From Oscillospiraceae bacterium (GTDB lineage: Bacteria; Bacillota; Clostridia; Oscillospirales; Ruminococcaceae), in assembly GCA_017460955.1 (NCBI GenBank), contig JAFTZY010000081.1, positions 1 through 49,946 of the forward strand: a stretch of 49,946 nt of DNA, in the 5' to 3' direction. The notes under the pieces were generated by a model. That model saw only the letters and a program-made list of their open reading frames with translations, searched no databases and was not told where the DNA came from. Within the stretch, counting starts at the first letter, position 1. The number at the start of each line of letters is the position of its first letter. The translations under genes and the position numbers were made by a program. Of the stretch, positions 1 through 49,946 are shown piece by piece.

Positions 1-696
1 CTGACGGGCGGGACGCACACGCTCACGGAGATCACGGGTGCGGTGACGGATCTGATGATGGAGCGCCTTGGCGGGGAGCGGTTTGACTTTGTGGATGCGG
101 CGTGGTATGAAAACGGCGGGATCCCGGCGAGCCTTGTGCCCGCAGCCCAGGGGGACCGGATCCCCTGCTCGCTGCGGCAGATCACGGTGCGCGACTATGC
201 CGACGGCACGCAGGGGGTGGAGCTCACCTACGGCGTGACGCTGCGGGGGATCCCGGTGACGCCCTACCGTGCGCAGATGATCCCGGACACGGGGATGGAG
301 GGCGCGTCGGTGACGGTGCGCGTGGAGCGCTGGGGGTATGTGGATGCATACCGGACGGACTGCGCGGGGCTCCCGGCGTCGGAGGTACAGCTCACGCACC
401 CGGCGGGGAAGGACTACATGGAGGGAAGCGAGCTGTTGTCGCTTGAGGAGGCCTGCCGGATCGCGGACGACCACCTGACCGATCCGAAAACGGCCTACCG
501 TGTCCGGCTGCAATACGCCATCCTTGCGCTGAAAACGAATGATGTGATCCAGGGCCGCGTGCTCACGCCGGTGTGGCAGTTCGAGTTCTTCCACGAGGAT
601 CCCTATACATTCCAGCTCACGCCCCGGGAGTCCGGGGGATATGTGCTGGATGTGGATGCCTTGACCGGGGAGGTATACGGTTGGCTGGCGCAATAG
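1..696 (+). CDS. C-terminal part of an unknown protein (5' end outside window)
   Basis: The reading frame is open from base 1, so the gene begins upstream of the window; an internal GTG at 43 is not needed as a start. About 231 residues are visible, ending in TAG. The visible part is soluble, acidic and has no transmembrane segment. It ends in a stretch (around LTPVWQFEFF and GGYVLDVDALTGEVYG) of the kind seen in secreted or lipoprotein domains of the YycI/PepSY or DUF6034 type, but this resemblance is by eye only. It converges on cysK and is followed by a strong hairpin terminator. Function is not assigned. Confidence 0.6.
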   Translation: MTGGTHTLTEITGAVTDLMMERLGGERFDFVDAAWYENGGIPASLVPAAQGDRIPCSLRQITVRDYADGTQGVELTYGVTLRGIPVTPYRAQMIPDTGMEGASVTVRVERWGYVDAYRTDCAGLPASEVQLTHPAGKDYMEGSELLSLEEACRIADDHLTDPKTAYRVRLQYAILALKTNDVIQGRVLTPVWQFEFFHEDPYTFQLTPRESGGYVLDVDALTGEVYGWLAQ

Positions 697-731
697 CAGC
701 CCTTCTCCCTTTCCGAACATGCACAGAAGCC

Positions 732-778
732 AAAAACCCCCTCCCTCTCCCGCATCAGCGGGAAAGGGAGGGGGGTTT
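732..778 (+). terminator. Rho-independent terminator of the first gene
   Basis: A long C-rich/G-rich stem (CCCCCTCCCT..CCCGC / GCGGG..AGGGAGGGGG) with loop ATCA, followed by GTTTGT. A very similar stem is found at 47738-47792 on the other strand, so this terminator sequence is repeated in the genome. Confidence 0.8.
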
Positions 779-1090
779 GTATGAACGGCCGAAGCATAGG
801 CTAACAAGTCTGAGTTTCTAATCAAGCTGTTGAAACAGCATGATTAGAAGCGTGCGCTATTTTCGTCTCATGCCATTCTCGACGCCGCCTGCAGCGGCTA
901 TCAAACGATCGATGTGATCGATCGTTTGAACGAGAATTGGTATAATAGTATTCCTCTGAAAGCGCCTGCCGCCCCGGGGTGATACTTGTTCCCGGGAGTG
1001 TCCGGATCCCCAATCATGCAGACCCGACTTCCGTCGCACGATCAGCGGCAAAGCAAAATCACTGCCAGCGCGGGCTCCGCGCCTCCGCGC
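779..1090. other. Gene-free spacer with two strong hairpins
   Basis: No credible gene. It holds an inverted repeat at 817-848 (TCTAATCA..TGATTAGA around GCTGT-TGAA-ACAGC) and a perfect 13-bp stem at 901-929 (TCAAACGATCGAT, GTG, complement). Bases 843-858 (ATTAGAAGCGTGCGCT) recur exactly at 47517-47532. A GC-rich stem at about 1066-1091 follows the cysK stop on the minus strand and may end that transcript. A TATAAT at 941-946 has no matching -35 box. Confidence 0.5.
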
Positions 1091-2020
1091 TTATTCAAAC
1101 ATGGGGGTGGACAGATAGCGCTCACCGGTATCGGGGAGCAGTGCCACGATGGTCTTGCCCTTGTTTTCCGGACGCTTGCCGAGCTCAATGGCAGCCCACA
1201 GGGCAGCACCGGAGGAAATGCCCACCAGAACGCCCTCCGAGCGGGCAATGGCTCTGCCGGTCTCATAGGCAGCTTCATTCTCTACAGCAATGACCTCATC
1301 ATAAATGTCCGTGTTCAGGGTCTCCGGTACGAAGCCCGCACCAATGCCCTGGATGCCGTGACGGCCGGATACGCCCTCGGACAGTACCGGCGAGCCCTTC
1401 GGCTCCACAGCAACGACCTTGACATCCGGATTCTGTGCCTTGAGATAGGCACCCACACCGGAAACCGTACCGCCCGTGCCGACGCCGGCTACGAAAATAT
1501 CCACCTTGCCGTCGGTATCGTTCCAGATCTCCACGCCCGTGGTGGCCTCATGCACAGCGGGGTTGGCAGGGTTCGTGAACTGCGACGGGATGAAGCTCCC
1601 CTGGATCTCCTGGGACAGCTCCTGTGCCTTCTCAATGGCACCCTTCATGCCCTTGGCACCCTCGGTCAGTACCAGCTCCGCACCGTAGGCCTTCATCAGG
1701 TTCCGGCGCTCCACACTCATCGTCTCCGGCATCGTGATGATCAGCCGGTAGCCTCTTGCAGCTGCCACGGAAGCCAGACCAATGCCCGTGTTACCGCTCG
1801 TCGGCTCGATGATGACACTGCCCTCATGCAGAAGCCCCTTGGCCTCGGCATCGTCCACCATCGCTCTTGCGATCCTGTCCTTGACAGAGCCCGCCGGATT
1901 GAAATACTCCAGCTTGCCCAGGAGTGTTGCGCCCAGACCGTTCGCCTTCTCGAGTGCCGACAGATGCAGCAGCGGTGTACCGCCGATCAGATCCGTGACC
2001 TTTTCATATACCTTGCTCAT
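1091..2020 (-). CDS. cysK: Cysteine synthase (O-acetylserine sulfhydrylase)
   Basis: PLP enzyme that makes L-cysteine from O-acetylserine and sulfide in the cytoplasm; 309 aa, normal for CysK. The PLP lysine is K47 in NPAGSVKDR. The substrate loop PTSGNTG and the PLP-phosphate loop GTGGT follow, and the C-terminal half carries GISSGAA. Start chosen at MSKVYEKV because AAAGGAG lies 8 nt upstream; the longer frame (6 more residues) would begin inside the ribosome site. Transcribed from the consensus promoter at 2089-2117, with a dyad between promoter and gene. Lies next to metY in the same orientation but with its own promoter. Confidence 0.96.
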
Positions 2021-2053
2021 GATGATTACTCCTTTCAAAGCAAATAATTATCT

Positions 2054-2069
2054 AATTCCTATGGGAATT
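2054..2069. promoter_or_regulatory. Candidate operator in the cysK leader
   Basis: Perfect inverted repeat AATTCC-TATG-GGAATT, located about 13-28 nt after the expected transcription start of cysK. The position suits a repressor. Rrf2-family regulators such as CymR control cysteine genes in Firmicutes, so one of these is a plausible binder; this is inference. Confidence 0.5.
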
Positions 2070-2088
2070 GTATGCTTTTACACCATAT

Positions 2089-2117
2089 ATTATAGCACGT
2101 TTACCGTGCTTTGTCAA
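2089..2117 (-). promoter_or_regulatory. cysK promoter
   Basis: On the minus strand TTGACA (2117-2112), 17-bp spacer, TATAAT (2094-2089): a perfect sigma-A promoter about 70 bp before the cysK start. Confidence 0.9.
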
Positions 2118-2326
2118 GGACTATTTTCATGCGGGGTGCGGTGGGGGGCGCCCTCCCCCTACCCCCTCCCTAAAGGGAGGGGGAAAATGCGGGGGCTTCG
2201 CCCCCGGACCCCCAGCAGGAGCCTGCGGCCCCTGCACCCTGCTTTCGGGGACTATATCCCGGACCCGGCAGGGTGTGCGGCGCAGCGCCCCCTCTTTCCA
2301 GGAAGGCTGCACCGGACACAAAATTC
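2118..2326. repeat. GC-rich palindromic spacer between metY and the cysK promoter
   Basis: No gene. Contains CCCCCTCCC-TAAA-GGGAGGGGG (2162-2183) and, read on the minus strand, GGGGGC-GAA-GCCCCC followed by GCATTTTCC (about 2205-2182), which could terminate metY. Similar modules (GGGGGCTTCGCCCCC, CCCTGCACCCTGC) recur in the long palindromic elements and at the right edge of the window. Confidence 0.55.
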
Positions 2327-3613
2327 TTACTTTACCGCCGCAAAGCCATGCTCGAGGTCGGCGATGATATCGTCGATGTGCTCGGTGCCGATGGACAGAC
2401 GCACGGTGGTCGGCTGGATGCCGGCGGAGAGCAGCTCCTCCTCGGACAGCTGGGAATGCGTGGTCGATGCCGGATGGATCACGAGGGACTTCACATCGGC
2501 AACATTGGCCAGCAGCGAGAACAGCTCCAGGCTCTCCGTGAACTTCTTGGCGGTCTCCGCATCCCCCTTGATCTCAAAGGTGAAGATGGAAGCAGCCCCC
2601 TCCGGGAAGTACCGGTCATAGACCTCCTTGGCCCTGCCCGTGGCAAGGGACGGATGGTTCACACGCTCCACCTGCGGGTGGTTTTTCAGGAATTCCACGA
2701 CCTTCAGCGCATTCTCCACATGGCGCTCCAGACGCAGGGACAGCGTCTCCAGACCCTGCAGCAGCAGGAAGGAGTTGAACGGCGAGATGGCAGCACCCTG
2801 GTCACGCAGGAGCGTGGTGCGAAGCTTCAGGATGTATGCCAGATTCCCGCATGCCTGCGTGAAGACCACGCCGTGGTAGGAGGGATTGGGCTGGGACAGG
2901 CCCGGGAACTTGTCGTTCTGTGCCCAGTCGAACTTGCCCGAATCCACCACAACACCGCCCATTACGGTACCGTGGCCGCCGATGAACTTCGTGGCGGAAT
3001 GCACAACGATGTCCGCACCGTGCTCGATGGGGCGCAGATAGTAGGGGGTCGCAAAAGTGTTGTCCACGATCAGCGGGATGCCGTGACGGTGTGCGATCTC
3101 CGAAATGGCCTCGATGTCAATGACGTCGGAATTGGGATTGCCGAGCGTTTCAGCATACAGAAGCTTCGTGTTCTCCTGAATGGCCTGCTCGAAATTCTTA
3201 GGATCCGCCGGGTCCACAAAGGTGGTGGTCAGGCCCTGCTCACGCAGGGTGTTGGCAAAGAGGTTATAGGTGCCGCCGTACAGATTCGAGGAGGAGACGA
3301 TGTGGTCCCCGGCCGTGGCGATGTTCTGGACAGCGTAGCTGATGGCAGCGGAGCCCGATGCGGTGGCCAGTGCGGCGGCACCGCCCTCGAGTGCGGCGAT
3401 GCGCTGCTCGAACACGTCCGAGGTCGGGTTCATCAGACGGGTGTAGATGTTGCCGCTCTCCGTCAGTCCGAAGCGTCCGGCTGCCGTGGCGGAATCCTTA
3501 AAAACGTAGGAGGTCGTCGCGTAGATCGGCACGGCCCTTGCGTCCGTTGCCGGATCCGGCTGCTCCTGTCCTGCATGGACCTGGATGGTCTCAAAACGAT
3601 ACTGCTTGCTCAT
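2327..3613 (-). CDS. metY: O-acetylhomoserine sulfhydrylase (aminocarboxypropyltransferase)
   Basis: Cys/Met-metabolism PLP enzyme, 428 aa, the usual length of MetY. It joins sulfide (or methanethiol) to O-acetylhomoserine to give homocysteine (or methionine). The PLP lysine is K209 in SATKF, followed by the [10 protein letters not shown] segment; the VDNTFATPY segment precedes it. The C-terminal [12 protein letters not shown] and VRLSIGTEH segments are typical. Start taken at MSKQYRF: AAAGGAAG lies 8 nt upstream, and the 12 extra N-terminal residues of the longer frame cover the ribosome site. Its promoter has the same design as that of cysK, so the two are probably co-regulated by sulfur supply. 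Confidence 0.93.
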
Positions 3614-3684
3614 GGTGCATCTTCCTTTCTGATCTTTCATATTTTTCATTTACTTCCCATTTTTACCGCCCATTCGCTATTAAA

Positions 3685-3708
3685 CCTATCTGTTAGCTAT
3701 GCTATAGG
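3685..3708. promoter_or_regulatory. Candidate operator in the metY leader
   Basis: CCTAT-N14-ATAGG, enclosing the smaller dyad TAGC-TAT-GCTA (3694-3704), just downstream of the metY -10 box. Its placement matches that of the cysK dyad but the sequence is only loosely similar. Confidence 0.35.
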
Positions 3709-3718
3709 CGTTGTCTAT

Positions 3719-3747
3719 AGTATAGCACGGTGCAGCGGGTTTGTCAA
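3719..3747 (-). promoter_or_regulatory. metY promoter
   Basis: Minus strand TTGACA (3747-3742), 17-bp spacer, TATACT (3724-3719). The stretch CGTGCTATA at the -10 region is shared with the cysK promoter. Confidence 0.88.
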
Positions 3748-4078
3748 TAGGAAAACAGGGATTTCCCCCATTCTGAAAAGCAAGAGGCTGTAATAGATTT
3801 TTTCTATAATGAATCTCTAAAAACTTTTTTAGAGAGGCGGGCGCGGGGCATAGCCCCAAAAACAGCCATTGGTATTTTCGTAGAAAAGATAAATGGGGCG
3901 TTATTAGAGTCGCCTATAGCTAAAGACTGTCTGCATAGCAGCGCTTCCCCTCGATCAAACGTGTTCGGCAGTCGCGCCGCAGACGGCGGGATCTCCGCGC
4001 TCCCGTCCGGGATTTTGTCTAAATATCACATTCCCCGCCCCTCCAATTTATGCGTTATGCCAAAAATCCGGCAGCCCC
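3748..4078. other. Gene-free spacer between divergent metY and hrcA promoters
   Basis: No coding signal on either strand. It contains an AT-rich hairpin at about 3814-3836 (CTCTAAAAA..TTTTTAGAG), a GGGGC-ATA-GCCCC hairpin near 3846-3858, and an isolated TATAAT (3805-3810) without a -35 box. No RNA family was recognised. Confidence 0.4.
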
Positions 4079-4107
4079 TTGACTTTTGCGGGAAATCGTG
4101 GTACACT
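4079..4107 (+). promoter_or_regulatory. Heat-shock operon promoter
   Basis: TTGACT (4079-4084), 17-bp spacer, TACACT (4102-4107), directly followed by the CIRCE operator. Confidence 0.88.
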
Positions 4108-4111
4108 AAAC

Positions 4112-4138
4112 TTAGCACTCAAAGAGTAAGAGTGCTAA
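4112..4138. promoter_or_regulatory. CIRCE operator
   Basis: Perfect match to the HrcA-binding element: TTAGCACTC-N9-GAGTGCTAA, placed at the transcription start of hrcA. It makes the hrcA-grpE-dnaK-dnaJ operon autoregulated and heat inducible. Confidence 0.98.
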
Positions 4139-4177
4139 CACTGCAACACATCAACTGCCAGAAAGGAGCGTATTCCT

Positions 4178-5230
4178 TTGAATGAACGGAAGCTGAAGAT
4201 CTTAGCTGCCGTAGTGGAGGAGTATGTGCGCACCGGTGAACCGGTCGGCTCCAAGGCGATCGCCGCATTGCCGGACATCGGGGTCTCCCCCGCGACGGTC
4301 CGCAACGATATGGCGATGCTCGAGCAGCTCGGATATCTCGAGCAGCCCCATACCTCCGCCGGCAGGATCCCCACCATCAGCGGCTACCGGCTGTATATCG
4401 ACAAGCTGATGACCCCTCCGGAGCTCCCCTTTGATGAAAGGGAGCGGCTCGATGCCATGCTCGCCGAGCAGGGCCCGATGTCCGAGGAGCTCCTGATCCA
4501 GAACGCCACGACCGCCTTGGCGGAGCTGACACAGTGCGCCGCGGTGGTCTCGGACTTTTCCCCGAAGTTCTCCGTGATCTCCAAGGTCGAGGTCATTCCG
4601 GCGGGCAAGCGGGTGTATGTCATTCTCCTCATCACATCGGGGGGCAGCATCAAGAACAAGGCGTGCCGGCTGGAGTTCGATCTGACGAATGAACAGCTTG
4701 CCATGTTCTCCCGGTACCTTGAGGAGCACCTCGAGGGCATCTCGGTCGCCGAGCTGTCCGAGGAGCGCATGGAAAATCTCACCGCTGCCATGAGCGCGTA
4801 TATGATGACCATGGCGCCGCTCGTGCAGGGACTGTGCGAGCTGTCCCGGGACCTGCGGCAGCATGCACTGACCGTGCGGGGTGAGCGGAACCTGTTCTCC
4901 TACGAGGATCTGGATAAAATGGAGGTCGTCCGCTTTATTGAGCACAAGGACGAGCTCACCCGGCTCCTGGACGATTCGTTCAGCGGCATCCGGGTGGTGT
5001 TCGGAGAGGGCGATGACAGCTTTGTCATCGGCAATTCGAGCATGATCGTTTCCAAATACCGGAAGGGTGACCACAATGTTGGTTCCCTCGGGGTGATCGG
5101 GCCGATGCGGCTCGACTATGCCAAGGTGATCCCCTATCTGGAATATTTTTCACAGAAAATCACGGACCTGATCTCCGAGGAGGAGGATCCGGCTGAAAGA
5201 GGTGAACCCGATGAACGAAATGAAGGATGA
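4178..5230 (+). CDS. hrcA: Heat-inducible transcription repressor HrcA
   Basis: Repressor that binds CIRCE and, in the known model, needs the GroE chaperonin to stay active. 350 aa, as usual. The N-terminal winged helix contains VSPATVRNDMAMLEQLGYLEQPHTSAGRIP; the IclR-like effector part follows. The start is TTG at 4178: AAAGGAG ends 9 nt upstream and the ATG at 4182 is out of frame. The last 20 bp overlap grpE, which suggests translational coupling. First gene of the class I heat-shock operon. Confidence 0.97.
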   Translation: MNERKLKILAAVVEEYVRTGEPVGSKAIAALPDIGVSPATVRNDMAMLEQLGYLEQPHTSAGRIPTISGYRLYIDKLMTPPELPFDERERLDAMLAEQGPMSEELLIQNATTALAELTQCAAVVSDFSPKFSVISKVEVIPAGKRVYVILLITSGGSIKNKACRLEFDLTNEQLAMFSRYLEEHLEGISVAELSEERMENLTAAMSAYMMTMAPLVQGLCELSRDLRQHALTVRGERNLFSYEDLDKMEVVRFIEHKDELTRLLDDSFSGIRVVFGEGDDSFVIGNSSMIVSKYRKGDHNVGSLGVIGPMRLDYAKVIPYLEYFSQKITDLISEEEDPAERGEPDERNEG

Positions 5231-5771
5231 GCTCCTCGAGGAGGAGCAGGACGAAGACCTGGAGGAGGACATCGAGGAGGAGGCCGCCCCGGAAGAGGAC
5301 GAGGAGGAGCGCGAGATCGCCGAGGATATGCTCGATGAGATCGACGGCTCGGATGCGCTCGAGGCAGAGCGTGAGCGGTATCTCAGGCTTTATGCGGAGT
5401 TTGACAATTTCCGCAAGCGCACGGCCAAGGAAAAGCTCGAGACCTATGGGGAAGCGACTGCGCGGACAGTCGAGCAGCTGCTGCCCGTGGTGGACAATTT
5501 CGAGCGTGCCGTGGAGGCACCGTGCAGCGACGAGCAGTACCACAGCGGGATGGAGATGATCCTCCAGCAGCTGAAAACCTTCCTCGACAAGCTCGAGGTC
5601 AAGGAAATCGACGCACTCGGCGCGGCCTTTGATCCGAACATCCACCAGGCCATCAAGCAGGCAGAGTTCACGGAGGAATACCCCGAGGGCACGGTCTGCG
5701 AGGTGTTCCAGAAGGGCTACATGCTCCGGGACCGCCTGATCCGTCCGGCCATGGTCGCCGTGGCATCATAG
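5211..5771 (+). CDS. grpE: Nucleotide exchange factor GrpE
   Basis: Releases ADP from DnaK in the chaperone cycle; acts as a cytoplasmic dimer. 186 aa. A very acidic disordered N-terminus (poly-Glu/Asp, about residues 4-50) is followed by the long dimer helix (ERYLRLYAEFDNFRKRT) and the C-terminal beta domain ending in GYMLRDRLIRPAMVAV. Start taken at ATG 5211, with GAGG 8 nt upstream; a GTG at 5202 would sit on the ribosome site. It overlaps the end of hrcA. Confidence 0.95.
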   Translation: MNEMKDELLEEEQDEDLEEDIEEEAAPEEDEEEREIAEDMLDEIDGSDALEAERERYLRLYAEFDNFRKRTAKEKLETYGEATARTVEQLLPVVDNFERAVEAPCSDEQYHSGMEMILQQLKTFLDKLEVKEIDALGAAFDPNIHQAIKQAEFTEEYPEGTVCEVFQKGYMLRDRLIRPAMVAVAS

Positions 5772-5795
5772 CCGCCCATTCCGTCACAGCAGCTA

Positions 5796-5816
5796 CATAC
5801 GGCAGAGAGCCGTATG
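5796..5816 (+). other. Intercistronic hairpin between grpE and dnaK
   Basis: CATACGGC-AGAGA-GCCGTATG, a perfect 8-bp stem without a T tract, 45 bp before dnaK. It could mark an mRNA processing or stability point that raises dnaK over the upstream genes. A TATAAT (5834-5839) downstream has no -35 partner. Confidence 0.45.
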
Positions 5817-5860
5817 ATGCACCATACACCATATATAATAAGAGAAGGGAAGCATGACTT

Positions 5861-7693
5861 ATGAGCAAAATTATTGGTATCGATCTGGGAACCACCAACT
5901 CCTGCGTTGCCGTTGTAGAGGGCGGTAATGCCGTTGTCATCCCGAATGCGGAGGGTGCCAGGACCACCCCGTCCGTTGTTGCATTTTCCAAGACCGGTGA
6001 GCGTCTGGTCGGCAAGGTCGCCAAGAACCAGGCCATCACCAATCCCGATAAGACCATCAGCTCCATCAAGCGCCACATGGGCAGCAACTACAAGGTGGAC
6101 ATCGACGGCAAGAAGTACACCCCGCAGGAGATCTCCGCGATGATCCTGCAAAAGCTCAAGTCCGATGCAGAGGCCTATCTGGGTGAGACGGTCAACGAGG
6201 CTGTCATCACGGTACCGGCCTACTTCACCGATGCACAGCGTCAGGCCACCAAGGATGCCGGCCAGATCGCAGGCCTTGTGGTCAAGCGTATCATCAACGA
6301 GCCGACAGCCGCCGCACTGTCCTACGGCATCGACAAGGAGGAGGACCAGAAGGTCATGGTCTATGACCTGGGCGGCGGTACCTTCGATGTCTCCATCATT
6401 GAGATGGGCGAGGGCTTCCAGCAGGTCGTTGCCACGGCCGGCAACAACCACCTGGGCGGCGACGATTTCGACCAGCGCATCATCAACTGGATGGTGGCTG
6501 AATTCAAGAGCGAGCAGGGCATCGACCTGTCCGCCGACAAGATGGTGATGCAGCGTCTGAAGGATGCTGCCGAGACAGCCAAGATCGAGCTGTCCGCCAC
6601 CCCCACCACGAACATCAACCTGCCGTTCATCACGGCCGATGCCAACGGTCCGAAGCATCTGAACATGACTCTGACACAGGCCAAGTTCAACGAGCTGACT
6701 GCGGACCTCGTGCAGTCCACGATGGAGCCGGTGCGTCAGGCACTGTCCGACAGCGGCATGAGCGCCTCCGAGCTTGACAAGGTACTGATGGTCGGCGGTT
6801 CCTCGAGAATTCCGGCTGTACAGGAGGCTGTCAAGAAGCTCATCGGCAAGGATCCGTTCAAGGGCATCAACCCGGATGAGTGCGTGGCACTCGGTGCGGC
6901 GCTCCAGGGCGGCGTGCTCGGCGGCGATGTCAAGGAGGGTCTGATGCTCCTGGATGTCACCCCCCTGTCCCTGGGTATCGAGACCGCAGGCGGTGTCTGC
7001 ACGAAGATGATCCCGAGAAACACGACCATCCCGACCAAGAAGTCCGAGGTGTTCTCCACCTATGCCGACAACCAGCCGGCTGTGGACATCAACGTACTCC
7101 AGGGTGAGCGTGAATTTGCCCGCGACAACAAGCAGCTGGGTACCTTCCGTCTGGACGGCATTGCACCGGCCATGCGCGGTGTGCCGAGGATCGAAGTGAC
7201 CTTCGACATCGACAGAAACGGTATCGTCCATGTATCCGCCAAGGATCTGGGCACGGGCAAGGAGCAGAACATTTCCATCACCGCATCGACGAACATGTCC
7301 AAGGAGGATATTGACAAGGCTGTCAAGGAAGCCGAGCAGTATGCCGAGGAGGACAAGAAGCGCCGTGAAGAGGTGGACACCAAGAACCAGGCCGAGAACA
7401 TGGTGCTCCAGAGCGAGAACACCCTCAAGGAGCTGGGCGACAAGGTGCCCGAGGCCGATGCTGCGGACATCCGTGCGAAGGCTGCGGACCTCAAGACGGC
7501 TGTGGATGCCAATGACACCCAGGCCATGAAGGACAAGATGGATGTCCTCCAGAAGGCACTGTACGAGGTAGGCGCAAAGCTCTACCAGCAGCCCGGTGCA
7601 GCTCCCGGTGCAGAGGCAGCCGGTGCAGCACAGGAGGAGGCACCGAATGCCGGCGGTGACGATGTGATCGACGCCGACTTCACCGAGGCATAA
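5861..7693 (+). CDS. dnaK: Chaperone protein DnaK (Hsp70)
   Basis: ATP-dependent chaperone. 610 aa. The N-terminal actin-like ATPase domain begins [15 protein letters not shown]; the phosphate-2 motif is [13 protein letters not shown] and the adenosine motif [14 protein letters not shown]. The substrate-binding domain starts near [14 protein letters not shown], and the C-terminal lid ends in an Ala/Gly-rich tail with [10 protein letters not shown]. Ribosome site AGAAGGGAAG upstream. Its partner genes grpE and dnaJ flank it under the CIRCE promoter. Confidence 0.98.
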
Positions 7694-7714
7694 ACCGCAG
7701 AACAAGCGCATATA

Positions 7715-7750
7715 CCGGCAGGGGCGGAGTTTCTTCGCCCCCATCGCCGG
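7715..7750 (+). other. Hairpin between dnaK and dnaJ
   Basis: CCGGC-A-GGGGCG..CGCCCC..GCCGG, two stacked stems followed only by TTATTG. It is a weak terminator at best and may lower dnaJ expression relative to dnaK. Confidence 0.45.
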
Positions 7751-7796
7751 TTATTGAAATGTAGGAAAGGAGCGCCGCATCCGGCGGCGGAGGAAT

Positions 7797-8942
7797 ATGG
7801 CTGACAAACGTGATTATTATGAGGTCTTAGGACTGCAAAAGGGTGCCGGGGAGGAAGAGATCAAGAAGGCCTACCGCAACATGGCACGCAAATACCATCC
7901 GGACCTGCATCCTGACAATGTCGAGGAATGCGAGGAAAAGATGAAGGAGATCAACGAGGCCTATGCCGTACTGTCGGATCCGGAGAAGCGCCAGCGTTAT
8001 GACCAGTTCGGGCATGACGGTCTGGATGCATCGGGCGGCTTTGACGGCTTTGCGGGCGGCTATGCCGGGGACATGGGGGACATTTTCGAGAACCTGTTCA
8101 GCGGCATTTTCGGCGGCGGCGGAGCCTACCGGAGCAATTCGGCCAATGCGCCCCGGCGCGGCAAGGACATCAACTACGGCATCAGCATCAGCTTCATGGA
8201 GGCATGCACGGGCAAATCCGAGGAGATCACGATCACCCATCAGGAGCGCTGTGCCGCCTGCAACGGCACGGGTGCGGAGCCCGGGACCTCATCGGAGGCC
8301 TGTCCGGACTGCCACGGCCGCGGCAGCATCAAGGTGACGCAGCAGACGCCCCTGGGTTCGATCTCATCCACAAGGCCGTGTCCGCACTGCGGCGGCAAGG
8401 GAACGATCATCAAGAGCCCGTGCCAGAAGTGCCGCGGTGTAGGCCGTGTGCGTGTACAGAAGCGTGTATCGATCAATGTACCGGCGGGTATTGACGACGG
8501 GCAGACCCTGCGTGTCTCCGGAGAAGGGGACAGCGGTCTGAACGGCGGCCCGAACGGCAATCTGAATGTGAACGTGAGTGTCCGTCCGCATCCGATCTTC
8601 ACCCGTGAGGGGTACGATGTGCATTGTGAGATCCCGATCACCTATGCACAGGCGGTGATGGGGGAGGAGATCACGGTGCCGACGATCGACGGCAATGTGA
8701 AATTCAACATCCCGGAGGGCACACAGAACGGGACCCGGCATCGTCTCAAGGGCAAGGGCATCAAGCGTTTGCAGCGTGAGGGACGCGGGGACCAGTATGT
8801 CCGGCTGTACATTGAGGTACCCAAGAATTTGACCAAGAAGCAGAAGGAGCTGCTCAAAAGCTTTGAGGACTCCCTCTCCGAGAAGAACTATGCCAAGCGC
8901 GGCACCTTCTTCGGCAAGCTCCGCGAACTGTTCGGCCAATGA
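7797..8942 (+). CDS. dnaJ: Chaperone protein DnaJ (Hsp40)
   Basis: Co-chaperone that stimulates DnaK ATPase and delivers clients. 381 aa, full length. J domain with HPD at 34-36; a Gly/Phe-rich linker (about 70-115); four zinc motifs CAACNGTG, CPDCHGRG, CPHCGGKG and CQKCRGVG; then the C-terminal substrate and dimer domains. GGAGG is only about 3-4 nt from ATG 7797, a short spacing. Last gene of the heat-shock operon. Confidence 0.97.
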   Translation: MADKRDYYEVLGLQKGAGEEEIKKAYRNMARKYHPDLHPDNVEECEEKMKEINEAYAVLSDPEKRQRYDQFGHDGLDASGGFDGFAGGYAGDMGDIFENLFSGIFGGGGAYRSNSANAPRRGKDINYGISISFMEACTGKSEEITITHQERCAACNGTGAEPGTSSEACPDCHGRGSIKVTQQTPLGSISSTRPCPHCGGKGTIIKSPCQKCRGVGRVRVQKRVSINVPAGIDDGQTLRVSGEGDSGLNGGPNGNLNVNVSVRPHPIFTREGYDVHCEIPITYAQAVMGEEITVPTIDGNVKFNIPEGTQNGTRHRLKGKGIKRLQREGRGDQYVRLYIEVPKNLTKKQKELLKSFEDSLSEKNYAKRGTFFGKLRELFGQ

Positions 8943-8959
8943 GCGCCCCATAAAAACAG

Positions 8960-8993
8960 AAAATGCAGCAAAGCGATCGCTTTGCTGCATTTT
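8960..8993. terminator. Bidirectional terminator of dnaJ
   Basis: A perfect palindrome of 17-bp arms (AAAATGCAGCAAAGCGA and its complement) ending in T-rich sequence on the plus strand. It may also stop metG transcripts coming from the right. Confidence 0.88.
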
Positions 8994-9046
8994 CTTTTAC
9001 TCATCTGCCGACCTTTGACCGCCTTATGGCGGTCATTGGGAGGCAG

Positions 9047-9137
9047 CTCAAAAGTTTTTTGCTCCAGCTTTTTTTCAAAAAAGCTGGTCAGAGTCCAGAG
9101 GTGAAACCTCTGGTCGCTCGCCGCAGCGAGCGAAATC
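9047..9137 (-). repeat. Multi-hairpin repeat, copy A1
   Basis: Reverse orientation of the ~100-bp element also found at 13652-13752 and 15792-15893. It holds three stems: GCTCG..CGAGC, CCAGAGG-TTTC-CCTCTGG (read on the minus strand) and CCAGCTTTTT..AAAAAGCTGG. It lies between the dnaJ terminator and the metG stop. Confidence 0.85.
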
Positions 9138-9147
9138 TCTTTCCTGC

Positions 9148-11088
9148 TTATCGTAATTTAGCCCCGCAAGGGTATCTGTCGTCCGCAAACTGCACGACCA
9201 CGCTGCCGTCGGGCAGATCCGCTGCACAGATCATGCCGTTCGATTCCACGCCGCACAGCGTCACGGGCTTGAGATTTGCCACGATCAGGACCTTCCTGCC
9301 GATCAGATCCTCCGGCACATACCACTGCGCAATGCCGGAAACCACCTGCCGGCCGCCCATGCCGTCATCCAGCTGCAAGCGCAGGAGCTTCTTCGACTTC
9401 TTCACCTTCTCGCATTCGACGACCTTCGCCACACGCAGGTCCACCTTCGTGAAATCGTCAAATTCGATCTGTGCTGCCACCGGATCCGGCGTGTAATCGG
9501 GCTCCTCCGGCTCCTCGGGAGCGTTCGCACCCAGGATGGCATTGAGCGCCTCGATCTCCTTGTCCACATCAATGCGCGGGAAGAGGATCTCCCCCTTGTG
9601 TACCGTCACATTCTGCGGCAGAACGCCGAATTTCGCAGCGTTCTCATACGTCACGTCCGATGTGCCCGCACCGATCTGCTCCCAGACCTTCGGGGAGGTC
9701 TGCGGCATGAACGGCGAGAGCAGCGTGGAAATGATGCGGATGGCTTCGAGCAGATTGTACAGCACGGCTGCCAGTCTTGCCCGCTTGGTGTCATCCTTGC
9801 CCAGCTTCCACGGCTCGGTCTCGTCAATATACTTGTTGGCTCTGTCCACGAGCGTGAAGATCGTCTCGAGCGCCTGCTTGATCTGCGTATTGTCCAGGTA
9901 AGCGTCCACCTTGTCCCGGATGGTCAGGGCAAGACTTTTGAGCTCCTCGTCCACGGGGGCCGTTTCGCGCTCCTCGGGCAGTGTGCCGCCGAAATACTTG
10001 TCCGCCATGGCCACTGTGCGGGAGACCAGATTGCCGTAGCCGTTGGCAAGGTCGGCATTGATACGGCTGATGAGGATCTCGTTCGAGAAATCGGAATCGG
10101 CGCCGAGTGCCATTTCACGCAGGATGTGGTAGCGGATGGCATCGCAGCCGTAGCGCTCGCCGAGGATGAACGGATCGACCACATTGCCCTTGGATTTGGA
10201 CATCTTGTCGCCGTTGAAGGTGATCCACCCGTGTACGGCCAGATGCTTCGGGAGCGGCAGGTCGAGTGCCATGAGCATGGCGGGCCAGATGAGCGCATGG
10301 AAGCGCTGGATGTCCTTGGCGACCATGTGGACGTCGGCGGGCCAGAACTTGTCGAAATCATCATACTGCCCGTTCATATAGCCCAGGGCGGTGATATAGT
10401 TCGAGAGCGCATCGATCCAGACATAGACCACATGGTCCGGATCGAAGGTCACGGGGATGCCCCACTTGAAGCTGGTGCGGGACACGCACAGGTCCTCCAG
10501 GCCGGGCTTGATGAAGTTGTTGACAAGCTCCGTGGCGCGGGTGCGCGGCTGGAGGTAGTCAGTGTTCAGCAGCAGGTCCTCGAGACGGTCAGCAAAGGGG
10601 GACATCTTGAAGAAGTAGGCCTCCTCCTCGGCGTCGATGACCTCGCGGCCGCAGTCGGGGCATTTGCCGTCCTTGAGCTGGGAGGAGGTCCAGAAGCTCT
10701 CGCAGGGGGTGCAGTACTTGCCGACATACTTGCCCTTGTAGATGTAGCCCTTGTCATAGAGAGCCTTGAAGATCTTCTGGACGGACTCGACGTGGTAGTC
10801 GTCGGTGGTACGGATATAGCGGTCGTAGCTGATGTTCATATAGCTCCAGAGCTTTTTGAAGATCTCGACGATGCCGTCCACATAGGCCTTGGGGGTGACG
10901 CCGGCCTCGGCAGCCTTCTGCTCGATCTTCAGACCGTGCTCGTCGGTGCCGGTCAGGAACATGACATCATGCCCCTGCATCCTGCGGTAGCGTGCGAGGG
11001 AATCACACGCAACGGTTGTATAGCAATGGCCGATATGCGGATTCCCCGAGGGGTAGTAGATCGGCGTTGTGATGTAGAACTTTGACAT
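9148..11088 (-). CDS. metG: Methionyl-tRNA synthetase
   Basis: Charges tRNA-Met with methionine in the cytoplasm. 646 aa. The class I signature HIGH is at 18-21; the zinc knuckle is CTPC..CPDC (about residues 125-148); the KMSKS loop is in GDKMSKSKGN. The C-terminus is the EMAP-II-like tRNA-binding domain (FTKVDLRVAKVVECEKV..). Start taken at MSKFYITT with AGGAGG 9 nt upstream; the longer frame adds 28 residues reaching into the promoter. Promoter at 11144-11172. No T-box fits the ~50-nt leader, which holds only a small CCGCC-GAA-GGCGG hairpin. Confidence 0.97.
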   Translation of the reverse strand: MSKFYITTPIYYPSGNPHIGHCYTTVACDSLARYRRMQGHDVMFLTGTDEHGLKIEQKAAEAGVTPKAYVDGIVEIFKKLWSYMNISYDRYIRTTDDYHVESVQKIFKALYDKGYIYKGKYVGKYCTPCESFWTSSQLKDGKCPDCGREVIDAEEEAYFFKMSPFADRLEDLLLNTDYLQPRTRATELVNNFIKPGLEDLCVSRTSFKWGIPVTFDPDHVVYVWIDALSNYITALGYMNGQYDDFDKFWPADVHMVAKDIQRFHALIWPAMLMALDLPLPKHLAVHGWITFNGDKMSKSKGNVVDPFILGERYGCDAIRYHILREMALGADSDFSNEILISRINADLANGYGNLVSRTVAMADKYFGGTLPEERETAPVDEELKSLALTIRDKVDAYLDNTQIKQALETIFTLVDRANKYIDETEPWKLGKDDTKRARLAAVLYNLLEAIRIISTLLSPFMPQTSPKVWEQIGAGTSDVTYENAAKFGVLPQNVTVHKGEILFPRIDVDKEIEALNAILGANAPEEPEEPDYTPDPVAAQIEFDDFTKVDLRVAKVVECEKVKKSKKLLRLQLDDGMGGRQVVSGIAQWYVPEDLIGRKVLIVANLKPVTLCGVESNGMICAADLPDGSVVVQFADDRYPCGAKLR

Positions 11089-11143
11089 GGAATGTGTCCT
11101 CCTTATGCTGGTGGATTTTCCGCCTTCGGCGGGGTTTATCCTT

Positions 11144-11172
11144 ATTATAACATACTTTTGGGCATTTGGCAA
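11144..11172 (-). promoter_or_regulatory. metG promoter
   Basis: Minus strand TTGCCA (11172-11167), 17-bp spacer, TATAAT (11149-11144). Confidence 0.85.
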
Positions 11173-11176
11173 GAGC

Positions 11177-11830
11177 TTTTAGAAGATAGAGGTGAGAGGT
11201 GAGAGGTTAGATACTCAGACTTGACAGGTCTCTTGTGGGGGCTCCGCCCCCGGTGAGACCCTGATGGAGGGGCGGACCCCTTCACCCCCGTCAGAGGGGG
11301 TCTTGCCACCCCCTCTGGACTCCGGGCAGCATGGCTGCCGCCCTGCACCTGCTTTCAAGCGAACAGGGGGAGACAGTTCTTCGGTGATAGATTCCCACTC
11401 GACCGAATTTCGTACCTCAATAAGACCTTGGCGCGTTCGCTGGTGGGATGCGTTTTAACCTTGTCAGCATAGTGCCGGGCGAACCAGGTGCGTATGCGCG
11501 TAAGGTCTGTGGAAAGACAAGACCTTCTTACACCCGAAACGCTTATCGGAAAGCGCACCTTGTTCGCCCGGCACTGCGGCAGCAATCTAAGAATGCATTC
11601 CTCCGGAGAACGCGCCTGGGTCTTAGTGATGTGAGAAACGCGGCCACAAGAATGCCATTCACCGAAGCGAGGTCTCCCCCTTACCGATCCAAAGCAGAGT
11701 GCAGAGGGCGCAGCCCTTTGCTGCACGGAGTCCAGAGGGGTGGGCAATCGCCCCTCTGGCGGGGTGTAGTAACATTATCAGATCAAGAGAAACCAGCCGG
11801 GGCGGAGCCCCACAAGAGGTCTATCAAGTT
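11177..11830. repeat. Long palindromic element, copy L1
   Basis: About 650 bp without a credible gene. The left arm (from AGAGGTG iterons and CAGACTTGACAGG) is homologous to the inverted right arm, which ends CTATCAAGTT at 11830; the centre is near 11515. Near the centre, GTGCCGGGCGAAC (about 11472) pairs with GTTCGCCCGGCAC (about 11562). Each arm also holds local stems (GGGGGCTCCGCCCCC, CCCCTCTGG). The right end touches the TGA of the next gene (11831-11833) and lacks the iterons present in other copies. The left arm closely matches the inverted right arm of copy L2. Confidence 0.85.
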
Positions 11831-13486
11831 TCACTCCATATAAAAGCTCTCCAAAACCTCCATCCCCCTCGGATACACATTCACATCCGCGCAGGCGATG
11901 GTCACCAGCACATAGGTATGGTCCCCGATCTCATAGACGCCCATGAGATGGGGGTACTCCAGATCGCTCGTGCCGCGCTCCAGGCGCAGCCAGTACCCCG
12001 TCCGGCCGTCCTGCGAAGTCAGCTCCCCCGAGATCACCCGGGAACCCTCGAAGCTCTTTTGCAGCGAATTGGCACGGTCCTCGAGCAGCCACGGCGTGCT
12101 CTGCATGTACGGCAGATGCATCCACTCCGCCCGCAGGTACATCCGGCCGCTCCCGCCCTCGCAGAGGGTGCGGTATTCCCCGTTCAGATCCGACTGCGCG
12201 GGCTCGTCCGGGATCGTCACCTCCAGTGTCTCCGGCACCGTGAACGTCACAGGATAGGGGCTGAGGTCCACCGTGCATGTGCCGTCCCCGTTGTCCGTGA
12301 CCGTCCCCTCCATCGCAGGGGCGGGCGGCTCCGTGGGCGGGGGACTGCTCGGGATCTGCGCGGCAAGCTCCTGCGTGTCAAAGCGCTCGACATTGCTCAC
12401 CACATACCGGCTGCCGCTTCCGTCCTCCATTTGCAGACAGGCCGTGTACTCCCCGTCCCAGCCGACATGGAATTCCATGGATGCCTCGCCCGCAGGCCAG
12501 GGGGTCCCCTCCCGGAGGACCTCCCCGTTCAGGTACACCGTCAGGACAAGGCGCTGCCCCTCCGGCGGCACGGGATCGACGTGGTACGCGCTGTCCTCGC
12601 GCTCAAAGTGCAGTGTGTACAGCTCCGCCCAGGGCGTATCCGGCATCTGTGCATCCGGCATCCCGGTCTGCGCTTCGTCCGTATCGGGGAGCTCGCATAT
12701 CAGGCCGCTTTCGCGATAGAGGGAGTAGGCGCCGTGGAGTGTCCCGCTCAGACGCCTGTAGTCGGACTCGGTGATCTGCGCCGCAGTCCGCCCCTCCGGA
12801 TCCGCAAGGCAGTATTCATACAGGGTCACGCGGCGCGAACCGGAGCGGCTGTGCGAGCGGTAGCTGTAATCGAGGGAGACGGGCGTGAGGACGGCTTCCT
12901 GCGCCGGCACCGGCTCCGGATCATGCATATCCTGCTCGAGTGCCAAGATCATGGCAGCCGTCTGAAAGAACCCGGGGCCCTCATAGCCGTTTTTCTCAAA
13001 CTGCACCTCCCAGCCCGTGCGCTGCGGAAAGGTAAGGAGCATCGTAAAAAAGAGCACGATGCTCAGCGCCCACGGCACGGCACGCGGGAGCCGGATCTGC
13101 CGGTGCTCGTCACGCGCCTGCGCCTGTCTGCGTGCCTCCATCCGTTCCATGAATGCCCGCAGCTCCGGATCCTTCTGCACGGAGGGGAGCGCATAGAGGG
13201 CGGTCATGCGCTGCTGCTCCTGCCGCTCGGTCCGGTCGCGCAGCAGGAAGGCGGCGGCATACCCGATCCACACGCTCAAAGCGGCCGTCAGGGCCTTGAG
13301 GAGCGTGCCGAAAAAAAGCCAGTACAGATACAGGCGCACCTGCCGCAGCCCCTCCGGCCCGATGGCGGTGCGGGGGGCGAGCTGGTGGCGCACGGTGGAA
13401 AACAGAACGACGGATAAAAGGATCCCGGCTGTCATGACAAGGGCAGGGACTGTCATCGCCGGGTCGTGTTTTTTAGTTGATCTCAT
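11831..13486 (-). CDS. Large membrane-anchored protein, unknown function
   Basis: 551 aa. Three transmembrane segments are visible at about 12-32, 53-80 and 137-155, with a charged cytoplasmic loop (RDRTERQEQQRMTALYALPS..RRQAQARDEHRQ). The remaining ~390 residues are probably extracytoplasmic, acidic, with a Pro-rich linker (SSPPPTEPPAPAME) before a C-terminal region. Start at ATG 13486, AGGAG 8 nt upstream. It is the last gene in line after the polysaccharide cluster but is separated from it by a hairpin-rich spacer. Its stop codon abuts the end of palindromic element L1, so the native C-terminus may have been changed. No family recognised. Confidence 0.75.
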   Translation of the reverse strand: MRSTKKHDPAMTVPALVMTAGILLSVVLFSTVRHQLAPRTAIGPEGLRQVRLYLYWLFFGTLLKALTAALSVWIGYAAAFLLRDRTERQEQQRMTALYALPSVQKDPELRAFMERMEARRQAQARDEHRQIRLPRAVPWALSIVLFFTMLLTFPQRTGWEVQFEKNGYEGPGFFQTAAMILALEQDMHDPEPVPAQEAVLTPVSLDYSYRSHSRSGSRRVTLYEYCLADPEGRTAAQITESDYRRLSGTLHGAYSLYRESGLICELPDTDEAQTGMPDAQMPDTPWAELYTLHFEREDSAYHVDPVPPEGQRLVLTVYLNGEVLREGTPWPAGEASMEFHVGWDGEYTACLQMEDGSGSRYVVSNVERFDTQELAAQIPSSPPPTEPPAPAMEGTVTDNGDGTCTVDLSPYPVTFTVPETLEVTIPDEPAQSDLNGEYRTLCEGGSGRMYLRAEWMHLPYMQSTPWLLEDRANSLQKSFEGSRVISGELTSQDGRTGYWLRLERGTSDLEYPHLMGVYEIGDHTYVLVTIACADVNVYPRGMEVLESFYME

Positions 13487-13651
13487 AAGAAAGCTCCTGT
13501 GCGGGAGTGGTTGCCGCCTGAAGGCGGCAAGGAAAGACTTGCTAAGATTGGTGGATAGGGCGCGCTTTTTTGCAAAAAAGCGCCCCTCTTCAAAAAACAG
13601 TCCACCGGACTGTTTTTTGAATTCACCCCTGAAAAAAGCGGCGGGTAAAAG
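13487..13651. other. Spacer with stacked hairpins
   Basis: Gene-free. Contains GCGC-TTTTTTGCAAAAAA-GCGC (about 13562-13583) and CAAAAAACAGTCC-ACC-GGACTGTTTTTTG (13593-13621), then leads directly into multi-hairpin repeat A2. Confidence 0.6.
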
Positions 13652-13752
13652 GATTTCGCTCGCTGCGGCGAGCGACCAGAGGTTTCACCTCTGGACTCTG
13701 ACCAGCTTTTTGAAAAAAGCTGGAGCAAAAACTTTTAAGCCGCCTTCGGCGT
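13652..13752 (+). repeat. Multi-hairpin repeat, copy A2
   Basis: Starts GATTTCGCTCGCTGCGG and ends GCCGCCTTCGGCG. Almost identical to A3 and, inverted, to A1. Stems: GCTCGC/GCGAGC, CCAGAGG/CCTCTGG, CCAGCTTTTT/AAAAAGCTGG, GCCG/CGGC. Lies between the DUF1275 gene and the large membrane-protein gene. Confidence 0.88.
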
Positions 13753-13796
13753 GAATAAGGACAGATTACTTTGAAACCATGGGGGCTCCCCGTGCG

Positions 13797-14501
13797 TCAG
13801 TGACCTCTTGGAATGCGCTGCATCTGGCCGCGTTCGGTTTTGAGGTCGGCATAGAGCAGGTCGATGAGGATCACGGCAAGCGGGACGAGGGCGAACCACA
13901 CGCCGCGGCCGGAGAAATGCCGGCACAGGACGGTCGAGGTGATGCCGCCCGCGACAAAGAGCGCGAGCATCCCGGCATGAAAGCCCATGCGCCCGAGCGC
14001 GGCAAGATCCCGGTGGCGCAGGGCCTTGGTGAAGAACACGCCCGTCTGCCGGACATGGTTCGTACAGAAGGTGGTGGCCATGGGGATGCCGTCGGCCTGC
14101 CGGAAGGTATTGTACTGCATCGAGCAGATGAAATTCACGGCGATCTGTGAGATCTCATAGGGGGCCGCATCCGGGATGAAGCCGAGGATCACGACCACGA
14201 GCATCTCAATGAGGATGAGCAGGGTATCCCACCGCACGAGCCCGAAGCGCTTGACCGCATTCCCCAGGACCTCGGAGACGACCGCGCCGAGGAAGTAGGC
14301 CGTGATGGGGAGGATGAGATAGCGTGCCATCTGCCAGTCGCCGTTTCCGACGGACATGGCCAGCAGCACGAAATTGGCCGTCTGCGCGTTGCAGAAGATG
14401 CCGCCGCGCACGGTATAGGTAAAGCCCCCGAAGAAGCCGCCGATGTACATGAGCATGGCCAGTACCCACCAGCGCTCACAGGCAAGGTATTTCTGGTTCA
14501 G
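13797..14501 (-). CDS. DUF1275 (YoaK-type) membrane protein, probable CTG start
   Basis: Polytopic membrane protein of 234 aa with about six helices. The N-terminus matches the family pattern (LAMLMYIGGFFGGFTYTVRGGIFCNAQTANFVLLA). The first in-frame ATG/GTG/TTG is ATG 14456, which has no ribosome site and would cut into the first helix. The frame is open upstream, and CTG 14501-14499 has GGAGGGG 7 nt before it. That CTG overlaps the upstream gene's TGA as CTGA, the usual coupled-translation arrangement. Function of the family is unknown; transport is a guess. Last gene of the tightly packed rmd group. Confidence 0.75.
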   Translation of the reverse strand: MNQKYLACERWWVLAMLMYIGGFFGGFTYTVRGGIFCNAQTANFVLLAMSVGNGDWQMARYLILPITAYFLGAVVSEVLGNAVKRFGLVRWDTLLILIEMLVVVILGFIPDAAPYEISQIAVNFICSMQYNTFRQADGIPMATTFCTNHVRQTGVFFTKALRHRDLAALGRMGFHAGMLALFVAGGITSTVLCRHFSGRGVWFALVPLAVILIDLLYADLKTERGQMQRIPRGH

Positions 14502-14821
14502 CTTGCATCCCCTCCGGCGGTATCGTGCCCGGTCAGCCGGTCAATGGCATTGGCATTGAGCCGGGCGGTCAGGCGCAGGCGGTCGTTCTCGCGTTTTAAG
14601 GCATCATGCGCTTTTTGCAGGGCATCGTGCGCCTCATGCAGTGCGGTGAGCTCCTGCTGCATGTCGATGACCATGCTGCCCAGTGCCTCGATCTGTGCGG
14701 TGAGGTGCTCCGTTTCCGAGAGGAGCTTTGCATTCAGGGCATTCTGATTGGCGCCGAACCGTTCCAGCGCGGCACCGGTCCTGCCGATGCCGTACATCGG
14801 TTCATAGGTTTTCGCATCCAT
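14498..14821 (-). CDS. Small coiled-coil protein
   Basis: 107 aa. A heptad-rich central part (about residues 30-95: LLSETEHLTAQIEALGSM.., ALHEAHDALQKAHDALKREN) predicts a long coiled coil; no signal peptide or membrane segment. ATG 14821 lies 3 nt after the rmd stop with no clear ribosome site, so coupled translation is likely. Its stop overlaps the DUF1275 start. It may be a structural partner of the polysaccharide machinery, but this rests on position only. Confidence 0.7.
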   Translation of the reverse strand: MDAKTYEPMYGIGRTGAALERFGANQNALNAKLLSETEHLTAQIEALGSMVIDMQQELTALHEAHDALQKAHDALKRENDRLRLTARLNANAIDRLTGHDTAGGDAS

Positions 14822-14824
14822 GGC

Positions 14825-15766
14825 TCACACGATCCCGAAATTCTTGCGGTTATGGGCGAGCATGGTGTGCAGTGTCTCCTCGAGACTGTACTGCGGTTCC
14901 CAGCCCGTATCCTCCCGGAGCTTCTGCACATCCGCCTCGATGATCGGCACATCGGACGGACGCATGCGATTCGGGTCCTGCTCGACGGCGATGGACTCCC
15001 GGCTCAAAGACAGGAGCGTATCGAGCAGCTCCTCAATGGCGACCGCCCTGCCGCTGCCAACGTTGTACGTCTCCCCCGATCTGCCGCGCTCCATGAGCAT
15101 GACATACGCCCGCACGACATCGCGCACATCGGAGAAATCCCGCTTGGCAGCAAGGTTCCCCACGCGCATCACGGGCGGCCGGAGCCCTGCCTCGATCTCG
15201 GCGATCTGCAGGGCAAAGTCCGCTGCCACAAACTGCGGGGACTGTCCCACGCCGATGTGGTTGAAGGCTCTGACCATCACAATGGGCATCCCGTAGGCAC
15301 GGGCATAGATGCTGCCGATCATGTTCTGACATGCCTTGGTCACGGCATACAGATTGCCCGGACGCAGCGGCTCCTCCTCGGTCACGGGACTTGTGCGGAC
15401 ATACCCGTATTCCTCCCCGGAGCCCACCAGGAGGATGCGGGGGTAGTATTCGTCAATGGAGCGGATGGCATCGAGCAGATGCAGCACGCCCTTGATATTG
15501 ACATCGACCGTCAGCTGCGGATTCTTCCACGACACAGCCACGGAGCTCTGCGCGGCAAGATGGTAGATCCGCGCCGGCCTGTGCGCCAGCAGCAGCTCCC
15601 GGATCCCGCGCTCATCGCCCAGGTCCAGGTCAAAGACCTCACAGCCGTTTATCTGCACGCTCTCCCCGGGAAGCTTCGTCGCACCCAGCTCCCCGCCGGT
15701 TTTTTGCAGCTCCCGCAAAAGGTATTTGCCGACAAATCCGCCGGCACCGATCACTAACGAATCCAT
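14825..15766 (-). CDS. rmd: GDP-6-deoxy-D-lyxo-4-hexulose (GDP-4-keto-6-deoxy-D-mannose) reductase
   Basis: Extended short-chain dehydrogenase, 313 aa, reducing the Gmd product to GDP-D-rhamnose. NAD(P)-binding GAGGFVG at 7-13; catalytic YAVTK; Ser in VGSGEEYG; the RAFNHIGVGQSPQFV and AKRDFSDVRDVVRAY segments are characteristic of Rmd rather than of GDP-fucose synthase. Start chosen at MDSLVIGAG, with AGGTG 6 nt upstream. The frame runs 34 codons further, but those are translated repeat A3 and recur in another unrelated frame at A2, so they are not protein. Works with gmd and manC of the same cluster. Confidence 0.87.
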   Translation of the reverse strand: MDSLVIGAGGFVGKYLLRELQKTGGELGATKLPGESVQINGCEVFDLDLGDERGIRELLLAHRPARIYHLAAQSSVAVSWKNPQLTVDVNIKGVLHLLDAIRSIDEYYPRILLVGSGEEYGYVRTSPVTEEEPLRPGNLYAVTKACQNMIGSIYARAYGMPIVMVRAFNHIGVGQSPQFVAADFALQIAEIEAGLRPPVMRVGNLAAKRDFSDVRDVVRAYVMLMERGRSGETYNVGSGRAVAIEELLDTLLSLSRESIAVEQDPNRMRPSDVPIIEADVQKLREDTGWEPQYSLEETLHTMLAHNRKNFGIV

Positions 15767-15791
15767 AATGACACCTGCTTTCATAGTAGGA

Positions 15792-15893
15792 GATTTCGCT
15801 CGCTGCGGCGAGCGACCAGAGGTTTCACCTCTGGACTCTGACCAGCTTTTTGAAAAAAGCTGGAGCAAAAACTTTTTAAGCCGCCTTCGGCGT
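15792..15893 (+). repeat. Multi-hairpin repeat, copy A3
   Basis: Almost the same sequence as A2 (GATTTCGCTCGCTGCGG to GCCGCCTTCGGCG), with the same three or four stems. It sits between the second glycosyltransferase gene and rmd, inside what would otherwise be one operon, and could weaken read-through into rmd. Confidence 0.88.
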
Positions 15894-15924
15894 AGCTAAG
15901 AATGGGTTCTTTATTAAAGAATGG

Positions 15925-17037
15925 TTAGCAGCCTTCGGCTAAAATATCGTAGATCCTGTGCATATTGGTATCCAGATCGTACTCGGCCCGGACTCTTGCG
16001 GCGGCATTGCGGCCGTATTCCTCCCGCAGGCGGGGACTGTTCACAAGGGTCTGGATGGCCTGGGACAGCGCGGTCACATCCTTCGGCGGCACGGTCAGGC
16101 CCGTTTCTCCGTCCACGCTCACATACGGCACGCCCGTGGGCAGTGCGGTATTGATGACGGGATGCCCGTAGACCATCGCCTCCTGCTGCACGATCCCGAA
16201 GCCCTCGGAATTGGCCACCGACGGCAGCACGAAGATGTCGCAGTCCGCAAATGCGGATTTCAGGTCCTCATCACTCAGCCTGCCCAGAAAATGCACGGGC
16301 AGATCTTCGGCCTTCTCCCGCAGCTCCTCCTCCAGCGGACCGGTCCCGCAGATGAACAGCTCGCACCCGTCCACCTTCTGCATGGCCTCAATAAGGTACG
16401 ACACGCCCTTGTAATAGACGAGCCTCCCCGTAAAGAGGAGCTTCACGCTCTTTTTGTCATGCAGATGCTGCGTGAGCACGGGGGTGCGCCTTGCCCGCTC
16501 ATACCGGGGGATCTCCAGCGGATACGGCACGATCCGGCATTTGTCCGCAAATTCCGGCAGGAACGACGAGCTTTTGATATGCCCGGGTGTGGCGGTGATG
16601 ATCGCATCGGCCCGCTGCAAAAATTTGTGCAGCAAGGGCTTATAGAGCCGCAGCAGCCGTTTTTGCTTGATGACATCGCTGTGCCAGGCGATCACCACAC
16701 GGCATTTGCATTTTGACAGGATGCAGGCCGCATCCCCCAAGGGGAAGGGCGTGTGGATCTCGACCACATCGGCCCACTCGGCAAGCTCCTTGAACCGCCG
16801 GAAGAAGGAGAAGGACACGGGGCAGGAGAAATAGGTGCCGATGCTCCCGCACCTTGTGACCTCCACGCCGTCGATGACGGACACATCCCCCTCCCCCTTT
16901 TCCTGACAGACCAGCACGCGCACCTCGGTATTCGGGTAGGCGGCAAACTGCCGGGCACGCTGCTCCACGAGCGTTTCGATGCCGCCGATATGGGGGGCAT
17001 AGAATTTATTCACCTCTAAAATTTTCAGCTTGCCCAT
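15925..17037 (-). CDS. GT4-family glycosyltransferase
   Basis: GT-B fold retaining transferase, 370 aa. N-terminal domain starts KILEVNKFYAPHIGGIETLVEQ. The C-terminal donor domain has LLFTGRLVYYKGVSYLIEA and the E-x7-E motif in NSEGFGIVQQEAMVYG. The family adds mannose or D-rhamnose in O-antigen-type polymers; with GDP-D-rhamnose genes next door a D-rhamnosyltransferase is likely. Start at ATG 17037, AGGAGG close upstream (4 nt spacing). It follows the other GT by 8 bp. Confidence 0.88.
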   Translation of the reverse strand: MGKLKILEVNKFYAPHIGGIETLVEQRARQFAAYPNTEVRVLVCQEKGEGDVSVIDGVEVTRCGSIGTYFSCPVSFSFFRRFKELAEWADVVEIHTPFPLGDAACILSKCKCRVVIAWHSDVIKQKRLLRLYKPLLHKFLQRADAIITATPGHIKSSSFLPEFADKCRIVPYPLEIPRYERARRTPVLTQHLHDKKSVKLLFTGRLVYYKGVSYLIEAMQKVDGCELFICGTGPLEEELREKAEDLPVHFLGRLSDEDLKSAFADCDIFVLPSVANSEGFGIVQQEAMVYGHPVINTALPTGVPYVSVDGETGLTVPPKDVTALSQAIQTLVNSPRLREEYGRNAAARVRAEYDLDTNMHRIYDILAEGC

Positions 17038-17045
17038 ATGACCTC

Positions 17046-18188
17046 CTACAAGAGCTCCTCATAGACCGCATACAGCGCCTTCGCACTGTTTTCCCAGGTA
17101 AAGCCCTTTGCCCGTTCGTACCCGGCCAGGGAGAGCGTTTTCCGCAAAAGCGGGTCGGCATGGAGCTCACCGAGGCCCTCGGCGATCTTCTGCGTATCCT
17201 CGGGCGGGACGACCACGGCGGCCTCCCCCGTGACCTCCGGCAGGGAGGCCGCATCGGACACGAGCACGGGCACCCCGCAGGCCATTGCCTCGAGCGGGGG
17301 CATCCCGAAGCCCTCATACAGCGAGGGGAACACGAAGGCCAGCGCCCCGCACATGAGCGGACACAGGTCCGCCTCCTCGATATACTGCGTGAACAGCACA
17401 AGCTGCTCGAGCCCGAGCTCCCGGACCTTTGCAAAGATGCCGTCATACAGCCAGCCCTTGCCGCCGGCGAGCACGAGTGCGGCCGGATCCTCGAAGGCGG
17501 CGGCATAGAGCGCATAGGCGTCGATCAGGCGCTCGAGGTTCTTGCGCGGCTCGAGAGTGCCAAGGTAGAGAAAGTACTGCTCGGGCAGACGGTGCGTCTC
17601 CCGCACCTGCGCGATGCGTGCCTCATCCCTGCACGGTGCAAAGCGCTGCAGGTCCACGCCGCACGGGACGACCCGGAGCTTTTCGGCATAGGCAGGGTAG
17701 TACTTGATGATCTCCGATTTGGAAAACTCCGAATCCGTGACGATGAGGTCCGCACGCTTCATGGAGCTTTTAAGACCCAGGTCCAGCATATGCCTTGTGC
17801 GGCCGCGCACCGTTTCGGGATAGGCCTTGTAGACCATGTCATGCACCGTCACAACGGTTTTCCCGCCCACATGGGGAGGGACGATATAGTTGAAAAAATG
17901 CGTCAGGTCGTTCTTCCCGCCAAAAAACCACCGGTACGGCACCGGCACGAACGTGGACAGGAGCCTATAGCCGTAGGGGGACAGGAAGGCATGCCGCGCC
18001 TCCACATTGTCACGCAGATAGGAGGCAAGGTCCGCCCTGCGCTCGGGAAGGTGGCGCATGGCAAAATAATTGAGCGCATACCGGTGCTCCGGATGGAGCC
18101 GGGTGAGCGCCTGCACCTGCCCTGCCTCGCAGTAGCCGATGCCGGTCCGCCTGCCCATCAGGGGCAGGGCATCAAATGCAATGTTCAT
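17046..18188 (-). CDS. GT4-family glycosyltransferase (mannosyl/rhamnosyltransferase type)
   Basis: 380 aa, GT-B fold. The acceptor half has NIAFDALPLMGRRTGIGYCE and TVHDMVYKAYPE; the donor half has LYLGTLEPRKNLERLIDAY and FPSLYEGFGMPPLEAMACGVPVL with the E-x7-E motif. Start taken at MNIAFDAL (ATG 18188), AGGAGGG 5 nt upstream; the frame's six earlier codons cover that ribosome site. No promoter is visible between gmd and this gene, so it probably depends on read-through of the terminator-like hairpin at 18205-18244. Transfers a GDP-sugar, probably GDP-mannose or GDP-D-rhamnose, in the cytoplasm. Confidence 0.88.
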   Translation of the reverse strand: MNIAFDALPLMGRRTGIGYCEAGQVQALTRLHPEHRYALNYFAMRHLPERRADLASYLRDNVEARHAFLSPYGYRLLSTFVPVPYRWFFGGKNDLTHFFNYIVPPHVGGKTVVTVHDMVYKAYPETVRGRTRHMLDLGLKSSMKRADLIVTDSEFSKSEIIKYYPAYAEKLRVVPCGVDLQRFAPCRDEARIAQVRETHRLPEQYFLYLGTLEPRKNLERLIDAYALYAAAFEDPAALVLAGGKGWLYDGIFAKVRELGLEQLVLFTQYIEEADLCPLMCGALAFVFPSLYEGFGMPPLEAMACGVPVLVSDAASLPEVTGEAAVVVPPEDTQKIAEGLGELHADPLLRKTLSLAGYERAKGFTWENSAKALYAVYEELL

Positions 18189-18204
18189 CCGTCCCTCCTG
18201 TGGC

Positions 18205-18244
18205 AAAAGGGCACGTCTCTCTGTGAAGATCGTGCCCCTTTTTT
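18205..18244 (-). terminator. Terminator-like hairpin after gmd
   Basis: GGGGCACG..CGTGCCC followed by TTTT on the minus strand; the plus strand also ends in a T run. It lies 25 bp after gmd and 17 bp before the next start codon, so it may act as an attenuator between sugar synthesis and transfer genes. Confidence 0.7.
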
Positions 18245-18268
18245 GCTTGTTATCCGTTCCTATGCCGA

Positions 18269-19483
<1,215 letters not shown>

Positions 19484-19522
19484 TCAGTCCGTTATCATAC
19501 GCATAGTGTTGCGTCAGTAACC

Positions 19523-20593
19523 TTACAGCAGCTCTTCTCTGCCCTCTTCGCGCAGCTTGGCAAGGACCTTCTTGATGTCCTGTGTGCTGTTCTTGTCGCA
19601 CACAAGGAGTGCATCGGGGGTATCGACGATGACCATGTCCTCGAGTCCTAAGATGGCCACGGTGCGCTTGCCGCCGCAGACCGTGCAGTTGCGGCTTGCG
19701 ATGCTCACGATGTCGCCGTCGAACATATTGCCCTCGACATCGGTGGTGTTGATGCGCTCGAGTGCAAGCCAGCTTCCCACGTCATCCCAGCCGAAATTGC
19801 CGGGGATGGTGTAGATGCTCTCGGCCTTCTCCATGATGCCAAAATCAATGGACTCCGACGGCAGGCCGCGGAATTTCTCATCGAGCACCTCTGCAAACGC
19901 CGGTGTGCCGTAGCTTTCGGCGATGGGCTGCAGGCCATTGTAGAGAACGGGCATATAGGCGCGGATGTTGTACAGGATGGACGAGGCCTTCCAGATGAAC
20001 ATGCCGCTGTTCCACAGGTAGCCGCGGTCCTTCAGATAGCTCTTGGCGGTGGCAAGGTCGGGCTTTTCCACAAAGCGCTCCACGCCGTATACGCCGTCAC
20101 GGCCGCTGCCCTTGATGAACTTGATATACCCATAGCCGGTCTCGGGATAGGTCGGGGTGATGCCGAGGGTCACAAGGTTGCAGCCCTCCTCGGCGGCACG
20201 CGCTGCCTTGCGCAGGGTGTCGATGTACATCTCCTCGGCATGGATCAGGTGATCCGACGGGAGCACGAACATGATCGCATCACCGTACTTCTTCTCGATG
20301 ATGGAGGCCGCCAGACCCACGCAGGGCGCGGTGTTGCGCGGTGCGGGCTCTGCGATGATGTTCTCCTTGGGAAGTCCCGGGAGCTGCTCGTGCAGAAGGT
20401 CCAGATACGCGGCATTGGTGACGATGTAGATGTCCTCCTGGGACACCAGGGGCTCGAGGCGCTTGACCGTTTTCTGGATCATCGTCTCGCCGTCACTGGT
20501 CAGCGACAGGAACTGCTTGGGACAGGTCACTCTGCTTTTCGGCCAGAAGCGTTCGCCCTTGCCGCCAGCCATAATGACTGCTGTTCTTTTCAT
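19523..20593 (-). CDS. manC: Mannose-1-phosphate guanylyltransferase
   Basis: Makes GDP-mannose from mannose-1-phosphate and GTP. 356 aa, so only the nucleotidyltransferase part, without the isomerase domain of the bifunctional form. The pyrophosphorylase signature GGKGERFWPKS is at 10-20, PKQF follows, then FVEKP and WDDVGSW. AGGAGG 7 nt before ATG 20593. It follows the sugar transferase gene by 12 bp and feeds gmd. Confidence 0.96.
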   Translation of the reverse strand: MKRTAVIMAGGKGERFWPKSRVTCPKQFLSLTSDGETMIQKTVKRLEPLVSQEDIYIVTNAAYLDLLHEQLPGLPKENIIAEPAPRNTAPCVGLAASIIEKKYGDAIMFVLPSDHLIHAEEMYIDTLRKAARAAEEGCNLVTLGITPTYPETGYGYIKFIKGSGRDGVYGVERFVEKPDLATAKSYLKDRGYLWNSGMFIWKASSILYNIRAYMPVLYNGLQPIAESYGTPAFAEVLDEKFRGLPSESIDFGIMEKAESIYTIPGNFGWDDVGSWLALERINTTDVEGNMFDGDIVSIASRNCTVCGGKRTVAILGLEDMVIVDTPDALLVCDKNSTQDIKKVLAKLREEGREELL

Positions 20594-20605
20594 GTGAATT
20601 CCTCC

Positions 20606-22021
20606 TTAGCTCTTCTGTTCTTTATTCTCTTTCTTTTCCGGGTGCAGCTCCGGATGCAGAAGCTCGGCATTGCTCTTCTGGATCGGGAACAGCGTGGTTT
20701 TCAAGGTCAAAAGACAGATCTGGATGTCACGGAACATCGAATAGCTCTCGATATACATCAGATCCATCTTGAGCTTGTCATAGGGGGTGGTGTCGTACAC
20801 GCCCGTGACCTGCGCATAGCCGGTCAGACCGGCCTTGACATGCAGGCGGAAGCGAAATTCCGGGAACTGCTTCTCGTATTCCTCGCACAGCTCCGGCCGC
20901 TCCGGACGCGGTCCCACCACGGACATTTCGCCCTTGAGGATGTTGATGAGCTGCGGGAGCTCATCGAGCCGGCACTTGCGCATGAAGCGGCCCACCGGCG
21001 TGACCCGCTCGTCATGGTCCGTGGACACCTGCGGCGCACCGTCATGCTCGGCATCCGGGATCATGCTGCGGAATTTATAGACATAAAAGGGCTTGCCCCA
21101 CTGGGTCAGGCGCTTTTGCTTGTAGAGCACGGGACCTCCGTCACAGAGCTTGATGGCAAGGGCGCACCCGAGCATCAGGGGGGAGGTCAGCACCAGAAAG
21201 ACGATGCTGAAGGCAAGGTCAAAGGCGCGTTTCATAAACCGCTGCTCGAAGGTCAGGCCGAAATTGCGGCACAACAGCAGCGGCGTATCAAACAGGCGGA
21301 TGTCATCGGCGCCCCGCAGGATGATGTCGGAGATCTTCGGGGCGATATAGGCACGCAGCTGCTTGTCAAAGCAGAACTTGACAAGATCGTTTCTGAGCTG
21401 TGCCGGGATGTCGCAGATGATGACGCCGTCAAAGCGCAGGACCTTCTCACAGATCTCGTCAAAGCCGGCCGAGGCGCTCACGGATTCACAGATCATATAC
21501 TTGTCCACCCGGTAGCTCATCTTCATGACGAGGGCCGCCGCCGCGGGACTGCCGTAGACGATCACGAGCCGCCTGGGCGGGTACAGGATGAAGTAGAGCC
21601 GCTGCGCTAAGAGCGTCCAGCACACGAGCACGATGAACTCCGCGAGCGTGAGCAGCACGATGGGGCGCGGTGCCACGAAATCGCGGGCGATCAGGCTGAT
21701 CTGCAAATAGGTGATGAGGTTCGAGCCGAGCACGGAGAGGATCTGTGAGAACAGCACGTCCGTGCGCCGCAGGTACCCGACCTTGAAGCCGCCGTAGACC
21801 TTGAAAAACAGAAGCAGCAAGGCGGCGTAGATGGCAATGACGACCCAGTTGCCCTTGCGGTAGAAGGGCAGCACGATGGTCTCCGAAAAAAACGTATACC
21901 AGACATATCCGAACTGCACCGTCAGCAGTCCCAGCAGGATGACCGCCGAAAAGAAGGAGACCATATGCTTGTACTGCTCGCGGCTGCGCACGGATCTGCC
22001 GGACTTCCCCGTTGTTTGCAA
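20606..22021 (-). CDS. Polyprenyl-phosphate sugar-1-phosphate transferase (polysaccharide initiation)
   Basis: Starts repeat-unit assembly by moving a sugar-1-phosphate to undecaprenyl phosphate at the membrane (WcaJ/RfbP-type). 471 aa. Four N-terminal helices (about 24-45, 58-75, 90-115, 122-145), a CoA-binding-like central domain (RRLVIVYGSPAAA..), one more helix (FDLAFSIVFLVLTSP) and the catalytic C-terminus: KFRSM, CRLDELPQLINILKGEMSVVGPRPE. Start is TTG 22021 with GAGAGGA upstream; no better start exists. First gene of the cluster, under the promoter at 22115-22143. Confidence 0.92.
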   Translation of the reverse strand: MQTTGKSGRSVRSREQYKHMVSFFSAVILLGLLTVQFGYVWYTFFSETIVLPFYRKGNWVVIAIYAALLLLFFKVYGGFKVGYLRRTDVLFSQILSVLGSNLITYLQISLIARDFVAPRPIVLLTLAEFIVLVCWTLLAQRLYFILYPPRRLVIVYGSPAAAALVMKMSYRVDKYMICESVSASAGFDEICEKVLRFDGVIICDIPAQLRNDLVKFCFDKQLRAYIAPKISDIILRGADDIRLFDTPLLLCRNFGLTFEQRFMKRAFDLAFSIVFLVLTSPLMLGCALAIKLCDGGPVLYKQKRLTQWGKPFYVYKFRSMIPDAEHDGAPQVSTDHDERVTPVGRFMRKCRLDELPQLINILKGEMSVVGPRPERPELCEEYEKQFPEFRFRLHVKAGLTGYAQVTGVYDTTPYDKLKMDLMYIESYSMFRDIQICLLTLKTTLFPIQKSNAELLHPELHPEKKENKEQKS

Positions 22022-22114
22022 GTCTTTCGTCCTCTCTTGAGCCGGTGTGCGCCTGACAGCGCCGCTCCGGCGTGATACCCTGTTCTTTCTGTATGGGCGA
22101 TCCTACATATGTTC

Positions 22115-22143
22115 ATTATAACAAACTGCCCCCCCGCTGTCAA
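22115..22143 (-). promoter_or_regulatory. Polysaccharide cluster promoter
   Basis: Minus strand TTGACA (22143-22138), 17-bp spacer, TATAAT (22120-22115); leader of about 85 nt with no recognised riboswitch. Confidence 0.9.
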
Positions 22144-22250
22144 TAGCTTGACACTTTTTTTCAAAATGATTTGTGATTTTCTACAATTTCTCCTGGAAAA
22201 TCTGCCCAAATACGGGCATTTCCGGGTTGGCAGGGGGCCGTATGCGTGCC

Positions 22251-22283
22251 AAAAATTCCCCCGCGCCTTGCACAGCGCGGGGG
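22251..22283 (-). terminator. Terminator of the 1170-aa LRR-dockerin gene
   Basis: CCCCCGCGC..GCGCGGGGG stem followed by AATTTTT on the minus strand, 28 bp after the stop codon. Confidence 0.9.
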
Positions 22284-22311
22284 AAGGGGCACGATCGTGT
22301 ACAGCAGCGCA

Positions 22312-25300
22312 TCACAGCGCGAGCAGCAGCTGCTTTAAAAGGGTGAGGTCCGTGACATTGAGGGCTTTGTCCTCGTCCATGTCGCCGTTCCTCCAGCTTC
22401 TGACGGAGGCAGCCTTGCCGAGCAGGCGCTTTTGCAGCGCAACGACGTCCGTGACGTTCAGGACACCGTCGGCGTTGACATCGCCCTTGAACCGCTCCGT
22501 GCCGGGCTCGGCGGTGTTGTCGTACAGATAATAATGGTAGGGGGCAAGGTTCGTGTTCCGGTCCACACCGAGCGCCGCCACTTCATCGGGGGTGAGCTCG
22601 AGCGCGTCGAGGTACTTCGCATCGACAAGGCCCTGCTCCGTCAGCACGGCAAGGGTGGACAGGCTGCTGCTGGAAATGGCGCTGCTGTCCGCCTTCCAGA
22701 GCCCTTCCGTTTCCTTATAGACAAACCGCACGGTTTTGCGGGTTTCGGTGACCTCCACATTGGAATAGATGTATTCATAGCTTCCGGTCTCGCTGTTGTA
22801 TTTGGATGTGCGGTCATAGGAAAGCGTCGGGACGGGAACATTGTTCAGGATGATGTCGGCGGTCGGATGATCGGCAAACACCGCACCGGGGACATAGGCC
22901 TCATACTGGTTGAGATAGCGTCCGTCCACCCAGGCATCGGAGGCATAGCCCAGACTGCCGCTCCAGTAGAGACTGCCGTCAAGGGCGGAAGCGGTCGTGC
23001 TGAAGTAGTTCCGGTCATCCTTCCTGTACAGGTAGGCATACATATTATAGGTGCCGCCGTAGACGGAGGCCATCCCCACCATGCGCACCCATGCGCCGTC
23101 ACCGACGGTATCGCAGACCTGCTCCCAGGTGAGCCGGTCGTCCTGCGGCACGTCATCCTCCACGGTAAGGGCGGCATAGGCATCGAGCACGGCGCGGCAG
23201 CGGTCGAGCGTCAGGGACAGGTCGCTGCCCCGGAAGGTATAGACATGGGAGATCATATCGGCATCAATGCCCTGTCCGCTGCCGTTACCCTGCCCGCCGT
23301 AGCTGCGGGTCTCGCCGTTATAGGTCACGTCGATCTCGGCATGGTAGGCGCTGTTGCGCTTGGTGGTTGCCGTGCTGTCAAGCCGCTTTGCCACGCTTCC
23401 CATCATGGACGGGAAGCCCAGTGAATCATAGCGGAAGGGGTAGACCGCCGTTGCAAAGAGGGACTGATTGTCCTGCCGGCGGTAGGGGCTCTGGATATAG
23501 AACGCCTGATCGGCATGCGCACTGTTCGACAGGAACCAGTAGGGATTCGTCCGCTCGACCGTCCCGCGGATATAGGAGCCGCTGTAGAGACAGATGGACG
23601 AGAAGCCCTCCTGCACGGCATCCATGTTGTCAAAGAAGCTGTCCTTGGCGGCATAGGTATGGATGAGGTAGTCCACATCATCGTACAGCTCCGGCAGGGT
23701 GAAGGTGGTCTCCACATCCGCCCAGATCGGGTCATAGTCATAGACGATCGTCCATTCTCCCGTGGACAGGTTCAGGGACTCGACCGGACGGGGCGGCTCT
23801 GTCTGGATATCCAGCTGGAGCGTGACCGTGCCGCCGTCCGTGTAACTGCTCTTAAAGAGGTAGCCGCCGTTTACCCGCAGCGTCTCGGCATCGTCATACT
23901 GCACATCCGCAAAGACGGTCTCCACGGCCTCGATCCCCGCTTCCTCCTCGCTGTAGACCGTCTCCTTGTCTGCGAACCGGAAGGACTTCGGGTCGGGATT
24001 GTCCGTGCGCACAAAGAAATACTCGTTGAACGGCGGGAGCAGGGGAATGATCTCATAGGTATAGGCGGCAGCCGGACTTCCGAAAAGCGCCACGAACTGC
24101 CTGTCATACATCTTGGCATAGCTCTGTGCCAGCGAGCCCTCATAGCCGTAGATCACGGTTGTCTCGGGCAGCGCATAATCATCCAGACGGGTATACATAC
24201 CCTTGACGGTCACTTCGGCAAGCGACGAGCAGTCGACTAAAGCAGCAGACCGCACGATCCGGAGGCTCTCCGGGAGCGTGATCGAGGTCAGTGCGGTGCA
24301 GCCGTCAAATACCTGATAGCCGATCTCCTCGATCCCCTCCTCCAGCGTCACCTCACACAGGGCGCTGCAGCCCTCGAAGAGGACCAGCGGAAGGCTCTTG
24401 ATGCTGCCGGGGAGCGTGATCGAGGTCAGCGCGGTGCATTCGCCGAATGCACTTTGCCCCAGCTCGGTCACACTGTCAGGGATCGTCACGGAGGTCAGCT
24501 TGCTGCACCAGTAGAAGGCATCGCCGCCGATGCTGGTGACGCCCTGCGGGATCGTGACCGATTCCACCTTGGAATTGAAGAAGGCACTGTCTGCGATCTT
24601 GGTGACACCGTCCGGCACGGTGACGTCACCGGTGACGGACGCACAGATCAGGATCCCGTTAATGACTACCATCGGATCCTCCTGAATCCTTGCCTTCAGC
24701 CACGGCGTGCGATCGAAGGCACTGCCGCCGATCTCCGTGACACTCTCCGGGATCGTCACATCCGAGAGCTGCTCACACAGGTCGAATGCCCCCTCGCCGA
24801 TGAAGGTCACGCCCTCCGGGATATGCGCCTGCTCAAGAAGATCGCACCAGTAAAAGGATTCACTTCCGATCCAGGTCACACTGTCCGGAATGTTGACATC
24901 CTGCAGCTTATGGCAGCAGTAGAACAGCCTGCCGGGGATCTGCGTGAGCCCTGACGGGAGATGTACAGCCGTCAGTGCGGCGCAGTTGCTGAACACACCG
25001 TATTCGAGCTCCGTGACACTGTCCGGAACTGTGACCGTCTCCAGCTTCCAGCAATTATAAAAGGCGCAGCTGTCGATGGTTGTCAGGCTGTCCGGCAGGG
25101 AGATCGCTGTGAGACTCTTGCAGTTGTAGAACGCATACTCGCCGATGCTTGTCAGGCTACGGGACAGGGTCAGGCTTTCCATCGCCTCACAGTAGGAGAA
25201 CGCATACTCACCTATGCTTGTTACGGTATCCGGCACAGTGACCGACAGCAATTGCGGACAGTCGATGAAGGCACGGTTTCCGATGCTTGTCAGCCCCTTT

Positions 25301-25824
25301 GGGAGTGACACACCGGTGATCTTATCCCGGCTGTCCTTCCACGGGAGCTTGCTGACGTTGCTCCAGTTTTCCATCGCTCCGTAGCCGCTGATCGTGAGCA
25401 TTCCGGTGTCCGCATCGAACTGCCAGTTCAGGTGCTCGCCGCAGCTGCCGGAAGTGGGCGCCTCCGTAGCCGCCTGTGTCTCGGCCTCGGCCGCATAATA
25501 CGCCTGTGTGAGGGGCTCGGCCTCCTCGGGGGAGGGCTCGCTTTCCGGAGCATTTTCCTCGGGGGATGTTTCCACATCGGTCTCCTCGGCAGGTGCTTCG
25601 GTCTCCTCGGCGGGCACATCGGTCTCCTCGGCGGGCGCATCGGTCTCCTCGGCGGGTGCTTCGGTCTCCTCGGCGGGTGCATCGGTCTCCGGCTGCACCG
25701 GGAGCGTTTCGGTATACAGCGGTGCAGTCGGGTCCTCGGCGCGCACGGGGAGTACGGCAAGCGGACTGAGCGTCATGGCTGCCGCGCTGAGCAGGGATAT
25801 CATATGTGTGATGGATCGTTTCAT
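22312..25824 (-). CDS. Secreted BspA-like leucine-rich-repeat protein with C-terminal dockerin
   Basis: 1170 aa. Sec signal peptide (1-29, MKRSITHMISLLSAAAMTLS..). An acidic linker (about 38-115) contains five 7-residue APAEET repeats. Residues about 130-165 form a GWxFD-like cap (LNWQFDADTGMLTISGYGAM). Sixteen or so LRR_5 units of ~23 aa (LTSIGEYAFYNCKSL type) span about 165-560. A ~540-aa region of unknown fold follows. The last ~60 residues are a type I dockerin with two calcium loops, DVNADGVLNVTD and DMDEDKALNVTD, so it should dock on a scaffoldin cohesin. CGGAGG precedes ATG 25824. Likely an adhesion or substrate-contact subunit; no enzyme domain seen. Confidence 0.9.
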   Translation of the reverse strand: MKRSITHMISLLSAAAMTLSPLAVLPVRAEDPTAPLYTETLPVQPETDAPAEETEAPAEETDAPAEETDVPAEETEAPAEETDVETSPEENAPESEPSPEEAEPLTQAYYAAEAETQAATEAPTSGSCGEHLNWQFDADTGMLTISGYGAMENWSNVSKLPWKDSRDKITGVSLPKGLTSIGNRAFIDCPQLLSVTVPDTVTSIGEYAFSYCEAMESLTLSRSLTSIGEYAFYNCKSLTAISLPDSLTTIDSCAFYNCWKLETVTVPDSVTELEYGVFSNCAALTAVHLPSGLTQIPGRLFYCCHKLQDVNIPDSVTWIGSESFYWCDLLEQAHIPEGVTFIGEGAFDLCEQLSDVTIPESVTEIGGSAFDRTPWLKARIQEDPMVVINGILICASVTGDVTVPDGVTKIADSAFFNSKVESVTIPQGVTSIGGDAFYWCSKLTSVTIPDSVTELGQSAFGECTALTSITLPGSIKSLPLVLFEGCSALCEVTLEEGIEEIGYQVFDGCTALTSITLPESLRIVRSAALVDCSSLAEVTVKGMYTRLDDYALPETTVIYGYEGSLAQSYAKMYDRQFVALFGSPAAAYTYEIIPLLPPFNEYFFVRTDNPDPKSFRFADKETVYSEEEAGIEAVETVFADVQYDDAETLRVNGGYLFKSSYTDGGTVTLQLDIQTEPPRPVESLNLSTGEWTIVYDYDPIWADVETTFTLPELYDDVDYLIHTYAAKDSFFDNMDAVQEGFSSICLYSGSYIRGTVERTNPYWFLSNSAHADQAFYIQSPYRRQDNQSLFATAVYPFRYDSLGFPSMMGSVAKRLDSTATTKRNSAYHAEIDVTYNGETRSYGGQGNGSGQGIDADMISHVYTFRGSDLSLTLDRCRAVLDAYAALTVEDDVPQDDRLTWEQVCDTVGDGAWVRMVGMASVYGGTYNMYAYLYRKDDRNYFSTTASALDGSLYWSGSLGYASDAWVDGRYLNQYEAYVPGAVFADHPTADIILNNVPVPTLSYDRTSKYNSETGSYEYIYSNVEVTETRKTVRFVYKETEGLWKADSSAISSSSLSTLAVLTEQGLVDAKYLDALELTPDEVAALGVDRNTNLAPYHYYLYDNTAEPGTERFKGDVNADGVLNVTDVVALQKRLLGKAASVRSWRNGDMDEDKALNVTDLTLLKQLLLAL
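25576..25683 (-). repeat. 21-bp tandem repeat coding for APAEET(D/E) units
   Basis: Five units of 21 bp within the linker of the LRR-dockerin gene. Near-identical codons between units indicate recent slippage expansion. Confidence 0.9.
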
Positions 25825-25865
25825 AGGCTGCCTCCGTTTTTTAATGGGTGGGTCTCTACAGTATG

Positions 25866-25894
25866 ATTGTAGCAGAAAACAGCGAAAATGTCAA
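25866..25894 (-). promoter_or_regulatory. Promoter of the 1170-aa LRR-dockerin gene
   Basis: Minus strand TTGACA (25894-25889), 17-bp spacer, TACAAT (25871-25866). Confidence 0.9.
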
Positions 25895-25973
25895 TCATTT
25901 CCTGCGATGCGCCGCATATTTTGGCGCTTTTGCACAAGTGGTCCACCCTCCTTTTTGTATATTGCGCCGGGAC

Positions 25974-26010
25974 ATAAAAAACCGCTGTACGAACATGTAC
26001 AGCGGTTTAT
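25974..26010 (-). terminator. tRNA-Pro terminator
   Basis: Minus strand AAACCGCTGTAC-ATGTTC-GTACAGCGG followed by TTTTTTAT, just downstream of the tRNA 3' end. Confidence 0.92.
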
Positions 26011-26019
26011 CAAAACAAG

Positions 26020-26096
26020 TGGTCGAGGTGACAGGATTCGAACCTGCGGCCCCTACGTCCCGAACGTAGTGCTCTACCAAACTGAGCCACACCTCG
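26020..26096 (-). tRNA. tRNA-Pro (anticodon CGG)
   Basis: Cloverleaf on the minus strand: acceptor CGAGGTG/CACCTCG, anticodon stem CTACG/CGTAG around TT-CGG-GA, T arm GCAGG-TTCGAAT-CCTGT, discriminator A and an encoded CCA. The anticodon reads CCG. Single-gene unit with its own promoter and terminator. Confidence 0.96.
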
Positions 26097-26110
26097 TCTC
26101 AACATTCCCT

Positions 26111-26139
26111 ATTATACCACATCCGCGGAGATTTGTAAA
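26111..26139 (-). promoter_or_regulatory. tRNA-Pro promoter
   Basis: Minus strand TTTACA (26139-26134), 17-bp spacer, TATAAT (26116-26111). Confidence 0.85.
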
Positions 26140-26183
26140 GGGGCAAACTGCACAAATTTCAAAAAACTTTTTTTGCGTTTTTA

Positions 26184-26212
26184 TTGACGAAATCCATCAG
26201 AAATGTTATAAT
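26184..26212 (+). promoter_or_regulatory. Citrate synthase promoter
   Basis: TTGACG (26184-26189), 17-bp spacer, TATAAT (26207-26212). Leader about 100 nt. Confidence 0.88.
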
Positions 26213-26316
26213 AAAAGGTATACCGCTCACAGTGTGTATATGTGATTGACGCGGGGAAGAATGATTCTCATTTTTCCCATGTCCCAAAATCCCAGAAAGA
26301 AAGGACTGGATGCAAC

Positions 26317-27681
26317 ATGGCAAGATATGATTATGCAAGCGCTGCCACCCCGCTCATCGAGGAACTGGCAGGGATCTGCTGTGACGAGTTCCCGATCGAT
26401 CCGGAGCTCTATACAAAATTCGATGTCAAGCGCGGTCTGCGTGATCTCAACGGCAAGGGGGTGCTCGCGGGTCTGACCAACATCGGCAACGTCTGCGCCT
26501 CCAAGGAGGTGGACGGCAAGAGCGTTCCCTGCGACGGCAAGCTCTACTACCGCGGTGTGGACGTCGAGGAGCTCGTGGCGGGCTTCATAAGGGACGACCG
26601 CATGGGCTTTGAGGAAACGGCGTACCTGCTGCTGTTCGGGCGTCTGCCGGACCGCACGCAGCTTGCGGATTTCCAGAAGCTCCTGGCGGATCTGCGCTAT
26701 CTGCCCTCCGTGTTCACACGCGATGTCATCATGAAGGCACCGAGCGACAACATGATGAACACGCTGGCCAAGTGCGTGCTCACGCTCTACTCCTACGACA
26801 GCCGCGCCAATGACGTTTCGATCCCGAACGTCCTGCGGCAGTGCCTGTCGCTCATCAGCCTGTTCCCGCTGATCTGCGTATACGGCTATCAGGCGTACCA
26901 TTTCAAGGCGGGGCAGGACCTGTTCATCCACCAGCCGAACCCCTCGCTCTCGCTGGCGGAGAACATTCTGTACATGCTGCGCAAGGACTCGCAGTTCACG
27001 CCGCTCGAGGCAAAGCTGCTGGACATGGCGCTGGTGCTCCATGCCGAGCACGGCGGCGGCAACAACTCCACCTTCACGGTGCATGTGGTCTCCTCGTCGG
27101 GGACGGACACCTATTCTGCGATCGCGGCTGCGCTCGGCTCCCTGAAGGGACCCAAGCACGGCGGTGCGAACATCAAGGTATGCCAGATGTTCGACGATCT
27201 CCAGGCACATGTCAAGGACTGGGAGGATGAGGACGCACTGCGGGACTATCTGCGCAGTCTGCTGCACAAGGAGGGCTTCGATCATTCGGGGCTGATCTAC
27301 GGGATGGGACATGCCGTGTACTCCATCTCGGATCCGAGAGCGCGGGTCTTCAAGGGCTTTGTGGAGAAGCTGTCGGTCGAGAAGGGGAGAGAGAAGGAAT
27401 TCGAGCTGTATGCGCGTGTGGAGCGTCTGGCATCGGAGGTCATCGCGTCGGAGCGCCGCATTTACAAGGGCGTATGCGCGAACGTGGATTTCTACAGCGG
27501 GTTCGTGTACAGGATGCTCGGCCTGCCCGAGGAGCTGTTCACGCCGATCTTTGCGGTAGCAAGGATCGCCGGCTGGTCCGCTCACCGCATTGAGGAGCTC
27601 ATCAACTCCAACAAGATCATCCGTCCGGCATACAAGGCCATCGTCGATCAGGTGGCATATGTGCCGATGGAGGAGAGATAA
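26317..27681 (+). CDS. gltA: Citrate synthase
   Basis: Condenses oxaloacetate and acetyl-CoA to citrate; in a fermenter it mainly feeds 2-oxoglutarate and glutamate synthesis. 454 aa. Catalytic histidines lie in LHAEHGGGNNSTF and YGMGHAVYS; the PKHGGANIKV segment and the C-terminal arginine region (ARIAGWSAHRIEE) are in place. Start taken at MARYDYAS, with AAAGGA about 11 nt upstream; the 25 earlier in-frame codons overlap the transcript leader. Strong terminator directly after the stop. Confidence 0.95.
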   Translation: MARYDYASAATPLIEELAGICCDEFPIDPELYTKFDVKRGLRDLNGKGVLAGLTNIGNVCASKEVDGKSVPCDGKLYYRGVDVEELVAGFIRDDRMGFEETAYLLLFGRLPDRTQLADFQKLLADLRYLPSVFTRDVIMKAPSDNMMNTLAKCVLTLYSYDSRANDVSIPNVLRQCLSLISLFPLICVYGYQAYHFKAGQDLFIHQPNPSLSLAENILYMLRKDSQFTPLEAKLLDMALVLHAEHGGGNNSTFTVHVVSSSGTDTYSAIAAALGSLKGPKHGGANIKVCQMFDDLQAHVKDWEDEDALRDYLRSLLHKEGFDHSGLIYGMGHAVYSISDPRARVFKGFVEKLSVEKGREKEFELYARVERLASEVIASERRIYKGVCANVDFYSGFVYRMLGLPEELFTPIFAVARIAGWSAHRIEELINSNKIIRPAYKAIVDQVAYVPMEER

Positions 27682-27683
27682 TA

Positions 27684-27710
27684 AAAGCCCCCGCAAGGGG
27701 GCTTTCCCTT
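27684..27710 (+). terminator. Citrate synthase terminator
   Basis: AAAGCCCCC-GCAA-GGGGGCTTT then CCCTTTT, 3 bp after the stop codon. Confidence 0.93.
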
Positions 27711-27965
27711 TTAGAGGTGAGAGGTGAGAGGTAAGAGGTTAGATTCTTAGACTTGATAGACCTTGAGTGGGCCTTCGGCTTTTAGAGGTTAGAGGCGAGA
27801 GGTTAGAGGTTAGATTCTTAGACTTGATAGACCTCTCGTGGGGGCCTGCGGCTTTTAGAGGTGAGAGGTAAGAGGTTAGAGGTTAGATTCTTAGACTTGA
27901 TAGACCTCTCGTGGGGGCCTGCGGCTTTTAGAGGTGAGAGGTAAGAGGTTAGATTCTTAGACTTG
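27707..27965. repeat. Tandem array of the L-element left end
   Basis: Four successive units of about 70 bp, each with AGAGGTN iterons, AGATTCTTAGACTTGATAG, and (first three) a GACC..GGCCT-GCGGC tail, starting near 27707, 27778, 27852 and 27926. The last unit runs into element L2. No gene. Confidence 0.85.
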
Positions 27966-28565
27966 ATAGTTCCTGGATTGGGGGCTCCGCCCCCGGCGGG
28001 GTTCTCTTCTTTTGTGAATTTATCTTCACCCCGCCAGAGGTGCGCTCGTCCGCACCTCTGGACTCCGGACGGCAAAGGGCTGCCGCCCTCTGCACGCCTG
28101 CAAAGCAGGGGGCACGCCCCCTGCACCCCCTGTGGGGACTGCGGGGTACCCTATCCGGCGGCTAACCGCCGCCGGGTTGTGATGCGCGTTCGGTGCGTGA
28201 GGTGCGTTCCCGGACAAGCGCATTTCGGGTGTGAGTTTCTCTCTGCCTTTTTCCCGGAACTCACGCGCATACGCACCTGGTTCGCCCGGCACTGCGGCAG
28301 CAAGTCCAGTATGCATCCCACCGGAGAACGCGCTTAGGTTTTAGTAAGCCAGGGTATTCGGTCGAAAGGTTAGCGATCACCGAAGTACTGTCTCCCCCTA
28401 AACGCTTAAAAGCAGGTGCAGGCCTGCAAGCCCTGCTGCCCGGGGGAGTCCAGAGGGGGTGCAGGGGTCCGCCCCTCCATCAGGGTCTCACCGGGGGCGG
28501 AGCCCCCACAAGAGGTCTATCAAGTCTAAGCATCTAACCTCTTACCTCTCACCTCTAACCTCTAA
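27926..28565. repeat. Long palindromic element, copy L2
   Basis: Left arm from TTTTAGAGGTGAGAGGTAAG; right arm ends in iterons (ACCTCTT, ACCTCTC, ACCTCTA) at 28565. Contains the conserved CCTGGTTCGCCCGGCAC block in the right arm, CCAGAGGTGCGCTCG..CGCACCTCTGG and GGGGGCTCCGCCCCC. The centre is near 28240 (GGTGTGAG..CTCACGC). The right end is 1 bp from the -35 box of coaX. Short frames in it are not maintained in the other copies. Confidence 0.85.
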
Positions 28566-28566
28566 G

Positions 28567-28595
28567 TTGACATTTCCCCTCCATTCTGCTACAAT
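28567..28595 (+). promoter_or_regulatory. coaX promoter
   Basis: TTGACA (28567-28572), 17-bp spacer, TACAAT (28590-28595), immediately after element L2. Confidence 0.9.
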
Positions 28596-28648
28596 AGAAG
28601 GAGCGGGGGACCAACCCCCAAAAGAAAAGAGATCTGGAGGAATATACC

Positions 28649-29419
28649 ATGCTGCTTGCAATCGACGTAGGCAATACCAATATCGTACTGGGCTGCTTTG
28701 ACGGGGAGGCGCTCCTGTTCCGTGAACGCATCTCGACCAACCAGCAGGCGACGGCGCTCGAATACGCCGTCAGCATCCGTATGGCACTGCACATGCACGG
28801 CCTGCACCGCGAGAACATCACCGACGCGATCCTCTCCTCGGTGGTGCCGTCCGTCACGGGGACGCTCCGGCGTGCCGTGGAGACCTACACGGGCCAGCAC
28901 GTCATGGTCGTGGGGCCGGGGATCAAGACCGGGCTGAGCATCGTCATCGACAACCCGGCACAGCTCGGCAGTGACCTGGTCGTGGATGCCGTGGCCGGCC
29001 TGAACGAGTACGAGCTGCCCCTCATCATCATCGACATGGGCACCGCCACCACACTCTCGGTCATCAACCGCCAGCGCCAGTACCTGGGCGGCATCATCAT
29101 GACCGGCATGAGCGTGTCCATGGAGGCGCTTGTCAGCCGCACCTCACAGCTTCCGAAGATCGGCTTCGATGCGCCGCGGCACATCATCGGCACGAACACC
29201 ATCGACTGCATGAAATCCGGTATGCTCTATGCCAATGCCTGCGCCCTGGACGGGATGATCGAGCGCATCGAGGAGGAGCTCGGTGAGCGCTGCACCGTCG
29301 TTGCCACCGGCGGCCTTGCCGGGGTGGTCATCCCCCTGTGCCGCAGGGAGATCCACCTGGATGACGACCTGCTTCTCAAAGGCCTGCGCCTGATCTTTGA
29401 AAAGAACGCCGGGAAGTGA
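28649..29419 (+). CDS. coaX: Type III pantothenate kinase
   Basis: First step of CoA synthesis: phosphorylates pantothenate with ATP. 256 aa, actin-like (ASKHA) fold. Phosphate loops LLAIDVGNTNIVLG (2-15) and IIIDMGTATTLSVI, plus the substrate region GPGIKTGL and the VVATGGLAGV adenosine motif. TCTGGAGG upstream of ATG 28649. Monocistronic under the promoter next to element L2. Confidence 0.95.
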   Translation: MLLAIDVGNTNIVLGCFDGEALLFRERISTNQQATALEYAVSIRMALHMHGLHRENITDAILSSVVPSVTGTLRRAVETYTGQHVMVVGPGIKTGLSIVIDNPAQLGSDLVVDAVAGLNEYELPLIIIDMGTATTLSVINRQRQYLGGIIMTGMSVSMEALVSRTSQLPKIGFDAPRHIIGTNTIDCMKSGMLYANACALDGMIERIEEELGERCTVVATGGLAGVVIPLCRREIHLDDDLLLKGLRLIFEKNAGK

Positions 29420-29429
29420 CACATCTACA

Positions 29430-29471
29430 GATCCCCCTGCGCACCCATATCTGTTGGGACGCAGGGGGATC
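29430..29471. terminator. Hairpin between convergent coaX and LRR-dockerin genes
   Basis: GATCCCCCTGCG / CGCAGGGGGATC, a 12-bp perfect stem with an 18-nt loop; no T tract on either strand, so termination strength is uncertain. Confidence 0.6.
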
Positions 29472-29474
29472 GTG

Positions 29475-30686
29475 TCATATGAAGTCGGTCAGCTCCACCT
29501 GCCGCTTGGCACCGATGGCCGCCGCGTACCGGAGGACGATCGATGCATCAACAGCGTTAATGGCTTTGTCCCCGTTCACATTGGCGGCCAGTGTCTGCGC
29601 GTCGCTCAGGCCGGAGCCGCGCTTGGCGCCGATGCGTGCCGCGGCTATGAGGATCCGGGCAGCGTCATTGGCATTGACTGTGCCGTCCTCGTTCACATCG
29701 CCGAGCAGATAGGGCGGCTGGACAGCGCAGTAGGTGTGTACCCCCTTGTTGGAAAAGGCCGCATACTCTCCTTCGCCGCTCAGACGGACCGTGGGGGCCT
29801 CCCCGTCCGCCCAGCCGCGGGCGTTCGTGAGCTGCATCTCCTGCGTGACCTCCGGGAAATCCTTGCCGAGGGTCAGCGCGGACAGGCTCCCGCAGCCGCC
29901 GAACATCTGGGACACATCCTCGGTATTCCGCGTGGAAAAGCCCGTCAGGTCCAGGTCGTGCAGGCCGGTGCATTTGTAGAACATCTTCTTCATGGTCGTG
30001 ACGTTCGACGTATCAAAGCCCTTCAGGTCGAGCGATTCGAGCCCGTAGCAGCATTCAAACATCCACTGCATGTTCGTGACACTCGACGTGTCAAAGCCCG
30101 TGAGATCGAGGTCCCCGAGCTGGAAGCACTCGTAGAACATGCCGTTCATGGTCGTGACCTTCGAGGTGTCGAAGCCCGAGACATCGAGCGCATCGAGGCA
30201 GGAGCACTGCCAGAACATCGCGTTGAAGCTCTCGCAGCTGCTCGTGTCAAAGCCCGAAACATCGAGCGTTTCAAGGCTCCAGCAGGTCATGAACATGCCG
30301 CTCATGGTCGTGACATGGGAGGTGTCGATCCCGGTGAGGTTGAGCGAGATGAGGTCCATGCAGCTGCAAAACATCAGGCTCATATCGGTGACACCGGAGG
30401 TGTCCGCGCCGGACAGGTCGATGCTCCTTGCAGACTGGAAGTCCTTGAACAGCTCCCGGCAGTTTTCCGGCAGCACGGTCCCGGGCTCGGCCCTGACCGA
30501 GAGCACGGCGCTGCGGTCGAGTGCCTGCAATGCGGACTTGTCCACGCGCCCGTGCAGGGTGAGCGCCCCGGTCCCCTCATTAAAAGTATAGCAGTCCGCA
30601 GCCTGCACGGTGAGTGCGGACCCTGCCGGGATCACGCCAAGGATGGCGGCGGCGAAGAGGCAGGCGGCGAGTCGTCTGTGTTTCAT
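29475..30686 (-). CDS. Secreted DUF285-type repeat protein with C-terminal dockerin
   Basis: 403 aa. Signal peptide (1-29, cut near VQAAD). Residues about 30-90 form an N-terminal cap. Seven ~25-aa repeats of the BspA/DUF285 kind (LDVSGFDTSxVTxMxxMF) follow. The C-terminal ~75 residues are a dockerin-like pair of calcium loops (DVNEDGTVNAND and NVNGDKAINAVD) separated by a long insert (RIGAKRGSGLSDAQTL). Its last 20 or so residues are identical to those of the 767-aa paralogue at 42076-44379. AGGAGG 9 nt before ATG 30686. Probably cell-surface or cellulosome associated, role in binding inferred. Confidence 0.88.
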   Translation of the reverse strand: MKHRRLAACLFAAAILGVIPAGSALTVQAADCYTFNEGTGALTLHGRVDKSALQALDRSAVLSVRAEPGTVLPENCRELFKDFQSARSIDLSGADTSGVTDMSLMFCSCMDLISLNLTGIDTSHVTTMSGMFMTCWSLETLDVSGFDTSSCESFNAMFWQCSCLDALDVSGFDTSKVTTMNGMFYECFQLGDLDLTGFDTSSVTNMQWMFECCYGLESLDLKGFDTSNVTTMKKMFYKCTGLHDLDLTGFSTRNTEDVSQMFGGCGSLSALTLGKDFPEVTQEMQLTNARGWADGEAPTVRLSGEGEYAAFSNKGVHTYCAVQPPYLLGDVNEDGTVNANDAARILIAAARIGAKRGSGLSDAQTLAANVNGDKAINAVDASIVLRYAAAIGAKRQVELTDFI

Positions 30687-30722
30687 GGAACATTTCCTCC
30701 TTATGGATCTTTTACATGATTT

Positions 30723-30751
30723 AGTATAGCATGAAAATGCGCTCCCGTCAA
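30723..30751 (-). promoter_or_regulatory. Promoter of the 403-aa DUF285-dockerin gene
   Basis: Minus strand TTGACG (30751-30746), 17-bp spacer, TATACT (30728-30723). Confidence 0.87.
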
Positions 30752-30773
30752 GCAGGCAGCCCCGAAAAGTGGG

Positions 30774-31435
30774 CTGAGAGGTAAGAAGTTAGATTCTTAG
30801 ACTTGATAGTTCCTGGATGGGGGGCTCCGCCCCCGGCGGGGTTCTCTTCTTTTGTGAATTTATCTTCACCCCCGCCAGAGGGGCGCTCGTCCGCCCCTCT
30901 GGACTCCGGACGGCAAAGGGCTGCGCCCTCTGCACGCCTGCAAAGCAGGGGGCACGCCCCCTGCACCCCCTGTGGAGACTGCGGGGTACCCTATCCGGCG
31001 GCTAACCGCCGCCGGGTTGTGATGCGCGTTCGGTGCGTGAGGTGCGTTCTTGGGAAAGTGCGCTTCGGGTGTGAGTCTACTTGTGCCTTTTCCGGAACCT
31101 CCCGCGCATACGCACCTGGTTCGCCCGGCACTGCGGCAGCAAGTTCAGTATGCATTCCACCAGGGAACGTGCCCAGGTCTTATTGATGCGAGAAACACGG
31201 ACGCAAGGATGCCGTTCACCGAAGTGAGGTCCCTCCCTTACTGATTTAAAGCAGAGTGCAGAGGGCGCAGCCCTTTGCCGTCCGGAGTCCAGAGGTGCGG
31301 ACGAGCGCACCTCTGGCGGGGGTTAAGTAAAATTGACAGATCAAGAGAAACCAGCAGGGGGCGGAGCCCCCACGAGAGGTCTATCAAGTCTAAGCATCTA
31401 ACTTCTAACCTCTCACCTCTCCCTCTAACTTCTAC
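30774..31435. repeat. Long palindromic element, copy L3
   Basis: About 660 bp. Left end TGAGAGGTAAGAAGTTAG, right end CTCTAACTTCTAC directly before a TTGACA box. Left arm nearly identical to L2; right arm closer to those of L1 and L4. Central region near 31075. Outer ~40 bp are mutual inverted repeats (TTAGATTCTTAGACTTGATAG against CTATCAAGTCTAAGC). No credible gene. Confidence 0.87.
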
Positions 31436-31464
31436 TTGACATCGCACTACATATCATGTATAAT
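31436..31464 (+). promoter_or_regulatory. SDR gene promoter
   Basis: TTGACA (31436-31441), 17-bp spacer, TATAAT (31459-31464): perfect consensus, abutting element L3. Confidence 0.92.
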
Positions 31465-31506
31465 AGAAGCATATATCAGCCCTATGACAGAATGAGGAGG
31501 CATATT

Positions 31507-32256
31507 ATGATCGATCTTAAGGGAAAATGGGTACTTATCACCGGTGCCAGCCGGGGCATCGGCCGACTGACCGCACGTTTTATGGCGGAGCGGGGATGCA
31601 ATCTGGTGCTGCACAGCCGTGAGCGCGGGCATTGTGATGCCGTGCTCGAGGAGGTGCGTGCGCTGGGCGTACAGGCCTACGCCGTGGAGGCGGAGCTGAA
31701 GGATCTTGAGGCCGTGGACAGGATGCTTGCCGAGATCGACAAGGCCGGCACGCAGATCGACGTGATCCTCAACAACGCCGGGATGCAGGTGCCCTACCGG
31801 GATGAATTCCTGGAGACACCGATGGACGATTACCGGACAAGCTTCCTGGTCAACACGATGGCACCGATGAAGATCTGCTACCACTTCCTGCCGGGCATGG
31901 CCGAGCGCGGCTTCGGACGCATCGTCAACACCACCAGCGGCATCGACAAGGACCCCCAGCAGGCAGGCTATTCCGCCAGCAAGGCCGCCCTCGACAAGGT
32001 CACCCGCGACCTTGCCACCAAGTATGAGGGCACCAATGTCCAGATCAACCTGACCGATCCCGGCTGGTGCCGCACGGACCTGGGCAGTGAAATGGCCCCC
32101 AATGCCCCCGAAAGCGCCCTGCCCGGCGTCGTTGTCGGCGCCTTCGTCAGCGACGGCCGCTCCGGACGGCTCTTCCCCGCACAGGCCTTCTCCCTCCTCT
32201 CGCTCGAGGAGGCCGTCTCCCTCGCACAGACCTACCCCAACCCCTACGGCTTCTGA
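31507..32256 (+). CDS. Short-chain dehydrogenase/reductase
   Basis: 249 aa classical SDR. Cofactor loop TGASRGIG at 12-19, NNAG, catalytic Ser near NTTSGID and YSASK. Substrate unknown; 3-oxoacyl-ACP reductase-like or sugar/alcohol dehydrogenase are both possible. Start taken at MIDLKGKW (ATG 31507) with GAGGAGG 6 nt upstream; the frame's 17 earlier codons overlap the -10 region. Likely first gene of a three-gene unit with the two following unknown genes. Confidence 0.9.
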   Translation: MIDLKGKWVLITGASRGIGRLTARFMAERGCNLVLHSRERGHCDAVLEEVRALGVQAYAVEAELKDLEAVDRMLAEIDKAGTQIDVILNNAGMQVPYRDEFLETPMDDYRTSFLVNTMAPMKICYHFLPGMAERGFGRIVNTTSGIDKDPQQAGYSASKAALDKVTRDLATKYEGTNVQINLTDPGWCRTDLGSEMAPNAPESALPGVVVGAFVSDGRSGRLFPAQAFSLLSLEEAVSLAQTYPNPYGF

Positions 32257-32304
32257 TCCCCGGCAGCCGCAAAATGTTTCACGAGAAACAAGGAGGTGTC
32301 CGTT

Positions 32305-32565
32305 ATGAAACACCGGATCACGGTCCGGGTCCCCGTGGAAAAGCGCACGCTCTTCGGGCGGCGCACCGAGTATGTGACCCGCACCATCACTGTGGACGAT
32401 GCCGCGTACCATGCCTACAGGACCGACCGGAAGCGCTTTGAGCGCTCTCTGGCAGGACGGCTGCACGACGATGACGACGGCCTGCGCTTTGAGGACATGA
32501 TGCTCATGGATGCCCTGGACGGCGACGAATGGGATGATACGGGGGACGATTTCTGGGATGAATAG
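32305..32565 (+). CDS. Small acidic protein, unknown
   Basis: 86 aa, cytoplasmic. The N-terminal half is basic beta-like (ITVRVPVEKRTLFGRRTEYVTRTITV); the C-terminal half is strongly acidic (DDDDG, DGDEWDDTGDDF). ATG 32305 has AAGGAGGTG 6 nt upstream; a GTG at 32296 lies within the ribosome site. 48 bp after the SDR gene, same strand. No family recognised. Confidence 0.7.
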   Translation: MKHRITVRVPVEKRTLFGRRTEYVTRTITVDDAAYHAYRTDRKRFERSLAGRLHDDDDGLRFEDMMLMDALDGDEWDDTGDDFWDE

Positions 32566-32580
32566 CGGAAGGAGACATGT

Positions 32581-33534
32581 ATGCGGATCGTGAAATACCT
32601 GGCCGTCTGGCTGGCCGGACTGCTTTTGTGCTTTGCCGCGTCCGATCTTGTCGGCGCCGTGCTGGTGAGAAAGAGTCTGGGACAGACGTACCTGAACTCC
32701 CTGACCGGGTATTCCAGGAAAATGCGCCTGCCGGTGAGCCCGGCGGATACGGCCGACGAGCAAAAACAGAATGCCGCCGCCCTCTATATGCGGGCACTCC
32801 TCAGTGACATGGAGCTTCGCAACCACGGGAAGCTCCTGAACTACCTCCTCTTTACCGAGTGTGAGCTCGAGCAGTCCCTGGTGTTCCTGAATGAGGAGGG
32901 ACGGCACAGCTTCTCGGACGGCACCTATGCGGCTGTGATGCGGGAGAGCGACGAGTCCATCGACATGTTCAGGACCATCGGCCTTGTGGATGTGGGGGTG
33001 CTCTCTGCATCCTCCTGTGCCGATGAGCTCCTTGCAGCGCTGCGGGATGACCGCGATGCGCGTGTTGTGCTGGAGTCTTACACGATGGAGGAGGATCTTC
33101 ATGTACAGCCCGTGCGTATCGCCGTGCTCGATGCAGCCGGACAGACGCTCATGACGGCCGAGCTCCCGGCGGAGGGGACCGTCATCGAGGAGGAGGGCGT
33201 GTACATCGACAACCCGCTCGAATACGAGGGGGACCCGAGCAATCTGTATGAAAAGCTGCGGTATATGCGGCGCGGGGAGCGTCCCTGCCAGCGCCGGTCG
33301 GCAGCGCTTTCCGGGGAGGTCCCGGTGGGCGGTGCGGACTGTGAGGAGGACGGCCACACCCTGGGACTTGCACAGGTCACCCTATGGCACTGGGAGGTCC
33401 GTGAGGGCCGCGGTGAGGCAGCCGTGCTCACGGTATACTACCTGCGCAGTGTGCTGCTCTACACCGGTATCGCGGGCGTGCTCTGCGGGCTTGTGCTGGT
33501 GATCGTGTATCGGAAGAGACGCTGGAGGGCATGA
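32581..33534 (+). CDS. Membrane protein with two terminal helices, unknown
   Basis: 317 aa. N-terminal helix (about 7-28, WLAGLLLCFAASDLVGAVLV) and C-terminal helix (about 290-310, GIAGVLCGLVLVIVY) followed by RKRRWR, enclosing an extracytoplasmic domain of ~260 residues. AAGGAG 6 nt before ATG. 15 bp after the small acidic gene. No family recognised. Confidence 0.72.
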   Translation: MRIVKYLAVWLAGLLLCFAASDLVGAVLVRKSLGQTYLNSLTGYSRKMRLPVSPADTADEQKQNAAALYMRALLSDMELRNHGKLLNYLLFTECELEQSLVFLNEEGRHSFSDGTYAAVMRESDESIDMFRTIGLVDVGVLSASSCADELLAALRDDRDARVVLESYTMEEDLHVQPVRIAVLDAAGQTLMTAELPAEGTVIEEEGVYIDNPLEYEGDPSNLYEKLRYMRRGERPCQRRSAALSGEVPVGGADCEEDGHTLGLAQVTLWHWEVREGRGEAAVLTVYYLRSVLLYTGIAGVLCGLVLVIVYRKRRWRA

Positions 33535-33543
33535 TCAGACAAC

Positions 33544-33583
33544 AGCTCCCCGGAAGCAGATGCGCTTCCGGGGAGCTTTTTTT
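33544..33583 (+). terminator. Terminator of the SDR unit
   Basis: AGCTCCCCGGAAGC / GCTTCCGGGGAGCT with seven T residues. Confidence 0.94.
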
Positions 33584-33595
33584 GCCTGGGGGCGC

Positions 33596-33970
33596 TCATC
33601 CGCCCGCCGTATACAAAAGCGTTCCCTGCACATCGAACACACAGTACCCCGCCGGGCACTGGCTGACGGCGGTCTCAAAGACGGAGTAGGCGCCGATCTG
33701 GGAGGCGGCGTCACCGGCGGCATTCCGTATACGGTAGACGGTCCCGTCCGTGCGTGCCGTTTCGGCGGTCGGCGCCTCGGCGATGGCATCGGCGGCAGCG
33801 GAGAACGCCGCATCGGCGGTGCCCAGGAGGTCCCCGGCGGTGGTGAGGACCTTCTGCGGGTCCGGGACCGTCGTTTCGAGCGTAACGGTGCTCCCGCTGC
33901 GGACGCTCTGGAAGGAGACCGTCCCGGACAGAACAGCAGCTAACAACAGGAATTTTGTGAAGGCCTTCAT
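33596..33970 (-). CDS. Small secreted protein, unknown
   Basis: 124 aa. Signal peptide about 1-22 (MKAFTKFLLLAAVLSGTVSF). The mature part is Ala-rich (AADAIAEAPTAETAR) and ends with YRIRNAAGDAASQIGAYSVF..GYCVFDVQGTLLYTAGG. ATG 33970 is preceded by AAAGGTGGG. A much longer frame through this start is antisense to the regulator gene and is not real. It faces the winged-helix regulator gene across interleaved promoters, which suggests linked control. Confidence 0.72.
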   Translation of the reverse strand: MKAFTKFLLLAAVLSGTVSFQSVRSGSTVTLETTVPDPQKVLTTAGDLLGTADAAFSAAADAIAEAPTAETARTDGTVYRIRNAAGDAASQIGAYSVFETAVSQCPAGYCVFDVQGTLLYTAGG

Positions 33971-34005
33971 GGGGATCCCACCTTTCTTTTGCGGGCGGCT
34001 TTCGC

Positions 34006-34035
34006 TTGACACACCCGCTCGGTTTATGGTATACT
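34006..34035 (+). promoter_or_regulatory. Promoter of the winged-helix gene
   Basis: TTGACA (34006-34011), 18-bp spacer, TATACT (34030-34035). Confidence 0.8.
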
Positions 34036-34062
34036 TTTGATAGCTTCCAATAAAAGTATACC
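34028..34062. promoter_or_regulatory. Perfect 11-bp inverted repeat over both -10 boxes
   Basis: GGTATACTTTT (34028-34038), 13 bp, AAAAGTATACC (34052-34062). Each half contains a TATACT, one for each direction, so a protein bound here would block both promoters. Confidence 0.7.
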
Positions 34063-34083
34063 GCCAAATTTCCCCGGATGCAA
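34055..34083 (-). promoter_or_regulatory. Promoter of the small secreted protein gene
   Basis: Minus strand TTGCAT (34083-34078), 17-bp spacer, TATACT (34060-34055). It points against the regulator promoter, so the two overlap face to face. Confidence 0.6.
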
Positions 34084-34121
34084 TCCCATATCCGGGGAAG
34101 GGCTTCCCCATATCCGGGGAA
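34070..34121. promoter_or_regulatory. Iterated TTCCCCGGAT half-sites in the regulator leader
   Basis: TTCCCCGGAT (34070-34079), ATCCGGGGAA (34090-34099), TTCCCC (34104-34109) and ATCCGGGGAA (34112-34121). They may act as operator half-sites or as alternative mRNA stems before the start at 34142. Confidence 0.6.
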
Positions 34122-34141
34122 ATAGGGGGGGAGGTGCCCTG

Positions 34142-35452
34142 ATGCTCAAAAAGCTCATCCGTATCCGGAACGACATTTTCTACAGTCCGTCGCACAACAC
34201 ATTCTTCCGGCTTGAAACGCCGGAGCCGGTCGATTTCGGGGATTTCCTGCTGGAGATCAGCGGACACGAGGAGAAGATCTTTGAATTTCTGATCTGCCAC
34301 TACAACAACTATGTCACCAAGGAGGCGCTCGAGCAGGAATTTCCGGAGTGCTCCGACCCGTATGACAAGACGCTCGACCGTCTGCGCAGAGAAAAGCTTG
34401 AGGCAAAGCTCAAGCTGTACGGCCTGATCAAAAAGGCCCACGGGCGTGCGATCCTCTACCTGTCGGAATCGCCGTTTTCGGTACAGGGCGCCCCTACGCC
34501 CCGCCCGCTCCTGCTCGGGAGTGCGCAGTACTATGTCAACTACGACCGGATCCTGGCGGATTTTGCCCCCGAGGCGGAGGAGCCGGGTGCGGCGCTTTTG
34601 CAAAAGTGGCTGGACGAATGCGCAGCACGCACGCGCTTTGACGAGCGGTGTCTTATGCTCCTTGAGCGCATGGGATTTTTGCCGGCCTTCGGAAAAATGG
34701 AGGACAAGCGCCGGTTTCTCTCCCGCGCCAAGGAGCTTGTCTACCGCTTTGACGAGGAGGATGTGACCGTCTACGGCGGCACGGAGCTGCTGCTTTTCTC
34801 CCGCAGTGTCATGCTGTGCGTGATCGAATACATCCAGTCGCAGCTCCAGATCATCATCCCGGACTACGGCACGGCGGATCTTCGGCGGCAGTTTGCGCAT
34901 CTTCTGCGGCGCTTTGAGACATGCACCGTGCCGGAGGGGACGGTCAATCCGCTGCTGCTCACGGTATTCCACGACTATTACGGGCTGGTGCTCTACCGCA
35001 ATTACCTGTTCACCGGCACGCGCACGCTGCTTGAGCGGGCAGCGCAGGAGACCTCGCTTGCGCTGTCCCATGCCCGGCAGGTGGATCTGCATTTGCAGGT
35101 CTGGGCGGCATTCCTGACATACAACCAGGCACGGATCCTGTCGGCGCTCGGAGAGCACGAGGAGGCACTGCGTCACATCCGCACGGCGGTGATCCTGCGG
35201 GAGGGGCTGGTGGACAGTCCGTTCTTCGGCCCGCACCGCCGGCATGATCTGTATTTTGAGTACCTGCTGGCACGGATCGTGCAGACGGATGTGGAGCTGT
35301 GTGCGGGCGTCCTGACGCCGGAGGCAGCCCGGGAGGAGTACGCGCTCATCGCCGATGAGGCGGATGCTGCCTATGACAGCCGGGATCCCGGGGATACACA
35401 GGGGTATATCCTGCGGCTTTTAGAGGTGAGAGGTAAGAAGTTAGAATCTTAG
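34142..35452 (+). CDS. Winged-helix protein with helical-repeat C-terminus (probable transcription regulator)
   Basis: 436 aa. Residues about 10-105 resemble the OmpR/SARP-type winged helix (IFEFLICHYNNYVTKEALEQEF.. DKTLDRLRREKLEAKLKLYGLI.. GRAILYL). The rest is all-helical with TPR-like stretches (ALSHARQVDLHLQVWAAFLTYNQARILSALGEHEEALRHIRTA). Start ATG 34142 with GGGAGGTG 5 nt upstream; 35 earlier in-frame codons lie in the leader. The last ~12 residues (LLEVRGKKLES) and the stop codon are translated from the left end of element L4, so the original C-terminus may have been replaced. Confidence 0.75.
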   Translation: MLKKLIRIRNDIFYSPSHNTFFRLETPEPVDFGDFLLEISGHEEKIFEFLICHYNNYVTKEALEQEFPECSDPYDKTLDRLRREKLEAKLKLYGLIKKAHGRAILYLSESPFSVQGAPTPRPLLLGSAQYYVNYDRILADFAPEAEEPGAALLQKWLDECAARTRFDERCLMLLERMGFLPAFGKMEDKRRFLSRAKELVYRFDEEDVTVYGGTELLLFSRSVMLCVIEYIQSQLQIIIPDYGTADLRRQFAHLLRRFETCTVPEGTVNPLLLTVFHDYYGLVLYRNYLFTGTRTLLERAAQETSLALSHARQVDLHLQVWAAFLTYNQARILSALGEHEEALRHIRTAVILREGLVDSPFFGPHRRHDLYFEYLLARIVQTDVELCAGVLTPEAAREEYALIADEADAAYDSRDPGDTQGYILRLLEVRGKKLES

Positions 35453-36098
35453 ACTTGATAGTTCCTGAGTGGGGGCTCCGCCCCCTGCTGGTTTCTCTTG
35501 ATTTGTAAGTTTTACTTCACCCCCGCCAGAGGTGCGCTCGTCCGCACCTCTGGACTCCGGACGGCAAAGGGCTGCGCCCTCTGCACTCTGCTTTTAAGCG
35601 GTGAGGGATAGCGAGTCCTTCGGTGCAAGGTTCCCATTCGACCAAATTTCGTGCCACAATAAGACCTTGGCGCGTTCTCCGGTGGGATGCATACTGAACT
35701 TGTCAGCATAGTGCCGGGCGAACCAGGTGCGCACTTTAAAAGGACCTGTGGGTGTAAGAAGTTCTCTTCTTTCCACAGGTCCCTTGTGCATGAGCACCTT
35801 GTTCGCCCGGCACTGCGGCGGCAATCTGAGAATGCATTTCACCAGCGAACGCGCCAAGGTTTTAGTAATGCAATAAATGCGGCTACAAGAATGTCTTGTA
35901 CCGAAGAACTGTTGTCCCCTACTCGCTTAAAAGCAGGTGCAGGGCGGCAGCCCTGCTGTCCGGAGTCCAGAGGGGGTGACAAGACCCCCTCTGGCGGGGG
36001 TAAAGTAAAATTTACAGATAAAGAGAAACCCGCCGGGGGCGGAGCCCCCCCGAGAGGTCTATCAAGTCTAAGATTCTAACCGCTCACCCTCTGCCTCT
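35417..36098. repeat. Long palindromic element, copy L4
   Basis: About 680 bp. Left end TTTTAGAGGTGAGAGGTAAG supplies the stop of the regulator gene; right end (ATTCTAACCGCTCACCCTCTGCCTCTG) supplies the stop of the ATPase gene on the other strand. Centre near 35760, where GGACCTGTGG pairs with CCACAGGTCC; next to it GTGCCGGGCGAAC and GTTCGCCCGGCAC pair. The two outer 21-bp ends (TTAGAATCTTAGACTTGATAG and complement) are perfect inverted repeats. Confidence 0.88.
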
Positions 36099-38645
36099 GA
36101 AAGAGGCAAGGATCGGAACAGCGACCGAGAACCCCACCGCCTGGGCGAGCATCCTCCCATACAGCGGTGCCGTCGAAAAGATCGGCTGGAGCGCCGGCAC
36201 ATACACGGTCAGTGCCAGCATGGCCACCGAGAGCAGTACCGCGCCCAGCAGCTTTTTGTTCGAGAAATACCGCACCGTCAGGAGCGACCCGCTCTCCGAC
36301 TTGCACTCAAATACATGGATGAGCTGGGACAGCACCAGCGTCAGAAGCGCCGCCGTGCGTGCCTGTGTCAGGTCCCCGCCAAAGCGCAGACAGGTGCTGA
36401 ACGAGCCGAGCGTACACAGGCCGATGAGGATCCCCCGCCATACGATCCGCCCGAGCAGTCCCCCCGCAAAAAAGCTCTCCTTCGGGTCCCGCGGCGGACG
36501 GTGCATGAGCCCCGGCTCCGGCGGCTCGAGTCCCAGCGCGATCGCCGGCAGTCCGTCCGTGGCCAGATTCACAAGCAATAGCTGCACCGGCAGCAGCACC
36601 ACCGGCATCCCCATGAGGATCCCTAAAAACATCGTGATGACCTCCCCGATGTTGCACGAGAGAAGGTAGCGCACGAATTTCCGGATGTTCGCGTAAATGC
36701 ACCGGCCCTCCTCCACGGCCCGCACGAGCGTGGCAAGGTCATCGTCCATCAGCACCACATCCGCCGCCTGTCTGGCAACATCCGTCCCGCTGCGGCCCAT
36801 CGCCACGCCCACATCGGCCGCCTTGATCGCCGGGGCATCGTTCACGCCGTCCCCGGTCATGGTGACGATCTGCCCGCTCTCCTGAAAGGCCTTCACGAGC
36901 CGCAGCTTATGCGCCGGTGCGACCCGTGCAAATACGGAGATCCGCGGCAGACGGGCTCGGAGCATCTCATCGCTCATCAGGTCCAGCTCCTCCCCCGTGA
37001 CCGTCTCGCCCCCGCGCAGCAGTCCCGCCTTGCGGGCAATGGCCTGTGCCGTGCGGCTGTGGTCCCCGGTGATCATCACCGTGCGGATGCGTGCCGAGGC
37101 ACAGGTGCGCACGGCGGCACGCGCCTCCTTCCGGGGCGGATCGAGCATCCCGGCAAGTCCCAGAAACACGGTCTCACCGTCCTGCGCCTGTGCAAAGGCC
37201 AGCACACGCAGCGCCTCCTCCGACATGGACAGGGCCGCCTCCCCGATCGCGCTTCGCAGGCGCGGCGTCAGCGGGACTGTCCCGCTTTCGGTCCGAACCC
37301 GGCTGCACCTTGCAAGGACCACATCCTGTGCGCCCTTGATGCAGGTAAGGACTGACGCGCCCTGCCGCAGTGTCACGGACATGCAGCGTGTTTCGCTGTC
37401 AAACGGCTCCTCGGCCGTCTGCTTCCAGCTGCGAAGGGATGCCCCCGACACGCCCGCCTTGGCCGCGCACACAAGGAGTGCTACCTCGGTCGGGTCGCCC
37501 ACGGCCTCCCAGAGGGCGGGATCCTGCGCGGGTGAGAGCGCCGCATGGCTGCACAGCACGCCGCAGCGCAGCAGTGCATACAGCGGGGTATCGGTCCCCG
37601 GGTACACGGGCTGCCCGTTTTCGGTGACATGCCCCTCCCGGCGCAGACCGGTGCCGCTCACGGCAAGGGACTGTCCGGGGAGCCAGAGCCGTGTCACGGT
37701 CATGCGGTTCTCGGTGATCGTGCCGGTCTTATCCGTGCAGATGACGGAGGTGCAGCCGAGGGTCTCGACACTGTGCAGGCGGTTGACGAGCGCACGCTGC
37801 TTCATCATGCGCCCCACGGCGAGCGCGAGCGCGATGGTGACGGTGGCGGGCAGGCCCTCGGGGATGGCGGCGATGGCGATGGAGATGCCGGTCATGAGCA
37901 TCTCAAAGAGCGGCTCCCCGCGCAGGACCCCGGCGGCAAAGACCGCGATGCACACGGCAATGCACAGGACGGCCAGTGTCCGCCCGAGCTCGCCCAGGCG
38001 TTTTTGCAGGGGTGTGGGTCCCTGGCGGGTGCTTAGCATCCCGGAGATGCGGCCCATTTCGGTCGCCTGTCCGGTGGCGGTGACCCGCACCTCGCCGGTG
38101 CCGCGTGTCACGGCGGTGCCGCTGTAGACGAGGTGGGGCAGATGGAGCCCCTGCGTGGGGGCATCGGGTGCGCCTGCGCGTTTTTCGACGCTCTCGGACT
38201 CCCCGGTGAGGACGGATTCGTTGACGGAGAGCCGGGCTGCGGACAGCACCAGGCAGTCGGCCGGCACGCAGTCCCCGGCCTCGATGCGCACGACATCCCC
38301 GGGGACGAGCTGTGCGGCGGGGAGCTCCTGCAATGTCCCGTCGCGGTAGACGCGTGCGGTGGGGGCGGTCATCTGCCGCAGGGAGGCGAGTGTGCGCTCG
38401 GTGCGGTACTCCTGCACAAAGCCCAGCACGGCATTGAGCAGGACGATGACGAGGATGGTCACGGCATCCGTCCACTCCCCGAGCAGGGCGGAGATCCCGG
38501 TGGCGGCAAGCAGGATGAGCACCATGGCATCCCCGAACTGCCGCAGAAAGATCCGGAGCGGTCCCGGCGGCCGCTCCTGGGTGAGGATGTTTTCGCCCTG
38601 GGTGCGCAGCCGCGCATGGGCTTCCTGTGTGGTCAGACCCTTCAT
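36084..38645 (-). CDS. P2A-type cation ATPase (calcium pump family)
   Basis: 853 aa membrane pump, probably exporting Ca2+. Actuator-domain LTGESESVEK; M4 motif AAIPEGLPATV; phosphorylation motif CTDKTGTITEN; nucleotide-domain KGAQDVVL; hinge TGDGVNDAPAIKAADVGVAMG; M5-M10 at the C-terminus. Start taken at MKGLTTQEAH (ATG 38645) because AGGAGG lies 10 nt upstream; an ATG 9 bp earlier is too close to it. The short FRGRG end and the TGA come from element L4. No partner gene nearby. Confidence 0.92.
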   Translation of the reverse strand: MKGLTTQEAHARLRTQGENILTQERPPGPLRIFLRQFGDAMVLILLAATGISALLGEWTDAVTILVIVLLNAVLGFVQEYRTERTLASLRQMTAPTARVYRDGTLQELPAAQLVPGDVVRIEAGDCVPADCLVLSAARLSVNESVLTGESESVEKRAGAPDAPTQGLHLPHLVYSGTAVTRGTGEVRVTATGQATEMGRISGMLSTRQGPTPLQKRLGELGRTLAVLCIAVCIAVFAAGVLRGEPLFEMLMTGISIAIAAIPEGLPATVTIALALAVGRMMKQRALVNRLHSVETLGCTSVICTDKTGTITENRMTVTRLWLPGQSLAVSGTGLRREGHVTENGQPVYPGTDTPLYALLRCGVLCSHAALSPAQDPALWEAVGDPTEVALLVCAAKAGVSGASLRSWKQTAEEPFDSETRCMSVTLRQGASVLTCIKGAQDVVLARCSRVRTESGTVPLTPRLRSAIGEAALSMSEEALRVLAFAQAQDGETVFLGLAGMLDPPRKEARAAVRTCASARIRTVMITGDHSRTAQAIARKAGLLRGGETVTGEELDLMSDEMLRARLPRISVFARVAPAHKLRLVKAFQESGQIVTMTGDGVNDAPAIKAADVGVAMGRSGTDVARQAADVVLMDDDLATLVRAVEEGRCIYANIRKFVRYLLSCNIGEVITMFLGILMGMPVVLLPVQLLLVNLATDGLPAIALGLEPPEPGLMHRPPRDPKESFFAGGLLGRIVWRGILIGLCTLGSFSTCLRFGGDLTQARTAALLTLVLSQLIHVFECKSESGSLLTVRYFSNKKLLGAVLLSVAMLALTVYVPALQPIFSTAPLYGRMLAQAVGFSVAVPILASFRGRG

Positions 38646-38737
38646 ATCCGGCATTCCTCCTTGGATGGTTTGTACTATGATATGAAGAGGAAGTGCCGGA
38701 TAGAAGCAGGAGCGCAGACTTGCTACGCGGCTCCCTG

Positions 38738-38771
38738 CAAAAAAATACACCCTCTGCCACAGAGGGTGTAT
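38738..38771 (-). terminator. Terminator of the DUF5684-like gene
   Basis: ATACACCCTCTG / CAGAGGGTGTAT, then TTTTTT on the minus strand. Confidence 0.92.
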
Positions 38772-38787
38772 CTTTGTGTTCTTGCTC

Positions 38788-39204
38788 TTACAGGAAAGAC
38801 CCCACGGGCCCGAAATAGCTCGTGTTGTTGTCAAACCCTAAGATGATCATAAAGATCGGCGTCAGAAATACCAGACCAATGTTAAAGGCTGTTCCCTTGC
38901 CGAAGGCCTGCCCCAGACGGAATGCCTGGATCAGCGGTACGAACTGGCCCACAAACGGTACCAGCGTCAGGAAACATTTCCAGCCTGCACCATAGGTGAT
39001 CTCGTACAGCTTCCACATGTTCAGGATCGGGATCAGGCTGTACCACGGTGTTTCACCGGCCTTGTCAAAGATCTTCCACATCGCAACGACCTGAAGGACA
39101 TACACGATGAGCAGGACCACCAGGTAGACACCGTAAACCGCGCCTGCGACCGCATCACCCGCACTGGAACCGTAATCCGAATATCCGTAAGTACTGTAAT
39201 CCAT
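38788..39204 (-). CDS. DUF5684-like small membrane protein
   Basis: 138 aa. Tyr/Ser-rich N-terminus, then three or four helices (about 22-44, 57-70, 78-98, 108-124). The segment WKIFDKAGETPWYSLIPILNMWKLYEI is the hallmark of this family, in which such domains often accompany signal-peptidase or secretion proteins; its role is not known. AGGAGGTG 7 nt before ATG 39204. Own promoter and terminator. Confidence 0.82.
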   Translation of the reverse strand: MDYSTYGYSDYGSSAGDAVAGAVYGVYLVVLLIVYVLQVVAMWKIFDKAGETPWYSLIPILNMWKLYEITYGAGWKCFLTLVPFVGQFVPLIQAFRLGQAFGKGTAFNIGLVFLTPIFMIILGFDNNTSYFGPVGSFL

Positions 39205-39285
39205 TCCTCGTCACCTCCTTTCCTAAAACCCCTCGAATCCGCTGCGCAAAGGTTCCCCCGCACAGGCGCATTCTATACATTCTTT

Positions 39286-39314
39286 ATTATAACAGATACC
39301 CCCTGCCGTGTCAA
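39286..39314 (-). promoter_or_regulatory. Promoter of the DUF5684-like gene
   Basis: Minus strand TTGACA (39314-39309), 17-bp spacer, TATAAT (39291-39286). Confidence 0.92.
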
Positions 39315-39393
39315 TGGATTTTACGCTGAATTTTCAGAATCCGTTCCGACCTTTCCGATCCCGTCCTATTTTTTAGAATTTTCAGGGCGAAGA

Positions 39394-39410
39394 TTGTGCA
39401 AACTGCACAA
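39394..39410. promoter_or_regulatory. Candidate operator upstream of cellobiose phosphorylase
   Basis: Perfect dyad TTGTGCA-AAC-TGCACAA, 43 bp before the -35 box; suits an activator or an upstream repressor site. No regulator gene is adjacent. Confidence 0.45.
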
Positions 39411-39453
39411 AGCAGGGGAGGGAATTTCTGCGTTCCCGCCCGCGGAAAAGGGC

Positions 39454-39482
39454 TTGCCTTCCCCGGGAAAGTATGGTATAAT
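39454..39482 (+). promoter_or_regulatory. Cellobiose phosphorylase promoter
   Basis: TTGCCT (39454-39459), 17-bp spacer, TATAAT (39477-39482). Confidence 0.85.
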
Positions 39483-39543
39483 GTAAGTGGTGTTCTGTAG
39501 CATCTACAGGAACGACAAAACTACATATAAAGGAGTTAAAGCT

Positions 39544-42000
39544 ATGAAGTTCGGATATTTTGATGATGCCCGGAAGGAATACGTCATCACATCCCCGAGA
39601 ACACCCTATCCGTGGATCAATTACCTCGGAACACAGGCGTTTTTCTCTCTGATCTCCAACACGGCCGGCGGTTACTGCTTCTACAAGGATGCCCGTCTGC
39701 GCCGCATCACTCGCTATCGCTACAACAACGTCCCGATCGATATGGGCGGACGTTATTTCTATATCAACGACGGCGGCACGGTCTGGAACCCCGGCTGGTC
39801 CCCCGTCAAGACGGAGCTCGATGCCTATGAGTGCCGTCACGGCATGGGCTATACCGTCATCACCGGCAAGAAGAATGACCTCAAGGCAGAGGTGACCTTC
39901 TTCGTTCCGCAGAACTATGACGGTGAGGTGCAGCAGCTCGTCCTGACCAATGAGGGCAGCACTGCCAAGACCTTCAAGCTCTTCTCCTTTGCAGAATGGT
40001 GCCTGTGGGATGCACAGGATGACTGCACCAACTTCCAGAGAAACTTCTCCACCGGCCGCGTCGAGGTGGACGGCTCCACGATCTATCACAAGACCGAGTA
40101 CCGCGACAGACGCGACCACTATGCCTTCTACACCGTCAATGATACCATCGACGGCTACGACACCGACCGCGACACCTTCATCGGCCTGTACAACGGCTTC
40201 AATGACCCGCAGGCAGTGACCGCCGGCAAGGCCGGGAATTCCTTCGCAGACGGCTGGTCCCCGATCGCTTCCCACTACAAGGAGATCACCCTGGCCCCCG
40301 GCGAGACCAAGACGCTCGTGTTCATCCTGGGCTATGTGGAGAATCCCGCAGACAAGAAGTTCGAGGCTGACGGTCAGACGATCAACAAGGAAAAAGCCCT
40401 TGCCATGATCGAGAAGTACAACACCCCCGAGAAGGTGCAGGCAGGTCTTGCAGAGCTTGCCGGGACATGGGAGCAGCTCCTGGGCATCTTCAATGTCAAT
40501 ACGCCCGATGACAAGGTCAACCGCATGGTCAATATCTGGAACCAGTACCAGTGCATGGTCACCTTCAACCTGTCCCGCTCTGCCTCGTATTTCGAGTCCG
40601 GTATCGGCAGAGGCATGGGCTTCCGCGATTCCAACCAGGACATCCTGGGCTTTGTACACCAGATCCCGGACCGCGCAAGAGAGCGCCTGATCGACCTGGC
40701 CTCCACACAGCTTCCGGACGGCGGCTGCTACCACCAGTACCAGCCCCTGACCAAGAAGGGCAATTCCGACATCGGCGGCGACTTCTCCGACGACCCGCTG
40801 TGGATGATCCTCTCCGTTGCCGCCTATATCAAGGAGACCGGCGACTGGGGCATCCTCGACGAGCAGGTGCCGTATGACAACGATGCCTCCAAGGCAAAGC
40901 CGATGCTCGATCACCTCGATGTCTCCTTCTACCATGTTGTGAACAATCTGGGCCCGCACGGGCTGCCGCTTGCCATGCGCGCCGACTGGAACGACTGCAT
41001 CAACCTGTCGTGCTTCTCGGACAAGCCGGGCGAGAGCTTCCAGACCTACACGAACCCGAAGTTCGCAGCCGAGGGCGGCTACTCCAAGGTCGCCGAGTCC
41101 GTGATGGTCGCAGCCCTGTTCACCTATGCAGGCCCGGCCTATGTGGGCATTCTCCGTCACCTTGGCAAGGATGCCGAGGCTGAGAAGGCACAGGCTGAGA
41201 TCGACAAGATGAAGAAGAACGTGATGGAATCGGCCTTCGACGGCGACTGGTTCATCCGTGCCTACGATGCCTTCGGCAAGAAGATGGGCTCGAAGGAATG
41301 CGAGGAGGGCAAGATCTTCATCGAGCCCCAGGGCTTTGCAGTCATGTCCGAGATCGGCAAGGACGAGGGTGCGGACATCAAGACCCTCAACGCCATCGAC
41401 AAGTATCTGAACACCCAGTACGGTCTGGTGCTGAACAATCCGGCCTACACCAAGTACTACATCGAATACGGCGAGATCTCGACGTATCCGGGCGGCTACA
41501 AGGAGAATGCGGGTATCTTCACGCACAACAATGCATGGATCATCTGCGCAGAGGCCTATGCCGGCCGCGGTGACAAGGCATTTGAGTACTACAGCAAGAT
41601 CGCCCCGGCCTTCAACGAGGAGATCTCCGAGCTGCACAAGACCGAGCCCTATGTATACGGCCAGATGATCGCCGGCAAGGATGCCTCCCGCTTCGGTGAG
41701 GGCAAGAACTCCTGGCTGACCGGTACGGCAGCATGGAACATGGTGGCCATCTCGCAGTACATCATCGGCGTACAGCCCGATTTCGACGGTCTGAAGGTGG
41801 ATCCGTCCATCCCGCATGAGTGGGACGGCTTCACGGCGACCCGTCAGTTCCGCGGTGCGACCTACAACATCAAGGTCGAGAATCCCGACCATGTGTGCAA
41901 GGGCGTCAAGTCCCTGACCGTGGACGGCAAGGCCGTGGAGGGCACTGTCATCCCCGCACAGGACGGCGGCGTACATGAGGTCGTTGTCGTCCTCGGCTAA
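39544..42000 (+). CDS. cbp: Cellobiose phosphorylase (GH94)
   Basis: Cytoplasmic enzyme that splits cellobiose with phosphate into glucose-1-phosphate and glucose, saving ATP during cellulose use. 818 aa, the normal length. Family signatures: YPWINYLG and [11 protein letters not shown] near the N-terminus, [17 protein letters not shown] and [15 protein letters not shown], and ADWNDC (480-485) that carries the catalytic acid; [16 protein letters not shown] near the C-terminus. No signal peptide. Start at MKFGYFDDA with AAAGGAG 8 nt upstream. It fits the dockerin proteins in the window: cellulosome outside, phosphorolysis inside. Confidence 0.97.
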
Positions 42001-42015
42001 ACCATCCGAATCCAG

Positions 42016-42048
42016 AAAACAGCCCTGCGACACTGCGGGGCTGTTTTT
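42016..42048 (+). terminator. Cellobiose phosphorylase terminator
   Basis: AAAACAGCCC-T-GC..GC-G-GGGCTGTTTTT. The next gene starts 28 bp later with no visible promoter, so some read-through is likely. Confidence 0.85.
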
Positions 42049-42075
42049 GTCAAGACAAGTAAGGAGGACGTTTGT

Positions 42076-44379
42076 ATGAGGAAACACAAGCGCACCGCAG
42101 CCGCGCTTGCCGTATGCATGCTGGCCGCAGCATGGCCCGCACTTACCGCCAAGGCAGCGTCCTGCTATTCCTTTGACAAGGACAGCGACACCCTGACGCT
42201 CTTTGGCAATGTCAGCCTGGATGAGGTCGGGCAAATACAGAAAAGGGAGATCATCCGCACGGTCGTTGCCGCGCCCGGGACGGTGCTCCCGGAGGACTGC
42301 TCCGGTCTCTTTGCGGGGAATTCCTATGTGCATGAGATCGACCTGCATCATGCCGATACCGCAAAGGTGAAGGATATGTCCGGCATGTTCAAAGACTGCG
42401 GCGATCTTACCTTGCTCGATGTCACGGGCTTTGACACCTCAAATGTCACGGATATGAGCGGCATGTTCGATGGGTGCGACGATCTTACCTTGCTCGATGT
42501 CACGGGCTTTGATACCTCAAAGGTCACGGACATGCGCGGGATGTTCGATGGCTGCAGGGGCCTTACCGTGCTCGATGTCTCAGGCTTTGACACCTCGGCT
42601 GTTACCGATATGCACGGCATGTTCCACGGCTGCGATCAGCTTACCGCGCTTGATGTCTCGGGCTTTGACACCTCGGGCGTGACGGATATGGGTGAGATGT
42701 TCTGGGCCTGTCTGGAGCTGCCCGCCCTTGATCTTACGGGCTTTGACACCTCGAACGTGACGAATATGGCCGGGATGTTCTTCCGGTGCGAAAAGCTTAT
42801 CTCGCTCGATCTCACGGGCTTTGATACGCGGGGCGTGACGGATATGAGCGAGATGTTCCGGGCGTGTCCGGCGCTCTCCGCACTCGATGTCTCGGGCTTT
42901 GATACGCGGAGCGTGACGGATATGCATGAAATGTTCCAGCGCTGCGAGGGGCTCACTGTGCTCGATGTCTCGGGCTTTGACACCTCGGGTGTGACGGACA
43001 TGCGCGAGATGTTCGACGGCTGTCGGTCGGCCGGTACACTCGATGTCTCCGGCTTTGATACCTCGAATGTAACGAATATGAAGAGCATGTTCGCGGGCGT
43101 TCAGGGACCGCTCGACCTGTCCGGCTTTGACACCGCGAAGGTCACGGATATGCGCGGCATGTTCCACGGCTGCGATCAGCTTACCGCGCTCGATGTCTCG
43201 GGCTTTGACACCTCGGGCGTAACGGATATGAGCTACATGTTCTGCGGCTGTGCCATGCTCGGGACGCTCGACCTGAGCACCTTCGATACCTCGCAGGTCG
43301 AGAGCATGGACAGCACGTTCGCGGGCTGCTCACAGCTCAAAGCGCTCGATATATCGGGCTTTGACACCTCGAAGGTGGGCATGATGCAGGGCATGTTCGA
43401 CGGCTGCTCCTCGCTTGAAGCACTCGATGTCTCCGGCCTTGACACCTCGAGTGCCGACAGCATGAACATCATGTTCAGGGACTGCTCCTCGCTCAGAGCG
43501 CTTGATGTCTCCGGCTTTGACACACATCATGCCGGGAATATGAACTTCATGTTCTCGGGCTGCACCTCGCTCGAGGCGCTCGATGTCTCGGGCTTTGACA
43601 CCTCACAGGCGTTCTGGATCGCCGGCATGTTCGAGAACTGTCCCCTGCTCGAGGAGATCGATGTCTCCGGCTTTGACACGGGGGATGTCACGGCCGTTGC
43701 CGGCATGTTCGAGGGCTGCACATCGCTGCGTTCGGTCGATGTTTCGGGCTTTGACCTCTCAAATGCCGAGAGCCTCGAGCGCATGTTCAAGGGCTGCGCC
43801 TCGCTCGAGGAGATCGATGTCTCGGGTCTTGACACGCAGTATGTATGGACTATGGACAGCCTGTTCGAGGGCTGCACCTCACTTCGGGAGATCGATCTGT
43901 CGGGCTTTGACACGTCGGGGCTCATGAGCATGAACAGCATGTTCAAGGACTGCACGGGGCTCGAATCCATTACCCTCGGCAAGCGCTTTCCCCGCGTGAC
44001 CGAGGAGATGGCGCTGGACAACACCCGTGCATGGGCGCTTGACACGGCCCCGGACCTGCGCGTGAGCGGGGACGGGAGCACAGCCGTATTTGTCAATGTG
44101 GGCCAGAACACCTACATCCGCACGGACAGCACGGAGGATGCGCACACGCCCGGCGATGTCACAGGGGACGGCACGGTCAACGCCAACGATGCGGCGCGCA
44201 TCCTGATGGCCGCTGCCCGGATCGGTGCCAAGCGTCCCTCCGGCCTGACCGAGGCGCAGGCGCTTGCCGCGAACGTGAACAGCGACCATGCTGTCAATGC
44301 CAACGATGCGTCCATCGTCCTGCGCTATGCCGCCGCCATCGGTGCCAAGCGCCAGGTGGAGCTGACGGATTTCATCTGA
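42076..44379 (+). CDS. Secreted DUF285-type repeat protein (21 repeats) with C-terminal dockerin
   Basis: 767 aa. Signal peptide about 1-28 (MRKHKRTAAALAVCMLAAAWP..AKAAS). After a short cap come 21 tandem ~25-aa BspA/DUF285 units (LDVSGFDTSxVTDMxxMFxGC), about residues 90-625. The C-terminal ~75 residues are a dockerin-like module (DVTGDGTVNAND and NVNSDHAVNAND) nearly identical to that of the 403-aa paralogue. AAGGAGG 8 nt before ATG 42076. It lies directly after cellobiose phosphorylase and may share its transcript. Likely a surface or cellulosomal binding protein. Confidence 0.9.
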   Translation: MRKHKRTAAALAVCMLAAAWPALTAKAASCYSFDKDSDTLTLFGNVSLDEVGQIQKREIIRTVVAAPGTVLPEDCSGLFAGNSYVHEIDLHHADTAKVKDMSGMFKDCGDLTLLDVTGFDTSNVTDMSGMFDGCDDLTLLDVTGFDTSKVTDMRGMFDGCRGLTVLDVSGFDTSAVTDMHGMFHGCDQLTALDVSGFDTSGVTDMGEMFWACLELPALDLTGFDTSNVTNMAGMFFRCEKLISLDLTGFDTRGVTDMSEMFRACPALSALDVSGFDTRSVTDMHEMFQRCEGLTVLDVSGFDTSGVTDMREMFDGCRSAGTLDVSGFDTSNVTNMKSMFAGVQGPLDLSGFDTAKVTDMRGMFHGCDQLTALDVSGFDTSGVTDMSYMFCGCAMLGTLDLSTFDTSQVESMDSTFAGCSQLKALDISGFDTSKVGMMQGMFDGCSSLEALDVSGLDTSSADSMNIMFRDCSSLRALDVSGFDTHHAGNMNFMFSGCTSLEALDVSGFDTSQAFWIAGMFENCPLLEEIDVSGFDTGDVTAVAGMFEGCTSLRSVDVSGFDLSNAESLERMFKGCASLEEIDVSGLDTQYVWTMDSLFEGCTSLREIDLSGFDTSGLMSMNSMFKDCTGLESITLGKRFPRVTEEMALDNTRAWALDTAPDLRVSGDGSTAVFVNVGQNTYIRTDSTEDAHTPGDVTGDGTVNANDAARILMAAARIGAKRPSGLTEAQALAANVNSDHAVNANDASIVLRYAAAIGAKRQVELTDFI

Positions 44380-44414
44380 CCGGATACGGCGGGACCTTTT
44401 GTCGGTGCGAACAA

Positions 44415-44443
44415 GTATAATTCTCCCCATGCAGCAGATACTA
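44415..44443 (+). promoter_or_regulatory. Possible sigma-G promoter of spoVT
   Basis: GTATA (44415-44419), 17 bp, GATACTA (44437-44443), close to the forespore sigma-G pattern (GHATR / CATWHTA). The overlapping TATAAT lacks a sigma-A -35 box. spoVT is a sigma-G gene in Bacillus. Confidence 0.4.
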
Positions 44444-44493
44444 CCCATGCAGCAGCACTGCAAAAATCTGAGAAATAAGGAGAATTTTGCGAT

Positions 44494-45033
44494 ATGAAAG
44501 CAACAGGTATTGTCAGACGCATCGACGACCTCGGCCGTGTGGTCATCCCCAAGGAGATCCGCCGTACCCTGCGTATACGGGAGGGCGACCCCCTTGAGAT
44601 CTACACGAGTGCGGACGGGGAGGTGATCTTCCGGAAGTACTCGGCGATCGGGGAGATGAGTGAGAGTGCGGCGCAGGTGGCCGAGATCATGCGCGGCTTA
44701 GCGGGATGCCCGGTGGTGGTCTTTGACCGGGACCATGTCGTGGCGACCTCCGGCGTGACGCGGCGGGAATTCCAGGAGCGCCGTGTCTCTCCGGAGCTGG
44801 AGGAGCTCATGGAATCGCGCCGGCAGTTCTACGCCGACGAAAACAGCCGGCCATTGTGCCCCGTCGAGGGCATGGAGCAGACCTCCCTTGCCGCAAGCCC
44901 CATCCTGTGCGCCGGGGATGTCACGGGCGCTGTGGCCTTCCTCTCCGGCAAGGACGGTCAGTCAGCCACGGAGCTGCAAAAAAGCCTTGTCAATGCCGCC
45001 GCCCAGTTCCTGGGAAGGCAGATCGAGGCGTGA
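44494..45033 (+). CDS. spoVT: Stage V sporulation protein T
   Basis: Transcription regulator of late forespore genes. 179 aa. N-terminal AbrB-type swapped-hairpin DNA-binding domain (MKATGIVRRIDDLGRVVIPKEIRRTLRIREGDPLEIY), then a GAF-like domain (about 55-178). AAGGAG 11 nt before ATG. Its presence shows a sporulation programme. The CCATGCAGCAG sequence occurs twice in the 115-bp upstream region. Confidence 0.95.
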   Translation: MKATGIVRRIDDLGRVVIPKEIRRTLRIREGDPLEIYTSADGEVIFRKYSAIGEMSESAAQVAEIMRGLAGCPVVVFDRDHVVATSGVTRREFQERRVSPELEELMESRRQFYADENSRPLCPVEGMEQTSLAASPILCAGDVTGAVAFLSGKDGQSATELQKSLVNAAAQFLGRQIEA

Positions 45034-45037
45034 ACCG

Positions 45038-45068
45038 AAACGCTCCCCCAAAAAGGGAGCGTTTTTTA
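45038..45068. terminator. Terminator shared by spoVT and the SLOG gene
   Basis: AAACGCTCCC / GGGAGCGTTT followed by TTTAT on the plus strand; it overlaps the SLOG stop codon. Confidence 0.9.
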
Positions 45069-45545
45069 TATCTCCTGCACCTCGATCCCGCGCAGGCGGG
45101 CAAGCGTGAGAATGTACGGCGTTTCCTGCGGCAGAGCGTACTGCACATAGCCCTGTTTGTCGTAGAACAGCAGCAGCGTGCTGCGTGAGAGCATTGCCTC
45201 ATCGGCCCGGTGATAGCTCTCCGGGTCGTCCGGAGGCGCCGCAAAGGTCACGGAATCCGCCTGCGCATGGACGCTGTAGTACTCGTTGCGCAGGCCCTCC
45301 GTCCAGCGCCGTGCCTGCTCCTCGTGCGGGCAGACCAGGTGCAGGCGCACGGGGAAGCGCTTCTTCATGCGCATCACGATCCGTGCCGTCCACAGCGGGA
45401 TCCCCGCCGATGCGTTGACGCAGAAATCCGTGTACCCCTCTTTGTGCAGCGCTAAAAGCAAAAGCGCGATCCGCTGCTGCACGATCTGGGCCTGCGTGTC
45501 GTTCAGGAACAGCTCCTCCCCGCACGATGCGACCGCAGCTGTCAT
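45066..45545 (-). CDS. SLOG-family (DUF1273/YpsA-like) nucleotide-binding protein
   Basis: 159 aa, cytoplasmic. Rossmann-like SLOG fold: YTDFCVNASAGIPLWTARIVMRMKKRFP matches the ligand loop and following helix of YpsA/DUF1273 proteins; LHLVCPHEEQARRW and YHRADEAMLSRSTLLLFYD match the later conserved parts. SLOG domains bind nucleotides or related ligands and were linked on computational grounds to nucleotide-based conflict systems. GGAGGTG upstream of ATG 45545. Divergent from the CARF-HEPN gene with back-to-back promoters (45581-45669), so a sensor or modulator role in that cassette is plausible; an unrelated housekeeping role is the alternative. Confidence 0.75.
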   Translation of the reverse strand: MTAAVASCGEELFLNDTQAQIVQQRIALLLLALHKEGYTDFCVNASAGIPLWTARIVMRMKKRFPVRLHLVCPHEEQARRWTEGLRNEYYSVHAQADSVTFAAPPDDPESYHRADEAMLSRSTLLLFYDKQGYVQYALPQETPYILTLARLRGIEVQEI

Positions 45546-45580
45546 AACACCACCTCCGTTGGCTTTGGTATCCTACTCTT

Positions 45581-45609
45581 ACTATACTACTTTTCCCCGC
45601 TCTTGTCAA
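45581..45609 (-). promoter_or_regulatory. SLOG gene promoter
   Basis: Minus strand TTGACA (45609-45604), 17-bp spacer, TATAGT (45586-45581). Confidence 0.88.
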
Positions 45610-45640
45610 TTTATTTGTGAAGTAGAGCGTCTCCTGCCGC

Positions 45641-45669
45641 TTGCATTTGTGCGGGAGATGTGCTATAAT
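45641..45669 (+). promoter_or_regulatory. CARF-HEPN/mCpol operon promoter
   Basis: TTGCAT (45641-45646), 17-bp spacer, TATAAT (45664-45669); 31 bp separate its -35 from that of the divergent SLOG gene. It looks constitutive; no dyad stands out. Confidence 0.85.
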
Positions 45670-45723
45670 ACGGATAGGATACGGTGTGCATGACGCACCG
45701 GGATGAAGAAAGGATGGGAATGT

Positions 45724-46716
45724 ATGAAAGCTCTGTATGTGATCGGTAATGTCAAGCTTGCGACGGTCAGGGCGGTGGCGGAGGCGATCCGTGACACCGT
45801 CGGAGGCACCGGCCGCTTTTCCAAATTGTTCATCATCTCCACGGATGCCTCCCACAACTGCTACCGTGAGCAGGAGGCACTGTATTTTGCGATCCTCGGG
45901 GAAATGCGTGCGGAGGAGGTCATCATTGATATCCGCCGGCCGGATGCACAGAAGCGTCTGGCGGACATCTTCGAGGAGTTTGATGACCGCTTTGTGGATC
46001 TGACCAACGGCCAGAAGCCCATTGCCTCCATGCTGTACATGGCAGCCAGCCTGTGCGGGATCAATGAGATGTACTACCTCATGCATAACGACGATGACAC
46101 CAGCAGCTACATCCGCATGGACCGTTTCCGGGAGACCAATGCCTTTGCCGCATTCTCCTTCTATGACCTCATCTACTACAGCGAGGATCTCGACAGCATC
46201 TTCCCGCCCGCGCTGCTCGTGGAGGGTGCCTTCCTGCACAAGACCTATCATGAGCTGAAATCGGCGATCTCGGATTTTTTTGTTCACCAGAATTTCAAGA
46301 ACGCCATCCTCTCGGCGACCATCGGCAACGAAGCCGTCATCGCCGAGGTGTTCCGGTACTTTGAGAACGATCCGGATGCCCGCCGGTTTGCCGATGCGCA
46401 CAATGTCTACTTCGGCCAGCGCGACCCGGTCGGTGTCATCAGCTACCTGTTCAAGGCGTACCTTAGCAATGTCGGCAGGGAGCAAGGCCCCCGGATGCAG
46501 GCGCTGTCCTACATTCCCGCCCTGCATGATGTGCCGGGACTGATGTCGCTTTTGCGGGAATTCCGTAACATGGCTGCACATTACTCGATGCACAACCATT
46601 ATCTGACCTTCACCGAGGCAAGGCTTGTCATCAATGCCAGCCTGGAGCTGTACCGTACCCTGCAGCGCCATGCGCCGCTCTGGGAGCGGCTGGCACAGCG
46701 CTCTGCACGCGTGTAA
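45724..46716 (+). CDS. CARF-like domain fused to HEPN ribonuclease
   Basis: 330 aa, cytoplasmic. The N-terminal part (about 1-125) looks like a CARF/Rossmann ligand domain: ALYVIGNVKLATV, LFIISTDASHN, then VDLTNGQKPIASMLYMAASLCG (91-112), which matches the CARF strand-turn-helix. The C-terminal part is helical and carries the HEPN RNase motif R281-N-x3-H286 (FRNMAAH). By analogy with Csm6/Csx1 it should be an RNase switched by a cyclic nucleotide. Start at MKALYVIG (ATG 45724), AAAGGATGGG upstream; a 7-codon longer frame covers that site. mCpol follows after 11 bp with its ribosome site over the stop codon. No cas gene is near. Confidence 0.82.
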   Translation: MKALYVIGNVKLATVRAVAEAIRDTVGGTGRFSKLFIISTDASHNCYREQEALYFAILGEMRAEEVIIDIRRPDAQKRLADIFEEFDDRFVDLTNGQKPIASMLYMAASLCGINEMYYLMHNDDDTSSYIRMDRFRETNAFAAFSFYDLIYYSEDLDSIFPPALLVEGAFLHKTYHELKSAISDFFVHQNFKNAILSATIGNEAVIAEVFRYFENDPDARRFADAHNVYFGQRDPVGVISYLFKAYLSNVGREQGPRMQALSYIPALHDVPGLMSLLREFRNMAAHYSMHNHYLTFTEARLVINASLELYRTLQRHAPLWERLAQRSARV

Positions 46717-46727
46717 GGAGCGGACGG

Positions 46728-47114
46728 ATGAACAGTGTGTTTTTTGCAATGGACGGGGATGCCATCGGCAAGCGGCTTGAACAGTATATCTTCACCTCGG
46801 ATACAGCGGGACTGCATACACTCAGTCTTGGCATCCAGGAGGATGTCCGCACAGTCAGTGCCCTGCTCCGGGCGCAGGGCGGCACCGTCCATATGGAGGG
46901 CGGCGACAATCTTCTGGGGGAATGTACGCAGGATGCTGCCGCCGTGCTGCTCCGGGCGGTCACACAGATCAATGCGCACCGGGCATACCATTTCTCCGTC
47001 GGGATCGCCGATTCCATGATCGGCGCATACATGGCGCTCAAATATGCCAAGCTCTCCGGGAAAGCCGCCGTGCGGTATGTCCGGGAGGGCTTTGAGGAGG
47101 TCCCGCTGCCGTAG
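46728..47114 (+). CDS. Minimal CRISPR-type polymerase (mCpol), predicted cyclic-nucleotide synthase
   Basis: 128 aa, a bare palm domain. Metal-binding D9-G-D11 lies in FFAMDGDAIGKRLE, and G58-G59-D60-N61 (EGGDNLL) matches the GGDD/GGDEF turn of Cas10 and diguanylate cyclases. FSVGIADSMIGAYMALKYAKLSGK forms the last strand and helix. Family knowledge: mCpol proteins are stand-alone relatives of the Cas10 polymerase and make cyclic nucleotides in Panoptes defence. AAGGAG overlaps the upstream stop and sits 7 nt before ATG, so synthase and effector are translated together. The product (cyclic di- or oligonucleotide) cannot be told from sequence. Confidence 0.85.
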   Translation: MNSVFFAMDGDAIGKRLEQYIFTSDTAGLHTLSLGIQEDVRTVSALLRAQGGTVHMEGGDNLLGECTQDAAAVLLRAVTQINAHRAYHFSVGIADSMIGAYMALKYAKLSGKAAVRYVREGFEEVPLP

Positions 47115-47131
47115 CGCCCCTCACACCAAAA

Positions 47132-47175
47132 CCCCCTCTCTTCCATGCTAAGGAAGGGAGGGGGCGTGTTGTTTT
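47132..47175 (+). terminator. Terminator of the mCpol operon
   Basis: CCCCCTCTCTTCC / GGAAGGGAGGGGG followed by GTTGTTTTA. Confidence 0.82.
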
Positions 47176-47737
47176 ACGGGGCAGGTGCGTCCTCCTCGAG
47201 CTTCTTGCCGGAGAGGGTCGCCTGGTAGGAGAGGATGGCGGTATCGCCGCCGACCTGTGTTTCAAAGACAACGGTGCCGGTCTCGTCCTTGCTGACATTG
47301 AGCACCATATCGCCCACAATGTCGGCTTCGGTGAGGGATCTGAGCGTCAGCCTGCGCTCGCCCGCATCCCAGGTGCCGGTGTACTTAAACGGCGTATCCT
47401 CCACACCGTCATAGACAATGGAGACATCGTAGAGCGTCGAGGGTGCCTCCTGTGCCGTCACGGTCATGAAGCCGTGGCCCTGTGCGCCGGCCATACTGTC
47501 CATCGCCGAATCGTAGTATTAGAAGCGTGCGCTTACGCGCCCGCTATTTTGTGACGGGCGCACGGTAAAATGCCCCGAAACGTCTACCTGTGCCGATCCG
47601 CTCGTCAGCGTGATGCTGAGGACCCCGCCGATGAGCGCGCCCTCCCCGTCGCTGCCCACGGCGGCATCGAGCGTCATGCTGCCCGAGCCGCCCTCACCGA
47701 GCTCAAGCGTATGCAGGGGACGATAGTCCCCCCGCAA
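47174..47737 (-). pseudogene. Decayed gene fragment with in-frame stop
   Basis: Two reading frames on the minus strand, 47519-47737 and 47174-47503, are in the same phase and separated only by a TAA (47519-47521) and four codons. Read together they give about 187 residues of a beta-rich, probably secreted protein (..GGSGSMTLDAAVGSD.. and ..TLYDVSIVYDGVEDTPFKYTGTW..). There is no ribosome site or signal peptide at the 5' end, which runs straight into the terminator of the HAD gene. The stop lies in a short sequence also found at 843-858, which suggests a small insertion. Two separate small genes are the less likely alternative. Confidence 0.6.
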
Positions 47738-47792
47738 AGAAAAAAGAAAAAAGCCCCCTCCCCTCCCGCGTCAGCGGGAGAGGGAGGGGGGT
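47738..47792 (-). terminator. Terminator of the HAD gene
   Basis: Minus strand CCCCCTCCCTCTCCCGC-TGAC-GCGGGAGGGGAGGGGG then CTTTTTTCTTTTTT. Near-copy of the terminator at 732-778. Confidence 0.92.
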
Positions 47793-47819
47793 GGGCGGCC
47801 TTCGCACGCCCGGCCCCTT

Positions 47820-48581
47820 TCAAACCTCGATCGTCGTTTTCAGCAGCTTTTCGATCCTCCCCGCAGTGCGGCGGCGGATCGAGCCGTAGGGCAGCAGTAC
47901 CCGGTCCACCAGGCCCTTGGGCTCAGTGAGTACCTTGCCCTCCTGCAAGGGGAAATAGAGTGCATGCATCCCCAGATTGCGCGGGATGATGACATCGGAT
48001 ACCGAATTGTCCCCGATGTGCAGCATCGTCCGAAACGGCAGCTCCTCCATGCGGCGGACATACCGGTACAGATCCCCGCTTGCCTTCGAGCGGCGTACCT
48101 CGCCCGATACATAGATCTCCGAAAAATTCTTCAGCGCACATTTGCACAGCATCCGGCTGATGCGCTCCTTCGACAGGTACATGTCACTGATGAGGATGAT
48201 GCGCACATCCAGATAGGATGCACGCGCCAGAAGCCGCGCCCCCTCCTTGCGGGGCATGCACATGCGAAGCTCCGTCTCGAGCTCCATCGGACACAGCGTC
48301 TGACACAGACGGGGGGAGTACCGGTTGAAGGTGGACAGCACACTGTAGATCTCCGAGATCGTACACTCGTTCCCCGGTGCATGCTCCCGGGCAATGGCCT
48401 CGGCCCGCACGCGCATCTCCGGGAAATCCTCCGGAACAATGGGCGCGTTGCGGTGCATGTACTCGAACAGCTGCACCGGCTTTTCAAAGGGCCGGGTAAT
48501 GAGCGTGTCGAAAATGTCAAAGCTCATCACGGCAATTTCCAGCTGCCCTGCCAAGGTCTCCAGGAAATCCGGGGTGATCAT
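47820..48581 (-). CDS. HAD-superfamily protein (FDIFDTL type)
   Basis: 253 aa, cytoplasmic. Motif I is SFDIFDTLITR with nucleophile D22, but the usual acid/base Asp at +2 is Phe, as in the FDxFDTL subgroup often found beside glycosyltransferases. Motif II ISDMYLS, a lysine in the RRSKASGDLY region, motif III/IV HIGDNSVSDV. A helical cap lies between (about 35-115). AGGAGG 7 nt before ATG 48581. The start overlaps the upstream stop as ATGA, so the two genes are translationally coupled. Substrate unknown. Confidence 0.85.
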   Translation of the reverse strand: MITPDFLETLAGQLEIAVMSFDIFDTLITRPFEKPVQLFEYMHRNAPIVPEDFPEMRVRAEAIAREHAPGNECTISEIYSVLSTFNRYSPRLCQTLCPMELETELRMCMPRKEGARLLARASYLDVRIILISDMYLSKERISRMLCKCALKNFSEIYVSGEVRRSKASGDLYRYVRRMEELPFRTMLHIGDNSVSDVIIPRNLGMHALYFPLQEGKVLTEPKGLVDRVLLPYGSIRRRTAGRIEKLLKTTIEV

Positions 48582-49825
48582 ACCGTCGCCTCCTGTGCTG
48601 CACGGGCATTGGCCAGCATCAGCTTGATGCGGTTCTCCTGGTTGACTCTGGTCGCGCCGGGATCGTAGTCAATGGCAATGATATTTGCCTGCGGGTAATA
48701 TTCCTTGATGGCACGGCTCATGCCCTTGGCAATGATGTGGTTGGGCAGACAGCCAAAGGGCTGCGCACAGATGATGTTCTCCGTGCCGGATTCGGCCAGC
48801 GCCCCCATTTCCGCTGGGATCAGCCAGCCCTCTCCCATGTTCACACCCAGATTGATGTAGCGGCTCACGGATTTGCGCAGCTCCTCAAAATCATGGGGCG
48901 GCGTGAAGCGCCCGTCCGCCTTCATGACGCGAATGACCTCCTTCTGCTTTTGCAGGAAGATCTTATAGGCCGCCTTGTAAAACGGCGTGCGCGGGTCGGA
49001 GCGGTCATAGAGCTTGACCTCGGAGAATTTGTTATACGCCCAGTAGAGGATGAATTCGAGCAGGGAGGGGACCACGGGCTCGCAGCCCTCGGACAGCAGG
49101 AAGTCCTCCAAATGATTGTTGGCAAGGGGGGAGTACTTGACATAGATCTCCCCGACGATGCCCACGCGGATCTTCGGGACACTCGAGCGCTCGATCTTCC
49201 CGAAATCATCGATCATGAGCTTGTAGATCTTCTTGGTGTTCAGGTATTTGTTTTCCCGGAAGAGCTGCTCGAGCCTGCGCTGCCATTTTTTCAGGACCTT
49301 CTCCGCGCTGCCCCGGATGAGCTCATAGGCACGGCTCTGGTTGTACAGGCTCATGAGCAGATCGCCGTACAGCACACCGTACAGGCTCTTCATGATCATC
49401 GGGATGGTCAGCTGCCAGCCGTTGCGCGGGTCCTTCTCAAGCCCCACGAAATTCAGGGAAATGACCGGTACCTGCGGATAATGCTCCGCCATGCACTTGC
49501 GCAGCAGATGGATGTAATTGGACGCACGGCAGCCGCCGCCGGTCTGCGTGATCATCAGTGCGGTCTTGTCCGGGTCATAGCGTCCGCTGTTCAGTGCCTC
49601 CATGAACTGCCCGATGACGAGCAGTGCCGGATAGCAGGTATCGTTATGGACATTTTTGAGCCCCTCATCCACCACGGCCCTCGATTCGCTCTCAAGCAGC
49701 TCGCAGTGATAGCCGTAGGACTCGAAAATGCTGATGATGAGCTTGAAATGGATCGGCAGCATATTCGGCACCAGAATGGTGTGTGTGCGTTTCATCTCCG
49801 GTGTGAAGATGGCATAATCCGACAT
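48578..49825 (-). CDS. 2-hydroxyacyl-CoA dehydratase activator-related protein (DUF2229/COG3580-like)
   Basis: 415 aa. Cys residues in DTCYPALLVIGQF, TGGGCRASNYI and ICAQPFGCLPNHI are in the positions used for iron-sulfur binding in this family; the C-terminus has IIAIDYDPGATRVNQENRIKLML. In known relatives such a part is fused to or next to an ASKHA ATPase (HgdC/BcrA-type) that drives an electron to a radical dehydratase. No such ATPase lies upstream inside the window, so it is a stand-alone form here. Start at MSDYAIFT with AAAGGAG 9 nt upstream. Coupled to the HAD gene. Confidence 0.82.
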   Translation of the reverse strand: MSDYAIFTPEMKRTHTILVPNMLPIHFKLIISIFESYGYHCELLESESRAVVDEGLKNVHNDTCYPALLVIGQFMEALNSGRYDPDKTALMITQTGGGCRASNYIHLLRKCMAEHYPQVPVISLNFVGLEKDPRNGWQLTIPMIMKSLYGVLYGDLLMSLYNQSRAYELIRGSAEKVLKKWQRRLEQLFRENKYLNTKKIYKLMIDDFGKIERSSVPKIRVGIVGEIYVKYSPLANNHLEDFLLSEGCEPVVPSLLEFILYWAYNKFSEVKLYDRSDPRTPFYKAAYKIFLQKQKEVIRVMKADGRFTPPHDFEELRKSVSRYINLGVNMGEGWLIPAEMGALAESGTENIICAQPFGCLPNHIIAKGMSRAIKEYYPQANIIAIDYDPGATRVNQENRIKLMLANARAAQEATV

Positions 49826-49855
49826 AGAATGGCACTCCTTTCCTGGGGAGAGTTC

Positions 49856-49946
49856 TCCCCACCCCAACCCCCGCCCCCAGGGGCGGGGGCTGTTTTGCAG
49901 GGGACTGCGTCCCCTGCACCCCCGGCTTGCAGGCTGCCGGGGCGGC
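49856..49946. repeat. GC-rich palindromic sequence at right edge
   Basis: CCCCCGCCCC-CA-GGGGCGGGGG followed by CTGTTTT, then GCAGGGGAC-TGC-GTCCCCTGC. Same kind of module as at 2118-2326 and inside the L elements. Cut by the window end. Confidence 0.6.

Follow-up and report, generated by a model that had tools for sequence, protein, structure and literature searches.

Among the described systems that are built around a minimal CRISPR polymerase (mCpol), Panoptes comprises two genes (optSE), which encode the bare mCpol OptS and the membrane effector OptE of the S-2TM-beta type. According to the accessible part of one of the two published Panoptes studies, mCpol activity is constitutive, which is consistent with the missing regulatory region of Cas10, and the mCpol product represses the Panoptes toxin (PMC12657230). 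The consulted sections of the other study report that residues D6 and D57 of KpOptS are catalytic and that its N34 contacts adenine, that operons of mCpol and a CARF-2TM protein account for 40% of mCpol genes, that CBASS co-occurs with 53% of mCpol systems, and that mCpol genes are less often operon-coupled or fused to HEPN RNases; whether the nucleotides act as negative or positive regulators is left open there (PMC12657218). The type III CRISPR CARF-HEPN proteins Csx1 and Csm6 are defined by their activation by cA4/cA6, as stated in PMC11229360. No experimental study of an mCpol-HEPN unit was found in the literature searched.

The two-gene unit described here is genuine; its motifs mark it as intact, and it is both conserved and rare. 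It occupies 45724-47114 of the window, i.e. the whole stretch of 49,946 nucleotides that was analysed. Like Panoptes, it combines a bare mCpol with an effector of the nucleotide-binding type, and the catalytic aspartates of OptS align with those of the window mCpol. In contrast to Panoptes, the effector is a CARF-HEPN protein instead of a membrane-bound S-2TM-beta protein, and the genes follow the order effector, then synthase, the reverse of optSE. With the operons of mCpol and CARF-2TM it shares an mCpol adjoining a CARF sensor, whereas the output there is a 2TM membrane segment. By reading, an mCpol gene followed by a probable CARF-2TM effector in two pieces was also encountered in the phylum of Chloroflexi genome G1115 (genome G1570, L105 5373-6742), its gene order being the opposite of that in the window. 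Csx1 and Csm6, finally, resemble the effector in the R-x4-6-H HEPN motif and the DLTxGxK-like CARF motif, and Csm6 chains align with it along both domains; unlike in type III CRISPR, the partner in the window is an mCpol and no Cas10 scores over the cut-off in the genome. The features of the unit are as follows.

45641-45669, plus strand: possible promoter, read by eye (TTGCAT, 17 nt, TGC-TATAAT with an extended -10)
45724-46716, plus strand: effector gene, an ORF for the CARF-HEPN protein of 330 aa
45724-46134, plus strand: CARF domain, effector residues 1 to about 137
45994-46020, plus strand: CARF motif VDLTNGQKP, effector V91-P99
46564-46581, plus strand: HEPN motif R281-N282-x3-H286 of the effector
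46717-46720, plus strand: GGAG, ribosome-binding-like, within the gap and immediately 3' of the effector TAA
46728-47114, plus strand: mCpol gene, an ORF of 128 aa with Pfam, NCBIfam and PDB matches
46752-46760, plus strand: metal site D9-G10-D11 of mCpol, D9 aligned with KpOptS D6
46899-46910, plus strand: G58-G59-D60-N61 of mCpol, D60 aligned with KpOptS D57
47132-47164, plus strand: intrinsic-terminator-like hairpin of 13 pairs, 17 bp past the mCpol stop

Both ORFs, their sizes, the 11-bp spacing and the motif residues were found exactly as the original prediction had given them. An in-frame ATG at 45703 would extend the effector to 337 aa; the effector ORFs of four homologous loci (L031, L034, L036 and L044) start at the residue matching 45724. 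The effector ends in TAA, and the GGAG at its stop recurs in L044, there overlapping the stop; it was not seen in L031 or L036. About 55 bp 5' of the effector start, the possible promoter combines a weak -35 with an extended -10; it does not figure on the list of a consensus scanner. The surrounding stretch 45640-45670 has 31-bp matches of 90% in the sister genomes G024 and G037 at marginal E values (7e-4 and 8e-4). Four terminator-like hairpins were counted in the region, compared with a mean of 1.9 (sd 1.4) after shuffling. Because a promoter-like stretch lies upstream, only 11 bp separate the genes and a hairpin follows mCpol, the effector and mCpol genes look like a single two-gene transcription unit.

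The synthase is readily recognised, as mCpol matches Pfam PF18182 (E 1.8e-15, 57.7 bits against a curated cut-off of 26.4), NCBIfam NF033576 (E 8.8e-18, 65.1 bits against a curated cut-off of 40) and, over equal lengths, the crystallised Panoptes OptS (PDB 9mnr, E 1.3e-4). D9 and D60 fall on the catalytic aspartates of the OptS chain in the alignment; five of the seven aligned mCpol rows had been chosen for DGD and GGDN, so that agreement among them at these positions is no independent evidence. The pattern DGDxxG-43 aa-GGDN is found a single time in the window and never in 100 shuffles. S33, the counterpart of KpOptS S30, is kept in all seven rows. At the position of KpOptS N34, in contrast, the five mCpols linked to CARF-HEPN effectors carry Q, Q, K, K and T, and since this residue is replaced, their product may differ from 2',3'-c-di-AMP. 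In a tree of 16 mCpol and Cas10 rows, from which L059 had been left out as the search motif missed its palm, these five mCpols group together with weak support (65/10).

On the effector side, the AlphaFold2 model (pLDDT 79.4) shows an N-terminal strand-helix part with a Rossmann-like CARF fold and an all-helical C-terminal part, whose helices span residues 138-325 and enclose the R-x4-6-H motif. Csm6 chains align with the model over residues 1-321 or 1-325 at an rmsd of 15-16 Å, in a search that used the whole model instead of the helical half alone and whose list tests mostly residues 1-186. In the alignment of five effectors, which were not chosen by their HEPN motif, R281, N282, A285 and H286 are invariant, as are V91, D92, L93, N95, G96 and K98. 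Sequence profiles alone recognise the window effector just weakly. Using hhalign, VDLTNGQKP takes the position of DLTxGTK in two Thermus thermophilus CARF proteins, although effector profile A2 aligns only weakly with either of them (E values of 0.037 and 0.0039 at probabilities of 1.4 and 8.6, compared with a control at E 0.42). Scanning the five effectors against Pfam yielded a scatter of weak matches, of which HEPN_RiboL-PSP (0.001) and CARF_Card1 (0.02), each in one member, fit, and FtsH_ext (0.00089, one member) and PUA_2 (0.0061, two members) do not. Phmmer searches with the window and L044 effectors found no match among PDB sequences; the sole PDB match of profile A2, THR6 (E 0.0018), was taken as a designed protein and set aside. 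Taken with the homologues, the structure model and the profile matches uphold the domain calls of the original prediction, and the identities of the CARF, HEPN and mCpol domains are regarded as nearly certain. The effector is predicted to be an RNA-cleaving enzyme that carries a domain for sensing nucleotides.

A unit with identical domains in identical order exists in PADLOC as the family CARF_HEPN_mCpol (PDLC01967, a profile of 471 positions), which reportedly derives from the 2020 classification of CARF proteins by Makarova et al. This family represents a fused protein, whereas the window, L031, L034 and L036 each hold two genes, in the window separated by a stop codon and the 11-bp gap. 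The window mCpol matches profile positions 351-460 at E 4.3e-7, PADLOC giving no cut-off; the window effector is unlisted at E 1, and the effectors of L031, L034 and L036 are unlisted at E 0.05. In L044, residues 7-313 of the effector match profile positions 7-317 (E 1.2e-4) and the mCpol matches 353-459 (E 6e-15); a six-frame search extends the match from position 7 to position 459 within one frame, which a single TAG breaks. At L044 4508-4525, GGAG overlaps this TAG and is followed by ATT at the position of M in the mCpols of L031 and L034. L044 thus represents either two coupled genes, the second with a rare start, or something close to a fusion; it is a natural step between the split and the fused form or else an artefact of the MAG. 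Because PDLC01967 spans both parts of L044, the split operon is of the same kind as the fused family. The suggestion that the unit is a new variant, in the sense of an unrecorded one, has therefore to be withdrawn: the combination of mCpol and HEPN is already recorded in PADLOC, and the pairing with HEPN is mentioned in the available text of PMC12657218.

Relatives were collected over genome_contigs with an exact DNA pattern, DGDx(NTN codon)G-43 aa-GGDN, which fixes DGD, G14, GGDN and their spacing, so that agreement there arises by construction and the counts are not informative on mCpols generally. It returned 20 stretches, five of which are mCpols by reading (L031, L034, L036, L044 and L049) and 15 are not. 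A homologous effector of 326-333 aa lies directly 5' of mCpol in four of the five loci (L031, L034, L036 and L044), all from Clostridia (two Clostridiales MAGs, a Roseburia MAG and Parablautia muri), while the Chloroflexi mCpol of L049 has no upstream effector. With the window's own, the pair is thus present in five genomes, and the pairing put forward by the original prediction holds across the homologues, the neighbourhood survey placing both genes together at 5 loci. An effector without mCpol was not met among the few effector-bearing genomes encountered. The window effector is 32-34% identical to its four homologues, and the identities of effector and mCpol co-vary (Pearson 0.97 and Spearman 0.73 across 10 pairs that are not independent). 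Between L034 and L036, dN/dS components of 0.18/2.56 for the effector and 0.21/1.42 for mCpol, with dS near saturation, suggest purifying selection on the pair between these two relatives; pairs with L031 yielded no dS. Tblastn of effector (P0001) and mCpol (P0002) found no relatives in plasmids and phages, two homologous effectors gave none in plasmids, and early pattern-based searches in viral_contigs and genome_contigs had likewise found none. A YpsA/SLOG-family gene (45066-45545, minus strand; PF06908, E 5.8e-19) adjoins the operon divergently; it was considered as a third component and rejected, as no such gene was recognised by reading beside the pairs of L031, L034, L036 and L044.

Viruses carry mCpol domains as well: in IMG/VR, 8 of 11 pattern matches encode them by reading, some being near-copies (L019, L020, L021, L022, L025, L027, L028 and L029). 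Those of L019, L021, L025, L028 and L029 score over the cut-off of PF18182 (E 2e-18 to 2e-21), and no PHROG family matches these five at 0.01. The viral domains sit within longer frames of 300-960 aa, the 960-aa frame of L028 being shared with an ATP-dependent DNA ligase (PF01068). Such virus-encoded mCpols could serve counter-defence or be linked to replication.

The original prediction described the unit as CRISPR-independent, with no array in the 50 kb. The latter agrees with a repeat scan of the window, which listed three families, none of them CRISPR-like. As for the genome (G000, 90.8% complete), searches with PF18182 and PF22335 detected no type III Cas10, finding just mCpol and a GGDEF-like protein below the cut-off. 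At this completeness the absence is no proof, and the unit counts as CRISPR-independent in the sense that a type III Cas10 was not detected; a CRISPR system as such is nevertheless present, since another contig (C49; L109 9985-18870) carries by reading a type I-C-like cas operon with a 14-copy array. Cas1 occurs in two of the five pair-bearing genomes, including the window's. This bears on the idea that the effector is a stray ancillary RNase serving a type III Cas10 elsewhere, with the adjoining mCpol being incidental or tuning. A clear Cas10 found by PF22335, within an apparent type III-A operon by reading (L059), in one of the five pair-bearing genomes (G1114, that of L044) speaks for it, while the PF22335 matches in the genomes of L031, L034, L036 and L049 fall at their mCpols. 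With just mCpols or the GGDEF-like protein found in the window's and three other genomes, the pair kept together at 5 loci and a fused family known, this explanation is considered very improbable.

SMODS (PF18144) gave no match in G000, which again differs from Panoptes, for which CBASS in the same genome is frequent without being obligatory. Six genomes were searched, namely the five pair-bearing ones and that of L049, which lacks the effector, and only P. muri's gave a match, a partial one (2-100 of 164, in a 102-aa frame), i.e. one in five among the pair-bearing genomes. Co-occurrence with CBASS is thus not clearly seen here, in a comparison that MAG incompleteness and n=5 render weak.

The distribution of the pair is highly sporadic. 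A DNA search with 5.5 kb against 38 genomes of the window's genus (its own included), in which at most 7 candidates were scored per genome and diverged copies are overlooked by DNA matching, yielded among the matches listed none elsewhere that overlaps the pair, while both flanking genes recur in other genomes of the genus. PF18182 scores over its cut-off in 2 of 100 relatives (37 of which belong to the window's genus besides its own), namely the window and G009, the match in G009 being a Cas10 by reading. Of 391 genomes of the class, the window's own alone has a match to the effector (P0001), and profile A2 likewise matches P. muri alone among 397 genomes of its family. Within the order, PF18182 passes the cut-off in 5 of 394 genomes, and the other four matches sit in frames of 330-517 aa. 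Of the PF18182 hits, L002 and L014 read as Cas10-like, and L003, L004 and L006-L013 are weak. For an empty site, nine stretches from eight sister genomes were read and searched by tblastn at 1e-5, which gave no match to YpsA, effector or mCpol. SpoVT is present in eight of the nine, followed by other genes, and DUF2229 in three; L094 and L095 contain both genes, with about 5 and 15 kb between them. As none of these sisters has the flanks side by side, no clean empty site can be named.

Sporadic presence is the usual pattern for defence genes, and the scatter is in keeping with a defence unit that is gained and lost. The same sporadic distribution could also point to a degenerate or non-defence unit, e.g. 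one regulating RNA decay under stress via a cyclic nucleotide, and the household-type neighbours YpsA and SpoVT, along with the five profiled neighbours in the window, among which no other defence gene was recognised, would agree with this. Conserved effector motifs, purifying selection between two relatives and the defence-like absence of listed matches from 37 other genomes of the genus make such a unit unlikely, and phage defence is probably the purpose of the pair. Elsewhere in the window, 42076-44379 encodes by reading a BspA-like surface protein in which a unit of 26 residues (78 nt) recurs about 20 times and whose C terminus bears a dockerin-like pair. Six further copies of the stretch at about 47716-47799, 90-94% identical, are spread over other contigs of the genome, and 49847-49896 shows short matches in several sister species; both are probably dispersed repeats.

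How the two proteins would work together can be approached from Panoptes. That a nucleotide made by the window mCpol controls the window effector is very likely; for this control being inhibitory, the balance tips modestly in favour. Since the mCpol is bare and without a sensor, and in view of what the accessible parts of the two Panoptes studies report (PMC12657218, PMC12657230), the reading we lean towards slightly is a toxin-antitoxin-like phage-defence unit of two genes that follows Panoptes logic, with a soluble RNase replacing the membrane effector. Here, mCpol, having no sensor or regulatory part, would make a cyclic (di)nucleotide constantly, which would bind the CARF domain of the RNase and keep the HEPN active site off. 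Upon removal of the nucleotide by a phage enzyme or sponge, the RNase would be released and cleave RNA, and growth would halt ahead of phage spread. In its full form, i.e. as CRISPR-independent, RNase-armed inverse signalling that guards a target other than CBASS or acts as a free-standing tripwire, we consider the proposal evenly balanced. Several observations oppose it, among them the gene order opposite to optSE, the replacement of KpOptS N34 by Q/Q/K/K/T with a product that may differ, the lack of clear co-occurrence with CBASS (SMODS partially matched in one of five pair-bearing genomes) and the weak calling of the effector by sequence profiles alone. We also know of no characterised CARF-HEPN RNase that is inhibited by its ligand, every one being activated.

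The last point leads to the opposite sign, in which mCpol, alone or with an infection cue, makes a cyclic oligoadenylate during infection only and thereby activates the RNase as in type III CRISPR. In favour of this, the effector shows the arrangement usual for CARF-HEPN proteins, Csm6 aligns with both of its domains, the counterparts Csx1 and Csm6 are defined by cA4/cA6 activation in the consulted part of PMC11229360, GGDN is closer to the GGDD of Cas10 than is the AADG of KpOptS, and the option is left open in the available sections of PMC12657218. Yet mCpol has no sensing part, a third gene is not seen in the unit, which a terminator-like hairpin follows at 47132, and the bare mCpols studied so far are constitutive as far as the accessible text of both studies goes (PMC12657230, PMC12657218); activation is hence a possible but rather doubtful alternative to inhibition.

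The original prediction had posed exactly this question, activation or holding off, and for mCpol systems other than classical Panoptes the published text likewise leaves open in which direction the signal acts (PMC12657218). Small split operons with separate genes for effector and synthase offer a handle on it. If the nucleotide is inhibitory, the protein would, to our knowledge, be the first CARF effector known to be inhibited by its ligand, in genomes in which CBASS was mostly not found. The CARF-HEPN protein, known as an RNase triggered by an alarm, would then operate the other way round, and RNA cleavage as well as genomes without a detected CBASS would come within the guard principle.
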